Origin: Seleniivibrio woodruffii | GTDB taxonomy: Bacteria > Chrysiogenota > Deferribacteres > Deferribacterales > Geovibrionaceae | Assembly (NCBI RefSeq): GCF_029267515.1 | Contig: NZ_JAJUIS010000004.1 | Coordinates: forward strand, 62,001-126,000 | Reading direction: 5' to 3' | DNA length: 64,000 nt | Shown here: positions 1-64,000 of the stretch, piece by piece | Position numbering within the stretch: the stretch's first letter is position 1 | Layout: every line of letters starts with the position of its first letter | Made by a program: the position numbers and the translations under genes | Notes under the pieces: generated by a model | What the model saw: the letters and a program-made list of their open reading frames with translations, nothing else | Databases searched by the model: none | What the model was told of the DNA's origin: nothing

Positions 1-1
1 A

Positions 2-502
2 AATGCGCCCATCACCATGGAGGTGGTGGCAAAGCACTCCGGAGTGGCAAAGGGAACTCTTTACAATTATTTTGCCAATAAGGAGGAGCTTTTCCATTAT
101 GTTCATAATGAGTTCGTAGAACCCTTCACAGCGGAAAAGATGCGTATATTCAGTTCAGACAGAGACCCAATGGCAAGTCTCTGCGAATTTCTGGACTATA
201 CGTTTGAATCTTTTGAACGTGTTAACAAATATTTTGCTTTCATGCAGAAATACCGCACCGTGGAGGAAGATATCATCGAAAAGAACGAAATGATCATCAA
301 ACCACTTACAGAGACCATTAAACGTGGAATCGACAACGGACAGATAGTTGAAGCGGATCCGCTCGTGCTTGCCGAGATGATATGGGGAACTATTATAGGC
401 ACTTTCCAGTCTGTAATGTGTCAGGGTATCGAAAACTATGACATGGAAAAGATGAAACAGGATGTTATCAGGCTGCTCAAAAGGCTCCTGATTGTAGAAT
501 AA
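2..502 (+). CDS. TetR-family transcriptional regulator, 5' end outside the window
   Basis: This is the C-terminal part of a TetR-type repressor. The frame is open to the window edge, and the residues NAPIT just before the first ATG at 17 continue the usual TetR helix-turn-helix (ITMEVVAKHSGVAKGTLYNYF), so the ATG at 17 is internal. The helix-turn-helix is followed by about 130 residues of helical ligand-binding domain. The gene ends 23 bp before a MexA-like adaptor on the same strand, so it probably heads the efflux operon and controls it in response to an efflux substrate. The operator must lie outside the window. The family call is firm; the ligand is unknown. Confidence 0.85.
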   Translation, partial: NAPITMEVVAKHSGVAKGTLYNYFANKEELFHYVHNEFVEPFTAEKMRIFSSDRDPMASLCEFLDYTFESFERVNKYFAFMQKYRTVEEDIIEKNEMIIKPLTETIKRGIDNGQIVEADPLVLAEMIWGTIIGTFQSVMCQGIENYDMEKMKQDVIRLLKRLLIVE

Positions 503-525
503 ATCTGATTTTTGAGGAAAAAGCG

Positions 526-1653
526 ATGAAAAACAAGGTATTATTCGCCGTCGCCGCATTAGCTATCGTTGTTATTGCAGCTGCGTACTGGATGACAAAA
601 AAACCTGCCGCTCAGCAGGGTCAGGCAGGTGCAATGCCTCCGACAGAGGTAACGGTTATCACTGCCGCACCGGAGACAGTTTCTGTAAGCAAAGAACTTC
701 CCGGAAGAACATCCGCATTCCGCGTGGCGCAGATACGCCCGCAGGTTTCCGGAATCATACTCAAAAGAATGTTCACTGAGGGGGGAAACGTAAAAGAGGG
801 TCAGCAGCTTTATCAGATAGACCCGGCACCCTATCAGGCAGCTTATGACAGCGCCGTGGCGGCACTTCAGAAAGCAGAAGCTAACATTATGTCAGTTAGA
901 GCTAAAGCTGAAAGATATGCAGAGCTTGTTAAGGCAGGAGCCGTCAGCAAACAGGACTATGACGACGCAGCAGCCGCACTTGCACAGGCAAAGGCAGATA
1001 TCGCGGTGGCAAAGGCATCCGTTGCTCAGGCTGAGATCAATCTCAGATATACAAAGGTACTCTCCCCCGTTTCGGGACGCGTTGGTAAATCTTCCGTAAC
1101 CGAAGGCGCACTGGTGACTGCGAATCAGGCGGATGCGCTGGCGACGGTTCAGCAGCTTGACCGCATTTACGTTGACGTAACCCAATCTGCTGAAGAGGTC
1201 ATGAACCTTAAAAACACTATGGGCAGCACTCCCCCTGTGGAGCTTGTATTTGAAAACGGACAGGCGTTCAAACTCCTTGGACACCTTCAGTTTTCCGATG
1301 TAACCGTTGACGAATCCACAGGTATGGTTGAGCTTCGCGCTCTTTTTGACAACCCGAACATGGACATACTCCCCGGACTTTTTGTCCACGCAAGACTCGT
1401 TCAGTCAAAAGTTGAAAACGCTATACTGATTCCTCAGCAGTCTGTTGTCCGCAATGCAGACGGCAGCACCATAGTTTTCAAGGTCGGCAAGGACAACGTA
1501 ATCAACCCTGCACCGGTTAAGGTTTCATCTGTCGTGGGCGATAAATGGCTCGTTGACAGCGGCATTGCGGCAGGCGACGTGGTCATGGTCGAAGGACTTA
1601 TGAAAGTTCAGCCCGGCGCGACAGTGAAAACCGTTCCATATGAAAAGAAATAA
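526..1653 (+). CDS. RND efflux periplasmic adaptor (MexA/AcrA type)
   Basis: This is the membrane-fusion protein of a tripartite RND pump, linking the inner-membrane pump to the outer-membrane channel. It has 375 residues. An N-terminal hydrophobic segment (about residues 4-22) has no lipobox cysteine and probably acts as a signal anchor. A barrel-sandwich half (VSGIILKRMFTEGGNVKEGQQLYQIDP) is followed by an alanine-rich coiled-coil hairpin (about 100-170), then the second lipoyl half (SPVSGRVG) and a beta-barrel domain. A GAGGAA Shine-Dalgarno lies at 513-518. It is followed after 11 bp by the RND pump gene and then the channel gene, so it is the second gene of an efflux operon. Confidence 0.93.
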   Translation: MKNKVLFAVAALAIVVIAAAYWMTKKPAAQQGQAGAMPPTEVTVITAAPETVSVSKELPGRTSAFRVAQIRPQVSGIILKRMFTEGGNVKEGQQLYQIDPAPYQAAYDSAVAALQKAEANIMSVRAKAERYAELVKAGAVSKQDYDDAAAALAQAKADIAVAKASVAQAEINLRYTKVLSPVSGRVGKSSVTEGALVTANQADALATVQQLDRIYVDVTQSAEEVMNLKNTMGSTPPVELVFENGQAFKLLGHLQFSDVTVDESTGMVELRALFDNPNMDILPGLFVHARLVQSKVENAILIPQQSVVRNADGSTIVFKVGKDNVINPAPVKVSSVVGDKWLVDSGIAAGDVVMVEGLMKVQPGATVKTVPYEKK

Positions 1654-1664
1654 GGATTGAATAG

Positions 1665-4600
1665 ATGTCAAGATTCTTCATAGACCGCCCAGTCTTTGCA
1701 TGGGTGATTGCTATCGTAATTATGCTTGGGGGTATCCTGGCGATAGAAACACTGCCCATAGAGCAGTATCCCCGCATAGCCCCGCCCTCTGTCGAGATAC
1801 GCGCCTACTACCCCGGTGCGTCAGCGGAAGCGCTTGAAAACAGCGTTACCCAGGTTATCGAACAGAAACTGACGGGTATCGACTATCTGCGTTATTTCTC
1901 TTCTGCCAGCGACTCCACAGGTAACGTGACCATAACACTTACTTTCGAGCCGGAGGCAGACCCGGATATTGCGCAGGTTCAGGTACAGAACAAACTCCAG
2001 TCCGCCATGTCCACACTTCCGCAGGAAGTTCAGGAACAGGGCGTAACTGTTGCCAAGTCATCAAAAGGCTTTCTTCTGGTTGCCGGTTTCTATTCAGAAG
2101 ACGGCAAGATGGATCAGAACGCCATCGGCGACTTTCTGAACTCCAAAGTGGCGGATCCTGTAAGCCGTGTTCCGGGTGTCGGTACTCTTACAGTTTTCGG
2201 ACAGCAGTACGCAATGCGTATCTGGCTGGATCCATCGAAGCTGAACAGCTATAAACTCACGACAGCCGACGTTTCATCCGCAATCGAGGCGCAGAACGCC
2301 GACGTTTCCGCAGGTCAGCTCGGCGGAACACCCGCCATCAAAGGTCAGCAGCTCAACGCCACCGTTACGGCTCAGTCCAAACTTAAAACCGTTGCCGACT
2401 TTAACAAAATACTCATCAAGGTAAATTCGGACGGTTCACAGGTAAGGCTTAAAGACGTTGCTAAGGTTGAACTCGGCGTTCAGAGTTACGACTTTGTAAC
2501 CAGATACAAGGGTATGCCCGCAACAGGTATGGCTGTGAGCCTAGCCACAGGAGCAAATGCTCTTGAAACCGCAGAACTTGTTAAAGCAAAAATAGACGAA
2601 CTCTCAGCTTATATGCCCGCAGGGCTTAAAGTTATCTATCCTTACGACTCGACACCTTTCGTTGAGCTTTCCATACACGAGGTTATCAAAACCCTTGTGG
2701 AAGCCATCATACTGGTGTTCCTCGTAATGTATCTGTTTCTCCAGAACTTCCGGGCGACTCTTATCCCGACTATTGCGGTTCCGGTCGTTCTTCTGGGAAC
2801 ATTTGCCGTGCTTTCGGCATTCGGATTCACCATAAACACCCTTACGATGTTTGCTATGGTTCTTGCCATCGGTCTTCTGGTGGACGATGCCATCGTTGTT
2901 GTTGAAAACGTTGAACGTATCATGAGTGAGGAAGGGCTGAGTCCGCGGGATGCGACGCGCAAATCCATGGACCAGATAACCTCCGCACTTATCGGCATCG
3001 CAATGGTACTGTCTGCGGTGTTCATTCCCATGGCATTCTTTGCAGGCTCAACCGGTGCAATTTACCGTCAGTTCTCAATCACCATCGTTTCGGCGATGGC
3101 TCTGTCGGTGCTGATTGCGCTAGTGCTTACACCCGCACTCTGTGCCACCATGCTCAAACCTGTTGAAAAAGGGCACAAAGAGCATATGACAGGATTTTTC
3201 GGCTGGTTCAACAGAATGTTCAACGCAAGCCGTGATATGTACGAATCCAGTGTCGGCTACGTCGCAGCGAAAACAGGTCGTTTCCTTCTTCTTTACGGTC
3301 TCATCATAGGCGGACTGGTATATCTTTTCGTACACATCCCCACATCGTTCCTTCCGGACGAGGACCAGGGTATCATCTTCGTACAGATTGCGGCACCTCC
3401 CGGTTCAACCCAGGAAAGAACCATGGAAACTGTCAAAAAAGTTGAACAGTATTTCATGACAGCGGAAAAAGACAACGTTGAATCCGTGTTCACAGTTTCA
3501 GGCTTCAGCTTCGCTGGACGCGGACAGAATACAGGTCTCGGCTTTATCAGGCTGAAAGACTGGTCTGAAAGAAAAAGACCCGACCAGAAAGCGGCAGCCA
3601 TAGCGCAGAGAGCAATGGGCGCTATGTATCCCATCAAAGATGCAATGGTATTCGCTTTCTTCCCGCCCCCAATCATCGAGCTGGGTAACGCTACCGGTTT
3701 CGACATGCAGCTTGTTGACAGGGCAAACCTCGGACACGAAACACTTATGAACGCCAGAAACCAGATGCTTGGAATGGCTGCACAGGACAAAAGACTTGTT
3801 GGCGTTCGTCCCAACGGTCTGTCCGACGTGCCGCTCTATAAAGTTGATATAGACCACGAAAAAGCGTCCGCTCTGGGTCTCTCCATCTCTGATATCAACG
3901 AAACTCTTCAGGCGGCTTGGGGTTCTTCATATGTGAACGACTTCCTCCACGAAGGACGTATCAAAAAGGTTTACATACAGGGTGACGCAACTTCCCGTAT
4001 GGTACCTGATGACATAAACAAGTGGTTCATAAAGAACAATAAAGGTGAAATGGTTCCGTTCTCCTCATTCGCCACAGCGCACTGGACATTCGGTTCGCCA
4101 AAGCTGGAAAGGTATAACGGCACCTCTTCACAGCAGATTATGGGTCAGGCTGCACCGGGCGTAAGCTCCGGCGAAGCAATGAATATTATGGGCGAACTGG
4201 CGCAGAAGCTGCCCAAAGGCATAGGTTTCGAATGGTCCGGTCTCTCATATGAAGAGATACAGGCGGGTTCACAGACCATGCTTCTCTACTCCATATCGCT
4301 GCTGGTGGTTTTCCTCTGTCTCGCAGCGCTTTATGAGAGCTGGGCGGTGCCCTTTGCGGTAATCCTCATCGTTCCCATGGGTATTTTCGGTACGGTTGCG
4401 GCAACCAAATTCTTCGGAATGTCAAACGACGTATACTTCCAGGTGGGTATGCTTACCACCATCGGTCTGGCGGCGAAGAACGCCATCCTTATCGTCGAGT
4501 TTGCAAGCGAACTTTTTGACCATGGAATGGGTCTTATAGAATCAGCGATGCACGCATCAAAAATGAGGCTGCGTCCCATCGTAATGACCTCTATGGCGTT

Positions 4601-4796
4601 CATTCTCGGCGTTACGCCCCTCGCCATCTCAAACGGCGCGGGTTCTGCCAGCCAGAACGCCATCGGTATCGGAGTTATCGGCGGTATGATTGCGGCAACG
4701 TTCCTCGCAATGATATTTGTGCCGATGTTCTTCATCATGATCAGAGGCAAGTTCGGAAGAAAGATTATCCGCAGGGAGATAGACAATGTTAAATAA
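1665..4796 (+). CDS. RND efflux transporter, HAE1 family (AcrB/MexB type)
   Basis: This is the proton-driven inner-membrane pump of the tripartite efflux system. At 1043 residues it has normal AcrB length. The N-terminal [20 protein letters not shown] is the hallmark TM1. The proton-relay aspartate pair is visible in TM4 ([18 protein letters not shown]), and the TM10 lysine in [16 protein letters not shown]. Two large periplasmic porter and docking loops follow TM1 and TM7. Its end overlaps the channel gene by 11 bp, indicating translational coupling. HAE1 pumps export hydrophobic and amphiphilic compounds; the substrate cannot be read from the sequence. Confidence 0.95.
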
Positions 4797-6180
4797 ACTC
4801 GTGATAACTGCGGCGGCGGTCACTCTTATGGCAGGGTGCGCCACCATGGCGCCTGAATACAAGCGTCCCGACATGCCTGTTGCGGATAAATGGGGCGGAA
4901 CGAAAACGGAAATTTCCGAACAGAAGGCAGCCGATATAGCATGGAAAGACTATTTCCGCTCGGAAAACATGCAGAATGTTATACAGACTGCTCTGGACAA
5001 CAACAGAGACCTGCGCACCGCTGCACTGAACATTGAAAAGGCAAGAGCGGCATACAGGATTCAGAAGGCAGACCTTATCCCCTCTGTGAACCTTTCGGCA
5101 GAGGGTTCCAGAACTGCCGTTCCTGAAAACGCAAGCTCTTCCGGTCAGTCGGTTACAAGCTCATCCTTCTCCGCAAACGTCAACACTTCTTACGAGGTTG
5201 ACCTTTTCGGCAAGATAAGAAGCCTTAACGAAGCCGCTCTGCGTCAGTACATGGCAACAGAAGAGGCGAGAACAGCAACCCAGATGTCACTCATTGCCGA
5301 AACCGCCAACGCTTACCTTGCGTACCTTGCGGATTCAAAAATGCTTGAGATATCTAAAGAAACTCTGAAAACCCGTCAGGACTCCTATTCCCTTGTGAAA
5401 AGGGGCTATGACGCGGGTGTGCGCACAGAGCTTGACCTTGTTCAGGCGGTTTCAGCCGTTGAAGCGGCAAAAGCCTCCATCCAGCAGTATACAAGAGCGA
5501 AAGAGCTTGATAAGAACGCTCTGAACCTCCTTGCCGGAGCGGAGATAGACGAATCGCTTCTGAAAGAGGACATAGACAGCGTTGAGTTCATAAAAGAACT
5601 GCCAGTCGGTCTGCCATCGGACGTTCTTCTTAACAGACCAGACGTTCGCCAGAGCGAGCAGAACCTTATATCCTATAACGCCAACATAGGCGCGGCAAGA
5701 GCGGCATTTTTCCCCTCTGTCACCCTTACAGGCTATTTCGGCGTGGCAAGCGGCGAGCTTGGCGACCTGTTCTCCTCAGGTTCAACCTTCGCGTGGAGCT
5801 TCGCACCGAAAATAAATCTGCCTATATTTGATGCAGGCAGAAACAGGATAAATCTGGAAAATGCTAACAATAACCAGAAGATAGCCGCGGCAGCCTATGA
5901 AAAAACCATCCAGACCGCTTTCAAAGAGGTTATGGACGGACTCTCATCCAAGGCAACGTACGGCAAACAATTTGACGCACAGAAAGCACAGACGGCAGCC
6001 GCAAAGCGCGCATATGAGCTTTCTCTTCTGCGCTATGAAAAAGGTATAGACAGCTATCTTGCGGTGCTCGATGCACAGAGGTCACTGTTTGATGCACAGA
6101 TAGGTCTGGTCTCTGTGAGAGAGGCTGACCTGACAAGCCGTATCAGCCTTTATAAAGCGCTCGGCGGCGGACAGAAATAA
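4786..6180 (+). CDS. RND efflux outer-membrane lipoprotein (OprM/NodT type)
   Basis: This is the TolC-like outer-membrane channel completing the tripartite pump. It has 464 residues with a lipoprotein signal (LMAGC, Cys at about residue 18), so it should be lipid-anchored in the outer membrane. Two outer-membrane efflux repeats of long helices are seen, with the conserved segments [16 protein letters not shown] and [14 protein letters not shown]. The start codon lies inside the 3' end of the pump gene. An intrinsic terminator follows 10 bp after the stop, so the operon is regulator, adaptor, pump, channel. Confidence 0.93.
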
Positions 6181-6190
6181 ATAATTCCAT

Positions 6191-6218
6191 AAAAGGGCTT
6201 CTCAGGAAGCCCTTTTTT
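6191..6218 (+). terminator. Intrinsic terminator of the RND operon
   Basis: A 10-bp perfect stem AAAAGGGCTT/AAGCCCTTTT with a 6-nt loop is followed by a T run. It starts 10 bp after the OprM-like stop codon. Confidence 0.9.
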
Positions 6219-6274
6219 CGCTTTACCCCTGCCATCCCCTTTGCTATCATCCTAAAAAACCTCAAAGGAACATC

Positions 6275-8140
6275 ATGAACCTCGTATCTGTGGATTCGGT
6301 ATCAAAAACTATGGGGGACAAGACCCTCTTCACAAATATCTCCTTCGGCATTGAGGAAGGACAAAAGACAGCACTCATCGGCATCAACGGCTGCGGCAAA
6401 TCGACCCTGCTGCGTATGATAGCGAAGGATGAACAGCCCGACGGCGGAACAGTCTCATGGAACAGACAGTGCAGGATAAACTGGCTGCCCCAGCTTCCGC
6501 AGTTTGAGCAGGGCGACACCATACTCGACCATATCTTCCGCAGCGACAGCACTCTGGTCGGACTTGTCAGAGAATACGAAAGCCTTTGCTCCCACCCTCA
6601 GGACACGGACGAATACAAAACGCGCCTTGACAGCACCATAGGCGAGCTGAACAGACTGAACGCGTGGGCGTATGAATCGGAGATAAAATCAATCCTCGGA
6701 GAGCTTGGCATAAACGACCTGTCAATGCTGATGGAGAACCTTTCCGGCGGAATGCTGAAAAAGGTGGCTCTGGCGCAGGCTCTCATAGACGAAGGCAATC
6801 TGCTGGTTCTGGACGAACCAACCAACCATCTTGACATAGAGACCGTACAGTGGCTCCAGAGCTATCTGAAACGGACGACAAAATCCATTCTGATGGTCAC
6901 CCACGACAGGTACTTCCTTGATGAGATATGCAATAACATCATAGAAATAGACAGGGGCGCAATATACACTTTCTCAGGAAACTATTCCTATTACCTTGAA
7001 AAAAAGACCGAAATGGAACAGTCCGCAGCAAGGGAAGAGGACAGAATACAGAACATCCTGCGCAACGAGCTGAAATGGCTGCGCAGGGGGGCAAAAGCGC
7101 GCTCAACAAAGCAGAAGGCACGCATAGACCGCATTACGGACATGCAGAACAGGGAGATTGTAAAACGTCCCGATGCGCTTGAGCTTGAGATAACCGGGCG
7201 CAGACTGGGCGGCGTAATCCTTGAGATAAAGGACATAGAAAAGAGCTACGGCGGCAGGCAGATAATCAATCCCGTCTCTTACGTTTTCGGTCACAAGGAG
7301 AAGCTGGGCATAGTGGGTCCTAACGGTGCCGGAAAAAGCACCTTTCTGCGCATTATCGCAGGTCAGGAACAGCCGGACAAAGGTGAAATAACAGCGGGCA
7401 TAAACACGTGTTTCGCCGTTTTCGACCAGCACAGCCGCGAGCTTGACCCGGAAAAGCGCATCATAGACATAGTGCGGGATGTCAAAGAAAACATACTGCT
7501 GCCAAACGGCAAGAGCATAAGCGCAGGGCAGATGCTTGAAAAATTCCTGTTTCCGTCCCAGATGCACAGCACACCTGTCAAAAAGCTGTCCGGCGGAGAA
7601 AAACGCAGACTGCACCTTGTCATAATACTGATGCAGAACCCTAACTTCCTGATTCTTGACGAACCGACCAACGATCTGGACATAAAGACACTCTCCGTAC
7701 TTGAGGATTTTCTCGCTGATTTCGACGGATGTATCGCCGTTGTCTCCCACGACCGCTGTTTCATGGACAGAGTAACGGACAAGCTGATGGTTTTCGACGG
7801 AAAAGGCAATATCGACATGTTCTACGGCAGTTTTACCGAGTTTATGGAGTCAAAAGCTCAGGAAAAGCAGGAAAAAGAACCGAAGAAACAGACGGATGAA
7901 CCACCAAAAACCAAAAACATCAAAAAGCTGTCCTATGCTGAAAAAAAGGAATTCGAAACCATTGAGGCGGATATCGAGGCTCTGGAAACACGTAAAGCCG
8001 AAGCTGAAAATGAATTGCATAACGGAAAAGCCGACTATTCCAGACTTGCAGAACTACAAAAAGTTGTAGATGAACTTGATATTATAATTCTCGAAAAGTA
8101 TGAACGCTGGGAATATCTTACTTCAATCTCTGAGAGCTGA
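6275..8140 (+). CDS. ABC-F family ATPase (Uup-like)
   Basis: This is a soluble ABC-F protein with two ATPase domains and no membrane segments. ABC-F proteins act on ribosomes or, for Uup, in genome stability and ribosome assembly. Walker A motifs are GINGCGKST (about 35-45) and GPNGAGKST (about 350). Signatures are LSGGMLKKVALAQ and LSGGEKRRLHLV, each followed by LDEPTN(H/D)LDI. The linker between the domains is charged and arginine-rich (KWLRRGAKARSTKQKARI), as in the family. The C-terminal 80 residues form a lysine-rich coiled coil ending in ERWEYL, characteristic of the Uup/YfmR branch. It stands alone between the RND operon and motA. Confidence 0.9.
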   Translation: MNLVSVDSVSKTMGDKTLFTNISFGIEEGQKTALIGINGCGKSTLLRMIAKDEQPDGGTVSWNRQCRINWLPQLPQFEQGDTILDHIFRSDSTLVGLVREYESLCSHPQDTDEYKTRLDSTIGELNRLNAWAYESEIKSILGELGINDLSMLMENLSGGMLKKVALAQALIDEGNLLVLDEPTNHLDIETVQWLQSYLKRTTKSILMVTHDRYFLDEICNNIIEIDRGAIYTFSGNYSYYLEKKTEMEQSAAREEDRIQNILRNELKWLRRGAKARSTKQKARIDRITDMQNREIVKRPDALELEITGRRLGGVILEIKDIEKSYGGRQIINPVSYVFGHKEKLGIVGPNGAGKSTFLRIIAGQEQPDKGEITAGINTCFAVFDQHSRELDPEKRIIDIVRDVKENILLPNGKSISAGQMLEKFLFPSQMHSTPVKKLSGGEKRRLHLVIILMQNPNFLILDEPTNDLDIKTLSVLEDFLADFDGCIAVVSHDRCFMDRVTDKLMVFDGKGNIDMFYGSFTEFMESKAQEKQEKEPKKQTDEPPKTKNIKKLSYAEKKEFETIEADIEALETRKAEAENELHNGKADYSRLAELQKVVDELDIIILEKYERWEYLTSISES

Positions 8141-8177
8141 CCTATAACGCATTAAATGCTGCGCCGAAACAACTGGC

Positions 8178-8205
8178 TTGCACAATATAAAATCTTGTGT
8201 ATAAA
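8178..8205 (+). promoter_or_regulatory. Possible sigma-70 promoter for motAB
   Basis: TTGCAC (8178-8183), a 16-bp spacer and TATAAA (8200-8205) lie 26 bp upstream of the motA ATG. This is a pattern match only. I saw no sigma-28 type flagellar promoter in the same gap. Confidence 0.4.
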
Positions 8206-8231
8206 TATGATACAATCTCAGAAGAGGTTAA

Positions 8232-9005
8232 ATGATGGAACCGTCAACTATAATAGGTCTCATAGTAGCGATAATAGCTTTGGGTGTCGGTATGGTTATG
8301 AAGGGCGTTGCTCTCCACGCACTTCTGGTGCCGGCGGCATACCTTATTATTATAGGAGGAACGGCTGCGGCTGTTCTTAACGCCTTCCCCATGCGTGATC
8401 TGAAAGCCTTCCCGAAACTGCTTAAAAAAGTTTTATTTGGTCAGAAACTCATGAAAGAGGAAGAGGTTATGGAGCTTTTTCTCCACTATGCCTCCATAGC
8501 GCGCAGGGACGGTCTGCTCGCCCTTGAACCTCATGCTTCCGACATGCAGGATCCTTTCATAAAAAAAGGTCTTATGATGATAATAGACGGTCGTGAACCG
8601 GAATTTGTTGAAAATGTTCTGGATCAGGATATACACCTTATGGAGGAGCGCCACCACGGTTTCGCCTCCATATTTTCACAGGCGGGAGGCTATGCCCCCA
8701 CCCTTGGAGTTCTCGGTGCGGTGGTGGGTCTTGTTGCCGCTCTTGGTAACCTTTCGGATATTGAAAAACTCGGTCACTCCATTGCTGCGGCGTTCATAGC
8801 AACCCTGCTCGGTATCTTCATGGGATACGTTATATGCCACCCCTTCTGTAACAAGCTGAAAAGGATGTCGCACCACGAAGCGGAGCTTAAAAAAATAGTC
8901 TTCGCAGGAATAATGTCCCTTCAGGCGGGTGATTCCGCATCGACAATGCAGGACAAACTCGCTGTTTTCCTGCAAGCACACGAAAGAAAAACACCGGAAC
9001 TTTAA
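8232..9005 (+). CDS. motA: Flagellar motor stator protein MotA
   Basis: This is the four-helix stator subunit that, with MotB, conducts ions to drive flagellar rotation. It has 257 residues and begins with two consecutive ATG codons after an AGAAGAGG ribosome site. TM1 and TM2 are at about 5-50. The large cytoplasmic loop contains the charged torque-generating segment (LFLHYASIARRDGLLALEPHA). TM3 and TM4 include the conserved SQAGGYAPTLGVLGAVVGLVAALGN-type stretch and AIAAAFIATLLGIFMGYV. MotB starts 1 bp after its stop. The ion used (proton or sodium) is not decidable here. Confidence 0.93.
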   Translation: MMEPSTIIGLIVAIIALGVGMVMKGVALHALLVPAAYLIIIGGTAAAVLNAFPMRDLKAFPKLLKKVLFGQKLMKEEEVMELFLHYASIARRDGLLALEPHASDMQDPFIKKGLMMIIDGREPEFVENVLDQDIHLMEERHHGFASIFSQAGGYAPTLGVLGAVVGLVAALGNLSDIEKLGHSIAAAFIATLLGIFMGYVICHPFCNKLKRMSHHEAELKKIVFAGIMSLQAGDSASTMQDKLAVFLQAHERKTPEL

Positions 9006-9006
9006 T

Positions 9007-9759
9007 ATGGCTAAAAAAAAGCGCTGTCCGAAGCACGAAGAACACGTCGATGAAACATGGCTCATACCCTATGCCGACCTTCTGACCCTTCTGCTTGCGC
9101 TTTTCATCGTTCTTTTTGCCACAAGCCAGACAGACAAACAAAAGCTGATGGAAATGAGTAAAGTTTTCAGTATCATCTTCACATCCCAGAAAGGGGTTAT
9201 GGGGGATGCTTCGATACAGCCTTCCAATCAGAAACACTCCACAGACAATAACGAGAAAACAAGCGACCAGGGCGAGGCAACACGTGAGATGATACCGCCG
9301 AAACAGGGCGAACTGGCAACTCTGCAAAAGAAAGTCAACCAGTACATCAACATGGAAAACCTTCCCGGATACATAGCAACATCCATGACCGACGAAGGAC
9401 TGATGATAACCATACGCGATATAGCGCTGTTTCCTTCCGGCGGTTCGGAACTTCTGCCGGAGGCAGACCGGATTGCTTATGATCTGTCCATTATGCTTGA
9501 AAAGACTCAGGAAAAGGTTCAGGTTGCCGGACATACAGATGACAACCCTTCCGAAGGCAGCGGCTATTCTTCCAACTGGGAACTTTCTTCCGCGCGCGCT
9601 GTCAATTTCCTTAAAGCCATACTGAAAAATCCAGCTCTTGACCCTGAACGTTTCAGTGCGGTGGCATACAGTCAATACCAGCCTGTCGCCCCTAACATCT
9701 CCGAACAGGACAGAGAACGCAACAGAAGGGTTGAAATCCTTATCAGGAAGGCCGATTAA
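9007..9759 (+). CDS. motB: Flagellar motor stator protein MotB
   Basis: This is the peptidoglycan-anchoring stator partner of MotA. The ATG at 9007 gives a 250-residue protein starting MAKKKRCPKHEEHVDETW; an in-frame start further upstream would lie inside motA. The single N-terminal TM helix carries the ion-binding aspartate in WLIPYADLLTLLLALFIVLFA. A plug and linker region follows. The C-terminal OmpA-like peptidoglycan-binding domain (about 130-250) has VAGHTDDNP and SSARAVNFLKAIL. The order and tight spacing with motA indicate one transcript. Confidence 0.93.
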   Translation: MAKKKRCPKHEEHVDETWLIPYADLLTLLLALFIVLFATSQTDKQKLMEMSKVFSIIFTSQKGVMGDASIQPSNQKHSTDNNEKTSDQGEATREMIPPKQGELATLQKKVNQYINMENLPGYIATSMTDEGLMITIRDIALFPSGGSELLPEADRIAYDLSIMLEKTQEKVQVAGHTDDNPSEGSGYSSNWELSSARAVNFLKAILKNPALDPERFSAVAYSQYQPVAPNISEQDRERNRRVEILIRKAD

Positions 9760-9832
9760 ACACCTTTCTGCGCTTCTTGGTTTCAGCAATGCGACTTCCT
9801 GTGAGTGTGTTTCCACATCACTGAATAAGTCG

Positions 9833-9861
9833 TTGCAAAACGAAGTCATTTAATACATAAT
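9833..9861 (+). promoter_or_regulatory. Possible sigma-70 promoter of the antiporter gene
   Basis: TTGCAA (9833-9838), a 17-bp spacer and CATAAT (9856-9861) lie 30 bp upstream of the antiporter ATG. This is a pattern match only. Confidence 0.45.
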
Positions 9862-9891
9862 CCATTAAATTTTTCCGAAATCGAGGTACAG

Positions 9892-11592
9892 ATGCACGGT
9901 TCGACCGAAGTTGCAGCTCCTCTCTTTCTGTCGATAGGTGTTCTCCTGCTCTTCGCGTGGAGCTTCGGCGAGATAGCCCGCCGCATGAACCAGCCTGCGG
10001 TTCTTGGCGAAATAATCGCCGGACTTGTGCTCGGTCCCACCGTTTTCGGATATATCTCTCCCGATATGCTCCACTGGATGTTCCCCGCCGAGGGGCACAC
10101 GGCATCCATGATAGAGGGCATCACATCCGTATCCATAGCTCTGTTCCTGCTTGTAGCGGGTATGGAGGTCGAGTTCGCAGCCATCATAAAAGCAAGACGC
10201 ATAGCTGCCATAACAGGAATGGGCGGACTTATAATCCCTTTTGCAGTCGGTTTCGGAGCGGCGTACATGTTTCCCGAACAGTTCGGGGCTGCTGTAGGGC
10301 ACTACGATACCATATTTGCCCTGTTCATAGCCACCGCAATGTCAATTTCGGCATTGCCTGTCATCGCCCGTACCCTTATGGATCTGAATCTGTACCGAAG
10401 TGAACTGGGAATGATAACTATTGCGGCGGCAGTCCTTAACGACCTTATCGGCTGGCTTGTTTTCGCAGTTATACTTGCCCTTTTCGGCTTAGGGCACTCT
10501 GGCGCGTCAGGCATCGCCGCCACGCTTATCATGACGATACTCTTCTCCGCAGTGATGCTCACCATCGGGCGGAAAATCATAGACAAGGCACTTACATGGG
10601 TTCAGGCATACCTGAGCTGGCCTGCCGGCACCCTTGGTTTTGTGCTGGTACTGACGTTTCTCAGCGCCGCCGCCGCCGAAGCAATCGGCATACACGCCAT
10701 ATTCGGGTCGTTCCTCGCCGGCGTTGCTCTGGGTGACAGCAAACACCTGTCAGAACACACAAAAAAGACCATAACCCAGCTTGTTTCCTTCGTTTTCGCA
10801 CCACTGTTTTTCGCAAGCATCGGTCTGAAAGTGAATATAACCGCCAATTTCGATTTCATGCTCACCATGGTGATAATCATAATAGCCTTTGCTGGCAAAA
10901 TATTCGGAAGCGGCATAACCGCTAAACTCAGCGGACTTTCGAACAGGGAGTCAATAGCCATAGGAGTTGCACTGAACGCGCGTGGAGCCATGGAGATAAT
11001 CCTTGCCCTGCTCGCTCTGCAGATGGGGGTAATAGACGAAAGGCTCTTCGTTTCGCTTCTGGTGATGGCGCTTGCAACATCACTGTTCTGCGGTCCGGTG
11101 GTAAAACGGGTATTGCAGCTCAAACCCGGCAGACGTTTTGTTTCTTACCTTTCCGACAAGTATTTCATGAGCAAGGTTTCGGCTCGCACACCGATAGAGG
11201 TAATAGAGGAAATGAGCGTCCTGTTTCAGAAAACCGGTCTTGATGTGAATATGATACAGGAAAAACTCATTGAGCGTGAAAGACTCATGCCAACCGGACT
11301 TTCAAACGGGGTGGCGGTTCCACACGCGAGGGTTAAAGGGTTGAAGCAACCGTTGATAGCCGTCGGCATATCACGCGCAGGAATAAATTTCGATTCATCC
11401 GACGGCAGCCCGGCACAGGTGATAATTATGATTCTTGTGCCTGAAACAGAAAACGCACTCCTGCTCAACCTTTTCGCGGAGATAGCAAAAACGTTCAACC
11501 AGCCGGACGCCTCCTCTGTTCTTGTAGATTCCAAGAATTTCGCCCAGTTTCTTTCCAGTCTGCGGGTGCTCATAGAAAACGTAAGAAGATAA
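9892..11592 (+). CDS. CPA2-family cation:proton antiporter with C-terminal EIIA-like domain
   Basis: This is an inner-membrane monovalent cation/proton exchanger of 566 residues. The first ~390 residues hold about 12 TM helices of the Na+/H+ exchanger fold, with family segments VLGEIIAGLVLGPTVFGY, ALFLLVAGMEVEF and the acidic region AAAVLNDLIGWLVFA. A cytoplasmic PTS EIIA type-2 (fructose/nitrogen) domain follows from about 430. It keeps the active-site context SNGVAVPHARVKGL, where the histidine of PHA is the phosphorylated residue in true EIIA proteins. This suggests control of ion exchange by the phosphotransfer state or by a second messenger. No PTS genes are nearby. Confidence 0.88.
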   Translation: MHGSTEVAAPLFLSIGVLLLFAWSFGEIARRMNQPAVLGEIIAGLVLGPTVFGYISPDMLHWMFPAEGHTASMIEGITSVSIALFLLVAGMEVEFAAIIKARRIAAITGMGGLIIPFAVGFGAAYMFPEQFGAAVGHYDTIFALFIATAMSISALPVIARTLMDLNLYRSELGMITIAAAVLNDLIGWLVFAVILALFGLGHSGASGIAATLIMTILFSAVMLTIGRKIIDKALTWVQAYLSWPAGTLGFVLVLTFLSAAAAEAIGIHAIFGSFLAGVALGDSKHLSEHTKKTITQLVSFVFAPLFFASIGLKVNITANFDFMLTMVIIIIAFAGKIFGSGITAKLSGLSNRESIAIGVALNARGAMEIILALLALQMGVIDERLFVSLLVMALATSLFCGPVVKRVLQLKPGRRFVSYLSDKYFMSKVSARTPIEVIEEMSVLFQKTGLDVNMIQEKLIERERLMPTGLSNGVAVPHARVKGLKQPLIAVGISRAGINFDSSDGSPAQVIIMILVPETENALLLNLFAEIAKTFNQPDASSVLVDSKNFAQFLSSLRVLIENVRR

Positions 11593-11632
11593 GACAGCTT
11601 CGCCGCACCTCTTCCCGCAGATTCAAGCTAAT

Positions 11633-12304
11633 CTAAAGTTTCAGATAATCCTCGTAGCCTTTTGCGCGCAGTTTACATGCAGGACATCCGCCGCAGCCGT
11701 AGCCCCATTGGTGTCTGACGGTTCTGTCGCCTTCGTAGCAGGTGTGGCTGTCTTCAAGCACCATATCAAGAACGCCGCAGTCCTTCGCCAGCTTGAATGT
11801 TTCCGCTTTGTTCAGGTACATAAGAGGCGTATGTATCATAAGCTCCGTTTCACTGCCTAGATTCAGCGCCCTTTCCTGAGCCTGAACAAACACCATCCGG
11901 CAATCAGGATAGCCTGAAAAATCCGTTTCGCAGACCCCCGCCACCAGGTTGTCGCACCCTTTGAGCTGCGCATAAGCGTGGGAAAGGGTCAGAAACAGCG
12001 CGTTGCGGTTCGGAACGTATGACGCAGGCAGATTTTTCAGTCTGGGATGGCGTTCGGAAACGTCTGCACCCTTGGTTGTGAGCGCGGAATCCACCAGTCC
12101 GGCAAAAAAAGATATATCGACTATTCTGTGGCTGACACCCATCTTTTCGGCTATCTTTTCCGCCTGAACCAGTTCGATGGAATGGTTCTGACCATAGCTG
12201 AACGTGATTGTGTGCACCTTTTCAAACTTTCTCAAAGCCCAGCCAAGACAGGTTGTGCTGTCCTGCCCGCCGGAAAATACAACCATTGCGGAATTGTTTC
12301 TCAT
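11633..12304 (-). CDS. queC: 7-cyano-7-deazaguanine synthase QueC
   Basis: QueC converts 7-carboxy-7-deazaguanine to preQ0 using ATP and ammonia, in queuosine synthesis. It has 223 residues. The PP-loop is VFSGGQDSTTCLGWAL near the N-terminus. The C-terminal zinc site is the cysteine cluster beginning at HTCYEGD and ending CGGCPACKLRAKGY. The start overlaps the preceding GGCT-like gene by 4 bp, which puts it at the end of a seven-gene operon otherwise devoted to ABC efflux. No queD or queE is present in the window, and I saw no preQ1 riboswitch. Confidence 0.95.
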   Translation of the reverse strand: MRNNSAMVVFSGGQDSTTCLGWALRKFEKVHTITFSYGQNHSIELVQAEKIAEKMGVSHRIVDISFFAGLVDSALTTKGADVSERHPRLKNLPASYVPNRNALFLTLSHAYAQLKGCDNLVAGVCETDFSGYPDCRMVFVQAQERALNLGSETELMIHTPLMYLNKAETFKLAKDCGVLDMVLEDSHTCYEGDRTVRHQWGYGCGGCPACKLRAKGYEDYLKL

Positions 12305-12669
12305 TTCTCCCCCGAAAATTTTCTATAGTCCCCGTCCGAGACCTCTTTCATGCCGAAAAAGTGTCCCCTTCCGAAATACATGAATGCGGTGATTGTGTCG
12401 CAGCCGCACTCAACCTCGGTAAGTTTGCGGAAATAGAATCCGCCTTCGTATTCGTCAAGACATTTAAGCACATCCGCAGGCACTTCGTAAAGCTCGCCTT
12501 TGATGCGGTACCTGTTTCTGCCCTCGAAAACGAACGGAAACCCTTCATATATGTACATGCTGAAATCCGACAGTGTGCGGCAGTCACGGCAGAGAAGTCT
12601 CGCTCCCGCCATTCTGCCATTTTTGTCAAGCCCAGACATAAGTGTCCCGTAAACAAAAAGTCTTTTCAT
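12301..12669 (-). CDS. Gamma-glutamylcyclotransferase-fold (AIG2-like) protein
   Basis: This is a small GGCT-fold protein of 122 residues. It opens with the family signature KRLFVYGTLMSG, and the putative catalytic glutamate lies in LDEYEGGFYF (about residue 73). Members act on gamma-glutamyl amines or peptides, but many small bacterial homologues have no known substrate. It starts 1 bp after an ABC permease gene and overlaps queC by 4 bp, so it is co-transcribed with both. Confidence 0.85.
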   Translation of the reverse strand: MKRLFVYGTLMSGLDKNGRMAGARLLCRDCRTLSDFSMYIYEGFPFVFEGRNRYRIKGELYEVPADVLKCLDEYEGGFYFRKLTEVECGCDTITAFMYFGRGHFFGMKEVSDGDYRKFSGEK

Positions 12670-12670
12670 A

Positions 12671-13771
12671 TCACTCCAGAGTCTTCTTAAACTTCATTGA
12701 AGCGAAGACCATAAAAAAAACGGCGTGTATGGTAAGCCAAATAAGCTGTTTTGAAAGTTCCGCCGCCGTCGCACCCTTTATGACGACTCCGATTATGCCC
12801 TCAAGGCTCCACCGCATAGGTACAAGACAGGTGAAATACTGCACGGGTTCGGGCATATTGGACACAGGAAATATATACCCGCTGAGAAGCGCGCTGGGCA
12901 TCATGAGAAAAAACGACGTAAGCAGCGCCTGCTGCTGGGTTCGTGCGGAAGCGCTCACCAGAAGAGCCAGCCCCAGATATGTTATTATACTCATAACCAC
13001 CACAGCAAACAGCAGAAAAATATTGCCCTTAACAGCTATCCCGAAGATAAAATATGCCAGAATGAACATAAGAGTCGTGGTGATTAACCCTGTAAGCATG
13101 AACGGAACAGTTTTGCCGATGATAAACTCAGTCCGGCTTATGGGTGTCACCATAACCTGTTCGATGGTTCCTATCTCCTTTTCACGAACAATGGCAATAC
13201 TCGTAAGCACCATGCCCGTCACCATCATCATAAGGGTGATAAGCCCGGGCACATAGTAAAAACGGCTGAGCAGGTTCGGGTTGAACAGGTTGCGCTGCTG
13301 AAATGTCACAGCCTCCGTAACCTTCACGCTCTTTCCGGCGGCATAGGTATTAACAACACCGTTGGCATAGTTCATTATAATTCCCGCATCGTTGCTCATT
13401 GTGCCGTCTGCGATAACCTGAACCGATGCGCCTCTTCCTGAAAGAATTCCCTTTTCAAACCCTTTCGGAAAAACCACAGCACCGCGCACGTCGCCTTCGT
13501 CCAGCAGTTTTTTCACATCTTCTGTGCTCTCCGGTCTGTGCTGCACCACAAAATAGCCGCTGGCTTCAAAGCTGTCAGTCAGTTCCCTGCTGTGTGCAGA
13601 CCTGTCGTAGTCCACAACGGCTATATCTATGTTTTTAACATCCATTGTCAGAGCAAACGAAAAAACCATGAGCTGAAGCAGAGGAAAAACGAATACGATC
13701 ATACGCATTTTCGGGTCGCGCAGCATCTGTTTAAGCTCTTTGACAAGCATGGCTTTCAGTTTTATAATCAT
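12671..13771 (-). CDS. ABC-2 type transporter permease (YbhR-like)
   Basis: This is an inner-membrane subunit of an ABC exporter, 366 residues. One N-terminal TM helix (RMIVFVFPLLQLMVFSFAL) is followed by a large extracytoplasmic domain (DIAVVDYDRSAHSRELTDSF) and five C-terminal TM helices. The ABC-2 motif VREKEIGTIEQVMVTPISRTEF precedes them. Its start overlaps the neighbouring permease stop by 1 bp. Together with the other permease, the double ATPase and the HlyD-like protein it matches the E. coli YbhGFSR exporter. The substrate is unknown. Confidence 0.9.
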   Translation of the reverse strand: MIIKLKAMLVKELKQMLRDPKMRMIVFVFPLLQLMVFSFALTMDVKNIDIAVVDYDRSAHSRELTDSFEASGYFVVQHRPESTEDVKKLLDEGDVRGAVVFPKGFEKGILSGRGASVQVIADGTMSNDAGIIMNYANGVVNTYAAGKSVKVTEAVTFQQRNLFNPNLLSRFYYVPGLITLMMMVTGMVLTSIAIVREKEIGTIEQVMVTPISRTEFIIGKTVPFMLTGLITTTLMFILAYFIFGIAVKGNIFLLFAVVVMSIITYLGLALLVSASARTQQQALLTSFFLMMPSALLSGYIFPVSNMPEPVQYFTCLVPMRWSLEGIIGVVIKGATAAELSKQLIWLTIHAVFFMVFASMKFKKTLE

Positions 13772-14895
13772 CAGTTCAGCCTCAGTTTAAGCCGTCTGTT
13801 CGCCGCCACTATCATTATAAGAGTGTACACGCAGAGGAACAGAAAATTCACATATATTATCTCAATGCCCACACCCTTCAGATATATACTTTTTAACATG
13901 GCTACAAAGTATCTGGCGGGAAAAATATATGTCAGAAACTGGATCGGCAGAGGCATGTTAGCAATTGTGAAAACAAAACCGCTGAGTATCATCGTAGGAA
14001 GAAAGCCGGTGACAAGGGCTATCTGATTGGCGAGCACCTGCTTTTTCATGGTTATGCTCAAAAGAAGTCCGAAGAAGAGAACCCCAGTGAGAAACATAGT
14101 TGCAACAAAGAACAGAAGCGCCGGATTACCGCGCATGGGCACCCCGAAAACCAGCCGCCCCAGCCATACGGCAATGATGATATCCGCCAGACCGATGCAG
14201 TACAGAGGAATGAATTTGCCGAATGTCAGCTCAAGCCGGGTAACAGGCGTGCTTATAAGCTGTTCCATCGTTCCCGTCTCCCATTCCCGCGCAACGGTTA
14301 CGCTCGCCAGCATAGCCGCGATAACCGCCATAACGATTGCCAGAATCCCCGGAACTATCATATATGTGCTGACCATGCCCTGATTGTACCATGCGCGTGG
14401 AAGAACGGTTATCCTTACCCCGTCGGTCTGCACGGCCTTTGCAGAGAGCTTCGCATTGTATATGGCGGAAAGCGCCTGAACGTAGTTCAACGCCATACGT
14501 CCCGTGTTGGCGTCGCTGCCGTCAACCAGTACCTGAATCTCGGTGTGTTCGCCGCGCAGAACCCTCTCCGCAAAATCCTTTTTGATGATTATGCCCACCA
14601 GAGCCTTTTTCTTTCGCATGAGGCTCTGCATGTCTCCGTAGCCTTCTGCGCGCGAGGAAACGCTGAAATATGCGGAACCGTCGAAAAGGCTCACAAGCTC
14701 CCTGCTCTGTGGCGTATCTGAAAGATCGACAACCGCGGTGGGAATATTTTTCAGATCGGTGTTAAGCGCATATCCGAAAAGCAGTATCAGCATAACCGGA
14801 ATGGCAATCGCCAGAAACAGGCTGCGCCAGTCCCGCAGGATATGCAGAAACTCCTTGATTACCATAGCTTTCAGACGTCTGGGGCTAACCATCAT
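13771..14895 (-). CDS. ABC-2 type transporter permease (YbhS-like)
   Basis: This is the second permease of the exporter, 374 residues, with the same topology: one TM helix at about 25-45, an external domain containing TAVVDLSDTPQSRELVSLF, then five TM helices. The ABC-2 motif VAREWETGTMEQLISTPVTR is conserved. It overlaps the ATPase gene upstream by 4 bp and the next permease by 1 bp. The two permeases are paralogous, so the pump is probably a heterodimer served by the tandem ATPase. Confidence 0.9.
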   Translation of the reverse strand: MMVSPRRLKAMVIKEFLHILRDWRSLFLAIAIPVMLILLFGYALNTDLKNIPTAVVDLSDTPQSRELVSLFDGSAYFSVSSRAEGYGDMQSLMRKKKALVGIIIKKDFAERVLRGEHTEIQVLVDGSDANTGRMALNYVQALSAIYNAKLSAKAVQTDGVRITVLPRAWYNQGMVSTYMIVPGILAIVMAVIAAMLASVTVAREWETGTMEQLISTPVTRLELTFGKFIPLYCIGLADIIIAVWLGRLVFGVPMRGNPALLFFVATMFLTGVLFFGLLLSITMKKQVLANQIALVTGFLPTMILSGFVFTIANMPLPIQFLTYIFPARYFVAMLKSIYLKGVGIEIIYVNFLFLCVYTLIMIVAANRRLKLRLN

Positions 14896-16787
14896 TTTCC
14901 GCCTCCGTCCGCCCTTTCTATCATGGAGACAAAAACGTCCTCCATGGTGGCTTCTATCCGCTGCACCTGCGCGTCTATATTTTTATCAGTAAAATACTTT
15001 TTGATATTTATTTCCTGCGCACCGACGGTTCTCACATGCAGTCCGGCACCGAACAGGGATACGTCCAGAACGCCGTCCAGCTTCGAAAGCGGTTCCATAT
15101 GAGAAAACGGGTCTGCGGTAAGGACTTCTATTATTTTATCCTGCATCTGCGAGGTTTTAAGTTCCGATGGTCTGCCCATGGCTATCATATCGCCGCGGAA
15201 GATCAGAGCCAGTCTGTCGCAGTATTCAGCCTCCTCCATGTAGTGGGTGCTGACAAAAACAGTGACACCGCTGCCAGCGAGCTCGTTTATGATAGCCCAG
15301 AAAAGCCTTCTGCTTGCCGGATCTGCACCACTGGTGGGTTCGTCAAGGAACACTATTGAAGGCTTGTGAAGTATTGCGCAGGCAAGGGCAAGCCTCTGCC
15401 GCCAACCGCCAACAAGTTCCGATGTCATGAGGTTCTTTCTGTCCTCAAGACCCGCCAGTTTCAGCGACCAGTCCCGCCGCTTCGCAAGCTCCGCTCCCGC
15501 CAGACCGTATATCCCGCCATAGAAATCTATATTTTCATAAACTTTAAGATCTTCGTATAATGAAAATTTCTGACTCATATAACCGATTTTCGATTTTATG
15601 GTCTCAGGGCTGCGCACTATGTCCACGCCGCCCACCATCCCTTCGCCGGATGTTGCGGGCAGAAGTCCGCAGAGCATCTTTATTGTGGTGCTCTTCCCTG
15701 CGCCGTTAGGTCCCAGAAAGCCGAATATCTCTCCGTAAGGCACTGTCAGACTTATGTTATTAACAGCGGTAAAGTCGCCGAACCGTTTTGTAAGTCCACG
15801 CACATCAAGGGCTGTTCCGGTCTTTCCGCCGGTGCCGCCGGCAATGAGCGAAAGAATATTCTCATCAGCATCGGCATTGCCGCCGATACTCATAAAAATA
15901 TCCTCAAGCATTGGTCTGTCCGGCTCAACGACTGCCTCCGGTACGAATCCGAGCAGTTTTTCCGTATCACCCTCTATGTCCGATGTCAGAACGCGCAGTC
16001 TGTCGCCGTATGCGTGCACACGGTCGCTCCCAAGAAGGTTTTTCAGCTTTTTAACCAGGCTTCTGTCGCCTCCGTCCTTAACGCTCAAAACCTTTATGCC
16101 GCTCTTCTCAACAACCTCTTCCGGAGTACCCTCAGCTATTATTTTACCCTTGTGCATCAAGCCTATGACGTTGCAGCGCTCCGCCTCGTCAAGATAAGCC
16201 GTGCTCATAAGAATGGTCATACCCTCCGCCACCAGCCCGTAAAGTATCCGCCAGAAATCTCTTCGGCTCACAGGGTCAACGCCGTTCGTCGGTTCGTCCA
16301 GAAGCAGCACCTCAGGCTTATGCACAAGCGCACAGATAAGCTGAAGTTTCTGTTTCATCCCTCCGGACAGCTTTCCTGCATGTCTGTGCCTGAACGGCTT
16401 CATATAGCTGAAATCGAGAAGTTCGTCGATGCGCTCCCGCATACCGTGTTTTTCAACACCGTAGAGGTCGGCATAGAGTTTTATATTTTCCAGAACAGTC
16501 AGGTCGGGGTAGAGACCGAATTTCTGGCTCATATATGCAATGGAATTTTTGACAGCTATCTGCTCCCGCTCGCATGAATGACCGCAGACGAAAGCCTCGC
16601 CGCCGTCAGGTTTCAGAATACCCGCTATGACGCGGAGCATGGTTGTTTTTCCGGCTCCGTCCGGACCTATCAAGCCGTATATCCCGCCGCGGCGTACGTT
16701 AAGGGAAACTCCGTCCACGGCGCATGTTCCGCCGTAGCGCTTGATTATGCCGTCCGCAGAGACGGCAAATGCGCCGCCGTTCATCAC
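14892..16787 (-). CDS. Tandem ABC transporter ATPase (YbhF-like)
   Basis: This has two ATP-binding domains in one 631-residue chain. Domain 1 has Walker A GPDGAGKTTMLR, signature LSGGMKQKL and Walker B LLLDEPTNGVDP. Domain 2 has GPNGAGKSTTIK, a diverged signature LVGGWRQRLAL, and FLDEPTSGADP. Both have H-loop regions (STAYLDEAE, where the histidine is replaced by alanine, and STHYMEEAE). The altered signature in domain 2 and the missing H-loop histidine in domain 1 suggest asymmetric ATP sites, a feature also seen in other tandem exporters. It overlaps both neighbours by 4 bp. Confidence 0.92.
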   Translation of the reverse strand: MMNGGAFAVSADGIIKRYGGTCAVDGVSLNVRRGGIYGLIGPDGAGKTTMLRVIAGILKPDGGEAFVCGHSCEREQIAVKNSIAYMSQKFGLYPDLTVLENIKLYADLYGVEKHGMRERIDELLDFSYMKPFRHRHAGKLSGGMKQKLQLICALVHKPEVLLLDEPTNGVDPVSRRDFWRILYGLVAEGMTILMSTAYLDEAERCNVIGLMHKGKIIAEGTPEEVVEKSGIKVLSVKDGGDRSLVKKLKNLLGSDRVHAYGDRLRVLTSDIEGDTEKLLGFVPEAVVEPDRPMLEDIFMSIGGNADADENILSLIAGGTGGKTGTALDVRGLTKRFGDFTAVNNISLTVPYGEIFGFLGPNGAGKSTTIKMLCGLLPATSGEGMVGGVDIVRSPETIKSKIGYMSQKFSLYEDLKVYENIDFYGGIYGLAGAELAKRRDWSLKLAGLEDRKNLMTSELVGGWRQRLALACAILHKPSIVFLDEPTSGADPASRRLFWAIINELAGSGVTVFVSTHYMEEAEYCDRLALIFRGDMIAMGRPSELKTSQMQDKIIEVLTADPFSHMEPLSKLDGVLDVSLFGAGLHVRTVGAQEINIKKYFTDKNIDAQVQRIEATMEDVFVSMIERADGGGK

Positions 16788-17812
16788 TTGCTCAGGACAA
16801 TAGTCCCGTCAACTGGCATCCCCGTTTTAAGAAGCTGTTCCCTGTTGTCCAGACTGACCTTTATCCTGTACATAAAGTTGACCCGCTCCTCCTGAGTCTG
16901 CACGGATTTGGGGGTAAACTCCGCTTCGTCGGCGATAAATGATATTCTGCCTTTAAACACCCTGTCAGGATATGAATCACAACGGATTTCAGCCATATCG
17001 CCAAGGTGGATCCTGCCGAGATCCTTCTCTCCGACGTAGCCCCTTACCCACGAATCGTTCAGATCCGCGACATTAAGTATCGGGCTGCCCGCCTGAAAAA
17101 ACTCACCCGGTTCCGCAGAGCGTGTAAGCACCCTTCCGCTCACGGGAGATTTCAGCACTGTGTATTCAAGGTTCTGCTTCGCCGTGAGAAGCTGGGATTT
17201 CGCCAGTTCCAGCGAGGCGTGAGCCTTTTTTATAGTCTCGCTGCGTGTTCCTTCAAGTGCAAGGCTGAGGCGCTCCTGTGCAGATTTAAGTGCCCCCTCG
17301 GATTCTTTCACAGTGTTTACGGATTTTTTATATCGGGTGTCATACTGTTCGAAGTCGAACTTGCTCAGTCCGTTGTTTTTATACAGATATTCGAACCTGT
17401 CCCTGTCTGCGGAAGCCTGATCGAAATCGTTCTTAGACCGCAGGAGAGCCGCATTTGCCATATCCACTGACGCCTGCGCGTTCATTATCTCCTGTCTGCG
17501 GCTGCCTGCCAGAAGCTCCTGCAATGCGGCATCGCTCACGGCGACGTTAGCTTCGGCAGTTTTGACCGCAAGCCGCTGGTCTGCGTCGTCCAGCTTTGCC
17601 GCCACCGTTCCGGCGGGAACGCTGTCCCCCTCTTTAAAGAGGACTTCGGTCACCCTTCCAGATATTTTGAACGACAGCAAAACGTCAGTAACTTCCACCG
17701 TTCCAGAAAAAACGATATTTTCGGTTTCGCCGTCTCCGCCGTTTCTGATAACCAGAACAACAGCAACAGCAACTAAAATGACAGCAATTGCTATGACCGC
17801 CGCTTTCTTCAT
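16784..17812 (-). CDS. HlyD-family periplasmic adaptor (YbhG-like)
   Basis: This is the membrane-fusion partner of the ABC exporter, 342 residues. An N-terminal TM anchor (IAIAVILVAVAVVLVI) precedes the first half of a lipoyl domain (LLSFKISGRVTEVLFKEGDSVPAGTVAAKLD). A long coiled-coil hairpin (about 75-210) and the second lipoyl half (LKSPVSGRVLTRSAEPGEFF) follow, then a beta-barrel. It starts 2 bp after the CecR-like repressor and overlaps the ATPase gene by 4 bp. Confidence 0.92.
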   Translation of the reverse strand: MKKAAVIAIAVILVAVAVVLVIRNGGDGETENIVFSGTVEVTDVLLSFKISGRVTEVLFKEGDSVPAGTVAAKLDDADQRLAVKTAEANVAVSDAALQELLAGSRRQEIMNAQASVDMANAALLRSKNDFDQASADRDRFEYLYKNNGLSKFDFEQYDTRYKKSVNTVKESEGALKSAQERLSLALEGTRSETIKKAHASLELAKSQLLTAKQNLEYTVLKSPVSGRVLTRSAEPGEFFQAGSPILNVADLNDSWVRGYVGEKDLGRIHLGDMAEIRCDSYPDRVFKGRISFIADEAEFTPKSVQTQEERVNFMYRIKVSLDNREQLLKTGMPVDGTIVLSK

Positions 17813-17814
17813 AT

Positions 17815-18453
17815 TTATTTACTCCGCATATTCTCCAGAGCCTTGAGACTGAATTCATAAACGTGTCCGGCAAGCAATTTGCAGAATTCGTTCATGGGTA
17901 AAGTAATGAGTCCTGCTTTTCTGAGAAGTTCGGTGGAGAACATGGGATACGCACACTGACCGACGATACTGATCATGAGCATATTAGTCGTTTCATCGGA
18001 AATATCTTCGCCAAGAAAATCACTGAAAACTTCTTTGCCTGCCGTTTTAAATTCCGCCATCTTTTGAAGTATGGTCTCCTCCATGACGTCTGTGGGTTCC
18101 AGCATCTCACGGTTCACCAGCTTCAGTCTTGATTTCGAGCTGGAAAGTCCGTCGGGACCGAAAAACCTGCTGACAAGCATAATTATCAGCCCTTTCAGTT
18201 TCTCTTCCTTCGTCATATCCGGCTTAACAAACTTTTCAAGGGGATATCTTCCGTCGATATCGGTAGATATGGCGTTGAAAAGTTCAAAATACAGCAGTTT
18301 TTTACTTTTGAAATGGTAATTTACCAAAGCAATGTTTACTCCTGCCTTTTTGCATATTTCACGCACTGTTGCGGAACGAAAACCCTGCTCTCCGAAAACG
18401 TCCATTGCTGCTTCAAGTATTTTCTGTTTTGCATTCTTTTTCAATTTTGACAC
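17815..18453 (-). CDS. TetR-family repressor with DUF1956-type C-terminus (CecR/YbiH-like)
   Basis: This is the first gene of the efflux operon, 212 residues. The N-terminal HTH is KILEAAMDVFGEQGFRSATVREICKKAG, followed by VNIALVNYHFKSKKLLY. In E. coli the homologous arrangement (CecR with YbhGFSR) has the repressor controlling its own operon. The GTG at 18453 is the longest start, but the AAAGGTG at 18451-18457 is better spaced for a TTG at 18444, and the predicted promoter would leave only ~6 nt before the GTG. The true start may therefore be 18444. Confidence 0.88.
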   Translation of the reverse strand: MSKLKKNAKQKILEAAMDVFGEQGFRSATVREICKKAGVNIALVNYHFKSKKLLYFELFNAISTDIDGRYPLEKFVKPDMTKEEKLKGLIIMLVSRFFGPDGLSSSKSRLKLVNREMLEPTDVMEETILQKMAEFKTAGKEVFSDFLGEDISDETTNMLMISIVGQCAYPMFSTELLRKAGLITLPMNEFCKLLAGHVYEFSLKALENMRSK

Positions 18454-18465
18454 CTTTAAACAAAC

Positions 18466-18493
18466 GTATTAAACAATAGTATACTATAATCAA
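18466..18493 (-). promoter_or_regulatory. Promoter with palindromic operator, cecR-like efflux operon
   Basis: On the minus strand TTGATT (18488-18493), a 16-bp spacer and TAATAC (18466-18471) form a sigma-70-like promoter. The spacer contains a perfect 12-bp palindrome, ATAGTATACTAT (18476-18487), directly abutting the -35 box. This is where a repressor would block RNA polymerase. The palindrome is seen; its binding by the TetR protein is inference. Confidence 0.5.
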
Positions 18494-18665
18494 GCTATTT
18501 TCCACCATTTTTGTATCATTATGGTAAAAAATCACAAGAATAATTTGAACATAACCTTAATATTTTTAAGTATACCAGATTCAGCATATGCTCACCACTC
18601 CTATTAACCGTTGAATTACCATGCTTTGTATGTTAGGGTGTAAAAATTTTACTTTGGAAAGTGAT

Positions 18666-19907
18666 ATGTCAGAAAAAAAAGTACCGTTTACCAAGGATCA
18701 GATCGAAAAGATCATCGAAAAATATCCCACGCCATTTCACATTTATGATGAAAAGGCGATAATTGCAAATGCAAAAAGGCTCAAAAACGCCTTCGCATGG
18801 GCACCGAAATTTCAGGAGTATTTCGCTGTTAAGGCACTGCCCAACCCCAGCATCATGAAAGTGCTGAACAAAGAGGGCTTCGGTGCAGACTGCAGCTCTA
18901 TGGCGGAGCTTCTTCTTTGCGATATGACGGGGATCACAGGCGAACAGATAATGTTCACATCAAACGAAACACCCGCAAGCGAATACAAAAAGGCATTCGA
19001 ACAAAACGCTATAATCAACCTCGACGACTTTACCCACATTCAGTACCTGGAAGAATCGTGCGGAACACTGCCGGAAGTCATCTGTTTCCGCTATAACCCC
19101 GGACCGCTCAAAGGCGGAAACTCCATCATCGGCGCACCGGAAGAGGCAAAATACGGTCTCACACGCGAACAGATGTTTGAAGCCTACAGGGTTATGAAGG
19201 AAAAAGGCTGTAAACGTTTCGGTATGCACACAATGGTGGCTTCAAACGAGCTTAACGTAGATTATTTCGTCGAAACGGCGGTTATCCTGTTTGAAATGGC
19301 TGCTGAAATAGCTGAAAAGATCGGTATTGACCTTGAGTTCATCAACCTCGGCGGCGGAATAGGCATCCCCTATAAACCCGAACATAGTGAGGTGAACCTT
19401 GAAGAACTGGGCGAAAAGATTCGAGTTCAGTACGAAAATATTCTGGCTTCCAAAGGTCTGAAACCCTATATCTACCTTGAGTGCGGAAGGGTCATCACAG
19501 GACCTTACGGATACCTTGTGACAACAGCCGTACACGAAAAACATATATATAAGGAATACGTGGGCGTGGACGCAAGCATGGCAAACCTGATGCGCCCCGG
19601 TATGTACGGAGCATATCACCACGTCACAGTCATGGGCAAAGAGAACGCCCCGGCAGACCGTGTTTACGATGTCGTCGGTTCGCTCTGTGAGAACTGTGAC
19701 AAGTTCGCCGTGGACAGAAAACTGCCTGAAATAAATAAGGGCGACATAGTGGTAATCCACGACACAGGCGCACACGGACACGCAATGGGCTTCAACTATA
19801 ACGGAAAACTCCGCTCCGCCGAACTGCTTCTGAAAGAGGACGGCAGCGTCGAGATGATCCGGCGCGCGGAAACTTACGACGACCTGTTCGCCACACTGAA
19901 ATTTTAG
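18666..19907 (+). CDS. lysA: Diaminopimelate decarboxylase-like PLP enzyme
   Basis: This is a fold-III PLP-dependent decarboxylase of 413 residues; LysA makes lysine from meso-diaminopimelate. The PLP lysine lies in QEYFAVKALPNPSIMKVL. The phosphate-binding glycine loop is FINLGGGIGIPY, and the substrate cysteine region is VVGSLCENCDKFAVDRKLP. I chose the ATG at 18666 because GGAAAG lies just before it; an ATG at 18621 is in frame but has no ribosome site. Related fold-III decarboxylases act on other amino acids, so the substrate is likely but not certain. A terminator follows directly. Confidence 0.8.
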   Translation: MSEKKVPFTKDQIEKIIEKYPTPFHIYDEKAIIANAKRLKNAFAWAPKFQEYFAVKALPNPSIMKVLNKEGFGADCSSMAELLLCDMTGITGEQIMFTSNETPASEYKKAFEQNAIINLDDFTHIQYLEESCGTLPEVICFRYNPGPLKGGNSIIGAPEEAKYGLTREQMFEAYRVMKEKGCKRFGMHTMVASNELNVDYFVETAVILFEMAAEIAEKIGIDLEFINLGGGIGIPYKPEHSEVNLEELGEKIRVQYENILASKGLKPYIYLECGRVITGPYGYLVTTAVHEKHIYKEYVGVDASMANLMRPGMYGAYHHVTVMGKENAPADRVYDVVGSLCENCDKFAVDRKLPEINKGDIVVIHDTGAHGHAMGFNYNGKLRSAELLLKEDGSVEMIRRAETYDDLFATLKF

Positions 19908-19922
19908 AACCTTAAAAAAGAA

Positions 19923-19957
19923 GCCGCGTCAGTATGAAACTGGCGCGGCATTTTTTA
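19923..19957 (+). terminator. Bidirectional intrinsic terminator
   Basis: The stem GCCGCGTCAG/CTGGCGCGGC has one G-T pair and is followed by T6 on the plus strand. The minus strand also has a T-rich tail (TTCTTTTTT), so it can serve both the lysA-like gene and the convergent dehydrogenase. Confidence 0.9.
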
Positions 19958-19961
19958 TATA

Positions 19962-20906
19962 TTACAGTGCGTTGCGAGGTGTTTTACCTTCAAAAACGCT
20001 CAATATGCTGTCACAGCAGAGAGCGCCCATAGCGCTTCTGGTGTCTGTCGTGCCGCTGCCTATATGAGGTGCGAGGATAACGTTGTCCAGTGCAAAAAGA
20101 CGCTGTTCAATGGCTGGTTCAAACTCGTAAACATCCAGTCCCGCAGCAAAAATCAGCTTCTGCTCCAGAGCTTCCGCAAGATCAGCCTCTTTTATAATCT
20201 CACCCCTGCCGATATTCACCAGCACTGCGGTCTTTTTCATCTTCTTAAACGTTTCCAGCGTGAATTTATGCTTTGTTTCGGGCGTTGACGGAGCAGTTAT
20301 CACAACAAAATCCGACTTTGAAACAAGTTCGTCAAAATCTGCCATTACTGCACCGGTCAGCAGTTCCTGCTGAAACTTTCTTGTGCGCGCATTATAAAGA
20401 ATATTCATATTGAAGCCCGATGCCATTTTACCCACTGCCTGACCGATGCGTCCAAACCCGAATATTCCGATTGTTTTGCCAAAGAAATCCACTCCAAGCA
20501 TCATATCCGATTTCCAGCCGTGGAATTTTCCGGCTCTGGTAAACTTGTCTGATTCCACAATGCGCCTTCCGGCTGCCATCATAAGGCTGAAACCAAGCTC
20601 CGCAGTCGCCTGTGTCAGTACGTCCGGAGTGTTGCAGACGGTTATGCCCCTGCTCTTTGCATATGCAACGTCTATATTGTTGAAACCGACGGCATAGTTG
20701 GCAACCACCTTCAGTTCCGGACAGCCGTCGATAAATTCAGGCGTTATTTTATCACTGAGCATACTGATAACCGCGTCCGCATCCTTCGCCTTTTCGGCGA
20801 GCTGTGCAGGCGTAAGCCCGCTCTCACTGTCGTTGTAATCAACTTCATGTCCCGCCAGATGCTTTTTAACGTCATACGGCAGTTTCGCCGTAACCAATAT
20901 TTTCAT
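19962..20906 (-). CDS. D-isomer specific 2-hydroxyacid dehydrogenase
   Basis: This is an NAD(P)-dependent dehydrogenase of the phosphoglycerate/glyoxylate reductase type, 314 residues. It has the Rossmann motif GIFGFGRIGQAV and catalytic residues in the usual order: arginine in VNIGRGEIIKEADL, glutamate in GLDVYEFEP, histidine in LAPHIGSGT. No ACT or other regulatory domain is present, so glyoxylate/hydroxypyruvate reductase activity is more likely than serine-pathway SerA. The ATG at 20906 has GGGG just upstream; an in-frame start at 20942 lacks one. Confidence 0.88.
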   Translation of the reverse strand: MKILVTAKLPYDVKKHLAGHEVDYNDSESGLTPAQLAEKAKDADAVISMLSDKITPEFIDGCPELKVVANYAVGFNNIDVAYAKSRGITVCNTPDVLTQATAELGFSLMMAAGRRIVESDKFTRAGKFHGWKSDMMLGVDFFGKTIGIFGFGRIGQAVGKMASGFNMNILYNARTRKFQQELLTGAVMADFDELVSKSDFVVITAPSTPETKHKFTLETFKKMKKTAVLVNIGRGEIIKEADLAEALEQKLIFAAGLDVYEFEPAIEQRLFALDNVILAPHIGSGTTDTRSAMGALCCDSILSVFEGKTPRNAL

Positions 20907-21023
20907 AATGCCCCCATGAACAGAAAGTTTGCTTCCGAACAAAGACTTCTTTGCAAACCGCAGAGCAGTGCGGCAAACTCATTATTAATTTCGCATATTA
21001 CATTATAATAACCAACATCAAAC

Positions 21024-21052
21024 TTGAAAAATAAACGAAAGAAAGTCATAAT
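21024..21052 (+). promoter_or_regulatory. Possible sigma-70 promoter of gatCAB
   Basis: TTGAAA (21024-21029), a 17-bp spacer and CATAAT (21047-21052) lie 35 bp upstream of the GTG start of gatC. This is a pattern match only. Confidence 0.5.
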
Positions 21053-21086
21053 ATCATTTCTCATTAAAACCATAGAGGTATGCAAA

Positions 21087-21380
21087 GTGTCCCAAACCGT
21101 TTCAAAAAAGGATGTACTGCACATCGCAACCCTCGCCAGACTCAAGTTTGACGATGAACAGGCGGAAAGATTCACAAACGACCTGAACAACATTTTAGGC
21201 TACATTGATAAGCTGAACGAACTGAACACAGACAATATAGAACCCACATCACACGCGCTGGATATCTATACCGTAACACGCCCGGACAAGGCGGAGGCCT
21301 CACTTTCAAACGAGGACGCAATCAGAAACGCGCCCCAGTCCGAAAACGGAATGTTCCGCGTTCCCAAAGTGATAGAGTAA
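21087..21380 (+). CDS. gatC: Asp-tRNA(Asn)/Glu-tRNA(Gln) amidotransferase subunit C
   Basis: GatC is the small stabilising subunit of the GatCAB amidotransferase. The GTG at 21087, preceded by AGAGGT (21074-21079), gives 97 residues, the normal size. A longer in-frame ATG at 21024 would cover the predicted promoter. Family features are VSKKDVLHIATLARLKFDDE and the C-terminal FRVPKVIE. It is followed by gatA and gatB on the same strand. Confidence 0.92.
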   Translation: MSQTVSKKDVLHIATLARLKFDDEQAERFTNDLNNILGYIDKLNELNTDNIEPTSHALDIYTVTRPDKAEASLSNEDAIRNAPQSENGMFRVPKVIE

Positions 21381-21393
21381 GGGGTTAAAAAAG

Positions 21394-22845
21394 ATGCTGG
21401 GAAAAACACTGAAAGAGCTTTCAGAGGCTCTCAACAAAAAAGAATTTTCATCCGCAGAGCTTACGCAGTTTTATCTGGACAGGATAAGCAAATACGACGG
21501 CGAAATCTGCGCATACAACTACATAAACGAAAACGTTATCAATCAGGCGAAAGCCGTTGACGAAAAACGTGCCAAAGGCGAGACCCTGCCCGTTTACGCA
21601 GGTATCCCCATGGCGCTGAAAGACCTTATCATCCAAAAAGATATGCCGGCCACTTGCAGCTCGAAAATTCTGGAGGGCTTCGTGCCTCCGTTTCAGGGTA
21701 CTGCGGCGCAGCTCCTTGAGGATGCAGGCTTCCTCTGCCTCGGCAAACTGAGCATGGACGAGTTCGCAATGGGTTCTTCCAACGAAACCGCATACCGCAA
21801 AAAGACACGCAACCCGTGGGACACGTCACGCGTTCCCGGCGGTTCATCCGGCGGTTCGGCGGCTTCCGTTGCGGCAGGACTTACAACCTTCGCCCTCGGC
21901 AGCGACACAGGCGGTTCGATACGTCAGCCCGCATCCCTTTGCGGCATCACAGGTATGAAACCTACATACGGCAGGGTCTCACGTTTCGGTCTTATCGCGT
22001 TCGCGTCGTCTCTCGACCAGATAGGTCCCATGACATCAAACATCAGCGATAACGCGGCGATACTCTCCGTTATCGGAAAATATGACAAAAAAGATTCAAC
22101 CAGCCTTAACGTTGCGCAGGAGGATTACGCAAAATACCTCACAGGCGACGTTAAAGGCATGAAAATCGGCGTTCCGAAAGAATATTTCGCAGAAGGCATA
22201 GCGCCGGACGTACGCGAGTGTGTCAACAAAGCCATCAAAGCATACGAAGGCATGGGCTGTGAGATAGTCGAAATCAGTATGCCCCACACTGAATATGCAG
22301 TCGCAACCTATTACATCATCGCAACCGCGGAGGCATCAAGCAACCTCGGACGCTATGACGGTATCCGCTTCGGTTTCAGAGCGGACGCGGACAACCTTAA
22401 AGATATGTTCTATGAATCCCGCTCACAGGGATTCGGCGACGAAGTCAAACGCCGCATCATGCTTGGTACATACGTTCTCAGCGCGGGATACTACGACGCG
22501 TACTATATCAAGGCACAGAAGGTCAGAACCCTGATCAAGCAGGATTTCGTGAACGCTTTCGAAAAAGTTGACGCGATAATCTGCCCCACATCACCCACAA
22601 CAGCTTTCAAAGCGGGTGAGAAGATGAGTGACCCGCTCCAGATGTACCTCAGCGATATAAACACCATATCGCTGAACCTCTACGGCGGCTGCGGACTCTC
22701 AATGCCTTGCGGATTCGGAGCGGACGGTATGCCCGTGGGCGTACAGCTTCTCGGTAAATACTTTGACGAGGGAAGACTTTACAACCTCGCATACGCTTTT
22801 GAACAACAGGCGAAACTGCCCGTTATGCCCGAAAAACTGAAATAA
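21394..22845 (+). CDS. gatA: Asp-tRNA(Asn)/Glu-tRNA(Gln) amidotransferase subunit A
   Basis: This is the amidase subunit that releases ammonia from glutamine for tRNA-bound Glu or Asp. It has 483 residues. The amidase-signature catalytic triad is visible: lysine in IPMALKDLIIQKD, cis-serine in PGGSSGGSAASVAAG, and nucleophilic serine in DTGGSIRQPASLCG. It lies between gatC (13 bp) and gatB (13 bp). The presence of the complex indicates that Gln-tRNA and/or Asn-tRNA is made by transamidation. Confidence 0.97.
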   Translation: MLGKTLKELSEALNKKEFSSAELTQFYLDRISKYDGEICAYNYINENVINQAKAVDEKRAKGETLPVYAGIPMALKDLIIQKDMPATCSSKILEGFVPPFQGTAAQLLEDAGFLCLGKLSMDEFAMGSSNETAYRKKTRNPWDTSRVPGGSSGGSAASVAAGLTTFALGSDTGGSIRQPASLCGITGMKPTYGRVSRFGLIAFASSLDQIGPMTSNISDNAAILSVIGKYDKKDSTSLNVAQEDYAKYLTGDVKGMKIGVPKEYFAEGIAPDVRECVNKAIKAYEGMGCEIVEISMPHTEYAVATYYIIATAEASSNLGRYDGIRFGFRADADNLKDMFYESRSQGFGDEVKRRIMLGTYVLSAGYYDAYYIKAQKVRTLIKQDFVNAFEKVDAIICPTSPTTAFKAGEKMSDPLQMYLSDINTISLNLYGGCGLSMPCGFGADGMPVGVQLLGKYFDEGRLYNLAYAFEQQAKLPVMPEKLK

Positions 22846-22858
22846 TAGGATATAAAAG

Positions 22859-24283
22859 ATGAGCTATGAACCCGTAATAGGACTTGAAGTACACGTGCAG
22901 ATGTCAACCGACAGCAAAATCTTCTGCACCTGTTCAAATAAATTCGGAGCGGAGCCGAACACCAACGTATGCCCCGTTTGTCTGGGTATGCCCGGCGTTC
23001 TCCCCGTACTCAACGAAAAAGTGGTGGAATACACCGTTAAGGCGGGACTGGCGCTTAACTGTCAGATACGCAGCAAAAGCGTGTTCGCCAGAAAGAACTA
23101 TTTCTATCCCGACCTGCCCAAGGCTTATCAGATTTCACAATACGAGCTGCCTATCTGTGAGCATGGATACATCGATATCGAGCTTGAGGACGGCACACAG
23201 AAGCGCATCGGCATCACCCGTATACACATCGAGGAGGATGCCGGCAAGCTGAACCACGAAGCGGGATGCAGCCTTGTTGACCTTAACCGCACGGGTACCC
23301 CCCTTATGGAGATAGTCTCCGAACCCGACCTGCGCAGCGCGGAGGAGGCGAAGGCATACCTCATGAAACTCAAGACCATCCTTGAATACGTTGAGGTTTC
23401 CGACTGCAACATGGAGGAAGGCTCCATGAGATGCGATGCAAACGTATCCATCCGCCCCGATTCAAACGCGCCGTTCGGCACACGCGCCGAGATAAAGAAC
23501 GTAAACTCTTTCAGAAACGTTGAAAGAGCTATCAAATATGAGCAGAAACGTCAGGAAAAAGTTCTGAACGAAGGCGGAAAAATAGTTCAGGAGACGCGCC
23601 TTTTCAACGCGGATACAGGCATAACCGCCTCCATGCGCGGAAAAGAGGACGCACACGACTACCGTTACTTTCCGGATCCCGACCTTGTGCCAATCGTCCT
23701 TGAAGACAAATTCATCGACGACCTCAAGGCATGGATGCCTGAACTGCCCGACGCGAAGCTCGCACGCTTCATGAGCGAATACGGGCTGTCCGGAATGGAC
23801 GCGGACTTCCTCGTCTCCGCCAAAGCGTACGGACAATACTTCGAACAGGCTGTCAAAGCACACAACAACCCCAAAGCCGTTTGCAACTGGATAATGGGCG
23901 AGTTGATGCGCAGACTGAACGACAAACAGTGCACTATCTTTGAGGCGGGCATATCGCCTGAAAACCTTGCCGAGATAGTAAAACTCATAGACGAAGGCAA
24001 AATAAGCGGAAACATAGCAAAACAGGTTTTTGACGAAACTGCCGAAACAGGTAAAAAACCCGCAGATATCGTTGCCGAAAAAGGGCTTGTCCAGAACAGC
24101 AACGAAGACGAGTTGGAAGCAATCGTTAAACAGGTGCTGGACGCTAACCCCGCGGAAACAGAAAGATTTAAAGGCGGCGAGGTCAAACTTCAGGGATTTT
24201 TCATGGGTCAGATAATGAAAGCATCCAAAGGCAAGGCAAACCCCGCTGTAGTTGCTCCCCTGCTTAAAAAATTGACAAGCTAG
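22859..24283 (+). CDS. gatB: Asp-tRNA(Asn)/Glu-tRNA(Gln) amidotransferase subunit B
   Basis: This is the kinase and tRNA-binding subunit that activates misacylated Glu or Asp. It has 474 residues. The N-terminal cradle begins [21 protein letters not shown], with further conserved segments [27 protein letters not shown] and [19 protein letters not shown]. The C-terminal YqeY-like tail domain (about 330-474) ends in [16 protein letters not shown]. It completes the gatCAB operon, and the epimerase gene follows after 11 bp. Confidence 0.97.
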
Positions 24284-24294
24284 AGGTGATTTGT

Positions 24295-24729
24295 ATGCTT
24301 GAGAAGATAGACCACATAGGTATAGCCGTAAGAAATCTTGATGAGGCTACGAAATTCTACGTCACGATGGGAATAAAACCCTATCACTACGAAGAAGTTG
24401 AGAGCCAGAAAGTTAAGGTTGCATTCGTTAAGGTAGGAGAAAGCAACATAGAGCTCCTTGAACCCACAAGCCCCGAAAGCCCCATCGCAAAATTCCTTGA
24501 GAAGAAGGGCGAGGGAATACACCACATCGCCTATTCCGTTGCAAACATCACAACAGCACTGAAAAAGCTGAAAGCTGACGGTGCGACACTCATCAACGAA
24601 GAGCCTATGGACGGCGCGCACGGCAAAAAGGTTGCATTCGTGCACCCCAAAAGTGTAAACGGCGTGCTCACTGAGCTTTCGATGGACGGCTGCTGCGGTT
24701 CATGCGGCTGCGGAACCCACGACCACTAA
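24295..24729 (+). CDS. mce: Methylmalonyl-CoA epimerase with Cys/His-rich tail
   Basis: This is a glyoxalase-fold enzyme interconverting (R)- and (S)-methylmalonyl-CoA in propionate metabolism. The ATG at 24295 sits after AGAGGTGAT and gives 144 residues. Metal and catalytic positions fit the family: KIDHIGIAV, the SNIELLEP strand, GIHHIAYSV, and the final-strand glutamate in VLTELSMDG. The last residues, CCGSCGCGTHDH, are an added cluster of four cysteines and two histidines beyond the normal domain end, possibly a metal-binding tail. Other vicinal-oxygen-chelate enzymes are possible but less likely. Confidence 0.85.
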   Translation: MLEKIDHIGIAVRNLDEATKFYVTMGIKPYHYEEVESQKVKVAFVKVGESNIELLEPTSPESPIAKFLEKKGEGIHHIAYSVANITTALKKLKADGATLINEEPMDGAHGKKVAFVHPKSVNGVLTELSMDGCCGSCGCGTHDH

Positions 24730-24741
24730 AAAACTATGGAG

Positions 24742-24769
24742 CGGAGGTGTTTAAAGCCTCCGTTTTTTT
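24742..24769 (+). terminator. Intrinsic terminator after the epimerase gene
   Basis: The stem CGGAGG/CCTCCG (24742-24747 with 24757-24762) is followed by T7. The T run overlaps the stop codon of the convergent EAL gene. Confidence 0.75.
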
Positions 24770-25952
24770 ATATATCCGTCAGGCGGACGGGACTGCCAAG
24801 ATGAAATCCCTGCAGCTTATCTATGCCCATGTCCCGGCAAATCTTCATAACAATGTCCGAATGAACGTATTCAGCCACAGTTCTGATGTTCAGCTTTGCC
24901 GCGGTGGTAACTATACCCTCAACGGCAGCCCTGTTTATGAAATTCGTCTCTATATCCTTTATCAGCGAACCGTCAATCTTGATGAAATCCGGCGATATTT
25001 TACTGATATTATTGAAGTTTGAAAAGCCGGAGCCGAAATCGTCAATAGCTATCAAAACACCGTATCCACGCATCTTTTTGCAGAAGTCATAGATTATCTC
25101 GTTGACCTCCAGCTCTTCCGTCTCTACTATCTCGATGATAAGTCTCTGCTTTGGCACATATTTTTCTATTATGGCGCATATAAAAGCGGAAGTTTCAGCA
25201 TCTCTGATATCCGAAAACGCTACGTTGAGCGAGAACGTCTTTTCCGTTGCGCAGAAGAAGGCAAACGATTTTTCGAACATTATGCGCGTGATGTCGCTGT
25301 ACATGTCTATCTGGCGCGCTACCTCCAGAAATCTGAACGGCGGAATGATGCCACGTTGGGGATGATCTATCCTGCACAGGCACTCATAACCCGCAATTTC
25401 AAGGGTCTGCGCATCAAAAATAGGCTGTGCAAACGGCACAACATAGCCCTTATCCAGCGACTCGCGAAACAGTCTGATATCGGACAACACCGCCTCAAAA
25501 TCCTCTCCGGCATAGTGTGTGCTGAGCAGTTCCAGATTGATATCTATGAGTTTTTCCACTGAATCGATCAAAACGGATTCACCGGCGCCGCTTATCCTGT
25601 TCCTTATGAACCTTCTGATAAACGTGAAGGTGGAATTTATGTAGTTGGGCGGAAGCCCGATGCGTTTGTGCAGTTTATTTATATGGTCAAGGTAATCGTA
25701 ATATTCCGAAGTGTACGCGCGGGAAAAAAGCTGAACAAGCCAGTATTCTATCTTTTGCTTGTGGTATGCGAGTTCCGCATCGTTTTTGAGGAATGCTCTG
25801 GCATGTTCAAAGTTCATAACATGGCTGTGCAGTTCGTCGGAAAACTCCGTGACGTGACCGCTGATATGCTCCCATGCAGCCGCTATATTCTCTTTATCTT
25901 TTTCGTTGAGCTGATAGCTGTTGAACAGCTTTCCGATGTGTTCGTGATTCAT
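24768..25952 (-). CDS. Globin-sensor EAL-domain protein (probable c-di-GMP phosphodiesterase)
   Basis: This soluble 394-residue signalling protein probably hydrolyses c-di-GMP in response to a haem ligand. Residues 1-155 resemble globin-coupled sensors; the segment HINKLHKRIGLPPNYI carries a likely proximal histidine at 95. The EAL domain runs from about 165. Its name motif reads ECL (191-193), but the catalytic set looks intact: asparagine in SLNVAFSDI, glutamate in EIVETEELE, IDDFGSGFSN, lysine in DFIKIDGSLI, and QGFHLGSP. It is a single gene, convergent with the gat-mce operon. Haem binding is inference. Confidence 0.82.
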   Translation of the reverse strand: MNHEHIGKLFNSYQLNEKDKENIAAAWEHISGHVTEFSDELHSHVMNFEHARAFLKNDAELAYHKQKIEYWLVQLFSRAYTSEYYDYLDHINKLHKRIGLPPNYINSTFTFIRRFIRNRISGAGESVLIDSVEKLIDINLELLSTHYAGEDFEAVLSDIRLFRESLDKGYVVPFAQPIFDAQTLEIAGYECLCRIDHPQRGIIPPFRFLEVARQIDMYSDITRIMFEKSFAFFCATEKTFSLNVAFSDIRDAETSAFICAIIEKYVPKQRLIIEIVETEELEVNEIIYDFCKKMRGYGVLIAIDDFGSGFSNFNNISKISPDFIKIDGSLIKDIETNFINRAAVEGIVTTAAKLNIRTVAEYVHSDIVMKICRDMGIDKLQGFHLGSPVRLTDI

Positions 25953-26007
25953 AGCTCCACCGTTGCGCCAGTTTCATAAATAATAACACAACGACGGTCA
26001 AATTACA

Positions 26008-26042
26008 GATAAATAAAGTAAAGGCGGAGCCGAAGCCCCGCC
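26008..26042 (-). terminator. Intrinsic terminator of the fccAB operon
   Basis: On the minus strand a 9-bp stem AGGCGGGGC/GCTCCGCCT closes a TTCG tetraloop and is followed by TTTACTTTATTT. It starts 7 bp after the FccB stop codon. Confidence 0.88.
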
Positions 26043-26048
26043 TGTTCA

Positions 26049-27344
26049 TTAACCTAAGATATCGTTCCAGATTCCCAGTGCCCAGTCTTCGGCATGGTGT
26101 CCGAAGAGAACTGAACGTTCGGGGGATGTTCCGCCTGCTGCGGAGATGATACGTTTGCTCACGGCATCGTACTTATAAGCTGCGGCAACGAATATCGCCT
26201 CGTTGTCGTTCACCATACTGTAGCAAGTGTTTATCAGCGAAGGCGCAAGCGGTTCCTGACCGTTCAGCGTACGCACAGCAGCACTTGCCGCAACCTTGCC
26301 CATGGAGTTCGCTATGTAACCGGATTTCGGTACGCCGCCAACCGCGCCGTTGTGGGTAGCGTCGCCAATGACGTATACGTCTTTGAAGTTATAAGACTCA
26401 AGCGTATAGGCATCCGCACGGACGAATTTGTCCTCCGGCTTATTCATCAGCCCAAGATCGAAAGCGGATTTGCCCGCTGTCATGGTGGGGATGATGTTCG
26501 CCACGTCTGATTTTATTTCACCCTTCTCAGTGGTTATAACGCCAGTTGAAGCGTCAACCTTTGTAACAGCCGCATCAGGGATATATTCAAGAATGTCTTT
26601 GTAATAATCCGCCCATGCTTTTTTGAACAACGGTCCTTTGGAAGTGACATCGTCATTTGCGTCAACAACGATTATCTTCGAACCCTTCTTGTTCTTTTTC
26701 AGATAATTCGCGATGAGAGACGCTCTTTCGTAGGGTCCGGGGGGGCATCTGTAAGGAGCCGGCGGTACGGCGAGAACAACGACTCCGCCGGGTTTCATCG
26801 CAACCAGCATCTCCCTGAGAGCAACTGTTTCAGCTCCAGCCTTGAAAGCCGCCGGAAATTTTTTGATGGCGGCTGGGTTGTCCAGCCCCTCTATCGCTGC
26901 GTAGTCATAGCTGATACCGGGCGACACGATGAGTTTGTCATATTCAAGAGTGCCCGCTTTTGTGGTGAGCGCTTTTTTAACCGGATCAAGTGCGGTCGCT
27001 TCGGTATAAACTATTTTTATGCCGTAGTTTTTTGCCAGTTTATCTCTTGTGAAGGTGATATCCTTCATGGTCTTCTGACCGCCAATAACAAGGTTGCTTA
27101 TCGGGCATGAGATGAATTTCGGGTCTCTCTCAACGAGTATTACCTCGACGGAAGGATCTTCCATCTTTGCATATTTAGCAGCCGTGCACCCGCCCCAGCC
27201 GCCGCCGAGAACAACTATTCTCTTACCTTTTTTAGGCATTATCACGCCTGTCGCTGCGGAAGCTGTGTTAACCTGCCCGAAAACAGATGCACCGGCTACG
27301 GCCGCAGAGGTGTATTTTATAAAGTTACGTCTTGTAATGCTCAT
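26049..27344 (-). CDS. fccB: Flavocytochrome c sulfide dehydrogenase, flavoprotein subunit
   Basis: This is an FAD enzyme that oxidises sulfide and passes electrons to a partner cytochrome c. It has 431 residues. A twin-arginine signal (ITRRNFIKYTSAAVAGASVF) sends it to the periplasm folded. The FAD-binding motif RIVVLGGGWGGCTAAKYA is at about 42-60. Cysteines at about 200 (PYRCPPGPYERA) and 374 (INTCYSMV) match the redox pair of the sulfide dehydrogenase/SQR superfamily. The C-terminal flavin-binding domain is present. It follows the dihaem cytochrome gene by 9 bp. A role in polysulfide or thiol redox chemistry is an alternative. Confidence 0.88.
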   Translation of the reverse strand: MSITRRNFIKYTSAAVAGASVFGQVNTASAATGVIMPKKGKRIVVLGGGWGGCTAAKYAKMEDPSVEVILVERDPKFISCPISNLVIGGQKTMKDITFTRDKLAKNYGIKIVYTEATALDPVKKALTTKAGTLEYDKLIVSPGISYDYAAIEGLDNPAAIKKFPAAFKAGAETVALREMLVAMKPGGVVVLAVPPAPYRCPPGPYERASLIANYLKKNKKGSKIIVVDANDDVTSKGPLFKKAWADYYKDILEYIPDAAVTKVDASTGVITTEKGEIKSDVANIIPTMTAGKSAFDLGLMNKPEDKFVRADAYTLESYNFKDVYVIGDATHNGAVGGVPKSGYIANSMGKVAASAAVRTLNGQEPLAPSLINTCYSMVNDNEAIFVAAAYKYDAVSKRIISAAGGTSPERSVLFGHHAEDWALGIWNDILG

Positions 27345-27353
27345 ATCCGCCCC

Positions 27354-27938
27354 CTATTTCCTGATGCCCGAAAAATACTGCGCAAGGGATTCAAGCTGGC
27401 TGTCGGACATATCCTTAACCAGTGCCATCTCTTCGGAAGTTATTTTATCCGTTTTATAGCGTTTCAGAGCCTCATAGAGGTATCCGGAGTTCTGTCCGCC
27501 TATTCTGGGAAAAGCGTCGATACCTTCACCCTTTGCACCATGGCAGTCGAAACAGCCGCTGACCTTGGCAAGTTTAAGCCCTGCCGCGGATTTTTTAGAG
27601 TCGATTTTGTTAGCTGAGTTTTTCCATGCTTTGCCGCCGTAATATTCGGAGATAGCAGCAAGATCGGCTTCGGAATAGCCTTTCGCCAGAAGCGACATCT
27701 CAACACTGCCGGTACGCTTGCCTGCGGCAAATTCTTTCATGACCTTTGTCATATACTCCGGGTTTTGACCGCCAATCCGCGCGATGTACTCACCAGGAGC
27801 GTATCCGTTTGTGGCGTGGCACCCTGCGCAGGGTTTGCCGAGTCTTTCGCCCTCGGACACCGCCGATGCTGCAAATGCCGCGGCGGGAATAAGAACAGCC
27901 GCAGCGACAACACAATAAAACAATCTGAGTTTCTGCAT
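27354..27938 (-). CDS. Periplasmic dihaem cytochrome c (c4/FccA type)
   Basis: This is the likely electron acceptor for the adjacent sulfide dehydrogenase flavoprotein. It has 194 residues with a cleavable signal peptide (about 1-24, ending AAAFAAS). Two class-I cytochrome c domains each carry one haem motif: CAGCH at 37-41 and CFDCH at 129-133. The sixth-ligand methionines are probably those in VEMSLLAKG and EEMALVKDM. The domain duplication is typical of cytochrome c4 and FccA. It is the first gene of the operon. Confidence 0.88.
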   Translation of the reverse strand: MQKLRLFYCVVAAAVLIPAAAFAASAVSEGERLGKPCAGCHATNGYAPGEYIARIGGQNPEYMTKVMKEFAAGKRTGSVEMSLLAKGYSEADLAAISEYYGGKAWKNSANKIDSKKSAAGLKLAKVSGCFDCHGAKGEGIDAFPRIGGQNSGYLYEALKRYKTDKITSEEMALVKDMSDSQLESLAQYFSGIRK

Positions 27939-28187
27939 ATCTGCCTCCGATATTAGCTTAATACCAAAAAAGTATTAATACTATCCTTATCTTTTTTAAC
28001 TCATATTTTTGTATATTGCAAGATATACCTATATTATTACACGAATACCAAAAATTTAACACAAAACATGATGTCTGTTTTGGAAACCTCAGATACCTTT
28101 CATACATCCGAATTGTATATTTTAACTAATACCTTATTGTATCAATATTTTCTTAATTTTTTTATGTATATTGTATACAAAAAAACC
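27939..28187. other. AT-rich divergent intergenic region between fccA and a cytochrome-like gene
   Basis: I see no gene here. It contains a perfect 12-bp palindrome AGTATTAATACT (27971-27982), 33 bp upstream of the fccA-like start, which could be an operator. The remainder is strongly AT-rich. No clear -35/-10 pair for the minus strand stood out. Confidence 0.4.
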
Positions 28188-28246
28188 TTGAAATTATGTG
28201 AGCATAGTGATATCTTCAAATATGACTATAAACCAATATATTGGTT
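28188..28246 (+). promoter_or_regulatory. Promoter and 16-bp leader palindrome
   Basis: TTGAAA (28188-28193), a 17-bp spacer and TATCTT (28211-28216) form a promoter. About 15 bp downstream lies a perfect palindrome, AACCAATATATTGGTT (28231-28246). It ends 4 bp before the AAGGAG ribosome site of the next gene. It could be an operator just after the transcription start, or an RNA hairpin next to the ribosome site. Confidence 0.5.
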
Positions 28247-28264
28247 GCTATAAGGAGTGTTGAA

Positions 28265-28597
28265 ATGTTCAAGAAAATCATGTTAGTGGTTCTGGCTCTG
28301 GCTTTCACAGCTTCAACTGTTTTCGCTTTCGACTTTAACGGCGGCGACGGAAGAAAAGGTAAAAGACTCTGGAAAAGATACCACACTATGTGCGCTGACG
28401 GCACAACTCTTGCACAGAAACAAGGTGCATCTACAAAAACACAGGCTCAGTGGAAAGACGCTTTCAATAACCGCGCTAAACTTCCTTGCGGCGGTAAATT
28501 CAAAGAAGGTATCAAAACTGAAGAAGACTTCCAGAACGTATTCAGATATCTGTTCGACCACGCTGCTGACTCTGATCAGCCCGAAACTTGCGGTTAA
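28265..28597 (+). CDS. Small exported cytochrome c-like protein lacking CxxCH
   Basis: The ATG at 28265 follows AAGGAG and gives 110 residues. A signal peptide (KIMLVVLALAFTASTVFA) precedes a mature part of about 90 residues. The layout GRKGKRLWKRYHTMCADG, then TQAQWKDAFNN, then a C-terminal TEEDFQNVFRYLFDHAADSDQP, resembles small class-I cytochromes c. Where they have CxxCH it reads HTMCA, losing one cysteine and the haem histidine, so covalent haem attachment by the usual motif is not expected. Two further cysteines (PCGG and the penultimate residue) could form disulfides. Function is unknown. A terminator follows. Confidence 0.7.
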   Translation: MFKKIMLVVLALAFTASTVFAFDFNGGDGRKGKRLWKRYHTMCADGTTLAQKQGASTKTQAQWKDAFNNRAKLPCGGKFKEGIKTEEDFQNVFRYLFDHAADSDQPETCG

Positions 28598-28630
28598 TAG
28601 ATACTTCTGTCTAACAGAAATAGTAAAAGG

Positions 28631-28657
28631 GGCGGTTCGTTTGAACCGCCTTTTTTT
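28631..28657 (+). terminator. Intrinsic terminator after the cytochrome-like gene
   Basis: A perfect 8-bp stem GGCGGTTC/GAACCGCC with a 4-nt loop is followed by T7. Confidence 0.9.
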
Positions 28658-28720
28658 ATGCCCTGATTTACTGTTAGCTTCTTAGAGCGCATCACACAAA
28701 TAATATCGTACTTCAAAGAG

Positions 28721-28777
28721 AGGCTGCTTCGTCACGACGTTCCTCGCAGAGACGACCGTTTGTCTTCGCGAGAAGCA
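28721..28777. repeat. Dispersed hairpin repeat, family B, copy 1
   Basis: This contains the family core CCTCGCAGAGACG with the upstream block CTGCTTCGTCA. The downstream TTTGTCTTCGCGAG pairs back to CTCGCAGAGA as a hairpin. Other copies are near 41842, 57541, 62736 and 62867. The general form (CTTCGTCA...CTCGCA.AGACG) resembles short palindromic repeats common in many bacterial genomes. The stretch 28658-28720 and 28778-28826 shows nothing else beyond a small AGCCTAAGGCT palindrome. Confidence 0.75.
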
Positions 28778-28826
28778 CTAGCCTAAGGCTGAATGAGTCC
28801 ACTTTAAACTATTTGTCGAATAAAGC

Positions 28827-29214
28827 GACGACGTAATGCGCCACACTCCCTCCTGTTGGCGGTTAGATGCAAGCAGGGCAAGGAAGGCTTTCGATTTAGA
28901 AGGGGGAGTGTACACTGATGTACATGACCCGAGAAATTGAAATCTGACGATGTAATGCGCCGCACTCCCTCCTGTTGGCGGTTAGATGCAAGCAGGGCAA
29001 GGAAGGCTTTCTATTTCGAAGGGGGAGTGTACACTGATGTACATGACCCGAGAAATTGAAAACTGACGACGTAATGCGCCGCACTCCCTCCTGTTGGCGG
29101 TTAGATGCAAGCAGGACAAGGAAGGCTTTCTATTTCGAAGGGGGAGTGTACACTGATGTACATGACCCGAGAAATTGAAAACTGACGATGTAATGCGCCG
29201 CATATAACCGTCAA
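28827..29214. repeat. Family A structured repeat, 119-bp tandem array ending in one full element
   Basis: Three near-identical units start at 28827, 28946 and 29065, a period of exactly 119 bp, with a partial fourth from 29184. Only the last unit has the closing right arm, making a full 121-bp element at 29094-29214. Arms TTGGCGGTTAGATGC (29094-29108) and GCATATAACCGTCAA (29200-29214) pair at 13 of 15 positions. An inner stem is TTTCTATTTC/GAAATTGAAA, and the apical stem is GTACA/TGTAC. The period is not a multiple of three and there are no unique spacers, so it is neither coding nor CRISPR. Confidence 0.9.
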
Positions 29215-29251
29215 TAAAAAAGCCCGCACAGAAACGAGTCCATGCGGGCTT
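29214..29251 (-). terminator. Intrinsic terminator of the liv-cyclophilin operon
   Basis: On the minus strand the stem AAGCCCGCA/TGCGGGCTT is followed by T6. It lies about 40 bp after the cyclophilin stop codon and directly abuts the family A element. Confidence 0.88.
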
Positions 29252-29262
29252 ATATATGTAAT

Positions 29263-29279
29263 GGCGGAGCGAGTCCGCC
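29263..29279. repeat. Short hairpin GGCGGA/TCCGCC
   Basis: A perfect 6-bp stem with a 5-nt loop lies between the cyclophilin stop and its terminator. It may be a small REP-like remnant or a transcript 3'-end hairpin. Confidence 0.4.
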
Positions 29280-29292
29280 CTACGGGACTTGA

Positions 29293-29913
29293 TTACTTTT
29301 TAACGTATGCCTTGATAATCTTCTGCTCCTCAACGGGTCTGTCGCCGTATCCGGTGCGAACGTTTTCCAGTTTTTCAACAACGTCGTAGCCATCTACAAC
29401 TTCACCGAAGATTGTGTGGCGGTTGTCCAGCCACGGTGTAAGCACCGTCGTGATAAAGAACTGGCTTCCGTTGGTGTTGGGTCCTGCATTCGCCATGGCG
29501 AGCAGTCCTTTCTTGCTGAACGTGAGCTGACTGAATTCATCCTCGAATTTGCCGCCCCAGAGTGATTCGCCGCCGCGTCCCGTACCTGTGGGGTCGCCGC
29601 CCTGAATCATGAAATCCTTTATGATGCGGTGGAAGATGATGCCGTTGTAATAGCCTTTATTCACAAGTCCCACGAAATTCTCAACCGTTTTGGGAGCTTC
29701 TTTCGGGAACAGTTTGAAAACTATCTTGCCCTGAGTCGTTTCAAACACGACCATAGGGGCTTTTGCCGCTTTCGGTTTTGTTGCTTTGGGTTTTTCAGCT
29801 TTCGCCTCAGTGGTTTTGGGCTTTGCTTCTTTTGCTTTTACGGGTGTATCCGCTTTTGCTTTTCCTGCCATGATAAAAATCACTCCTAAGAAAATTATGA
29901 ACAGTTTTTTCAT
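29293..29913 (-). CDS. Exported cyclophilin-type peptidyl-prolyl isomerase
   Basis: This catalyses proline cis-trans isomerisation in extracytoplasmic protein folding. It has 206 residues: a signal peptide ([20 protein letters not shown]), a linker of about 30 residues made almost only of K, A, T, P and E, then a full cyclophilin domain. Domain motifs are [24 protein letters not shown] and [16 protein letters not shown], which include the catalytic arginine. Its ATG directly follows the livF stop codon with no gap, so it is the last gene of the liv operon. A periplasmic folding role for the binding protein is speculation. Confidence 0.92.
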
Positions 29914-30624
29914 TTATATCCCCAGATACGCTTTTTTGACCTCTTCATTCACCAGCAGTTTCTGCGCGTCGTCCTCAAGTGTTATATGTCCGTTTTCCAT
30001 AACATAGCCTCTGTGCGCCACTTTAAGCGCAAGGTTAGCGTTCTGTTCAACGAGGAAAATGGTTGTACCGTCCTCCTGATTGATACGCTTGATGATGTCA
30101 AAGATCTGCTTAACAATAAGAGGGGCAAGACCAAGAGAAGGTTCATCCAGAAGCAGCATTTTCGGACGCGCCATAAGCGCTCTGGAAATTGCAAGCATCT
30201 GCTGTTCACCACCGGAAAGTGTTCCGCCCTGCTGGTTTTTCCTCTCGCGCAGTCTAGGGAACAGGTCGAAAACGTGTTCCAGATCCTTTTTAACGTTCTC
30301 CTTGTCCTTGCGCAGGTAAGCGCCGAGGTCAAGATTCTCCATGACCGTCAGATAGGGAAAAATATGTCTTCCTTCCGGTACATGTGCAAGTCCCATCTGA
30401 ACTATCTTATCGGGTTTTTTTCCGCTTATAACTTCGCCGTTGAAACGGATTTCCCCCGATTTCGGGTTCACGATGCCGCTGATAGACATAAGAGTAGTGG
30501 TCTTTCCTGCTCCGTTGGCACCGATAAGGGTTATAATCTCACCCTGCTTTATGTTTATTGAAACATTGTGCAGTGCCTGAATGTTTCCGTAAAACGCATT
30601 GATGTTGCTTATCTCAAGCATCAA
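29914..30624 (-). CDS. livF: Branched-chain amino acid ABC transporter ATPase LivF
   Basis: This is one of two ATPases energising uptake of leucine-type amino acids. It has 236 residues. Walker A is GANGAGKTTTLMS, the signature is LSGGEQQMLAISRALM, and Walker B is MLLLDEPSLGLAP, which is typical of LivF (SLGL rather than the LivG AAGM). It overlaps livG by 11 bp. Confidence 0.93.
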   Translation of the reverse strand: MMLEISNINAFYGNIQALHNVSINIKQGEIITLIGANGAGKTTTLMSISGIVNPKSGEIRFNGEVISGKKPDKIVQMGLAHVPEGRHIFPYLTVMENLDLGAYLRKDKENVKKDLEHVFDLFPRLRERKNQQGGTLSGGEQQMLAISRALMARPKMLLLDEPSLGLAPLIVKQIFDIIKRINQEDGTTIFLVEQNANLALKVAHRGYVMENGHITLEDDAQKLLVNEEVKKAYLGI

Positions 30625-31402
30625 TATCCTCCCCCAGATATGCCTTGATAACCTCAGGATTGTTTCTTATCTCCATAGGAGTTCCGTCGGCTATCTTCTG
30701 TCCGTGATCCATAACATATATGCGCTCGGACAGGTTCATGACGAGCTTCATATCGTGTTCTATCAGCAGGATAGCAATTTGTTCCGTATCTCTTATCCTG
30801 CGGATGAGATGTGTCAGCTCAACAGTTTCCTGCGGGTTCATACCGGCGGCAGGTTCGTCCAGAAGGAGCATCTTTGGTTCTGTGGCGAGCGCCCTAGCTA
30901 TCTCAAGTTTTCTCTGGTCGCCATAGGGCAGATTGCTCGCAAGCTCATCGCAAGCCTTTTCAAGTCCCAGCTTTTCAAGTATGGTGTAGCACTCCTGCGC
31001 CGCTTTAAGCTCCTCTGCACGTGTCTTTTTGTCGCGGAAAAGAGCACCGAATATCTTTGCCGAGAGACGGCAGTGCTTTCCAATCATAACGTTTTCAAGA
31101 ACGGTCATGTTAGGGAACAGACGGATGTTCTGAAAGGTTCTGCCAAGTCCGCGTTCCGTTACCCTGTTGGGTTTGAAACCGTTAATGCGGACAGCGCTTC
31201 CATTGTTTGAAGAAACCAGTATATCGCCCTTTGTCGGGGTGTATATGCCTGTCACACAGTTGAAAAACGTTGTCTTTCCGGCGCCGTTCGGTCCTATAAG
31301 CGCCACTATCTCTTTGGGTTTAACATATAAATCCACGGAATCCACGGCACGAAGTCCGCCGAAATCCATGGTTAGTCCTTTTACTTCAAGTATATTTTCC
31401 AT
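30614..31402 (-). CDS. livG: Branched-chain amino acid ABC transporter ATPase LivG
   Basis: This is the second ATPase of the Liv system, 262 residues from the ATG at 31402, which lies 1 bp after the livM stop codon. An ATG at 31426 inside livM is also in frame. Walker A is GPNGAGKTTFFNC, Walker B is MLLLDEPAAGMNPQE, and the C-terminus IRNNPEVIKAYLGEDI is characteristic of LivG. Segments VTERGLGRTFQNIRLFPNMTVLENV also match. Confidence 0.92.
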   Translation of the reverse strand: MENILEVKGLTMDFGGLRAVDSVDLYVKPKEIVALIGPNGAGKTTFFNCVTGIYTPTKGDILVSSNNGSAVRINGFKPNRVTERGLGRTFQNIRLFPNMTVLENVMIGKHCRLSAKIFGALFRDKKTRAEELKAAQECYTILEKLGLEKACDELASNLPYGDQRKLEIARALATEPKMLLLDEPAAGMNPQETVELTHLIRRIRDTEQIAILLIEHDMKLVMNLSERIYVMDHGQKIADGTPMEIRNNPEVIKAYLGEDIDA

Positions 31403-31403
31403 A

Positions 31404-32618
31404 TCAGCCGCCCAGCCTTTCGTCAACGCCGTGGAACGAGTATTTCCTTCGGAAATTGCTCACAAGTCCCTGCGGACGGAAAACCATCATCAGAACCATC
31501 GCCCCGCCGAACACTATCATACGGTATTCTGAGAAGGAGCGCATATATTCCGGCAGCAGTATCATTATGAGTGCGCCGAGAATAACGCCCGGAATCGAAC
31601 CCATACCACCGAGAACCACGATTGAAAGGATTATCGCGGACTCAAGGAATGTAAACGACGCAGGGTTTATAAATGTTGTCTTAGCTGCGAACACAACGCC
31701 CATGAGACCAGCCCATGTCGCGCCAAGAGCAAACGCCATGAGTTTCGTTCTGGTACGTCCGACCCCCATAGCCTGACAGGCTATCTCGTCCTCGCGAAGA
31801 GCCAGCCAAGCACGCCCGATACGGGAGTTCTGGAGCCTGCCCACAAAGAATATGGTTATTATGGTAAACGCTACCATCATATAGTAAATAGCGTCCGTCA
31901 TCTGGTTAAGATTCAGTTCAAGACCGAAAAAGTCCGGCTTATCTATCCCGGCGATACCGCTGGGTCCATGTGAGAAATCATTCCAGTTTTCAAGCACCAG
32001 ACGGATTATCTCTCCGAAACCGAGCGTAACGATTGCCAGATAGTCTCCGCGCAGACGAAGCACCGGAAAGCCGAGCAGTATACCGAAAATCGCCGCCAGA
32101 GCACCGCCAATAGGGAGCACAAGCCAGAAAGACAGCCCGAAGGTTGTGTTCAGCAGCGCATAGGTATATGCACCAACAGCATAGAAAGCTACATATCCGA
32201 GGTCGAGAAGTCCCGCCAGACCAACAACTATGTTAAGTCCGAGTCCAAGAACGATGTACATCAGAGCAACTGTGAAAATGTTTATCTGATAGGCATCCAT
32301 GAAAATGGGGAAGCACAGAAGTGCAGCAAGCAGAACGCCCTGAAGCGCTCTTTTCGCCATTGGATTTTCGGCGAGATATGCCTGAACACGCGTGGATACA
32401 GGCACAAAGTCCTTTTTAGCGACGGGTCTGTCCTTGCGGTTAAGCAGCCAGCGCCATATGAAAGAACCGACGAATATGCCGACGCCTATGAAAATCATAT
32501 TCATCCAGCGCCATTCTATCGTTTTATAAACGGTATTAACCTTTATCACCATTATGGGAAATGTCAGAAACATGAACCATAGTGCTGCTTTGAGCGATTT
32601 AAGTATTTCCTGTGCCAT
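31404..32618 (-). CDS. livM: Branched-chain amino acid ABC transporter permease LivM
   Basis: This is an inner-membrane permease of 404 residues with about 11 TM segments. Conserved stretches are LGLNIVVGLAGLLDLGYVAFYAVGAY, the EAA-like VLRLRGDYLAIVTLGFGEIIRL, and GGMGSIPGVILGALIMILLPE. An N-terminal extension of about 90 residues with two TM helices and a charged linker precedes the core, as in longer LivM proteins. It lies 2 bp after livH. Confidence 0.93.
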   Translation of the reverse strand: MAQEILKSLKAALWFMFLTFPIMVIKVNTVYKTIEWRWMNMIFIGVGIFVGSFIWRWLLNRKDRPVAKKDFVPVSTRVQAYLAENPMAKRALQGVLLAALLCFPIFMDAYQINIFTVALMYIVLGLGLNIVVGLAGLLDLGYVAFYAVGAYTYALLNTTFGLSFWLVLPIGGALAAIFGILLGFPVLRLRGDYLAIVTLGFGEIIRLVLENWNDFSHGPSGIAGIDKPDFFGLELNLNQMTDAIYYMMVAFTIITIFFVGRLQNSRIGRAWLALREDEIACQAMGVGRTRTKLMAFALGATWAGLMGVVFAAKTTFINPASFTFLESAIILSIVVLGGMGSIPGVILGALIMILLPEYMRSFSEYRMIVFGGAMVLMMVFRPQGLVSNFRRKYSFHGVDERLGG

Positions 32619-32620
32619 AC

Positions 32621-33523
32621 CTACACCTTTTTGGTTTCAGCCTTGCCGAGAAGTCCGGCAGGGCGGAAAATAAGTATAAGCACAAGAAGTGCGAACGCGA
32701 AAACGTCCTCATAGTCGCTTGAGACGTAACCCGTTGCAAAGCTCTCCGTCCATCCAAGAATGAGAGCGCCGAGCACAGCGCCGGGAATTGAACCGATGCC
32801 GCCCAGAACCGCTGCGGTGAAAGCCTTGATACCGGCGATGAAGCCGATGTAAAAGTTGATCTGTCCGATGTGGTTTGCGATGAGAACGCCGCCAAGCGCT
32901 GCCAGAGAAGAACCGATTATAAATGTTACGGAGATAACCCTGTCAACGTCGATACCGATGAGCAGAGCCATCGTCTTGTCCTGTGCTGTTGCGCGCATAG
33001 CTTTGCCGATGTTGGTAAACTTGATGAACAGCGTCAGCAGCACCATAACTATCATTGTTGTGGAAACGATGACCAGTTCGGCAGAACTGAAAATATGTGA
33101 AACAGGTTCCATGAAAGCGAACTCAGGTATTAATCTGGGGAAAGGAAGGAAATCGGATGTCTGCGCGAGAAGCACATAGTTCTGAAGAAAAATGGACATA
33201 CCGATTGCGCTGATAAGGGGCGAAAGCCTCGGAGCGTTTCTCAGCGGTTTATAAGCAATTTTTTCGACTGTGTATCCGTATGCGGAAGAATATACTATCG
33301 CCGCCGCAGTTGCTATTACTAATATCGCGATGGAGTTAAGTCCCAGAATTGTCAGAACACTGGCTATTATCAGTGCCGTGAATGCACCTATCATATATAT
33401 TTCGCCGTGAGCGAAGTTGATAAGCTGGACGATTCCGTAAACCATGGTGTATCCGAGTGCGATAAGAGCGTATATGCTGCCCCTCGTCAGTCCGCCGAGG
33501 AACAGTTCAAGGAAATAATCCAT
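32621..33523 (-). CDS. livH: Branched-chain amino acid ABC transporter permease LivH
   Basis: This is a permease of 300 residues with about 8 TM helices. Family segments are GLTRGSIYALIALGYTMVYGIVQLINFAHGEIYMIGAF near the N-terminus and KAFTAAVLGGIGSIPGAVLGALILG in the C-terminal half. It is separated from livK by a hairpin that probably reduces permease expression relative to the binding protein. Confidence 0.93.
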   Translation of the reverse strand: MDYFLELFLGGLTRGSIYALIALGYTMVYGIVQLINFAHGEIYMIGAFTALIIASVLTILGLNSIAILVIATAAAIVYSSAYGYTVEKIAYKPLRNAPRLSPLISAIGMSIFLQNYVLLAQTSDFLPFPRLIPEFAFMEPVSHIFSSAELVIVSTTMIVMVLLTLFIKFTNIGKAMRATAQDKTMALLIGIDVDRVISVTFIIGSSLAALGGVLIANHIGQINFYIGFIAGIKAFTAAVLGGIGSIPGAVLGALILGWTESFATGYVSSDYEDVFAFALLVLILIFRPAGLLGKAETKKV

Positions 33524-33554
33524 GATAACCTCTTTTTGGTTTTCTCAAGCCGGA

Positions 33555-33584
33555 ATAAAAAGCGGGGAACCAGCCGTTCCCCGC
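33555..33584 (-). terminator. Intercistronic attenuating hairpin between livK and livH
   Basis: A perfect 9-bp stem GCGGGGAAC/GTTCCCCGC with a 5-nt loop is followed on the minus strand by TTTTTATT. It lies 17 bp after the livK stop. Such hairpins often let the binding protein be made in excess of the permease; that function is inferred. Confidence 0.8.
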
Positions 33585-33601
33585 CAATATCTGTTGAATT
33601 G

Positions 33602-34777
33602 TTACTGTACTTCTACGTAAACGCCGTTCTTAACCTGATAAACAGAGAACTCGGCGCCGATAGCATCGCCTTTCTCATCGAATTTGATTTTGCCGATGGG
33701 TGTTTCGACATCTTCAGTTCTGAGAGCGTTGGTGAGTTTATCGTAGTCGGTTGAACCTGCTTTCTCTATAGCGTTTGTGATTGCGAGCATTGCAGTGTAA
33801 GCGTTCAGATAAAACGCGCCGGGATCTTCGCCGTATGCGTCTTTATGTTTTTTGGTGGCTTCGATTGCAAGAGGGTTTTTAGACACGTCTTTGGGACCTG
33901 TCGCATAAACGCCTTCAGCATACTGACCTGCAACTTTGATGAAAGTGTCGTCTTTAACACCGTCGTCGGAAACGAACTTAACGTTCATTTTCTTTTTAGC
34001 CAGCAGAGTAACTATCTTAGCCGCTTCGGGGTGATATCCGCCGTAAAGAACAGCTTCAGCGCCGGACTGTTTGATCTTCTGAACGATAGCGGAATAGTCA
34101 ACTGCACCGGGTGTGATACCTTCGTAAAGAACTATTTCAAGTTTTTTGTCAGCTTCTGCAAAGCCTTTTGCAAATTCTGCAAGACCTTTGCCATAGTCGC
34201 CTTTGTCGTGGATAATAGCTATTTTTTTAAGTTTCAGAACATTTGTGATATAGTCAATCTCAAGTCTTGCCTGAGAGTCGTCGGGGGCGATTGTTCTGAA
34301 GAAGTTAGGATATTCGCCGGATTTTGTAAGTTCGGGGCTTGTTGCGGAGGGGGACATAACGGGTATCTTAGCCGCAAGGTAAGTTCCCATAGCCGCTTTT
34401 GTAGCGCCGGAACATATGTGACCGAGAACGGCTACAACGTGCTCGGAAACAAGTTTGTTGGCGGAGCTTACAGCCACTTCGGGTTTGCAAACGTCGTCAA
34501 CAACAACAAGTTCAACTTTTTTACCCAGCAGACCGCCTTTGTCGTTGATGCTTTTAACAACGAACTCGGCAGCTTTAACGGAGGGAAGACCGTAGGACGC
34601 AAGGTCGCCGGAATGTGCGCCTGCGACGCCAATTTTAATAACATCACCTGTTGCAGCGGGTGCTGCGGCTTCGGCTGCGGGAGCTTCGGCAGGTTTAGCC
34701 TCTTCTTTCGGTTTCTGGCTGCATCCTGCAAAAACAAACATTGCCGCAAGAACGGCAAACAGAAGCAGTTTCTTCAT
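33602..34777 (-). CDS. livK: Branched-chain amino acid ABC transporter substrate-binding lipoprotein
   Basis: This is a type-I periplasmic binding protein of 391 residues, the first gene of livKHMGF. The ATG at 34777 follows AGGAGG; an ATG at 34804 lacks one. The lipobox VFAGC ends a lipoprotein signal, so it is anchored in the membrane. An A/P/E-rich linker precedes the Leu/Ile/Val-binding fold (IKIGVAGAHSGDLASYGLPSVKAAEF, LVSEHVVAVLGHICSGATKA, VMSPSATSPELT). The true ligand could be another amino acid or organic acid, since this family varies widely. Confidence 0.92.
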   Translation of the reverse strand: MKKLLLFAVLAAMFVFAGCSQKPKEEAKPAEAPAAEAAAPAATGDVIKIGVAGAHSGDLASYGLPSVKAAEFVVKSINDKGGLLGKKVELVVVDDVCKPEVAVSSANKLVSEHVVAVLGHICSGATKAAMGTYLAAKIPVMSPSATSPELTKSGEYPNFFRTIAPDDSQARLEIDYITNVLKLKKIAIIHDKGDYGKGLAEFAKGFAEADKKLEIVLYEGITPGAVDYSAIVQKIKQSGAEAVLYGGYHPEAAKIVTLLAKKKMNVKFVSDDGVKDDTFIKVAGQYAEGVYATGPKDVSKNPLAIEATKKHKDAYGEDPGAFYLNAYTAMLAITNAIEKAGSTDYDKLTNALRTEDVETPIGKIKFDEKGDAIGAEFSVYQVKNGVYVEVQ

Positions 34778-34816
34778 ATTTTTCCTCCTATGGTATCTCT
34801 TCAAGCGTAAAAGGAA

Positions 34817-34845
34817 ATTGTAAAGAAACTTAATTTGACAGTCAA
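34817..34845 (-). promoter_or_regulatory. Sigma-70 promoter of the liv operon
   Basis: On the minus strand TTGACT (34840-34845), a 17-bp spacer and TACAAT (34817-34822) lie 39 bp upstream of the livK ATG. This is one of the best promoter matches in the window. Confidence 0.65.
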
Positions 34846-35018
34846 GAACTATGTATACAGCATATTAAGCTATTGATAAATATCGACATAATTTTTCAAG
34901 CATATTGAACAAAATTCAGGGAAACTGCACAGACAACTGACTGTTTCTGCTGTTGATTTGCATAAGAAACTGCTGTAGCTTATCAAATTCATATCGGAGG
35001 ATCTTACTTAATTTAAAC

Positions 35019-35921
35019 ATGAAAAAAGCAGTTTTTCTGGGTGCAGCGGGAGCGTTTTTCTTCGCATTCACCTTTATTCTGAACAAAAGCATGTATCTTT
35101 CCGGCGGAAACTGGGTTTGGAGTGCCAGCCTGCGCTACCTTTTCACCCTGCCCTTACTCGCCGTAACGGTCAGGATCCGGTGCGGACTCGGCGGGATACA
35201 CTCCGCTATAGCCGGAAATCCGAAAGAATGGTTTCTATGGAGCACAGTCGGGTTCGGGCTGTTCTATGCTCCCGTAACATATGCGGGCGACCACGGGAAC
35301 GCATGGCTGATAGCCGCTTCGTGGCAGATAACCATCACTGCAGGGGTTCTGCTTGCCCCGTTGTTTCAAACGCGGATTTCCATACGGAACCTTTCAGTTT
35401 CGGCGGTGATACTCGCAGGCGTTTTTATGCTTCAGTTCAGAGATTCGGAAATATCAGCCGCATCAGCAGCACATACCCTTCTCCCCATACTCATCGGCGC
35501 AGTCGCCTATCCTCTTGGCAACAGAAAGATGATGCAGATATGCACTGAAAATATATCAACCCTTGAAAGGGTTTACGGAATGACGCTGTGCAGTGCGCCC
35601 TTCTGGCTGGGGCTTGCTGCATACGGTTTTTCAGATTCAGGCGCACCCTCAGCCAATCAGGCTTTTCAGGCGTTTCTTGTTGCGCTCTTTTCCGGAGTGA
35701 TAGCAACTCTACTGTTCTTTAAGGCAACAGATATGGTCAAAACTGATATAAAATGGCTCGCCGCCGTGGAATCGACACAGGCGCTGGAGGTGGTCTTCGC
35801 GCTCACAGGCGGTGTACTCTTTCTCGGCGAGCCGATGCCCGATGCCGCCGGATTCGCCGGAATACTGCTTATAATCGGCGGAATAGCCCTCAATAGCGCC
35901 GTATCCGTCATAAGGCATTAA
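35019..35921 (+). CDS. DMT-superfamily transporter (EmrE-like, ten TM)
   Basis: This is an inner-membrane transporter of 300 residues with about ten hydrophobic helices. The opening KAVFLGAAGAFFFAFTFILNKSMYLSGGNWVWSASLRY fits the putative multidrug-resistance efflux branch of the drug/metabolite transporters. The ATG at 35019 has no close ribosome site; a CGGAGG at 34995-35000 is 18 bp away. The stop codon overlaps that of the convergent methyltransferase within TTAA. The substrate is unknown. Confidence 0.8.
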   Translation: MKKAVFLGAAGAFFFAFTFILNKSMYLSGGNWVWSASLRYLFTLPLLAVTVRIRCGLGGIHSAIAGNPKEWFLWSTVGFGLFYAPVTYAGDHGNAWLIAASWQITITAGVLLAPLFQTRISIRNLSVSAVILAGVFMLQFRDSEISAASAAHTLLPILIGAVAYPLGNRKMMQICTENISTLERVYGMTLCSAPFWLGLAAYGFSDSGAPSANQAFQAFLVALFSGVIATLLFFKATDMVKTDIKWLAAVESTQALEVVFALTGGVLFLGEPMPDAAGFAGILLIIGGIALNSAVSVIRH

Positions 35922-37081
35922 AGCTCAAGCAGGCAGCAGGTCTCCACATGGTATGAACCGGGGAACATGTCGGCAACCGCCAGCTTTGTGACACTGTAGC
36001 GTTCCGAAAGCCTTTTAATATCACGCGCCAGCGTGTCGGGGCTGCATGAAATGTAGACAACCCTCTTCGCGCCGCTTGTCTTTATGAAATCGGTGACCTT
36101 CTTATCAAGTCCGGTTCGCGGCGGGTCAACAGTTATAATGTCATAGCGCTCGTTCAGCCTTGACATAAGACTTTCGCTGGACACAGCCAGCCAGTTTACG
36201 TTCTCAAGATCAGTGCGCTTTGCAAGGGCTATGGACTGCTTTGAAATCTCAGAGGCTGTCACCTTTTTGCACTTCTTTGCCAGCGCCAGAGTCAGAAATC
36301 CTGCACCGCAGTACAGTTCCAGCCCATTTGCGCCTTCTGCGTTTTCATATACGAAATCCTGCAAATGACCGGAAAGGTACCTGTTTCCCTGCAAAAAAGT
36401 GCCGAATCCTGCGTGAAAAACGCCGTATTTTGTCTCAAACGGAACTGTTTTAACGCCGTGGACACCATCCGCCGTTTCAAGTCCGGCAAAACCGCACAGC
36501 CCCTTAAACGGCGCATCTGTACTGCCAAGCGCTTGTTCCGCCTCATTCTCCGTAATGTAAAGCACGTGGCTGCCGCCCGTGGTGGACGCAAGCGCCTTCG
36601 CCTTTTCAACGATGCTCTTTTTGATTACGGGACAATCGTCTACAGCGAGAAAATCGTTGGATTTGAATTTATAAAAACCTATCCTGCCGTTTCTTATACG
36701 AAAAGTTGCGCGATTGCGGAACCCTCTGAAATCAGCGGAATAAATCTCAGGTTCAGGGCGAGAGATACCAGCCCTTTTGAACTGTCCCAGCACGAAATTC
36801 TTTTTTATTTCAGTCTGATGCTCAGTTGCGATATGACCGAAAGTACAGCCGCCGCATATACCGAGGTGAGGACAGTAGCTTTCGCCGCGCTTTTCCGAAG
36901 GTCTGACAAGCTCTGTCATGGCTCCGTATGTGAAGTTTTTCTTATCCTCTGTAACGAAGTAGCTAACCGTGTCACCCTCAACGGTATGCGGAATGAACAC
37001 AACACGTCCGTCGGGCATGGTTCCGACGCCATAGCCGCCGTAAGCAGTATCTTTTATATAAGTTTCGTACTTCAAATCCAT
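35918..37081 (-). CDS. 23S rRNA/tRNA uracil-C5 methyltransferase (RlmD/TrmA family)
   Basis: This is a SAM-dependent m5U methyltransferase of 387 residues. An N-terminal TRAM domain (about 1-60) is followed by an iron-sulfur cysteine set (CPHLGICGGC plus a later cysteine). The SAM-binding region is ELYCGAGFLTLALAKKCKKVTASEIS. The catalytic motifs are DPPRTGLDKK and the nucleophilic cysteine in RVVYISCSPDTLARD. Which uracil is modified cannot be told from sequence. It overlaps the upstream methyltransferase gene by 10 bp, forming a two-gene RNA-modification operon. Confidence 0.9.
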   Translation of the reverse strand: MDLKYETYIKDTAYGGYGVGTMPDGRVVFIPHTVEGDTVSYFVTEDKKNFTYGAMTELVRPSEKRGESYCPHLGICGGCTFGHIATEHQTEIKKNFVLGQFKRAGISRPEPEIYSADFRGFRNRATFRIRNGRIGFYKFKSNDFLAVDDCPVIKKSIVEKAKALASTTGGSHVLYITENEAEQALGSTDAPFKGLCGFAGLETADGVHGVKTVPFETKYGVFHAGFGTFLQGNRYLSGHLQDFVYENAEGANGLELYCGAGFLTLALAKKCKKVTASEISKQSIALAKRTDLENVNWLAVSSESLMSRLNERYDIITVDPPRTGLDKKVTDFIKTSGAKRVVYISCSPDTLARDIKRLSERYSVTKLAVADMFPGSYHVETCCLLEL

Positions 37082-37791
37082 TCTCCTGAAAAAATTTTAT
37101 TGTGCAGAGGCGACGGTTCGCCGTTTATCTTCTGGTAAAGCGGAGACTCGAACGACAGCTCCCGTTTTGCCCCCTTGCGGAACTCCATAAGAATCACTTT
37201 TGGTTTGATATTTACATCGGGGCAGACAGGCATAAGCCTTTTCGCCTCGAAATTGTACTTATGCGCCGATTCAAAAAGTACGGGCATCATGTCCGCATCG
37301 TAGCTTAGAAACAGCGGAGCACCGAACTTGAGAAAACTGCGGCAGAAAGAAAAGATGTCGTCAGCGGTCATTGTGGTGGTAAACCGTGCGTTCAGCTCAG
37401 TTTCATCCTCAGGAACCCTGCCTGACGAAGGGTCGCGGTACGGCGGGTTGCAGACAGCTCCGTCATACTGAAAATCCGGTCTGTATGACCTTATATCAAG
37501 ATTCAATAATTTAACGTTGTTTTGAATTTGACATACATCCACTGTTCTTTGCAAACAGTTAAACATAATCGGCTGCATTTCAAGCGCATCTATGCTCTTA
37601 ACGTTTTTCAGTTTCGCAAGCAGCGCGCTGATAACCCCGCTGCCGGAACCGATATCTATAATTCTTTTATTCACAGATATTTGACTAAACCAAGCAAGAT
37701 ATACGGAATCCACTCCGAAACGGAAGCCGTTCTTTGGCTGGAATATCTGAATATCGCCTTTTATTATCGGGTCTACTGTATTTTCAAACAT
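37072..37791 (-). CDS. tRNA1(Val) adenine-N6 methyltransferase-like protein (TrmN6 family)
   Basis: This is a SAM-dependent N6-adenine methyltransferase of 239 residues. It has the SAM motif RIIDIGSGSGVISALLAKL and the catalytic NPPY motif in GAVCNPPYRDPSSGRVPEDE, followed by a segment common to the TrmN6/YfiC family. The N-terminal IFQPKNGFRFGVDSVYLAWF is also typical. The RNA target is inferred from family. Confidence 0.87.
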   Translation of the reverse strand: MFENTVDPIIKGDIQIFQPKNGFRFGVDSVYLAWFSQISVNKRIIDIGSGSGVISALLAKLKNVKSIDALEMQPIMFNCLQRTVDVCQIQNNVKLLNLDIRSYRPDFQYDGAVCNPPYRDPSSGRVPEDETELNARFTTTMTADDIFSFCRSFLKFGAPLFLSYDADMMPVLFESAHKYNFEAKRLMPVCPDVNIKPKVILMEFRKGAKRELSFESPLYQKINGEPSPLHNKIFSGEWI

Positions 37792-37814
37792 GCAATTCCT
37801 GTTTTATATTATTA

Positions 37815-37843
37815 TTGACATTATTTCTGTGTAGTTACATAAT
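37815..37843 (+). promoter_or_regulatory. Sigma-70 promoter of the chemoreceptor gene
   Basis: TTGACA (37815-37820), a 17-bp spacer and CATAAT (37838-37843) lie 50 bp upstream of the chemoreceptor ATG. This is a pattern match. Confidence 0.5.
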
Positions 37844-37893
37844 CTCGAAGTTTACATATCATGATTTCTGAATATATGAAACGGGTCTGACAC

Positions 37894-40167
37894 ATGAAAA
37901 AAGAAAAGCGCATATCAATCAGTTTAAAGCTGTCTCTTATCACCCTTACAGGATTTGTACTGCTTGGTCTTATAGTTACTCTGGTTTCCGTAAGAAGCAG
38001 CATAAACAGCCTTACCGAGGCAACTACACAGAAACTCGACTCCATAAGCCGTTCACAGAAACTGGCAATAGAAGAATTCTCATCGAACGTAACGGCCTCT
38101 TTGCAGGTTATCGCCTCACAGGAGGGAACGCTTGTCGCTGTTGAGGATTTCACCGACGGTTTCGCAAAACTGCCGGATTTTCTAAAAACTGACGAACAGC
38201 AGCTTGATTCCATGCTCACCTCTATGTACGACAAGGACTACCTTGGCTCTATAAACTTCAGCGTTGTAAACTCTCAGCAGAAGCAGTCCGCATCCGCCTA
38301 TCTCCCGCAATCGTACAGCGGAAAACTTGTTCAGCAGATATTTATATACGAAAACCCCAACGACGTAAACAACAGGATGAAGCTGGACAGAGCAAAACAC
38401 ATCTGCTCATACTGCACAACCCATTCACAGTATCACCACCAGTTCAGAAGCATCATGGAAAAGCTGCATCTGAAAGACATCTATCTGATAGATAACGACG
38501 GAAACGTCCTTTACTCCGTCAGCAAAGATATGGACCTCGGTCTTAACCTTAAAGAAGGGTACATTAAAGATTCAGGTCTCGGCAAACTGTTTGCCTCTAT
38601 GGAAAATGAAGACGGGGACAAAGTATACTATTCCGATTTCGCACCCTATATACCAAGCTGGAACGAACCCGCCGCATTCGTTGGTACCACTGTACGGGTT
38701 GACGGCGAAAAACTGGGTTACATAGTATTCCAGCTCAACCCGGCAGTCATAACCAACATAACTAACTTCAACGGCGCGTATGAAGAGGCGGGACTTGGAA
38801 AAACAGGCGAAGCATACCTCATAGGCAAAGACGGATACATGCGCAGCGACAGCAGATTCACCGATACAATGGATTTTCCTGAAGTTAAAACAGCAGGAAC
38901 CACAGTCGCTGTTATGAAAGTTGAAACCGATTACGGCAAAAAAGCAGTTAACGGCGAGACAGGTTCCGTGACGGCTAAATCCGCTTCAGGCAGCATGGTA
39001 ATGGCATCATATCTCCCAGTGAAATTCTTCGGAACAGACATGGGACTGATCGTTAAGATGGACAGGGACGAAGCCCTTGCCGGAGCATACAAACTCAGGA
39101 ATATGATAATCATCACCGCGCTGGTGCTCATAGCAGCATTCACAGCCGCAGCTCTGTTTTCAATCAAGAAACTCGTCGTCGATAAAATAAGAGGACTCAC
39201 CAGAGTGACAAAGGACATAGCAACAGGAGACGGCGACCTCACACAGCGCATCCCCATAACCGCGAACGACGAAATAGGCGATCTTTCAGGCTATTTCAAT
39301 AAATTCATTGAGAACGTGGGCAACATCGTACGCGACGTGCAGGGATCTTCCTCAACTGTTTCCAAAGGCACAACAGACCTCGCATCCACAACAGAAGAAC
39401 TCAGCAGTACCTTCGCGGAGCAGGCGCACAGCATATCATCAGTCGCTTCCGCAATGGAGGAACTGAATACCACCACAGCGGAAATAATGAACAACTGCCA
39501 GTCCGCAATGGAAAAGGCAGAAAAGGCCGCAGATATAACCAACAGCGGTAAGGGCATGATAGATAAGACCGTCAGCAAGATAGGCGATATCAAACAAAAA
39601 ACGACCGAACTGGGAGAAACTGTACACAACCTCTCCGAATCGTCGGCAAAAATAGCCGATATTGTAAACGTGATAAACGACATTGCAGACCAGACAAACC
39701 TGCTGGCACTCAACGCCGCCATCGAAGCCGCAAGAGCCGGAGAAGCCGGACGAGGGTTCGCTGTTGTAGCCGATGAAGTGCGCAAACTGGCAGAACGCAC
39801 ACAGTCCGCCACAGGCGAGATATACTCCATTATCACAGAGTTCCAGTCTGAAACAAAATCCGCTACAAGAAACATGGACTCAGCCGAAGAATCCGTGAAC
39901 GAGGGTGTTCATATGATGGAACAGACAAGATCCGTCTTTGACACCATAGTCGGCTCGGTTATAGACATAAAAGAGGCTAACACATTCATAAACAACTCTG
40001 TTTCGGAACAGATGACAACCATTGATTCTGTAAACAGCGACGTTCAGAGCATCTCCTCCAGCATAGAAGAGAGCAACGCCGCCCTTTCAAACGTCTCCTC
40101 AACCATCGCGGAACAGGAGAACGAGGCTGGCAATCTTTATGAGATAGTCAATAAATTCAAAGTTTAA
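37894..40167 (+). CDS. Methyl-accepting chemotaxis protein
   Basis: This is a transmembrane chemoreceptor of 757 residues. TM1 is at about 12-32. A long periplasmic region (about 33-405) looks like a double-Cache-type sensor with [22 protein letters not shown]2 is at about 407-427, HAMP at about 428-480, and a cytoplasmic signalling helix follows with the hairpin tip [40 protein letters not shown]. The periplasmic part contains [15 protein letters not shown] (Cys171, Cys174, His177, His181, His182), which could bind metal or a redox cofactor. No CheR pentapeptide tail is seen. The ligand is unknown. Confidence 0.92.
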
Positions 40168-40772
40168 GGTCTTTTGAATATAAGAAACGAACCCGTGCCG
40201 ATGAGAGCTGCTCCCGCGGCACGGTTCAGTTTCCGTCCGCTCTTTCCGCTCAGAAATCTGCCGGTTTTATGCGCCGCATAGGCATATGAACCCATCACAC
40301 AACTTATCACGAATGACACCAGAACAGCGGTTATCAGCGCGTCCGAAAAGGACAGTTTCGTCAGATCCATGAAGTTCGGCAGGAAACCGCAGTAGAATAT
40401 TACGACTTTAGGGTTTGTTATCGTTATGAAAAAACCGCCGAGAAAGCGTCCTTTTCCTGTCGGAAGATCTGCTTTTGCCCTCTTTTCCTCTTTTGAAAGC
40501 AGAAGTCTGATACCCAGATACAGCAGGTAAATACCGCCCGCTACACGAATATACATGAACGCTTCGCCCATCACCGACGCAACGGCGGCAAGTCCGAATA
40601 TGGCGAATACCAGATAGACCATATCACCCGCTATCATGCCGAGGATGAAATATGCAGAGCTTCTCAGCCCGTTACGCATACTCTCCGCCACAACACCAAG
40701 CACACCGGGTCCGGGGCTTGCCACAAACAAAGACATTGCCAGAACAAAAGCTATGGACATCTGTACGGTCAT
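40164..40772 (-). CDS. LysE/RhtB-family amino acid exporter
   Basis: This is an inner-membrane exporter of 202 residues with six TM helices. It opens with the family signature [20 protein letters not shown] and has a further conserved [23 protein letters not shown]. Family members export homoserine, threonine, lysine or other amino acids. It overlaps the upstream glycosyltransferase by 4 bp, and its stop is shared within TTAA with the convergent chemoreceptor. Confidence 0.88.
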
Positions 40773-41821
40773 ATCACTTCTCCGCTTAGAATACGCTCAA
40801 GTTTTTCAGTATTCTTTTCTATGTCAAACAGGTCGAGACACCTCTTCCTTGCTGCCTGTCCGTATTTTTTTCTCATATCGGGGTGTTCGGCAAAGAGCCT
40901 CACGGATTCATAAAGCCCGTCCGTATCCCTTTTGTCAAGTACGATGCAGGCATCCCCCGTAAGCTCCTTCACAGCTCCTGCATTGAAAGCCACACAGGGC
41001 AGCCCAGTGAACATCGCCTCAAGGAGTGTGTTCGGGAAATTCTCCTCAAGGCTGGGTAGCGCGAATACGTCCAGACTCTTCAAAAAAGCGGGAACATCCG
41101 TCTGGAACCCGCAAAACTCAACGTAATCGTGAAGCTCCTGAATACCGACGTATTCTTTAAGCTGTGCCTCGTGTCCGCCTGTTCCGGCTATCCTCAGCTT
41201 AAACCTTACGCCGTCGTCGGCAAGTCTGCGCGCCGCATCCAGCAGATAGATATGCCCTTTTGTAACTGAAAGCTGACTTGAGACTCCGATTGTTATATCT
41301 ACCGATTCTGTGGGCATCTTAGACGGAAATTTCGCCCTGTCTTTGCTGTTGTAAAGAACGCTTATTATGCCTTTACGAATCCACGGCAGTTTTGATATAT
41401 CATCTTTAAGTCCCTGACTCGGAACTATTATTCCTTTGAGGAGCTTATGCAGGAACCGCTCTTCTGCGGTGTTTTTATAGTCCTGCGGCAAACCGACACG
41501 GTGGTATACGGGTACGCCTGCCAGCTTACAGGCAACAGCGCCAATGTTTACGTCCTTGGAAATATTCACCACTGCGGCATCAATCCTGCGGCTTTTAAGT
41601 ATGGAAACGATTTTCAGAATGGTCACAGGGTTATATTTCATACCAGGGCGCATGACGAATGTCTCAAAACCTGCGTCGATACATTTCTGAACGAAGGGAG
41701 TATTCGGGCGCACGACGGCAACGACATTATGTCCGCGCCTTACAAGCTGGCTGCCGTAATCAATCGTCCATGTTTTCACTCCGCCCCAGTGTTTGTTGAA
41801 GTTGATGAAACAGATATTCAT
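40769..41821 (-). CDS. GT4-family glycosyltransferase
   Basis: This is a retaining GT-B glycosyltransferase of 350 residues. The N-terminal acceptor domain starts NICFINFNKHWGGVKTWTIDYGSQLVRRGHNV. The C-terminal nucleotide-sugar domain contains IGVSSQLSVTKGHIYLLDAARRL and DVFALPSLEENFPNTLLEAMFTGLPCVAF, the E-x7-E motif of GT4 enzymes. It may act in lipopolysaccharide or exopolysaccharide synthesis, but no other such genes are close by. Confidence 0.88.
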   Translation of the reverse strand: MNICFINFNKHWGGVKTWTIDYGSQLVRRGHNVVAVVRPNTPFVQKCIDAGFETFVMRPGMKYNPVTILKIVSILKSRRIDAAVVNISKDVNIGAVACKLAGVPVYHRVGLPQDYKNTAEERFLHKLLKGIIVPSQGLKDDISKLPWIRKGIISVLYNSKDRAKFPSKMPTESVDITIGVSSQLSVTKGHIYLLDAARRLADDGVRFKLRIAGTGGHEAQLKEYVGIQELHDYVEFCGFQTDVPAFLKSLDVFALPSLEENFPNTLLEAMFTGLPCVAFNAGAVKELTGDACIVLDKRDTDGLYESVRLFAEHPDMRKKYGQAARKRCLDLFDIEKNTEKLERILSGEVI

Positions 41822-41841
41822 GAATCACACTCATAATAAGA

Positions 41842-41880
41842 TTAGACTGCCTTGTCGATGCCGCTCCTCGCAGAGACGAT
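41842..41880. repeat. Dispersed hairpin repeat, family B, copy 2 (truncated)
   Basis: This has the ACTGCCTTGTCGATG block and the CTCCTCGCAGAGACG core, but the returning half of the hairpin is missing. A family A element begins about 10 bp later. Confidence 0.65.
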
Positions 41881-41889
41881 ACCAGCATT

Positions 41890-42022
41890 AAATTTAGCAT
41901 TTAGATGCAAGCAGAACAAGACGTTTGTGAGGAAATTCCCGCAGTGTACATTGAAGTACATGAGGAGAATTTCTGAACGAAGAACGAAGTTATGCGCCGC
42001 ATATAAGCGCTAAAAGCTAAAA
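41890..42022. repeat. Family A structured repeat, single copy
   Basis: The full element spans about 41893-42014 (122 bp). Arms TTTAGCATTTAGATGC (41893-41908) and GCATATAAGCGCTAAA (41999-42014) pair at 13 of 16 positions. The inner stem GAAATTC/GAATTTC (41932-41938 with 41967-41973) is perfect. The apical stem is GTGTAC/GTACAT. Conserved blocks are AAGCAGAACAAG and TATGCGCCGCATATAAGCG. It lies between the atp terminator and the glycosyltransferase start. Confidence 0.85.
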
Positions 42023-42023
42023 C

Positions 42024-42050
42024 AAAAAGGGCAGCCGTTAAGCTGCCCTT
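42024..42050 (-). terminator. Intrinsic terminator of the atp operon
   Basis: A perfect 9-bp stem AAGGGCAGC/GCTGCCCTT with a 6-nt loop is followed on the minus strand by TTTTTG. It lies 23 bp after the atpC stop codon. Confidence 0.9.
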
Positions 42051-42072
42051 CGATTTAGTTGTTAAAGAAGTC

Positions 42073-42497
42073 CTATTTGGCTCCCTTATACTTCTCAGCG
42101 ATCTGCACTCTGATGAGCTCTTTCATAAGCTCAATCTCCACAGCTTTGAACGTTTTCTCGTCAGCTTTACGCTCGCGCTCAAGAGCTGCTTCCGCTTTAA
42201 GTTTTCGCTGAACAGCCTCTTCAAGGTCAATTTCGTGACCGAGTTCGGCATCGTCTGCAAGCACGATAACCCTGTTGTTGTTCACTTCAAGGAATCCGCC
42301 GCCGACTATCGCAACGTATTCGAGTTTGCCTTTAATTCTGTAGGCAAGCTCGCCAACTCTCAAAGCAGTAAGGAGAGGTGCGTGGTCGGGCAAAACACCA
42401 AGGTCGCCCTCTACGCCGGGTGCTATCACTTCGTCTACATCCTCGGAGAGAATTTGTCTCACCGGAGTAACAAGTTCAAGCCTTACAGTCTCTGCCA

Positions 42498-42498
<1 letters not shown>
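42073..42498 (-). CDS. atpC: F1F0 ATP synthase epsilon subunit
   Basis: This is the F1 central-stalk subunit, 141 residues. The N-terminal beta-sandwich has PVRQILSEDVDEVIAPGVEGDLGVLPDHAPLLTALRVG, and the C-terminal half is a two-helix region. It is the last gene of the operon and overlaps the beta-subunit stop by 1 bp. Confidence 0.95.
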
Positions 42499-43919
<1,421 letters not shown>

Positions 43920-43935
43920 TTATTGTAATTTTCTG

Positions 43936-44799
43936 TTATCCGTTGAGTGCTTCAGCACCGTTCACAATGTCCAGAATCTCGTTGGTGATTGCGGACTGAC
44001 GAGCCTTGTTGAAGGTGAGCGTCAGTTTTGTGATAACTTCGCCTGCGTTTCTTGCGGCGTTGTCCATCGCAACCATCCTTGAGCCGTGTTCGCCCGCAAT
44101 CGACTCAAGTATTGAGAAGAATACGGTGAAGTTGATGTATCTGGGCATTATCTCTTTCAGAAGAGCTTCGGCCTGCGGTTCGTAGATATAATCTGTCGTA
44201 TCCGCAGTTTCCTCCTGCTTTTCCAGAACGAGGGGGAGAACCTTTGTAACCTTCGCAACCTGATATGCGGTAGATTTGAACTCGTTGTGTACGATATGAA
44301 CTTCGTCCACGTCCTCGCTCAAAAAGTAAGCAACCAGTTTGTCGCCGATTTCGTTCGCTTCGTCGTAAGTTATCTTCCCGCCGAAGGAGACATATTTTTC
44401 AAGTACCTCAAACTCTTTCTTGCCGAGGAAATCAAATGCTTTCTTTCCGATGCAGATGAGTTTGATGTTCTTGTCCTGGTTTTCCCTTGCAAACGCAAGC
44501 GTCTTTTTTACCACGTTTGAGTTGAACGCACCACAAAGACCCTTGTCGCTGGTTATAATGGCGAGGCAAACGTTCTTAACATCTTTTCTGGCAACCAGAA
44601 GAGGATGGCTGTCGGCCTCCACTCTGCCGGCTATACCGCCGACAAGCTCATAAATCTTATTCGCATAAGCTCTGGCATTTGTCATAGCCTCTTCCGCCTT
44701 TCTCATACGGGCGGCGGAGACCATTTTCATAGCCTTTGTGATCTTCTGCGTGTTCTTAACGGATTTAATTTTCCGTTTTATGTCCATTACACCCGGCAT
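43936..44799 (-). CDS. atpG: F1F0 ATP synthase gamma subunit
   Basis: This is the rotary central shaft, 287 residues. N-terminal DIKRKIKSVKNTQKITKAMKMVSAARMRKAE and C-terminal RMVAMDNAARNAGEVITKLTLTFNKARQSAITNEI are the paired coiled-coil ends diagnostic of gamma. It lies 11 bp after atpA. Confidence 0.97.
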   Translation of the reverse strand: MPGVMDIKRKIKSVKNTQKITKAMKMVSAARMRKAEEAMTNARAYANKIYELVGGIAGRVEADSHPLLVARKDVKNVCLAIITSDKGLCGAFNSNVVKKTLAFARENQDKNIKLICIGKKAFDFLGKKEFEVLEKYVSFGGKITYDEANEIGDKLVAYFLSEDVDEVHIVHNEFKSTAYQVAKVTKVLPLVLEKQEETADTTDYIYEPQAEALLKEIMPRYINFTVFFSILESIAGEHGSRMVAMDNAARNAGEVITKLTLTFNKARQSAITNEILDIVNGAEALNG

Positions 44800-44810
44800 T
44801 TAACAGCTCC

Positions 44811-46319
44811 TTATGCTGTGAAGACTTTTTTGAACTCCGCAACAGCAGCTTTCATTTTAGCTGTAAGTTCGTCGGAGAGAGCCTTCTTAGTGTTGATTTC
44901 CTCAAGAATTTCGGGCTTGCTGCTTTTCAGGTATGAGAGATACTCAGCCTCAAATTTAGCAAGTGATGAGGTAGCAACATCATCAAGGAGACCGTTAACA
45001 CCGGCAAAGATAATCGCGATCTGCTCTGCAACGTTGAAAGGTTTGTACTGACCCTGTTTAAGGATCTCAACCAGTTTGGCACCTCTGTTAAGCTGCGCCT
45101 GCGTTGCTGCGTCAAGGTCGGAACCGAACTGAGCGAACGCCGCAAGTTCACGGAACTGTGCGAGGTCAAGTCTCAGACGTCCTGCAACCTGTTTCATTGC
45201 TTTTATCTGTGCGGAACCGCCAACCCTTGAAACGGAGATACCAACGTTAACCGCGGGACGGATACCTGAGTAGAAAAGGTCTGTCTCAAGGAATATCTGA
45301 CCATCGGTAATGGAGATAACGTTTGTGGGGATATATGCGGAAACGTCACTCGCCTGTGTTTCGATGATGGGAAGGGCTGTAAGTGAACCTGCGCCTTCAG
45401 CATCGGAAAGTTTTGCCGCTCTTTCAAGCAGACGTGAGTGAAGGTAGAAAACGTCGCCGGGGAACGCTTCACGACCGGGGGGGCGTCTGAGAAGCAGTGC
45501 CATCTGTCTGTATGCTGTAGCCTGTTTTGAAAGGTCATCATAGATAACCAGAGCGTGTTTGCCTCTGTCGCGGAAGTATTCGCCCATTGTTGTTCCAGCG
45601 AGGGGAGCGATATACTGCATTGATGCGGGATCTGAAGCGGAAGCTGAAACCACGATAGTGTATTCCATTGCTCCGTGTTTCTCCAGAGTATCCACAACTC
45701 TTGCAACAGTTGATCTTTTCTGACCGACAGCCACATAAACGCAGATCATGTTCTGACCTTTCTGGTTGATGATGGTGTCGATAGCGATGGCAGTTTTACC
45801 TGTCTGACGGTCGCCGATGATAAGCTCTCTCTGGCCGCGGCCGATCGGGATCATAGCATCGATAGCTTTTATACCTGTCTGAACGGGTTCGTGTACGGGT
45901 TTTCTTTTGATGATACCGGGAGCGATTTTCTCGATAACGTCAAATTCTTTCGTATCGATGGCGCCTTTGCCGTCGATAGGCTGTCCAAGGGCGTTAACCA
46001 CACGTCCTATGAGAGCTTCGCCAACGGGAACAGAAGCAATTCTGCCTGTTCTTTTAACGGTGTCTCCTTCACGGATGTGGGCATATTCACCCATAATAAC
46101 GAGACCGACGTTGTCCTGCTCAAGGTTGAACACAACGCCGTAAACTCCGCCGGGAAGCTCAATAAGCTCTCCCGCCATAGCATTGTCGAGACCATATACT
46201 TTAGCGATACCGTCACCGGCAGTGATGATGGTACCGACTTCCTGCATCTCAACTTTCTGGTCGAAGTTCTTAATCTGATCACGAATGATCTGGCTTATCT
46301 CTTCGGCTTTGATCTGCAT
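44811..46319 (-). CDS. atpA: F1F0 ATP synthase alpha subunit
   Basis: This is the non-catalytic nucleotide-binding subunit, 502 residues. Walker A is [16 protein letters not shown], and [34 protein letters not shown] is the conserved ATP-synthase alpha region. It lies 21 bp after the delta gene. Confidence 0.98.
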
Positions 46320-46340
46320 TAGCCAATCTCCTTAAATTAT

Positions 46341-46877
46341 TTATACCAGCTGTTCTTTAATCTTATTAAGCTGTCCTCTGACGCTAGCGTCATAAAGACT
46401 GCTGTCCACCTGTGCGACAACGCCGCCCAGAATGGAGGGGTCAACTTTTTCGGAAAGGGTAACTTTTTTACCGGTAATTTTGTCCAGAACAGCTTTAAGA
46501 GTGGCTTTCGAAGCGTCGTCCATTGCTGCTGCAACGGTAACAACTGCCTCTGCCTCTCCTTTCGCTTTTCTGTCCATAGCCTTAACCTCAGCGGAAATAA
46601 GCTCAAGCAGGCTAAGTCTGTTTTTGCTCACAAGAAGCTGAAGAAATTTGTAAAGGAACTCGTCGATTATGCCTTTTGATTTCAGGACGTCGATAACAGC
46701 CTGTTTTTCACCTTTTGAGATGAGCGGGCTTTTAATAAGCGTTTTGAAATCATCTGACTGGTCATAAGCCGCTGTCACACCTGTGAGCTGTGCAATGACC
46801 TGATCCAGTTTCTTTTCAGCCTGCGCCTCCTGAAAAAGAGCTTCGGCGTAGCGTGCGGCAACTATATTTTCTTTCAC
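46341..46877 (-). CDS. atpH: F1F0 ATP synthase delta subunit
   Basis: This is the peripheral-stalk connector, 178 residues. It begins ARYAEALFQEAQAEKKLD and ends with the family pattern GKKVTLSEKVDPSILGGVVAQVDSSLYDASVRGQLNKIKEQL. It overlaps the b-subunit gene by 4 bp. Confidence 0.95.
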   Translation of the reverse strand: MKENIVAARYAEALFQEAQAEKKLDQVIAQLTGVTAAYDQSDDFKTLIKSPLISKGEKQAVIDVLKSKGIIDEFLYKFLQLLVSKNRLSLLELISAEVKAMDRKAKGEAEAVVTVAAAMDDASKATLKAVLDKITGKKVTLSEKVDPSILGGVVAQVDSSLYDASVRGQLNKIKEQLV

Positions 46878-47446
46878 CCTGCCACCTCGATTTTCCTGAT
46901 GTAGTCCTCAAGAATCTTTTTCTGTTTGTCGGCGTCAAGCTCTTTTCCGATCTTCGCCTCTGCTGCTGCGATGGCAGCCATTACGGCGTCTTTCTTGAGC
47001 TGAACCTTGGCTCTTTTAAGCTCTGAATCGATGAGATTTTCTGCAAAGGCTTTCAGTTTATCCGCCTGTTTTGCAGCATCTTCCAGAATCATTACTTTTT
47101 CTGCTTCTGCTGCTTTCAGAGAGTTCTCTTTCATCGTTTCAAGATCTTTTTCAAAACCTTTCATCTTGATCTCATATTCGGCAAGCTCCGTTTTGGCGGT
47201 TGCAGCGGCATCCTGAGCATCTTTAATGGCTTTTTCGATGTCGGCTGTTCTCTTGTCGAGGAAGTCAAGAAGAGGTTTTTTAGCGAGTTTAACAAGGATA
47301 ACAACAAGAAGGACGAACACAAGAGCTCTGAAACCGAAGTTTTTCCAGAGAGCGTGCATGTCCGGTGCATGTTCGCCGCCGTGTTCGGAGGCAAAGGCCG
47401 CAAAGGACACAAGTCCAATCGATAGTGCTGTAAGAACCTTTTTCAC
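46874..47446 (-). CDS. atpF: F1F0 ATP synthase b subunit with signal-like N-terminus
   Basis: This is the peripheral-stalk subunit, 190 residues. The membrane helix is at about 37-55 (ALVFVLLVVILVKLA) and a long charged coiled coil follows. Before the membrane helix there is an extra signal-peptide-like segment (KKVLTALSIGLVSFAAFASEHG). Some delta-proteobacterial and related b subunits have a similar extension. The pair of b and b' genes suggests a heterodimeric stalk. Confidence 0.9.
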   Translation of the reverse strand: MKKVLTALSIGLVSFAAFASEHGGEHAPDMHALWKNFGFRALVFVLLVVILVKLAKKPLLDFLDKRTADIEKAIKDAQDAAATAKTELAEYEIKMKGFEKDLETMKENSLKAAEAEKVMILEDAAKQADKLKAFAENLIDSELKRAKVQLKKDAVMAAIAAAEAKIGKELDADKQKKILEDYIRKIEVAG

Positions 47447-47464
47447 TATATCCCCCTAAAGGTA

Positions 47465-47887
47465 TTATGCGGAAAGCATTATTCTGTCTGCGATAAGGTC
47501 TGATATCTCTTTTACCATGGAGTCCATCTCAGCTTTTGCTTTTGCGGCTTCTGCATGGATTTCGGAACGGGCAGAGAGTATCTTAGCGTCAACGTCCGCT
47601 TTAACGGCGGCAACTTTTGCCGCAGCTTCTTTAGAAGCGTCGTCTTTTATCTTTTTGTGGTAGTCGGCAAGCTCGACACGCATCTGAGCCATTTTCTCGG
47701 AATAGTCGGCTTTGTACTGCTCAACTTTTGCTTTAAGGTCTTCTGCCTCTTTCTTCATACCTTCGATTTTGGAATCGCGGGAGTTCACGGTTCCCATGAC
47801 AGGATCGAGAATCATTTTCTTTCCGATGAAGATAATCACCAGAAACTGAACAATTTGGATGGCAAGAGTGTAATCGATGTAAAGCAT
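47465..47887 (-). CDS. atpF': F1F0 ATP synthase b' subunit
   Basis: This is the second peripheral-stalk subunit, 140 residues, the first gene of the operon. The ATG at 47887 has GGAGGGG at good distance; an ATG at 47986 lies at the promoter. An N-terminal membrane helix (LAIQIVQFLVIIFIGKKMILDPVM) is followed by a coiled coil rich in K, A, E and D. No atpB, atpE or atpI is found nearby, so F0 subunits a and c must be encoded elsewhere. Confidence 0.9.
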   Translation of the reverse strand: MLYIDYTLAIQIVQFLVIIFIGKKMILDPVMGTVNSRDSKIEGMKKEAEDLKAKVEQYKADYSEKMAQMRVELADYHKKIKDDASKEAAAKVAAVKADVDAKILSARSEIHAEAAKAKAEMDSMVKEISDLIADRIMLSA

Positions 47888-47957
47888 GGACGCAATCCCC
47901 TCCGGTAGGTCAGAATTTATAAAACGGTATTCTGTATACAGTGTACAAGTCAGAGAT

Positions 47958-47986
47958 TTTTTATCAAAACTTGCAGTATAAGTCAA
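47958..47986 (-). promoter_or_regulatory. Possible sigma-70 promoter of the atp operon
   Basis: On the minus strand TTGACT (47981-47986), a 17-bp spacer and TAAAAA (47958-47963) lie about 70 bp upstream of the b' ATG. A 10-bp palindrome CTGTATACAG (47932-47941) lies in the leader. Confidence 0.42.
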
Positions 47987-48068
47987 CAGATACTTTGCCC
48001 TTTTACGTATGAAAAATCAAGCAGAGAAACAACGGAAACGCATGGTTCAAAATTACATAATTTTGTAG

Positions 48069-48097
48069 TTGCATCACTTTAAATTTTATCAAATAAT
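48069..48097 (+). promoter_or_regulatory. Possible promoter of the diguanylate cyclase gene
   Basis: TTGCAT (48069-48074), a 17-bp spacer and AATAAT (48092-48097) lie 28 bp before the ATG. This is a weak pattern match. Confidence 0.35.
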
Positions 48098-48125
48098 ACT
48101 GTAAATTTAAATTAAGGGCGGGGAA

Positions 48126-49316
48126 ATGGCGGATAAATCGGCATACGCTGCTGTGCAGCTCGGGCAAATTATTACGACTGTTCTAAAAAAGATGGCAGTC
48201 GAAAAATCGAAGGTGTCGTCTTCAACCATATCGAATTACCTTTCAGAAAATATGGAATTTAGAAATCTCGTTCAGACAGTCATGTCCGGCGGGGATAAAT
48301 CCGATGTTTTAAAATACGTAACCCCTCTGCGCGGGTTTGTTCCGGATCAGGGACTTAAAAGTGTTGAGGACATGGTTTTCGACCCGAAAAAATCCCACGA
48401 CGAGGCTATGGACGCCCTCCTGCGGACGCTTTCCGACCATCTTCTTTCGCTGGAAAAACGACAGCACAAGTTCAGCGCCTTCATCGACGACGTTTTTTCA
48501 AAATTCGTTAACCTTCAGGCTGACCTGACGAGCAGTCTCGGACACAACATAGAATTTGTGGAAAAAGATCTCGCCATGGATAAAAAACTGCTGAACGAAG
48601 CTCAGGATATGCACAGAATCCTCAAAAGTGAAGACTCAATCGAATATCTTAAATCAAAAATGCTCGATTCATTCTCCTCATTCGTGAACACTTTCGACCA
48701 GAAGACAACAACAAAAAGAGACCATCTCGGCACCATTGCCTCAGAATATTCAAATGTAAACAACGAGCTTGAGCAGTACAAGAAACAGGTTAACCAGCTC
48801 CAGACGGATCTCAACAGATATAAGAACGAATCCATTCAGGATCACATGACAGGGCTTTATAACCGCAAATATATGGATATCAAACTGGCAGAGGAAATTG
48901 ACCGTTTCAAAAGGATGGGGACTCCTTTCAGTGTCGTAATGGCGGATATAGATAAATTCAAGTCAGTCAACGACACATACGGGCATCAGGTTGGCGATCA
49001 GGTACTCAAGCACATGGCTCAGCTCATTAAAGAGAACATAAGAAAAACAGATTTCGCTTTCCGCTACGGCGGCGAGGAGTTTATGATCATGCTGGTGAAC
49101 GCCGATGTCAGAAACGCCGTGCATGTCTCCGAAATGATACGGAAAAAGCTGGAAGCCACCAATTTCAGCCTGAAAGACTGCTCTTTCAACGTAACAGCCA
49201 GCTTCGGCGTTGCACAGTTCAAACAGGACGACACAGCCGAGGCAGCAATTAAACTCGCCGACGAAAGGCTTTATACAGCAAAACAGTCAGGACGAAACAG
49301 GATAGTAAGCAGTTAA
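48126..49316 (+). CDS. GGDEF-domain diguanylate cyclase
   Basis: This is a soluble c-di-GMP synthase of 396 residues. The first 235 residues are helical without TM segments and end in a coiled coil (YSNVNNELEQYKKQVNQLQTDLNRYKNE). The GGDEF domain runs from about 238 (DHMTGLYNRKYMD), with the active site GGEEF at 315-319. An inhibitory RxxD site, RKTD (306-309), lies five residues before it. The enzyme should therefore be active and product-inhibited. The N-terminal sensor type is not recognised. Its stop overlaps that of the convergent marR within TTAA. Confidence 0.9.
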   Translation: MADKSAYAAVQLGQIITTVLKKMAVEKSKVSSSTISNYLSENMEFRNLVQTVMSGGDKSDVLKYVTPLRGFVPDQGLKSVEDMVFDPKKSHDEAMDALLRTLSDHLLSLEKRQHKFSAFIDDVFSKFVNLQADLTSSLGHNIEFVEKDLAMDKKLLNEAQDMHRILKSEDSIEYLKSKMLDSFSSFVNTFDQKTTTKRDHLGTIASEYSNVNNELEQYKKQVNQLQTDLNRYKNESIQDHMTGLYNRKYMDIKLAEEIDRFKRMGTPFSVVMADIDKFKSVNDTYGHQVGDQVLKHMAQLIKENIRKTDFAFRYGGEEFMIMLVNADVRNAVHVSEMIRKKLEATNFSLKDCSFNVTASFGVAQFKQDDTAEAAIKLADERLYTAKQSGRNRIVSS

Positions 49317-49756
49317 GGCAGTCTTGCGGAGATCATCCTTACGACTTTAAGCGTGGTTTCAAGCTCGTCCGCATTCAAGCCTCCACCATGTTCGTTTGCC
49401 CATGGAATCTGCTTCTCCATGACGGAGTTAAATCTTTTCATTCCCTCATCTGTCGGCACTATCTGTTTGGCTTTTTTGTGATAAGGATTATCCTCAAAAA
49501 TAACCAGACCGTTTTCGTATAACTCGTTGACAATCCTCTGAACACCCTGCCTTCTCAATCCCATTCTGGATGCAATTCGCGAAACTGTAATATTCTGTTC
49601 GCCGAAATATATCAATGCACCCATAACGTGCCATTTTGCGCTGGTCAGCCCATCTTCTTTCGCAAGTCTGTCACCTTCAAGAATAAGCTGTCCGTTCAGC
49701 CTGAACACCGCCAGTATAAGATCTGTATATTTCAACCCGGCTTCCGAATGCTGCAT
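49313..49756 (-). CDS. MarR-family transcriptional regulator
   Basis: This is a winged-helix regulator of 147 residues. The DNA-binding region is LTSAKWHVMGALIYFGEQNITVSRIASRMGLRRQGVQRIVNELYENGLVIFEDNPYHKKAKQI, with the wing at the last part. It is preceded by GAGGTGA. It is divergent from a four-helix membrane protein across a 78-bp gap holding an elaborate palindromic operator, so it very likely controls both genes. The inducer is unknown. Confidence 0.9.
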   Translation of the reverse strand: MQHSEAGLKYTDLILAVFRLNGQLILEGDRLAKEDGLTSAKWHVMGALIYFGEQNITVSRIASRMGLRRQGVQRIVNELYENGLVIFEDNPYHKKAKQIVPTDEGMKRFNSVMEKQIPWANEHGGGLNADELETTLKVVRMISARLP

Positions 49757-49775
49757 AACTTCACCTCAACTTTAT

Positions 49776-49816
49776 TATTGACAATACAATGTCATTATGA
49801 CAGCATATTGTCAATA
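49776..49816. promoter_or_regulatory. Nested triple-palindrome operator of marR and its divergent gene
   Basis: Three perfect palindromes are centred exactly 15 bp apart: TATTGACAATA (49776-49786), TGTCATTATGACA (49790-49802) and TATTGTCAATA (49806-49816). The outer two are also inverted copies of each other around the middle one, so the whole 41 bp is one dyad apart from the short spacers. It lies 20 bp from the marR start and 19 bp from the divergent ATG. Binding by the MarR protein is inferred. Confidence 0.8.
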
Positions 49817-49834
49817 TAAACCGGAGGTTTTGCC

Positions 49835-50329
49835 ATGAAACTAAGCACAAACGGACAGAAGATATTAAAAACAATACATATTTTTACCGCAGCATGCTGG
49901 GCGGCTGGTGGCTTTACTTTATGTTTGATGTACTTTCTGAAACAGGGGGTGAGTGACGGCGGCGAGCTTTACGGTATTAACAGCAGTATCCATTTCATTG
50001 ATACATATATAGTCGTTATTTTCGGAGCTATCGGCTGTCTGATAACAGGTTTTATCTATTCCATATTTACCAATTGGGGATTCTTTAAGCACCGCTGGCT
50101 GACTTTTAAATGGGTTGTTACTATCACGGCAATCCTTTTCGGAACCTTTTATCTTGGAGTATGGGAAAAAAATATGATGCTTATCTCAGGCAAACTGGGC
50201 ATCGCCGCACTTACAGACACTGCATATCTCTATAACCAGAAAATGAATCTGATATTCGGTTCGATTCAGAACGGAATAATAATATTCACTATTTATGTTT
50301 CGGTATTTAAGCCATGGAAAAAGAAATGA
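49835..50329 (+). CDS. Four-TM membrane protein (DUF2269-like)
   Basis: This is an inner-membrane protein of 164 residues with four hydrophobic helices, opening GQKILKTIHIFTAACWAAGGFTLCLMYFL and ending in a basic tail (KPWKKK). A CGGAGG ribosome site precedes the ATG. It resembles uncharacterised DUF2269-type integral membrane proteins, a judgement from pattern only. Being divergent from marR and sharing its operator, it is the likely regulated target. Function is unknown. Confidence 0.72.
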   Translation: MKLSTNGQKILKTIHIFTAACWAAGGFTLCLMYFLKQGVSDGGELYGINSSIHFIDTYIVVIFGAIGCLITGFIYSIFTNWGFFKHRWLTFKWVVTITAILFGTFYLGVWEKNMMLISGKLGIAALTDTAYLYNQKMNLIFGSIQNGIIIFTIYVSVFKPWKKK

Positions 50330-50376
50330 GGAAAAAAATAGAAACTTAAAAGAATAGAGACAGAATGTTACACTTA

Positions 50377-50499
50377 ATTGCTTTTTAGAACCGAGCAGTT
50401 CAAGGCGGACGATGAAAAATCAACGAGCATACATTAAGAGTATGTGAGGCAGATTTTTCTGAGGACAACGAAGAAATGCGAAGTGTTATAAAAGGCAAT
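50377..50499. repeat. Family A structured repeat, abutting a stop codon
   Basis: The element is 123 bp. Arms ATTGCTTTTTAGAAC (50377-50391) and GTTATAAAAGGCAAT (50485-50499) pair at 13 of 15 positions. The inner stem GAAAAATC/GATTTTTC (50414-50421 with 50452-50459) is perfect, and the apical stem CATAC/GTATG is perfect. Conserved blocks GAGCAGTTCAAGG and AATGCG are present. It ends 1 bp before the stop codon of the minus-strand MBL hydrolase. Confidence 0.85.
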
Positions 50500-50500
50500 A

Positions 50501-51310
50501 TTACAGGATCATGCCGTCGTATGCTACTACTGTATTTGGAAATAACCTTCTTGCAAGTATCTGCATTTCATCAAGCATAATATCGTCGTAATCGGGGTTA
50601 TGGTGTGCCATGACCAGATTTTTCACTTTGGCTTTTTTCGCAAACTCAATTCCCTGAATATACGTCGAGTGCCCCCAGCCTATTTTGCTCATAAGCCCGT
50701 TACCGCCCATATATTCTTCAGGATAGTAAGTTGTATCATATATCATATAGTCGCACCCATATGCGAATTCTATAAGGAAATCGTCAACAGGCGTTCCGTG
50801 CTCAAAGTCGGATGTATAGAGTATGCTCTTCATGGGAAAAACTATTTTAAACATAAGCACGCCGTCGGGATGGTTGCCTTCGGCAGAATGTATCTGTATG
50901 TCGCCGAATCTGAACTGGTCTCCGCCTTCGATGAGGTTCAGCTTTATCTCAGCCCGCAGCTTGGATTTTGGAACAGGAAAAAAAGGAGGATTGAAAAGCA
51001 CGTCGAGAATATCTGTTGAGTGCAGGGTCTCCTTGTTTTCCAGATAGATGTTTATTTTCTTTTTGGGGTTATAAAAAGCCTGAAATATGGGTACGCCGAC
51101 AATATGATCCCAGTGGAGATGGGACAGAAAGATATGAAATTCCTCAAAGTTGTCGTATTTGTTGAGGTTCATTATGCCTGTACCGCCGTCGAATATGATA
51201 CAGGTTTTATCGTCAACAGGTGCCATGAGACAGGTAGTGTTTCCGCCGTATTTAACAAATTTCTGTCCTGAAACCGGCAGTGTGCCTCTGGTGCCCAGCA
51301 GATAAAGCAT
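50501..51310 (-). CDS. MBL-fold metallo-hydrolase
   Basis: This is a metallo-beta-lactamase-fold hydrolase of 269 residues, similar in layout to RNase Z/phosphodiesterase-like members. The metal motif HLHWDH (His64, His66, Asp68, His69) is intact; further ligands are likely in EGNHPDG, TSDFEH and MAHHNPDYDD. It opens LLGTRGTLPVSGQKFVKYGGNTTC. Its start overlaps the stop of the RsbW-like ATPase gene by 1 bp, so the two are made together. The substrate is unknown; a cyclic nucleotide phosphodiesterase is possible. Confidence 0.85.
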   Translation of the reverse strand: MLYLLGTRGTLPVSGQKFVKYGGNTTCLMAPVDDKTCIIFDGGTGIMNLNKYDNFEEFHIFLSHLHWDHIVGVPIFQAFYNPKKKINIYLENKETLHSTDILDVLFNPPFFPVPKSKLRAEIKLNLIEGGDQFRFGDIQIHSAEGNHPDGVLMFKIVFPMKSILYTSDFEHGTPVDDFLIEFAYGCDYMIYDTTYYPEEYMGGNGLMSKIGWGHSTYIQGIEFAKKAKVKNLVMAHHNPDYDDIMLDEMQILARRLFPNTVVAYDGMIL

Positions 51311-52122
51311 CAGAACCTCTTAGACAGGGAAACGAGGTTTCCTTTGTCGTTATATTTTACTTCGTCGAAATACATTCTTGTGATAAGGATGCCGCGTCCG
51401 TGGAGTTTAAGGAGGCTTTCCGGATCCGTGGGATCCGGCAGGCTGAGAACGTCGAATCCGTCGCCCTCGTCCTCAAGACTCATTTTAAGCCCTTCCGCGT
51501 CAACATAATAGGTGAACGTGGCGTGTCTGGACATATAAGTGCAGTCGCTCATACGGGAGCTTACCAGGTCGTAATAGGTGCCGTTTTCCGTGGCGTGCAT
51601 CTTCTCTTCGCCCGTGATACCGAGGTTGCCGTGTTCTATGGCGTTTGTAAGCATCTCCGCAAGCCCGACACGCACCTTCTCAAGTGACTGGAAATTAAGG
51701 AAATATACAAAATCCTTTGTGAGAGCATAAACGATTCGCTCAACATTGAAGATATCGTTTTTAACCCTGAACGACTGGTGCAGAAACTCAGGAATAACAG
51801 AGGCGATGCTCGGTTCAAAACAGCCGTTGTGGATAACGGCGTCAACCAGCAAGCGCATATGTATCATTTTAAAATCCAAAGGAAGAAACATAACGCCTGA
51901 GACCTTTGGATTCTCAGTTCCGACATAGCATACTTTTATATCTCTGACACCTTCCGGAGCAAGAGCGTGGGAATCGTCTGTGATATAAAGTACTGTCGCA
52001 ACGTCATAGACGAACTCTTCCGGTCCGGAGATAACCTCATCCTGAAACCTTTCAAGCCCGCAAAATTCCTTCACTCTTTCCAAGAGGTTGCTATCATTAA
52101 TAAAACATGCTATTTTTTTCAT
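51310..52122 (-). CDS. RsbW-like ATP-binding regulatory protein
   Basis: This has 270 residues from the ATG at 52122 (MKKIACFINDS). The N-terminal ~115 residues look like a degenerate receiver-type domain. The C-terminal half carries a GHKL ATPase fold with an N box, RVGLAEMLTNAIEHGNLGI, and a G1-like SLEDEGDGFDV followed by LHGRGILITRMYFDEV. This is the pattern of anti-sigma kinases and serine-kinase regulators. No RsbV-type antagonist or sigma factor lies nearby. It is coupled to the MBL-fold gene. Confidence 0.78.
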   Translation of the reverse strand: MKKIACFINDSNLLERVKEFCGLERFQDEVISGPEEFVYDVATVLYITDDSHALAPEGVRDIKVCYVGTENPKVSGVMFLPLDFKMIHMRLLVDAVIHNGCFEPSIASVIPEFLHQSFRVKNDIFNVERIVYALTKDFVYFLNFQSLEKVRVGLAEMLTNAIEHGNLGITGEEKMHATENGTYYDLVSSRMSDCTYMSRHATFTYYVDAEGLKMSLEDEGDGFDVLSLPDPTDPESLLKLHGRGILITRMYFDEVKYNDKGNLVSLSKRF

Positions 52123-52128
52123 GTGTAG

Positions 52129-52158
52129 ATTATACCACAAAGATTTTCCGCAGGTCAA
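52129..52158 (-). promoter_or_regulatory. Promoter predicting a leaderless mRNA
   Basis: On the minus strand TTGACC (52153-52158), an 18-bp spacer and a perfect TATAAT (52129-52134) end only 6 bp before the ATG at 52122. No ribosome-binding sequence lies between. Transcription would start at or next to the ATG. The -35 box overlaps the ribosome site of the divergent phosphomannomutase gene. Confidence 0.55.
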
Positions 52159-52160
52159 TA

Positions 52161-53588
52161 ATGTTACAGATTAAAGAAATTTTCAGAAGCTACGATATAC
52201 GGGGCGTTTACGGCGAAAAATTAACGGACAGCGTTGCTGAGAGCGCCGCCTGCGTCTTTGCAGAACACGTGAGACGGGAGACGGGTAAAAATCACCCGCT
52301 CATTTCACTTGGCAGAGACGTACGTTTTTCGTCAGTCGCACTGGCGGAAGCGGTGTGCCGCGGGCTGGTGAAAGGCGGTGCCGACGTTCAGCTTCTGGGT
52401 GTGTGCCCGTCACCGCTTACATATTATTCCATGTACTGCACCTCTGCGGATGGCTATATCATGGTCACAGGCAGCCACAATCCGCCGCAGTTTAACGGGC
52501 TGAAAGTGGGTACGAAAAATACCGTTTACCACTCCGAAAAAATAATGCGCATCTACGAAGATATCGCGGCAGGCAGATTTCCTGCGCCCGAAAAACAGGG
52601 AACTGTCACAGAGTTCGATATTAAAACAGCATACATCAAATACATGCAAACCACGTTCAACGGACTGAAAGAGGACGTTGCGCGGTTTTCAAAAGATATC
52701 AGGGTCGTCATAGACTGCGGAAGCGGCACGGCGGCGACCATTGCACCGCAGCTTTTCGAATATCTGGGCGTAGAGGTTCTTCCGCTTTACTGCGTTGAAG
52801 ACGGCAGCTTCCCCGGACACCATCCCGACCCCACCGTGGAAAAGAATCTGGCGGAGGCAAAGGCTCTGCTGCTGAAAAAGCAGGCGGATCTCTGCATAAG
52901 CTATGACGGCGACGCGGACAGGCTGGGCGCACTGAACAATAAGGGTGGGATGATATGGGGCGACGAACTGCTCTGCATCTTCGCCGACGACATAGCGGAT
53001 GAACACCGCGGCGGCAAAGTAGTTGGCGACGTTAAAGCGGGTCAGGGGCTGTATGAGTTCATCGCCGCCAGAGGGATGGAACCTGTTATGTACAAATCGG
53101 GTCATTCCATGATAAAGATGAAGATGAAAGAGGTGGGCGCTGTAATAGGCGGGGAGATGAGTTCGCACTTCTTCTTCGCCGACGGCTATTTCGGCTTCGA
53201 CGACGGAATATACGCTTCGCTCAGGCTTCTGCGGGCATATGTGAACGGACTTTTAAGCGGAAAATTCAATGAATCTGCGGATATGACGGCGGCAATCCCG
53301 GAATATGTGAACACGCCTGAAATAAGGGAACCCTACCCCGACGACAAAAAATTTGATCTGATAGTGAAACTTTCCGGCGTGTTCGCACGTTATATGGAAA
53401 ACGGAACCCATTGCGTTAAAAAAATAACCGATATAGACGGCATCAGGATACAGTTTGAAAAGGGCTGGGCACTGGTGCGGGCGAGCAACACGGAACCTCT
53501 GCTTGTTACACGCTACGAGGCGGTTAACGCGGCAGAGCTCGAAAAGATAAAACTGATAATTACTTCCGAACTGGAAAAACTGAAATGA
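52161..53588 (+). CDS. Phosphomannomutase/phosphoglucomutase
   Basis: This is an alpha-D-phosphohexomutase of 475 residues from the ATG at 52161; an in-frame ATG at 52107 lies inside the divergent gene's 5' end. The start IFRSYDIRGVYGEKLT is typical. The phosphoserine loop is VTGSHNPPQFNG (Ser105), the metal loop is SYDGDADRLG, and the sugar-binding loop is GGEMSSHFFF. It supplies mannose-1-P or glucose-1-P for surface sugars. Its stop overlaps the ispG start by 4 bp (ATGA). Confidence 0.92.
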   Translation: MLQIKEIFRSYDIRGVYGEKLTDSVAESAACVFAEHVRRETGKNHPLISLGRDVRFSSVALAEAVCRGLVKGGADVQLLGVCPSPLTYYSMYCTSADGYIMVTGSHNPPQFNGLKVGTKNTVYHSEKIMRIYEDIAAGRFPAPEKQGTVTEFDIKTAYIKYMQTTFNGLKEDVARFSKDIRVVIDCGSGTAATIAPQLFEYLGVEVLPLYCVEDGSFPGHHPDPTVEKNLAEAKALLLKKQADLCISYDGDADRLGALNNKGGMIWGDELLCIFADDIADEHRGGKVVGDVKAGQGLYEFIAARGMEPVMYKSGHSMIKMKMKEVGAVIGGEMSSHFFFADGYFGFDDGIYASLRLLRAYVNGLLSGKFNESADMTAAIPEYVNTPEIREPYPDDKKFDLIVKLSGVFARYMENGTHCVKKITDIDGIRIQFEKGWALVRASNTEPLLVTRYEAVNAAELEKIKLIITSELEKLK

Positions 53589-54643
53589 TAAACAGAAGAA
53601 ACACCAGACAGATACATATAGGCAGCGTGGCTGTTGGCGGCGGCGCGCCCATATCGGTTCAGTCCATGACAAACACCGACACAAGGGACACCGAAGCCAC
53701 CATAGCACAGATAAAAAGACTGGAAACCGCCGGCTGCGAAATTGTTCGCTGCGCCGTCGTTGATGAAGAGGCGGCAAAGGCTTTCCGCTCCATACGGGAT
53801 GCCGTGCAGATACCCATAATAGCGGACATACACTTCGACCACAGACTAGCAATAGCCTCCATGGAGCACGGGGCGGATGCAATACGCATAAACCCCGGAA
53901 ACATAGGCTCCGCAGAAAAGGTGCGCGCCGTTGTGGACGCAGCAAAGGCGAACGGTTCCGCCATAAGGGTGGGTGTCAACGCCGGATCGCTGGAAAAGGA
54001 TATACTGAAAGAACACGGAATAACCCCTGAGGCGCTGGTTAAATCGGCGTTCAGAAACATAAAGCTCATAGAGGACATGGGATTTTACGACATGAAGATA
54101 AGCCTGAAAGCAAGCAGCGTCCCTCTGACCTATCAGGCGTATAAGCTCTTCTCGGAACAGTCGGATTATCCCCTGCACATAGGCGTTACGGAAGCCGGAA
54201 CCTTCTTCGCTGGAACAGTGAAATCCTCAGCCGGCATAGGTGCTCTGCTTCTGAACGGAATCGGCGACACCCTGCGGGTATCTCTCACAGGAGACCCCGA
54301 ACAGGAAGTGCGCGTCGCATGGCAGCTTCTTAACGCGCTTGAGATCCGCCGCCGCGGACCGGAGATAATCTCGTGCCCAACCTGCGGACGCACGGAAATA
54401 CAGCTTGAGGCACTGGCAAAAGAGGTTGAGGAACTCGCTTCAAAACTCAACGATACCATCAGCATAGCCGTTATGGGATGCCCCGTAAACGGACCCGGCG
54501 AGGCGAAACACGCGGACTATGGAATCGCAGGCGGACGAGGGCTCGGTATCATTTTTAAAAAAGGCGAAGCAATAAAAAAGGTTAACGAAACTGAACTTGT
54601 ACGCGAATTGTTCGATATAATAAAAAAAGATGGTGTAAATTAG
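53585..54643 (+). CDS. ispG: 4-hydroxy-3-methylbut-2-enyl-diphosphate synthase IspG
   Basis: This is the penultimate enzyme of the MEP isoprenoid pathway, reducing MEcPP to HMBPP with a 4Fe-4S cluster. It has 352 residues. The TIM-barrel start is RNTRQIHIGSVAVGGGAPISVQSMTNTDTRD. The cluster cysteines are in SCPTCGRTEIQLEA and VMGCPVNGPGEAKHADYGIAGG. It has the bacterial short form without an insert. Confidence 0.96.
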   Translation: MINRRNTRQIHIGSVAVGGGAPISVQSMTNTDTRDTEATIAQIKRLETAGCEIVRCAVVDEEAAKAFRSIRDAVQIPIIADIHFDHRLAIASMEHGADAIRINPGNIGSAEKVRAVVDAAKANGSAIRVGVNAGSLEKDILKEHGITPEALVKSAFRNIKLIEDMGFYDMKISLKASSVPLTYQAYKLFSEQSDYPLHIGVTEAGTFFAGTVKSSAGIGALLLNGIGDTLRVSLTGDPEQEVRVAWQLLNALEIRRRGPEIISCPTCGRTEIQLEALAKEVEELASKLNDTISIAVMGCPVNGPGEAKHADYGIAGGRGLGIIFKKGEAIKKVNETELVRELFDIIKKDGVN

Positions 54644-54704
54644 CCTTATTTTGATTTATAACTAAACATGGTTTACAATATGCTATCTTTAACCGGAGGA
54701 CTGT

Positions 54705-55370
54705 GTGAATCTTGCTGAACAGCTTGCGAAAGCGGCAATATTTGAAACTACGGAAAGAAATGATCTTGAGAGACTTGCAAGTTTCTGTAAAATAAAAAAA
54801 TTCGCCAAAGATGAAGTGGTGTTCCACAAGGGCGACGTAGGTACCGACCTGTACGTCGTTATATCGGGCAGTTTCCGCGTTGTTCTTGTTGACGGAAACG
54901 GCGACGAAATAATCCTTTCGGTGATATTCCCCTGCGGAATAGTCGGCGAAATGAGCATGATAGACGGTCTCGGGCGCACCGGAACGCTCATTGCGGACGA
55001 ACTTTCCGAGATAGTCCTCGTTCCGCGCAAAGCTCTCAACGAACTTCTGCAAAAGGATTTCAACGTAACGCTCTATCTGCTGGAAACACTCACCGAACGC
55101 CTCAGAAAAGCTGACGAACTGATAGAATCCCTCGCGTTTCTGAACGTTAAGGAGCGCATCATGAAGTTCCTTCTGGACAGCGTAAAGGATGAACAGACAC
55201 CTGTGAACGGATACTTCACCATCAGAAAGTACACCCATCAGGAGCTTTCGAACATGATAGGAGCTTCAAGGGAATCTGTAACAAAATGCCTTAAAATACT
55301 CTCGCTCGAAGGCGCCATAAAGGTAAAAGACGACAGTATGCAGGTTAAGGAACCGGTCATTCTTTACTGA
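54705..55370 (+). CDS. Crp/Fnr-family transcriptional regulator
   Basis: This has 221 residues with a GTG start after CGGAGGA. The N-terminal cyclic-nucleotide-type beta-roll contains GTDLYVVISGSFRVVLVDGNGDEII and a phosphate-binding-like GEMSMIDGLGRTGTLIA. The C-terminal HTH is YTHQELSNMIGASRESVTKCLKILSLEGAI. It has no N-terminal cysteine cluster, so it is not an Fnr-type oxygen sensor; cAMP-like or nitric-oxide sensing are possible. It stands downstream of ispG, but with its own 61-bp gap. Confidence 0.9.
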   Translation: MNLAEQLAKAAIFETTERNDLERLASFCKIKKFAKDEVVFHKGDVGTDLYVVISGSFRVVLVDGNGDEIILSVIFPCGIVGEMSMIDGLGRTGTLIADELSEIVLVPRKALNELLQKDFNVTLYLLETLTERLRKADELIESLAFLNVKERIMKFLLDSVKDEQTPVNGYFTIRKYTHQELSNMIGASRESVTKCLKILSLEGAIKVKDDSMQVKEPVILY

Positions 55371-55533
55371 ATTTCTTTTCAACAAACTGCAGACAGTCCA
55401 TACCGGACGTCTGGAATACTCTCAAAGACGGCATGGTCTGCGTTTTGAATCCCATAGCCCTGCACCCGTAGGGGAACTTTTTGTCCCATGTCACATAAAA
55501 ATGTACGCATTTGCGGCAGTTTATCCTTTCCAA
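55357..55533 (-). CDS. 58-residue Cys-rich small protein
   Basis: This minus-strand ORF has a TTG start at 55533, five bases after GGGAGG, and stops at 55357. The protein begins MERINCRKCVHFYVTWDKKF, then PYGCRAMGFKTQTMPS, and ends near DCLQFVEKKFSKE. The four cysteines (6, 9, 24, 47) suggest a small metal-binding or rubredoxin-like fold. The strong ribosome site and ordered cysteine pattern support it. It overlaps the convergent Crp/Fnr stop by 14 bp. I believe similar short conserved hypothetical proteins exist, but I cannot name a function. Confidence 0.72.
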   Translation of the reverse strand: MERINCRKCVHFYVTWDKKFPYGCRAMGFKTQTMPSLRVFQTSGMDCLQFVEKKFSKE

Positions 55534-55590
55534 TCCTGCCTCCCGATATTATATGTATTCTAAAGCGATTATCAAATCAAGGGGAGAAAT

Positions 55591-57528
55591 ATGTTCATAA
55601 ACTACAGACCCGAACAGCTTAAAACCGCAAAAACCGAAATGGACGATATATTAAACGGCAACAGACGGCAGATAGACGAACTTCTGAAAATTCCTTCAAA
55701 AAATTATACGAATTTTATCCGCCCTATGATGGAAGCGGATATGCGCATAAACGAGTTCATAACCCCCGTTTCTCATGTAAACTATGTGAACAATACCGAG
55801 GAAACTCAGGACGTATACAACCACTGTATGCCGGAAATAACCAAATACGGCACCGAGATGGGGCAGCGCACCGATATTTATGAAGCTGTGCTGGCAGTAT
55901 ACGAAGCCGAAAAAGCAGTGCTGACACCTGCGCAGGTGAAGGTGCTGGAAAAGATGCTGAAAGGGTTCAGACTTTCAGGCGTACACCTGCCCGACGGACA
56001 GAAGGCGAGGCTTATGGAGATCAACCTTGAGCTTACACAGCTTTCCACCGATTTTTTCCAGAATATACTGAAAGATTCAGACTCTTTCGAGCTTATCATC
56101 GAAGACAGAAAGGACGTTGAAGGGATACCGGAAACCGACCTGAAAGCTGCGGAATGTGAAAAAGGATGGAGCTTTACCCTGAAACTGCCCAGCTACATGG
56201 CATACATGGCATACGGACCCAACCGTGAAATACGCGAAAAACTGTACAGAGCATTCTGCACCCGAGCACCGCAGAACGCTGAAATAATAGAAAAAACTCT
56301 GAAACTCCGTAAAGAAATGGCTGAAATTCTCGGATTCAGGAGATTTTCAGACCTGTCACTGGAACGCAAAAACGCAAAAAGCCCCGAAGAAGTGCTCAAC
56401 TTCCTCACTGACCTTGCGGAAAAATCATATCATCAGGGAAAAGAGGAGATGGAAGAGCTGAAAAAGCTGGCAAATCTCCCCGACATTGCAAGCTATGACA
56501 CTGGATACTATTCAGAAAAGCTGCGCCGGGTCAAGTGCGGATACGACGAACAGGAATACCGCCCCTATTTCGAGCAGGATTCCGTGGTTAACGGGCTTTT
56601 CTCCTTTGTTGAAAAGATGTTCGGCATCACTTTCGTACAGGTTGAGGCACCAGTCTGGCACGAAACCGTAAAGGTTTACGAAATTTACAGAAGCGGAAAA
56701 CTGTTCGCGAGGCTCTACACCGATCTTGAGGCACGCAAAGGCAAGCGTGACGGTGCATGGATGAACGAATGGCAGACACACCACAAAGATGCGAACGGCG
56801 AAACTGTCCCCGCTACGGCGCTCATATGCGGCAATTTCCCCATTGCAACACCGGACAACCCTTCCCTGCTGCGCCACAGCGACGTTGTAACCCTTTTCCA
56901 CGAGACCGGACACGCTCTGCACCACCTGCTCTCCGACGTTGACGAGGCGGATGTAAGCGGTGTTAACGGTGTTGAATGGGACGTTATAGAGTTTCCTTCG
57001 CAGTTCCTTGAACTGTTCGCATATAACAGGGACGTGCTTAAAATGTTTGCAAAACATCATAAGACAGGCGAAGTTCTGCCTGATGAAATGATAGACAGGC
57101 TGGACGGCGTGCGCACCTTTATGGCGGCTTCCGGAATGCTGCGCCAGCTTGAGTTCGGCATATTCGATATGACCATCCATGCGGACGCATACACGGCGGG
57201 TGAAGTGCAGAAGATACTGGACGATATCAGGAAAAAAACGTCGATAATTCTGCCTCCGGCATACAACAGATTCCAGAACGGTTTCAGCCACATATTCGCA
57301 GGCGGCTACGCTGCGGGCTATTACAGCTATAAATGGGCGGAACGCCTTTCATGCGACGCATACAGCATATTTGTTGAAAACGGTGTTTTCGACGGCAAAA
57401 CAGGCGTGAAGTTCATGGAAACGGTGCTGAGCAAGGGCGGAAGCTGTGACATGATGGAGCTTTTTGAACAGTTCGCAGGCAGACAGCCCGACAACGACAG
57501 TCTGCTGAGGGTTAACGGAATAAAATAG
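55591..57528 (+). CDS. M3-family zinc metallopeptidase (oligopeptidase A/Dcp type)
   Basis: This is a cytoplasmic thimet-type oligopeptidase of 645 residues, degrading short peptides. The zinc motif HETGH appears in VVTLFHETGHALHHLLSD, with the third ligand in VNGVEWDVIEFPSQFLE. The C-terminal RFQNGFSHIFAGGYAAGYYSYKWAERLSCDAY is diagnostic of the PrlC/Dcp branch. There is no signal peptide. It is a single gene followed by a family B repeat. Confidence 0.93.
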   Translation: MFINYRPEQLKTAKTEMDDILNGNRRQIDELLKIPSKNYTNFIRPMMEADMRINEFITPVSHVNYVNNTEETQDVYNHCMPEITKYGTEMGQRTDIYEAVLAVYEAEKAVLTPAQVKVLEKMLKGFRLSGVHLPDGQKARLMEINLELTQLSTDFFQNILKDSDSFELIIEDRKDVEGIPETDLKAAECEKGWSFTLKLPSYMAYMAYGPNREIREKLYRAFCTRAPQNAEIIEKTLKLRKEMAEILGFRRFSDLSLERKNAKSPEEVLNFLTDLAEKSYHQGKEEMEELKKLANLPDIASYDTGYYSEKLRRVKCGYDEQEYRPYFEQDSVVNGLFSFVEKMFGITFVQVEAPVWHETVKVYEIYRSGKLFARLYTDLEARKGKRDGAWMNEWQTHHKDANGETVPATALICGNFPIATPDNPSLLRHSDVVTLFHETGHALHHLLSDVDEADVSGVNGVEWDVIEFPSQFLELFAYNRDVLKMFAKHHKTGEVLPDEMIDRLDGVRTFMAASGMLRQLEFGIFDMTIHADAYTAGEVQKILDDIRKKTSIILPPAYNRFQNGFSHIFAGGYAAGYYSYKWAERLSCDAYSIFVENGVFDGKTGVKFMETVLSKGGSCDMMELFEQFAGRQPDNDSLLRVNGIK

Positions 57529-57540
57529 CACGGATAAATG

Positions 57541-57622
57541 AGACTGCCGCGTCAGCCTGACGGCTTCCTCGCAGAGACGGATATTTGTCTTCGCGGGGAG
57601 CATATGCGACGCGGCGATCTCG
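57541..57622. repeat. Dispersed hairpin repeat, family B, copy 3 (longest)
   Basis: The outer arms AGACTGCCGCGTC and GACGCGGCGATCT pair almost fully. The inside holds the TTCCTCGCAGAGACG core and the returning TTTGTCTTCGCGGGG. It lies between the M3 peptidase and the convergent sulfotransferase-like gene, and may act as their terminator. Confidence 0.75.
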
Positions 57623-57631
57623 TATTTTATC

Positions 57632-58648
57632 TTATATGCACTTATCAGGAATGGGGAAATCCATTCCGAACAGTTTCCACGAGTTTCTCACATAGTCGAA
57701 AGCCCGCTGAACGGTATCACTGTTATAGAAATCCTTATCATATTCGTCGTACTCAAAATAAGTCGTCTCTTCGACCCTTGAACCGTATTTTCTCTTTTCA
57801 AACGTGTTGTTTATAAACTCGGTCATTTTCGGACCGTACTCCACCATTACGATGTTGCCGAGGGGTCTGCACTCGCGCACGATGGACGAATAGAGATTCG
57901 CCCACATAGACATAACCTCAAGGTGATCCTCTCTCGTTACCTCTTCGCCGGTGTTTTTCGTAAGGGCGATGGCTCCGGGATGGCGTACTGTGACGATGTA
58001 CTGCGCCTGATCGGCGAACAGGAAGTTCAGCAGCTTTATGCCGAATGACAGGGGAGTGCTTTTAAGGAAGATATGTTTGCTGTCGGTAGCTTCGCGGCTT
58101 GCATATACGAGAAACTGGCAAAGCTCGAAAAGCACGTTATTGAAATTCCACGGCAGTCTCCAGCCCATATCAAACTCTGAATAGGGATTGGGCTGAACAA
58201 AAACAGCGTTGGGCATGGAGTTGTGTGTCATGGAGAAGAGCAGCTTTTCCCACGGCCAGCCGTATGCGGAGGAGAGAGCGTTATAGACAGTTGTGCCGCC
58301 GGTTCTGGGCATACCTATGACAAAGTTGAACTTTTTTCCGCCGACATAGGGGCGCATGGTGTCCTTGTCGCCTTTTGTGATAGCCTGAAACAGTTTCACG
58401 GTCTCCTGCATAAAATCGGTGAGCCTCGCCTTATATTCGTCGGTCTGTTCCACCTCGCGTATCATCTCAAGATGCTTTCTGCCGATAGCTTTCTGACCGT
58501 CCTCGTCTATCTCCTCGCCGAGAACCGTTGCCCACGTTTCTTCGGGGTTAATTCCTGCTATGTATTCAACCGTGCCTCTCGTAATAGGCACTTCCATTGA
58601 TGTTGTCATTGTTATTGTTCTGGGGTTGGGTATCTTTTTTTCCTGCAT
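57632..58648 (-). CDS. Sulfotransferase-family protein
   Basis: This is a 338-residue protein of the PAPS-dependent sulfotransferase fold. The 5'-phosphosulfate loop is NFVIGMPRTGGTTVYNAL (about residue 110), and the 3'-phosphate-binding segment is QYIVTVRHPGAIALT. Between them are FLKSTPLSFG and SEFDMGWRLPW. Bacterial members sulfate lipids, sugars or peptides. There is no TM segment or signal. It is divergent from metH and convergent with the M3 peptidase. No PAPS-synthesis gene is seen nearby. Confidence 0.82.
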   Translation of the reverse strand: MQEKKIPNPRTITMTTSMEVPITRGTVEYIAGINPEETWATVLGEEIDEDGQKAIGRKHLEMIREVEQTDEYKARLTDFMQETVKLFQAITKGDKDTMRPYVGGKKFNFVIGMPRTGGTTVYNALSSAYGWPWEKLLFSMTHNSMPNAVFVQPNPYSEFDMGWRLPWNFNNVLFELCQFLVYASREATDSKHIFLKSTPLSFGIKLLNFLFADQAQYIVTVRHPGAIALTKNTGEEVTREDHLEVMSMWANLYSSIVRECRPLGNIVMVEYGPKMTEFINNTFEKRKYGSRVEETTYFEYDEYDKDFYNSDTVQRAFDYVRNSWKLFGMDFPIPDKCI

Positions 58649-58801
58649 TTTAATCCCTTTTTTTCATTTTTCGGTTCAAAATCTTACCCTTTCGGGGTTT
58701 CAATATCAATATTTTATTGGAGGACGCACAAAAAAACAACACACAGCCCTTTACACAGGAGCGGCTTTCGGATAAAACCTATAGGCATACAGGAGAATCG
58801 G

Positions 58802-61800
58802 ATGTTCAGTGAATACGCAAAAAACAGAATAATATTATTCGACGGTGCAATGGGCACCTCAATACAGAAATATGAAATAACGGACGAAGTGTGGCAGGGG
58901 AAACAGGGATGCAGCGAATGGCTGAACGTCGCCGCGCCTCACATCATCCGCGAGATACACGAGCAGTACCTTGAGGCGGGCGCAGACGTTATCGAAACAA
59001 ATACGTTCGGCGGCACGGAACTCGTTATGTCCGAGTACGGACTTGAGGACATGACATATGAGCTGAACCTGAAAGGCGCACAGATTGCCAGACAGGCGGC
59101 GGATAAATACGGAAAATTCGTTGCGGGTTCCATCGGTCCAGGAACAAGACTGCCCAGCCTCGGACAGATAACATACGACGAACTCTTCAACATGTACAGA
59201 AAACAGGCTCAGGCGCTTTTTGAAGGCGGCGTGGATCTGTTCATAATAGAGACCTGTCAGGATCTTCTGCAAATAAAAGCGGCGCTCAACGCTGTTATTG
59301 AAACAAAAGAGGCGAACGGTTCCGAGGCACCTGTAATGGTGTCCGTCACCGTTGAGCAGAACGGAACAATGCTGATGGGAAGCGATCTTACGGCGGTTGC
59401 GACCGTGATACGCGATTATCCGGTGTTCTCACTCGGTCTTAACTGTGCCACAGGTCCCGACCTGATGCATCACCCTGTAGCTACTCTTTCAAACAACTTC
59501 GCCGGACGCATCTCATGTCTGCCCAATGCCGGACTGCCGGAAAATAAGGGCGGACAGATGGTCTATTCCATGACTCCCGAACGCATGGCAGAGATAATGG
59601 AAGGTCTTATAAAGGAATTCCCCGTTTCAGTCCTCGGCGGATGCTGCGGAACAACTCCAGACCACATACGCGCACTGCGCCCCGTTGCAGACCGCAACAA
59701 ACCGAAAGCCCCCATAGCAGGTGAATACAACGGCGAGTGTGCAAGTCTTTACTTCGCAACGTCCATTGTGCAGTCCCCCGCTCCCGCACTCATAGGCGAA
59801 CGGGCAAACGCCAACGGCAGCAAGGCTTTCCGCGAACTGCTTCTGAAAGAAGACCTTGAAGGAATGCTATTCGTCGCAAAGGAACAGGAGGACACAGGCG
59901 CGCACTTCACCGATATCTGTGTTGCATACGCCGGAAGGAACGAAAAAGAGGACATGCGGCAGTTCATGCTGCTGCTCAACAAGACACTCACAGCGCCAGT
60001 GGTTGTGGACTCCACAGAACCGGACGTTGTCGAAACTGCACTGAAACACTATGCGGGCAAACCCGTTATAAACTCTATAAACTTTGAGGACGGAGGCGAA
60101 AAACTCCACCGCATCCTGAAAATAGTTAAACAGCATCCGTCTGCTGTCATAGCGCTCACCATCGACGAAACAGGAATGGCAATGACCGCTGATACAAAAT
60201 TTGCCATAGCTGAAAGGATTTACAAGGTCTATACGGAGCAGTACGGACTGAAACCCGAAGACCTTATCTTCGACCCGCTGACCTTCTCTATAGGAAGCGG
60301 AGACGCAACACTGACCACCGCCGCTATCGAAACGCTTAACGCCATCCGCCGGATAAAAACTGAGCTTAAAGGCGCGAAGACAGTTCTCGGACTTTCGAAC
60401 ATCTCGTTCGGACTGTCAGCGGCAAGCCGTCCGCTCTTAAACTCCGTATTCCTCCACGAAGCGGTCGCCGCCGGGCTGGACATGGCTATTGTCCACGCGT
60501 CAAAGGTCATACCCGAATCCATGATAGACGCGGAGGATGTGAAACACTGCAAAGCCCTCCTTAACGGAGAAGAGGGCGCGCTTAATGCGTTCATTGAATA
60601 TTTCGCGTCCAAAGAGGGTGTTGAAAAACAGGAGGAGAAACAGAACCTCCCTGCGGACGAGACACTTAAACAGCACATCATGAGAGGAAAAAAGGCTGGT
60701 CTGGAACCCGTTCTGACCGAACTGCGGCAGACCATCGCACCCATAGAGATAATCAACAACATAATGCTTCCCGCCATGAAAGAGGTGGGCGAGCTTTTCG
60801 GCGCTGGAAAGATGCTCCTGCCGTTCGTTCTACAGTCCGCAGAGGTCATGAAGGCTGCCGTCAACCTGCTCGAACCCTATATGGAACGCAGCGACGCTCA
60901 GTCACGCGGCACGGTAGTGCTTGCCACAGTTAAAGGCGACGTGCACGACATAGGCAAGAATCTTGTGGATATCATACTGTCAAATAACGGATTTACCGTT
61001 CACAACCTCGGCATCAAGGTACCCGTTGAAGAAATGATTAAGAAGGCAATAGAGGTTAAAGCTGACGCAATCGGTATGAGCGGTCTGCTCGTTAAATCCA
61101 CCAACATCATGCGGGAAAACATAGAGGAGCTGATGCGCCAGAACGTCGGCACAAAGGTTCTGCTGGGCGGCGCGGCGCTCACGGAGAAATTCGTTGAGCA
61201 GGACTGCAAGCCCATCATGCCCGGCATGGTGCACTACTGCCGCGATGCCTTCGATGCGCTCAAAGTGCTGGACGGCGGCGAAAGCGACGGAAAAGCACCT
61301 GAAAAGCCCATGAAAGAAGCAAAACCAAAGGTCGTTAAGATACGCAGACCGGAAGTCGCCGACAATATTCCGCTGGCTCCTTTCAAAGGCGCTGAAACCG
61401 TTAAAAACATCGACCTCGACGCAGTGCTTGAATATATGAACAAGCTGGCGCTGTTTAACCACAGATGGGGCTACAGCCGGAAGAATATGTCGGAAGACGA
61501 ATATTCGACACTGCTGAAAGAGACCGTTTACCCTGAATATGACAAGACAGTCGCAAGGGTCAAATCTGAAAATCTGGTTGAGCTTTCCGCCCGATACGGG
61601 TTCTATAACTGCAATAGCGACGGCGAAAAGCTCATTGTTTATAAAGATGATACGGACGAAATTCTCTCTGTGTTCGAGTTTCCGCGCCAGAGCATCGAAA
61701 ACGGCGCATGTCTCGCCGACTATTTCCTGCCCGTTTCATCCGGCAGGAAAGACGTGGTCGCCTTCCATCTGGTGACGGTGGGGCAAAAGGCGGAAAAACT

Positions 61801-62158
61801 CTGCAAACAGCTTTTCGACGCACACGAATACAAGGAGTATTACCAGTACCACGGATTCTTCACGGAATTGACCGAGGCGCTGGCGGAATATTTCCACAAA
61901 CAGATACGCGCGCAGCTCAGCATTGACGGCAAAGACGCAAAATCCGCCCACGGGGTGATAAGTCTGAACTATCAGGGACGCAGATACAGCTTCGGCTATC
62001 CGGCATGTCCCGAACTCGCACAGAACGCCCAACTGGACAGCTTTTTAGGTTTTCAGGAAATTGACGTAAAACTTACAGAAAATTATGAAATGGTACCGGA
62101 ATACTCAACATGTGCTATAATTGTTCATAACGCCTCTGCGGAGTATTTCACTGTTTAG
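58802..62158 (+). CDS. metH: Cobalamin-dependent methionine synthase MetH
   Basis: This transfers a methyl group from methyltetrahydrofolate through cobalamin to homocysteine. It has 1118 residues with all four modules. The homocysteine domain (1-300) has zinc cysteines in LNCATG (215) and GGCCGTTPDH (281, 282). The folate domain is at about 320-600. The B12 cap and Rossmann domain have the cobalt-ligand histidine in GDVHDIGKN (715). The C-terminal reactivation domain (about 860-1118) has the SAM-binding RYSFGYPACPE. A CAGGAG site precedes the ATG. I saw no cobalamin riboswitch in the 150-bp upstream gap. Confidence 0.97.
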   Translation: MFSEYAKNRIILFDGAMGTSIQKYEITDEVWQGKQGCSEWLNVAAPHIIREIHEQYLEAGADVIETNTFGGTELVMSEYGLEDMTYELNLKGAQIARQAADKYGKFVAGSIGPGTRLPSLGQITYDELFNMYRKQAQALFEGGVDLFIIETCQDLLQIKAALNAVIETKEANGSEAPVMVSVTVEQNGTMLMGSDLTAVATVIRDYPVFSLGLNCATGPDLMHHPVATLSNNFAGRISCLPNAGLPENKGGQMVYSMTPERMAEIMEGLIKEFPVSVLGGCCGTTPDHIRALRPVADRNKPKAPIAGEYNGECASLYFATSIVQSPAPALIGERANANGSKAFRELLLKEDLEGMLFVAKEQEDTGAHFTDICVAYAGRNEKEDMRQFMLLLNKTLTAPVVVDSTEPDVVETALKHYAGKPVINSINFEDGGEKLHRILKIVKQHPSAVIALTIDETGMAMTADTKFAIAERIYKVYTEQYGLKPEDLIFDPLTFSIGSGDATLTTAAIETLNAIRRIKTELKGAKTVLGLSNISFGLSAASRPLLNSVFLHEAVAAGLDMAIVHASKVIPESMIDAEDVKHCKALLNGEEGALNAFIEYFASKEGVEKQEEKQNLPADETLKQHIMRGKKAGLEPVLTELRQTIAPIEIINNIMLPAMKEVGELFGAGKMLLPFVLQSAEVMKAAVNLLEPYMERSDAQSRGTVVLATVKGDVHDIGKNLVDIILSNNGFTVHNLGIKVPVEEMIKKAIEVKADAIGMSGLLVKSTNIMRENIEELMRQNVGTKVLLGGAALTEKFVEQDCKPIMPGMVHYCRDAFDALKVLDGGESDGKAPEKPMKEAKPKVVKIRRPEVADNIPLAPFKGAETVKNIDLDAVLEYMNKLALFNHRWGYSRKNMSEDEYSTLLKETVYPEYDKTVARVKSENLVELSARYGFYNCNSDGEKLIVYKDDTDEILSVFEFPRQSIENGACLADYFLPVSSGRKDVVAFHLVTVGQKAEKLCKQLFDAHEYKEYYQYHGFFTELTEALAEYFHKQIRAQLSIDGKDAKSAHGVISLNYQGRRYSFGYPACPELAQNAQLDSFLGFQEIDVKLTENYEMVPEYSTCAIIVHNASAEYFTV

Positions 62159-62209
62159 GGGTTACAGATAATTTTTAGCAGAAAACATTCAGAATCAGAC
62201 AAAATTAGT

Positions 62210-62238
62210 TTGATTTAACGTAAAACTTGTGGTATACA
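62210..62238 (+). promoter_or_regulatory. Promoter of the superoxide reductase gene
   Basis: TTGATT (62210-62215), a 17-bp spacer and TATACA (62233-62238) lie 40 bp upstream of the ATG, which has a strong AGGAGGA site at 62268-62274. Confidence 0.6.
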
Positions 62239-62277
62239 TAGATCATCACATGAACAAAAGCAAATCAGGAGGACGAA

Positions 62278-62664
62278 ATGGCTATCGGAGAACTTGTTAA
62301 ATCAGCAGATTACAAATCAGAAAAGCACGTTCCTGTTATTGTACTGCCCGAAAAAATCGTTTCAGGCGAAGCATTCACAGTTGAGGTTTCCGTGGGTAAA
62401 GAGATAGCCCACCCCAACACAACAGAGCACTTTATCAACTGGATTTCAGTTTACTTCAAACCCGAATCCGGCAACCTTATCAACGTTGCGAGATTCGAAT
62501 ACATGGCGCACGGCGAAGCTGTTGCGGGCGCAAATCAGGGACCTGCACACGCTGACCCCTGCTCAACATTCAAGCTGAAACTTACCCAGCCCGGCAAACT
62601 TATTGCAACATCATACTGCAATATACACGGTCTCTGGGAAAGCGAAACAGACGTTAAGTTCTGA
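62278..62664 (+). CDS. Superoxide reductase (neelaredoxin type)
   Basis: This reduces superoxide to hydrogen peroxide without releasing oxygen, a typical anaerobe defence. It has 128 residues, the one-iron class II form without the N-terminal desulforedoxin domain. The Fe(His)4Cys ligands are visible: EKHVPVI, AHPNTTEHFIN (two histidines), and CNIHG carrying the cysteine and last histidine. The glutamate before HVP is the usual sixth-site residue. It is monocistronic, with its own promoter and terminator. Confidence 0.93.
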   Translation: MAIGELVKSADYKSEKHVPVIVLPEKIVSGEAFTVEVSVGKEIAHPNTTEHFINWISVYFKPESGNLINVARFEYMAHGEAVAGANQGPAHADPCSTFKLKLTQPGKLIATSYCNIHGLWESETDVKF

Positions 62665-62689
62665 TAACTGCTTAAAAAACACATAAGAA

Positions 62690-62717
62690 AACCCGCTCAG
62701 ATGAGCGGGTTTTTTTG
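62690..62717 (+). terminator. Intrinsic terminator of the superoxide reductase gene
   Basis: A perfect 10-bp stem AACCCGCTCA/TGAGCGGGTT with a 2-nt core loop is followed by T6. Confidence 0.92.
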
Positions 62718-62735
62718 TTGATTAAAATCACGAAC

Positions 62736-62793
62736 GGGACTGCTCCACCCCTGCGGGGTTCGCAGAGACGTTTTTATGTCTTCGCAAGAAACG
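62736..62793. repeat. Dispersed hairpin repeat, family B, copy 4
   Basis: This has the ACTGCTCCACCCC block, the GTTCGCAGAGACG core and the returning ATGTCTTCGCAAG. It is followed by GCCTAAG as in copy 1. The stretch 62794-62866 shows nothing else recognisable. Confidence 0.7.
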
Positions 62794-62866
62794 CAGCGCC
62801 TAAGCGATCTGCTCCCTTAGGCATTAATATATTGTACTGATAATTCTATGTGGTTTAGATTGCTTC

Positions 62867-62914
62867 GTCAACCTGTGGTTTCCTCGCAAAGACGTCATTC
62901 TTCACGTGAAATGC
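62867..62914. repeat. Dispersed hairpin repeat, family B, copy 5
   Basis: This has AGATTGCTTCGTCA and TCCTCGCAAAGACG with a partial return TTCACGTGAAA. It runs into the left arm of a family A element. Confidence 0.7.
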
Positions 62915-63031
62915 TCCGAACCGAGCAGTACAAGGAAGGCTACCCGAGAGGGCTGCGAGCATACATATAAAGTATGTGAGCGGTTCCGAGGGAAAACTGA
63001 CGCAGTAATGCGACTCATATAAGCGGCAATA
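62905..63031. repeat. Family A structured repeat, abutting a stop codon
   Basis: It has conserved blocks GAGCAGTACAAGGAAGGC (from 62923), the apical stem CATAC/GTATG, AAACTGACGCAGTAATGCG, and right arm CATATAAGCGGCAAT. The left arm pairs poorly, probably because a family B repeat overlaps it. The element ends with GGCAATA (63025-63031), directly before the stop codon of the minus-strand TPR gene. Confidence 0.8.
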
Positions 63032-64000
63032 TCAGCTGACGGCGGCGAGGTTCTTCGCAACCAGCTTAGTATACTCATGCTCATCGCCCATTATTTCTCT
63101 GTAGATATCATATGCGCTTGAAAGAAACTCTTTCGCGTCGTCCCTTTTTCCTATTCTGTAAAGAAGTTCGCCGAGATTGTTCATTGCCGCGGCAGCGGAA
63201 ATGCTCCTTTCACCGCCTATCTCTTTTTTGATCTCAAGAGCCTTTTCATAATACTCCTGCGCACGCTCGAACTGTCCCATACGGGATGTGATAAATCCCA
63301 TATTATTAAGCCCTACGGCGGTCTTTTCGTGTTTGGAACCGAACACTTTCTCGTATATCTGGAGTGCCTTGAAATAGTAGGGCTCCGCGTTTTTCAGATC
63401 GCCCATAGCATATTTAAGCTGTCCGAAGTTAGTGTATGAAACTGCGGTGCTGGGGTGGTTTGTTCCGTATATGTTATGTTTGATGTTCAGAGCCTCCGTG
63501 TGCATGGTCTCTGATTTTTCAAACTCTTTAACCTTCTGGTAGGCAACGGCAAGGTCGTTCGCAGCGGCTGCTGTCATGCGGCTGTTTTCGCCGTATATTT
63601 TCTTTGTTTTGCTGATGAGGTCTTCGTAAAGTTTCACAGCTTTACGACCGTTCCCGTTTTTGAAAACTATCTGTGCGTAGTCGCCGAGGCTTTTGACAGC
63701 CTCTTTGCTCATTGCACCCATCTTTTCGTTCTTAACGGTTGTAAGTTTATGATAGATAAGCGCTGCTTTTGCTATCTGCCCTGCCGCGCTGTATATTGAC
63801 GCCATGACCTCGTCCGCTTCAAGGCGCGCCGCGTCTTTAACATCAAGCGTTTTGTCGTATATCTCCTCCGCCTCGCTGAGGTTTTTCAGAGCGCTTTCCC
63901 TGTCCCCTGCAACGTGATAGAGTTTTCCGAGTTTCAGCACGCTGTCCGCATAATCCGCACTTTTTTTGCCGTGAAATTTCTCCCGTATCTCAAGCCCCTT
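63032..64000 (-). CDS. TPR-repeat protein, N-terminus outside the window
   Basis: This is a tetratricopeptide-repeat protein; the frame is open to the window edge (KGLEIREKFHGKKSADYADS precedes the first GTG at 63940), so at least 322 residues are encoded. It contains seven or more repeats of about 42 residues, in the kinesin-light-chain-like spacing, for example YTNFGQLKYAMGDLKNAEPYYFKALQIYEKVFG and LNNMGFITSRMGQFERAQEYYEKALEIKKEIGG. Such arrays mediate protein-protein contacts. Without the N-terminus I cannot say whether it is exported or linked to another domain. Confidence 0.85.
   Translation of the reverse strand, partial: KGLEIREKFHGKKSADYADSVLKLGKLYHVAGDRESALKNLSEAEEIYDKTLDVKDAARLEADEVMASIYSAAGQIAKAALIYHKLTTVKNEKMGAMSKEAVKSLGDYAQIVFKNGNGRKAVKLYEDLISKTKKIYGENSRMTAAAANDLAVAYQKVKEFEKSETMHTEALNIKHNIYGTNHPSTAVSYTNFGQLKYAMGDLKNAEPYYFKALQIYEKVFGSKHEKTAVGLNNMGFITSRMGQFERAQEYYEKALEIKKEIGGERSISAAAAMNNLGELLYRIGKRDDAKEFLSSAYDIYREIMGDEHEYTKLVAKNLAAVS

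Follow-up and report, generated by a model that had tools for sequence, protein, structure and literature searches.

What is encoded by three perfect palindromes that lie evenly spaced between two divergent genes: three binding sites for a regulator, or parts of some other arrangement? The question arises in Seleniivibrio woodruffii, whose genus we take to belong to the Deferribacterota, within an analysed stretch of 64,000 nucleotides (the window). Here a marR gene (49313-49756, minus strand) and a partner gene (49835-50329, plus strand) diverge from an intergenic gap of 78 bp (49757-49834).

The 147-aa marR product, a MarR_2 winged-helix regulator with an RRQGVQR segment, is the presumed binder of the gap. 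It belongs to the MarR family based on its match to PF12802 (MarR_2; 50.2 bits, cut-off 27), and scores just under the cut-off for PF01047 (24.5 bits against 24.6). None of the NCBIfam models reached its cut-off for this protein, which could not be placed in a named subfamily. The partner is a 164-aa DUF2269-like membrane protein that scores 27.2 bits against Pfam DUF2269, below the cut-off of 28, with an E value of 4.8e-6 across the whole model; its orthologue in genome G024 exceeds that cut-off with 32.0 bits. The partner scores 21.6 bits against TIGR00701 (HemJ; cut-off 138), and such a sub-threshold resemblance is too weak to assign it a HemJ function. In the relative G027 (L006), the noncoding stretch after the DUF2269-like gene (50390-50500) seems to be well conserved, possibly as a terminator or repeat element.

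Palindromes and half-sites in the gap

The earlier note had described three perfect palindromes centred at 49781, 49796, and 49811 between marR and its partner, and we recovered them at the same coordinates and with the same even spacing (15 + 15 bp). They comprise a left outer palindrome, TATTGACAATA (49776-49786, arm 5 bp), a middle one, TGTCATTATGACA (49790-49802, arm 6 bp), and a right outer one, TATTGTCAATA (49806-49816), the symmetry of which reaches 1 bp further on each side, giving an arm of 6 bp. Odd palindromes with arms of at least 5 bp number 76 in the window, and the triple in the marR gap is the sole evenly spaced one among them within 60 bp. Dinucleotide shuffles of the 78-bp gap (n = 20,000) yielded at least one such palindrome in 2,152 cases and at least three in 2, and chance is not the explanation for the three palindromes. 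By itself, TATTGACAATA is unremarkable, with single copies at two further places in the genome.

The same bases can also be read as TGACA-N6-TGTCA-N3-TGACA-N6-TGTCA, that is, as four half-sites forming two 16-bp inverted repeats. The marR-proximal site 1 (49778-49795; core 49779-49794, dyad 49786.5) reads TTGACA-ATACAA-TGTCAT and the partner-proximal site 2 (49797-49814; core 49798-49813, dyad 49805.5) reads ATGACA-GCATAT-TGTCAA, each scoring 11/12 against TTGACA-N6-TGTCAA. Their cores are separated by 3 bp and their dyads lie 19 bp, or ~1.8 helical turns, apart. Two copies of TGACA-N6-TGTCA occurred in none of the 20,000 shuffled gaps, and exact copies are found at four places in the 2.83-Mb genome, two of them within 35 bp in the marR gap. 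The remaining two lie within long open reading frames (L029 and L026), and a genome-wide regulon based on the exact motif was accordingly rejected. With up to three mismatches, the double pattern has one further place in the S. woodruffii genome (L069), which is intergenic, near a Fur-like open reading frame, and possibly a terminator.

The palindromes follow from these half-sites. The left and right palindromes coincide with the outer half-sites of sites 1 and 2, which look like stand-alone palindromes because TTGACAA is approximately its own reverse complement, and the middle palindrome arises from the opposed inner half-sites on either side of N3. The gap element is thus probably a pair of adjacent predicted sites for the neighboring MarR repressor rather than three palindromic units.

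Conservation of the motif and its spacing

A MarR protein search of 50 genomes from the phylum gave matches in 10, of which five, including S. woodruffii and all from its family, exceeded 120 bits. In all four orthologous loci (G027, G018, G024, and G025) marR is divergent from a DUF2269-type gene, with an extra small membrane protein gene between the two in G024 and G025. With the gaps aligned in marR orientation and S. woodruffii as the reference, half-site letters were kept at 20/20 positions in G027, 18/20 in G018, and 19/20 in G025, as against 11/15, 8/15, and 10/15 for the spacers and 4/6, 6/6, and 3/6 for the outer flanks. The G024 half-sites are degenerate (TAGCA, TTACA, TAGCA, and TGTCA), and the marR-proximal site is the only clear one there.

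The palindromes fared differently. Their arms at the three centers, 6/6/5 in S. woodruffii in this orientation, are 4/6/2, 2/0/3, 2/0/6, and 0/0/3 in the orthologues; G027, the nearest relative and of the same genus, has a left outer arm of 2 and an intact middle arm (6), the latter being reduced to 0 in the other three. Conservation of the proposed three sites thus extends to the half-site spacing, with the exception of the degenerate G024, and not to the palindrome arms. Since half-sites and spacing persist where palindromes are lost, the palindrome was the wrong unit. When 49 genomes of the phylum were scanned for the double pattern (35 bp, up to three mismatches), it turned up at seven places in six of them: the marR gaps of G000, G027, G018, and G025 (that of G024 was missed) and three places elsewhere. 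In G024, a double-operator-like sequence with three mismatches (L065, C1:1198254-1198288) lies among other genes, ~27 kb from a second marR of that genome, and is possibly a further target.

Beyond the phylum, a tblastn search of 72,556 plasmid records with the MarR protein found homologues in 56, and loci from 27 of these were analysed (16, then 11). The first set comprised 17 relatives, namely the four orthologues and 13 plasmid loci, with the S. woodruffii locus excluded. Left out of it were L035 and L047, which are close to L036 and score 12/12 and 11/12, and L037, an unannotated and possibly broken gene scoring 7/12. The later 11 loci, Actinomycetota included, were picked from the same list of homologues once the motif was known from the first set; for L060-L062 we scanned upstream of the gene preceding marR, the presumed operon start, as decided after the annotation was seen. 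Locus counts are not fully independent: L061 and L062, for example, come from one genus, and L036, L045, L053, and L054 are all Rhizobiaceae.

Pairs of TTGACA and TGTCAA were scanned in the 17 relatives in three orientations with gaps of 0-12 and compared with shuffles. The convergent arrangement with a gap of 6, TTGACA-N6-TGTCAA, scored best (z 21.3), and all other orientations and gaps fell below it and were discarded, including the runner-up, a direct repeat with a gap of 5 (z 13.4) attributable to the near self-complementarity of TTGACAA, and everted pairs with gaps of 12 (z 10.0) and 1 (z 9.6). The outer and middle palindromes reached z 8.5 and 8.7 in the same relatives, in part because they overlap the same half-sites. 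In the later set, a site of at least 9/12 was present in 10/11 loci (mean 0.9 and maximum 3 in 300 shuffled sets). Both sets together have such a site in 26/28 loci and one of at least 11/12 in 14/28, the two loci lacking a primary site at 9/12 being L041 (8/12) and L052 (6/12). Among control MarR genes from outside the subfamily, 4/11 have an upstream site of at least 9/12 and 0/11 one of at least 11/12; the reading frame of control L022 is doubtful. The genes beside motif-bearing marR genes vary (DUF2269, antibiotic biosynthesis monooxygenase, DJ-1/PfpI, and others), and we infer that the MarR protein encoded alongside is the binder of TTGACA-N6-TGTCAA because the motif tracks the MarR subfamily across different partner genes.

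DUF2269 or similar genes are also found near marR on plasmids of Methylocystis, Azospirillum, and Synechocystis. A second small membrane protein of ~145-155 aa, for which no Pfam model matched above its cut-off, recurs beside marR genes of the subfamily (L017:977-1420, L033:230-673, L041:290-730, L043:1659-2120, and L016:963-1403). In two Synechocystis plasmid loci (L050 and L051), a gene for a different MarR diverges from a membrane protein gene, and the near-palindrome between them, TAGTTAGCGAGCTAACTA, is also a different one; the gene pairing thus recurs with another operator.

The 19-bp doubling was assessed by treating the highest-scoring site per locus as primary and seeking a second site of at least 7/12 at offsets of 1-60 bp. 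A second site at exactly 19 bp was present in 16/26 loci (10/16 in the first set and 6/10 in the later one), compared with means of 0.5, 0.22, and 0.78 and maxima of 3, 4, and 4 in flank shuffles of the first set, the later set, and all loci, respectively. The next most frequent offset, 11 bp, occurred nine times because the half-sites are near-palindromic, and every other offset at most five times. Pairs at 19 bp include examples from Streptomyces (L060) and Vibrio (L061); that of L062 (9/12 + 8/12) is not among the 16, an equal-scoring site elsewhere having been taken as primary. Doubling is frequent without being obligatory, as 10/26 loci with a primary site had no second site of at least 7/12 at 19 bp and some are spaced otherwise, such as L053, L044, and L046 with pairs at 27-29 bp. 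This predicted double-operator layout recurs beside relatives of the MarR repressor in several bacterial phyla.

Proposed repression at a probable double operator and rival readings

TTGACA is the sigma-70 -35 consensus, and the outer half-sites of the S. woodruffii element supply one candidate -35 element for each gene. The candidate for marR (49809-49814, minus strand) is the outer half-site of site 2 and is followed, after a 17-bp spacer, by a candidate -10 element, CATTGT (49791-49786, minus strand), with TGA just before it; the same position reads CATTAT in G027, TATTGT in G018, and CAGTAT in G025. The candidate for the partner (49778-49783, plus strand) is the outer half-site of site 1, with no good -10 element at 16-18 bp. 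A scan for consensus promoters listed neither promoter, and the placement for marR is therefore one that we infer from the letters. The element itself has the features expected of an operator sequence, namely an inverted repeat occurring twice upstream of marR and conserved, at a promoter that is putative.

We propose that each 16-18-bp inverted repeat TTGACA-N6-TGTCAA would bind one MarR dimer, one half-site per subunit, and that two dimers would sit side by side across ~40 bp with their dyads 19 bp apart. Published MarR footprints are ~22-24 bp (PMC3737563), so that two such dimers would touch or slightly overlap. At this spacing they would be ~70 degrees off in-phase (by arithmetic, at 10.5 bp per turn). 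Because the candidate -35-like elements of marR and of the DUF2269-like gene coincide with outer half-sites, the dimer pair would block RNA polymerase at both promoters, resulting in autorepression and repression of the partner, and a ligand or stress that frees MarR from the DNA would derepress both. We consider it probable that the element is a double operator of MarR, with two dimer sites lying over -35-like elements and repressing both genes; it is likely that both are repressed by bound MarR and released by a signal, and possible that the two dimers bind cooperatively.

The earlier note had proposed three MarR dimer sites at 15-bp intervals, with the outer pair on the same face of the DNA and the middle site on the opposite face. 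The perfection and even spacing of a triple unique in the window speak for such an arrangement, as do the intact middle palindrome of G027 and the excess of outer and middle palindromes over shuffles in relatives. That excess is partly implied by the half-sites, however, and falls well short of the convergent repeat (z 8.5 and 8.7 vs 21.3); the arms decay in the orthologues while half-sites and N6 gap persist, and in several relatives a perfect TTGACA-N6-TGTCAA is not accompanied by the triple. We rejected the three-site model as very improbable, and with it falls the argument from helical faces, two dyads at ~1.8 turns taking the place of three centers. What stands of the proposal is an ordered, nonrandom, probable MarR operator common to two divergent genes, with conserved spacing. 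A pair of mere TTGACA promoter elements, or an element for another regulator, is hardly more credible. The -35 consensus is indeed present in half-sites on both strands, and we believe that the TGACA-N6-TGTCA layout resembles CRP/FNR-type sites, but the motif tracks MarR homologues across phyla and partner genes, and promoter elements leave the inverted N6 repeat unexplained.

A stronger contender, though still on balance unlikely, is that one site is strongly bound and the second copy is degenerate or vestigial, with the 19 bp reflecting common descent or promoter overlap. The 10/26 loci without a good second site are consistent with this, as is the weakness of the second copy (7-8 of 12) in 11 of the 16 loci having a pair at 19 bp, and a TTGACA half-site could persist as a -35 element. 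Against it, exactly 19 bp is favored across phyla with differing partner genes, and in S. woodruffii both copies score 11/12. Returning to the double operator, we tentatively suggest, as an idea that could well prove wrong, that members of the subfamily, which occurs in Deferribacterota, Pseudomonadota, and Actinomycetota, share a fixed TTGACA-N6-TGTCAT-N-ATGACA-N6-TGTCAA at which two dimers would cooperate via contact between the proteins or a DNA distortion common to both and the 19-bp distance would be selected.

On the two-site reading, the S. woodruffii element is an ordinary kind of switch that is unusually well ordered, and what a specialist might think worth a test is its fixed 19-bp doubling. 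In open-licence PMC text we did not find TTGACA-N6-TGTCAA reported for a MarR protein, which is weak evidence of absence, or DUF2269 together with MarR. For a widespread MarR group without an NCBIfam name, the analysis offers a binding code that can be tested, TTGACA-N6-TGTCAA with frequent doubling at 19 bp, by which target genes of the group can be predicted in many genomes. It also provides a clean setting in which to study possible cooperation of two MarR dimers at a fixed spacing, which, if the fixed double-operator reading is true, would itself be under selection. A further lesson is that near-palindromic half-sites may mislead the assignment of operator units.

Comparison with known MarR systems

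Among proteins of known structure, PDB 4b8x, a possible MarR regulator that is presumably SCO3205 of Streptomyces coelicolor, is a sequence relative of the marR product. SCO3205 is likewise a MarR protein with two operators in a divergent gap, thought to control both genes, and its sites are nearly two-fold symmetric, with 24-bp footprints and nanomolar binding (PMC3737563). It differs in its 12-bp consensus, TTnAAnnnTCAA, and in that its two sites gave separate, non-overlapping peaks, whereas the S. woodruffii cores are 3 bp apart (PMC3737563). YvmB/PchR of Bacillus subtilis is also a MarR protein that regulates its own gene, and several boxes lie in the intergenic region between the divergent genes, but the box is a different one of 14 bp, GTTYMMYMGTAAAC, and the boxes are far apart (PMC4992311).

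Overlap with promoter elements has a parallel in CouR of Rhodococcus jostii, which has a MarR box, cATTGA--TCAATg, over the TTGAcA -35 boxes of divergent promoters (PMC4737184). There a single box serves both promoters, the half-sites are closer together, with a spacer given in the paper as 5 bp, and the ligand is known, p-coumaroyl-CoA (PMC4737184). In the crystal structure of Rv2887 from Mycobacterium tuberculosis, a single DNA of 30 bp carries two MarR dimers (PMC5526998). Its dimers lie on nearly opposite faces and its site is GC-rich, poorly palindromic, and of another sequence (PMC5526998), but the structure provides a precedent for adjacent MarR dimers such as those that we propose for S. 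woodruffii.

Follow-up and report, generated by a model that had tools for sequence, protein, structure and literature searches.

The 64,000-nucleotide stretch of Seleniivibrio woodruffii DNA analyzed here (the window) contains two palindromic elements that each run up to the stop codon of a minus-strand gene. The first, with a type A interior, occupies positions 50376..50500 on the plus strand (R1 covariance model, 111.8 bits, E 3.6e-28; also supported by exact BLAST and by its fold). Its left outer arm (50377..50388, plus strand) pairs in the predicted fold with its right outer arm (50489..50500, plus strand), which is flush with the TAA stop codon (50501..50503, minus strand) of a metallo-beta-lactamase-fold (MBL) gene (ORF 50501-51310, minus strand, PF12706). 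The second, with a type B interior, lies at 62906..63031 on the plus strand (R1 model, 98.6 bits), and its right outer arm (63020..63031, plus strand) is flush with the TGA stop codon (63032..63034, minus strand) of a TPR gene (ORF 63032-63940, minus strand, PF13424). The ORFs were called with a simple script, and their start positions are approximate. In this second copy, the left arm is not complementary to the right arm and another repeat adjoins it on the left; its orthologues in two congeners, G001 and G004, have both arms. The initial annotation had located both elements to within 1 to 2 bases and had described both as ending in GGCAATA immediately before the stop codon, which can be read directly in the sequence (50494-50500 and 63025-63031). 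It had also called the two abutted genes unrelated, as their domain assignments confirm, and homology between the MBL-fold and TPR genes is therefore rejected as the source of the shared offset.

Two other occurrences in the window are not stop-flush. A third copy (41892..42015, plus strand; R1 model, 94.9 bits) lies 57 nt from the stop codon of an ATP synthase epsilon-like gene (PF02823), beyond that gene's terminator, and a tandem array with a 119-bp period spans about 28827-29216 on the plus strand, its copies being placed at 28866..29216, with both arms present only in its last unit (29092-29216). The internal units of the array have no right arm, its place being taken by a CTCCCTCC junction; in the congener G003, this site is occupied by one copy only, whose interior differs. 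As for the shared heptamer, GGCAATA is a frequent right-arm ending across the family, and the host copies that carry it (50376, 62906, L112:12326, L108:10357, and L106:8805) are followed by a stop codon after 0, 0, 0, 0, and 2 nt, respectively. It is simply a common right-arm ending of the element family.

The element is an imperfect palindrome of ~125 nt that is dispersed in about 55 copies through the 2.83-Mb host genome. It consists of outer arms of about 9 to 12 bp, conserved mismatches with short helices, a variable middle stem, and an apex made of a 6-bp stem with a loop; the core is asymmetrically mismatched, and this too is conserved. There are two interior types, A and B, and tandem arrays also occur. 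BLAST with the first copy found about 25 places in the host genome, and R1, a covariance model built from 17 copies, gave 58 matches there at E ≤ 10. With the same model, matches at E ≤ 0.1 numbered 56 in G003, 54 in G004, and 42 in G001, all congeners, with only 2 in G002. The model also matched genomes of another genus (21 to 22 matches in G011 and 5 in G009) and of another family (44 in G028), with a few matches in other Deferribacterales. Of the 51 Deferribacterota genomes, G000, G001, G003, G004, G011, and G028 are rich in copies, and G002, G005-G008, and G010 have few or none. A scan of 84,980 species for the type B core pattern returned matches only in Seleniivibrio and in Deferribacteraceae UBA6793, and the family is so far known only from Deferribacterales. 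The 64-kb window, which holds several copies, gave no Rfam match at the gathering threshold, and we found no description of the family in the literature on Deferribacterota. Searches for the core on plasmids and phages gave no credible match; a single match in the IMG/VR scans lay inside a coding sequence and was judged a coincidence. At two identical places in G023 (L069 and L077), a shorter relative of the element sits just upstream of a tRNA-like sequence, in a context that looks like an rRNA-operon spacer.

The initial annotation had proposed site-specific insertion at gene ends and had named scattering at random distances from stop codons as the outcome that would speak against it. We compared the 41 complete host copies with intergenic points drawn at random from these loci, and random distances were not what was found. 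The right arm lay within -5 to 5 nt of a converging stop codon in 15 of 41 copies, against an expected 1.6% (P = 5e-17), whereas the left arm did so in none of the 41. Measured to the nearest converging stop codon, the right arm fell at -5 to 8 nt in 17 of the 41 copies and at 17 to 57 nt in eleven more, and 14 of the 41 start right after the terminator-like hairpin and T-tract of the converging gene. About 70% of copies are thus found where a converging gene or transcription unit has its 3' end. The gene-end part of the proposal thus holds genome-wide. There is no single fixed target sequence, however, because the flush stops include TAA, TAG, and TGA of unrelated genes and 14 of 41 copies follow a terminator T-tract. 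Stop adjacency was seen again in G009 and G011, where the arms reach ≤15 nt into the called gene. In the compact genome of G028, the elements occupy gaps between operon genes, in both orientations relative to the genes, with the right arm running over the upstream gene's stop codon or abutting the Shine-Dalgarno sequence of the next.

The element strand is the folding strand, since T.G pairs far outnumber A.C pairs on it (110 versus 25) and the predicted DNA energy is lower on it in 42 of 43 copies. The gene that ends at the element is encoded on the opposite strand, so that the folding strand is antisense to it. The element strand is also locally C-rich, in 53 of 55 host matches and 19 of 20 matches in G003, while the coding orientation near host copies is biased only about 57:43. 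Taking local GC skew as a proxy for the direction of replication, as we infer it to be, the consistent C-richness of the element strand means that orientation follows replication. In G028, whose stretches are too short to weigh on this point, the element strand was C-rich in 15 of 27 copies. One locus of G004 (L258, contig 6, 232659-232937) departs from this rule of orientation, with two oppositely oriented copies separated by about 30 bp.

Hairpins that stand directly after a stop codon, fold preferentially on one strand, and lie in leading-template orientation invite comparison with the attC sites of integrons, which fold on the bottom strand and show a leading-template bias in chromosomal integrons (PMC8946536). 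Preferential one-strand folding, as in attC sites, was found here in those 42 of 43 copies, and the folding strand lies on the leading-strand template as in chromosomal-integron attC sites (PMC8946536). The element differs in having no integrase, no attC boxes, and no place in a cassette array: a search of 31 genomes for the integron integrase (TIGR02249) gave no match above the cut-off, the boxes RYYYAAC/GTTRRRY were present on either strand in 0 of 41 copies, and the elements are dispersed singly behind unrelated core genes. That they are integron-type attC sites, or a dispersed attC cluster, is scarcely credible.

REP elements and BIMEs mobilized by a Y1 transposase (TnpA-REP, or RAYT) are also short extragenic palindromes that occur in tens of copies near gene 3' ends, a description that fits the 58 host matches. 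Their biology is tied to the lagging strand (PMC6006769), the replication-linked orientation seen here is what single-strand transposition predicts (PMC6006769), and the two kinds of repeat likely have single-strand DNA biology in common. Spread by such a transposase is nevertheless very improbable, given that a search for Y1_Tnp (PF01797) found no match in the element-rich genomes G000, G001, G003, G004, and G028; the element is also about 125 bp long and has copy-specific, target-matched arms. Seventeen equal-scoring Y1 (IS200-type) transposase copies lie on one strand of contig 2 in G025, a genome without the element. A preference for terminators is shared with group IIC introns, which insert downstream of terminator stem-loops (PMC7923331), but the core of the element is a simple palindrome, and the window gave no match to an intron-like RNA family. 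We do not claim membership in the attC, RAYT-type REP, or group IIC intron families.

Occupancy of particular sites varied among the genomes. At the stop codon of the MBL gene there is a type A copy in the host, an A+B tandem in G001, a type B copy in G004, a decayed copy in G003, and a copy with unrelated arms in G011, which belongs to another genus; the site is empty in G002 and G007. The TPR site is occupied in the host, G001, and G004 and empty in G002. At the stop codon of a gene that we take to be groEL-like from its Gly/Met-rich C terminus, G009 and G011 have copies with unrelated arms. Stop-flush placement thus recurs at the same stop codons across species with different elements or arms, and G004 has copies at sites where the host has none. 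Between the host and G003, most of the elements examined are orthologous, which gives no sign of recent transposition in Seleniivibrio and so weighs against a mobile element. In 13 of 14 unswapped pairs, the element has diverged less than the adjacent gene (mean, 4.0% versus 10.6%), and in other host/G003 pairs the interior has been exchanged and the arms kept. Low divergence together with interior exchange points to constraint, conversion among copies, or both.

Insertion differences between the host and G003 were considered as polymorphism of the element and rejected, being due to a second, unrelated repeat. A repeat of the GAGATCGC..TCGCGAAGACG..GCAGTCTC type (~75-165 bp), found at about 62740-62900 in the window and at L153, L156, and L160-L162, differs in presence between orthologous sites of the host and G003, and in many places it borders the palindromic element on its left. 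Another dispersed repeat (~90 bp), at about 57537-57630 in the window, has dozens of matches in G001, G003, and G004.

In an alignment of the relatives' copies (A3), which was fitted to the structure and is to that extent biased in its favor, 91.7% of cells pair, compared with 74.3% in shuffles, double changes occur in 24 of 30 pairs, and the covariation score is 0.445, compared with 0.18 when shuffled and ≤0.12 with the partners slid. Strong covariation, tolerance of G.U pairs, and the low divergence of the elements relative to adjacent genes are all consistent with a functional structured RNA or 3'-end element that was dispersed long ago and is under selection, with compensatory substitutions, its stop-flush placement arising from a function at mRNA ends or in antisense control. 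We regard this explanation as improbable. The strand that folds runs antisense to the abutting gene, 14 of 41 copies lie beyond that gene's terminator, orientation tracks GC skew and not transcription, the G028 copies face both ways relative to the genes, and the arms mirror codons of the target, as described below. Much the same evidence leaves unsupported the suggestion in the initial annotation of a functional link with translation termination and the 3' untranslated region, since copies flanked by a terminator fall outside the transcript of the gene, the best-folding strand is antisense to the gene, orientation tracks replication, and the operon-gap elements of G028 occur in both orientations to the genes. 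No support was thus found for reading the element as an attC site, a RAYT-driven REP, or an element acting in cis on translation termination.

Mean identity among the G028 copies was 83% for cores and 54% for arms, yet each arm paired with its own partner at 8.2 of 9 positions, against 5.3 in cross-copy comparisons (0 of 20000 permutations). The arms of G009 and G011 behaved in the same way (7.3 versus 4.0; 0 of 20000 permutations). A fixed terminal repeat, which we had considered, fails in G028 and in G009/G011, where the arms are copy-specific. The arms of Seleniivibrio have a partial consensus (TTGGCG/TTGCTG), which suits element-borne arms as well and counts against an explanation by target copying.

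In three insertions, the right arm is recognizably what would have been preexisting target sequence, with the left arm as its inverted copy. All three are in G011 and involve, among others, genes that we take to be trmFO and hisD from reading the translated proteins. At trmFO, the right arm holds the last codons, CAT TAC AAA, and the stop codon; the corresponding His-Tyr-Lys is conserved in the protein of G007, which has no insertion and has four further residues that are missing in G011, and the left arm is the inverted repeat of this right-arm stretch at 11 of 12 positions. At hisD, the outer right arm, GAAGAC, encodes Glu-Asp, the end of the protein in related genomes, and is mirrored in the left arm. 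At L219, the AGGAG ribosome-binding site that precedes an ATG forms the right arm and is again mirrored in the left arm. At one site shared by the host and G004, the arm includes the stop codon, and where this codon differs between the two genomes (TGA against TAA), the opposite arm differs to match. A comparison of L250 with L107 (G004/host) counts against target origin, the right arm matching the empty sequence by two bases at most. Insertion into palindromes already present in the target is rejected, since it is conserved codons of coding sequence that the arms mirror.

A left arm that copies the right flank in inverted form would equally arise if a palindromic repeat inserted near gene ends and had its arms produced, and then maintained, by later template switching during replication at the base of the hairpin, which would overwrite one flank with the other in inverted orientation. 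Such switching is known both to generate hairpin stems and to repair them, and in its products, as here, stems come from an inverted copy of adjacent sequence (PMC8794818). The arms of the element differ in flanking one dispersed, conserved core and in their near-fixed length: medians are 11, 12, and 13 pairs in three lineages (the 3-bp end of the core included), where a chance process should give variable lengths. Such a process should also leave some copies without arms, but matched arms are present in every one of the 27 G028 copies, and the mismatches of the core are conserved and not corrected. We therefore consider growth of the palindrome after insertion unlikely, though a serious competitor.

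We lean toward reading the element as a nonautonomous mobile palindrome that integrates at the ends of genes and whose second arm copies about 10 nt of target in inverted form. The element (~125 bp) settles at the 3' boundary of genes, either flush with the stop codon or directly after the terminator T-tract, and lies antisense to the abutted gene, with the folding strand, in Seleniivibrio, on the C-rich strand. The right arm would be target that was already there, be it the end of a gene, a stop codon, or a ribosome-binding site, and the left arm would be made at insertion, when the folded single-stranded element snaps back and copies about 10 nt of target. The timing of copying at insertion, the single-stranded intermediate, and an enzyme acting in trans are all presumed in this scheme, whereas the placement, the orientation relative to GC skew, the folding preference for one strand, the matching and uniform length of the copy-specific arms, and the target identity of three right arms were observed. 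Searches for a mobilizing enzyme, which covered Y1 transposases and the integron integrase, identified none for the element. Among the possible routes, snap-back at insertion is the simplest, given that arms of standard length are already present on copies whose cores are similar.

ERIC, RPE, and other palindromic MITEs are intergenic imperfect palindromes of unknown mover that are described as having element-borne ends. They are of similar size to the present element, but we know of no description of target-matched arms for them. DNA transposon-derived MITEs share element-borne terminal inverted repeats among their copies; here, the arms have a partial consensus in Seleniivibrio but are copy-specific in G028 and G009/G011, and, by eye, and with no close empty site as a reference, no direct target-site duplication was seen at the flanks. 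More tentatively, and short of calling it probable, we propose a new mode of insertion, in which a palindrome joins a single-stranded gene-end target and primes a snap-back copy of ~10 nt of that target.

Covariation within a repeat family can stem from insertion or template switching and not from selection on RNA, a caution that applies to such families. Dispersed palindromes are common in bacteria, and the manner of their spread is mostly unknown. If the proposed mode of insertion is true, each insertion would be framed by an inverted, not a direct, duplication of the target that lengthens the element's own hairpin. The target-copying reading would account for the position of such repeats against stop codons and terminators, and because the family seems to log its own insertion, copy by copy, as an inverted copy of the target, the mechanism would be directly testable.
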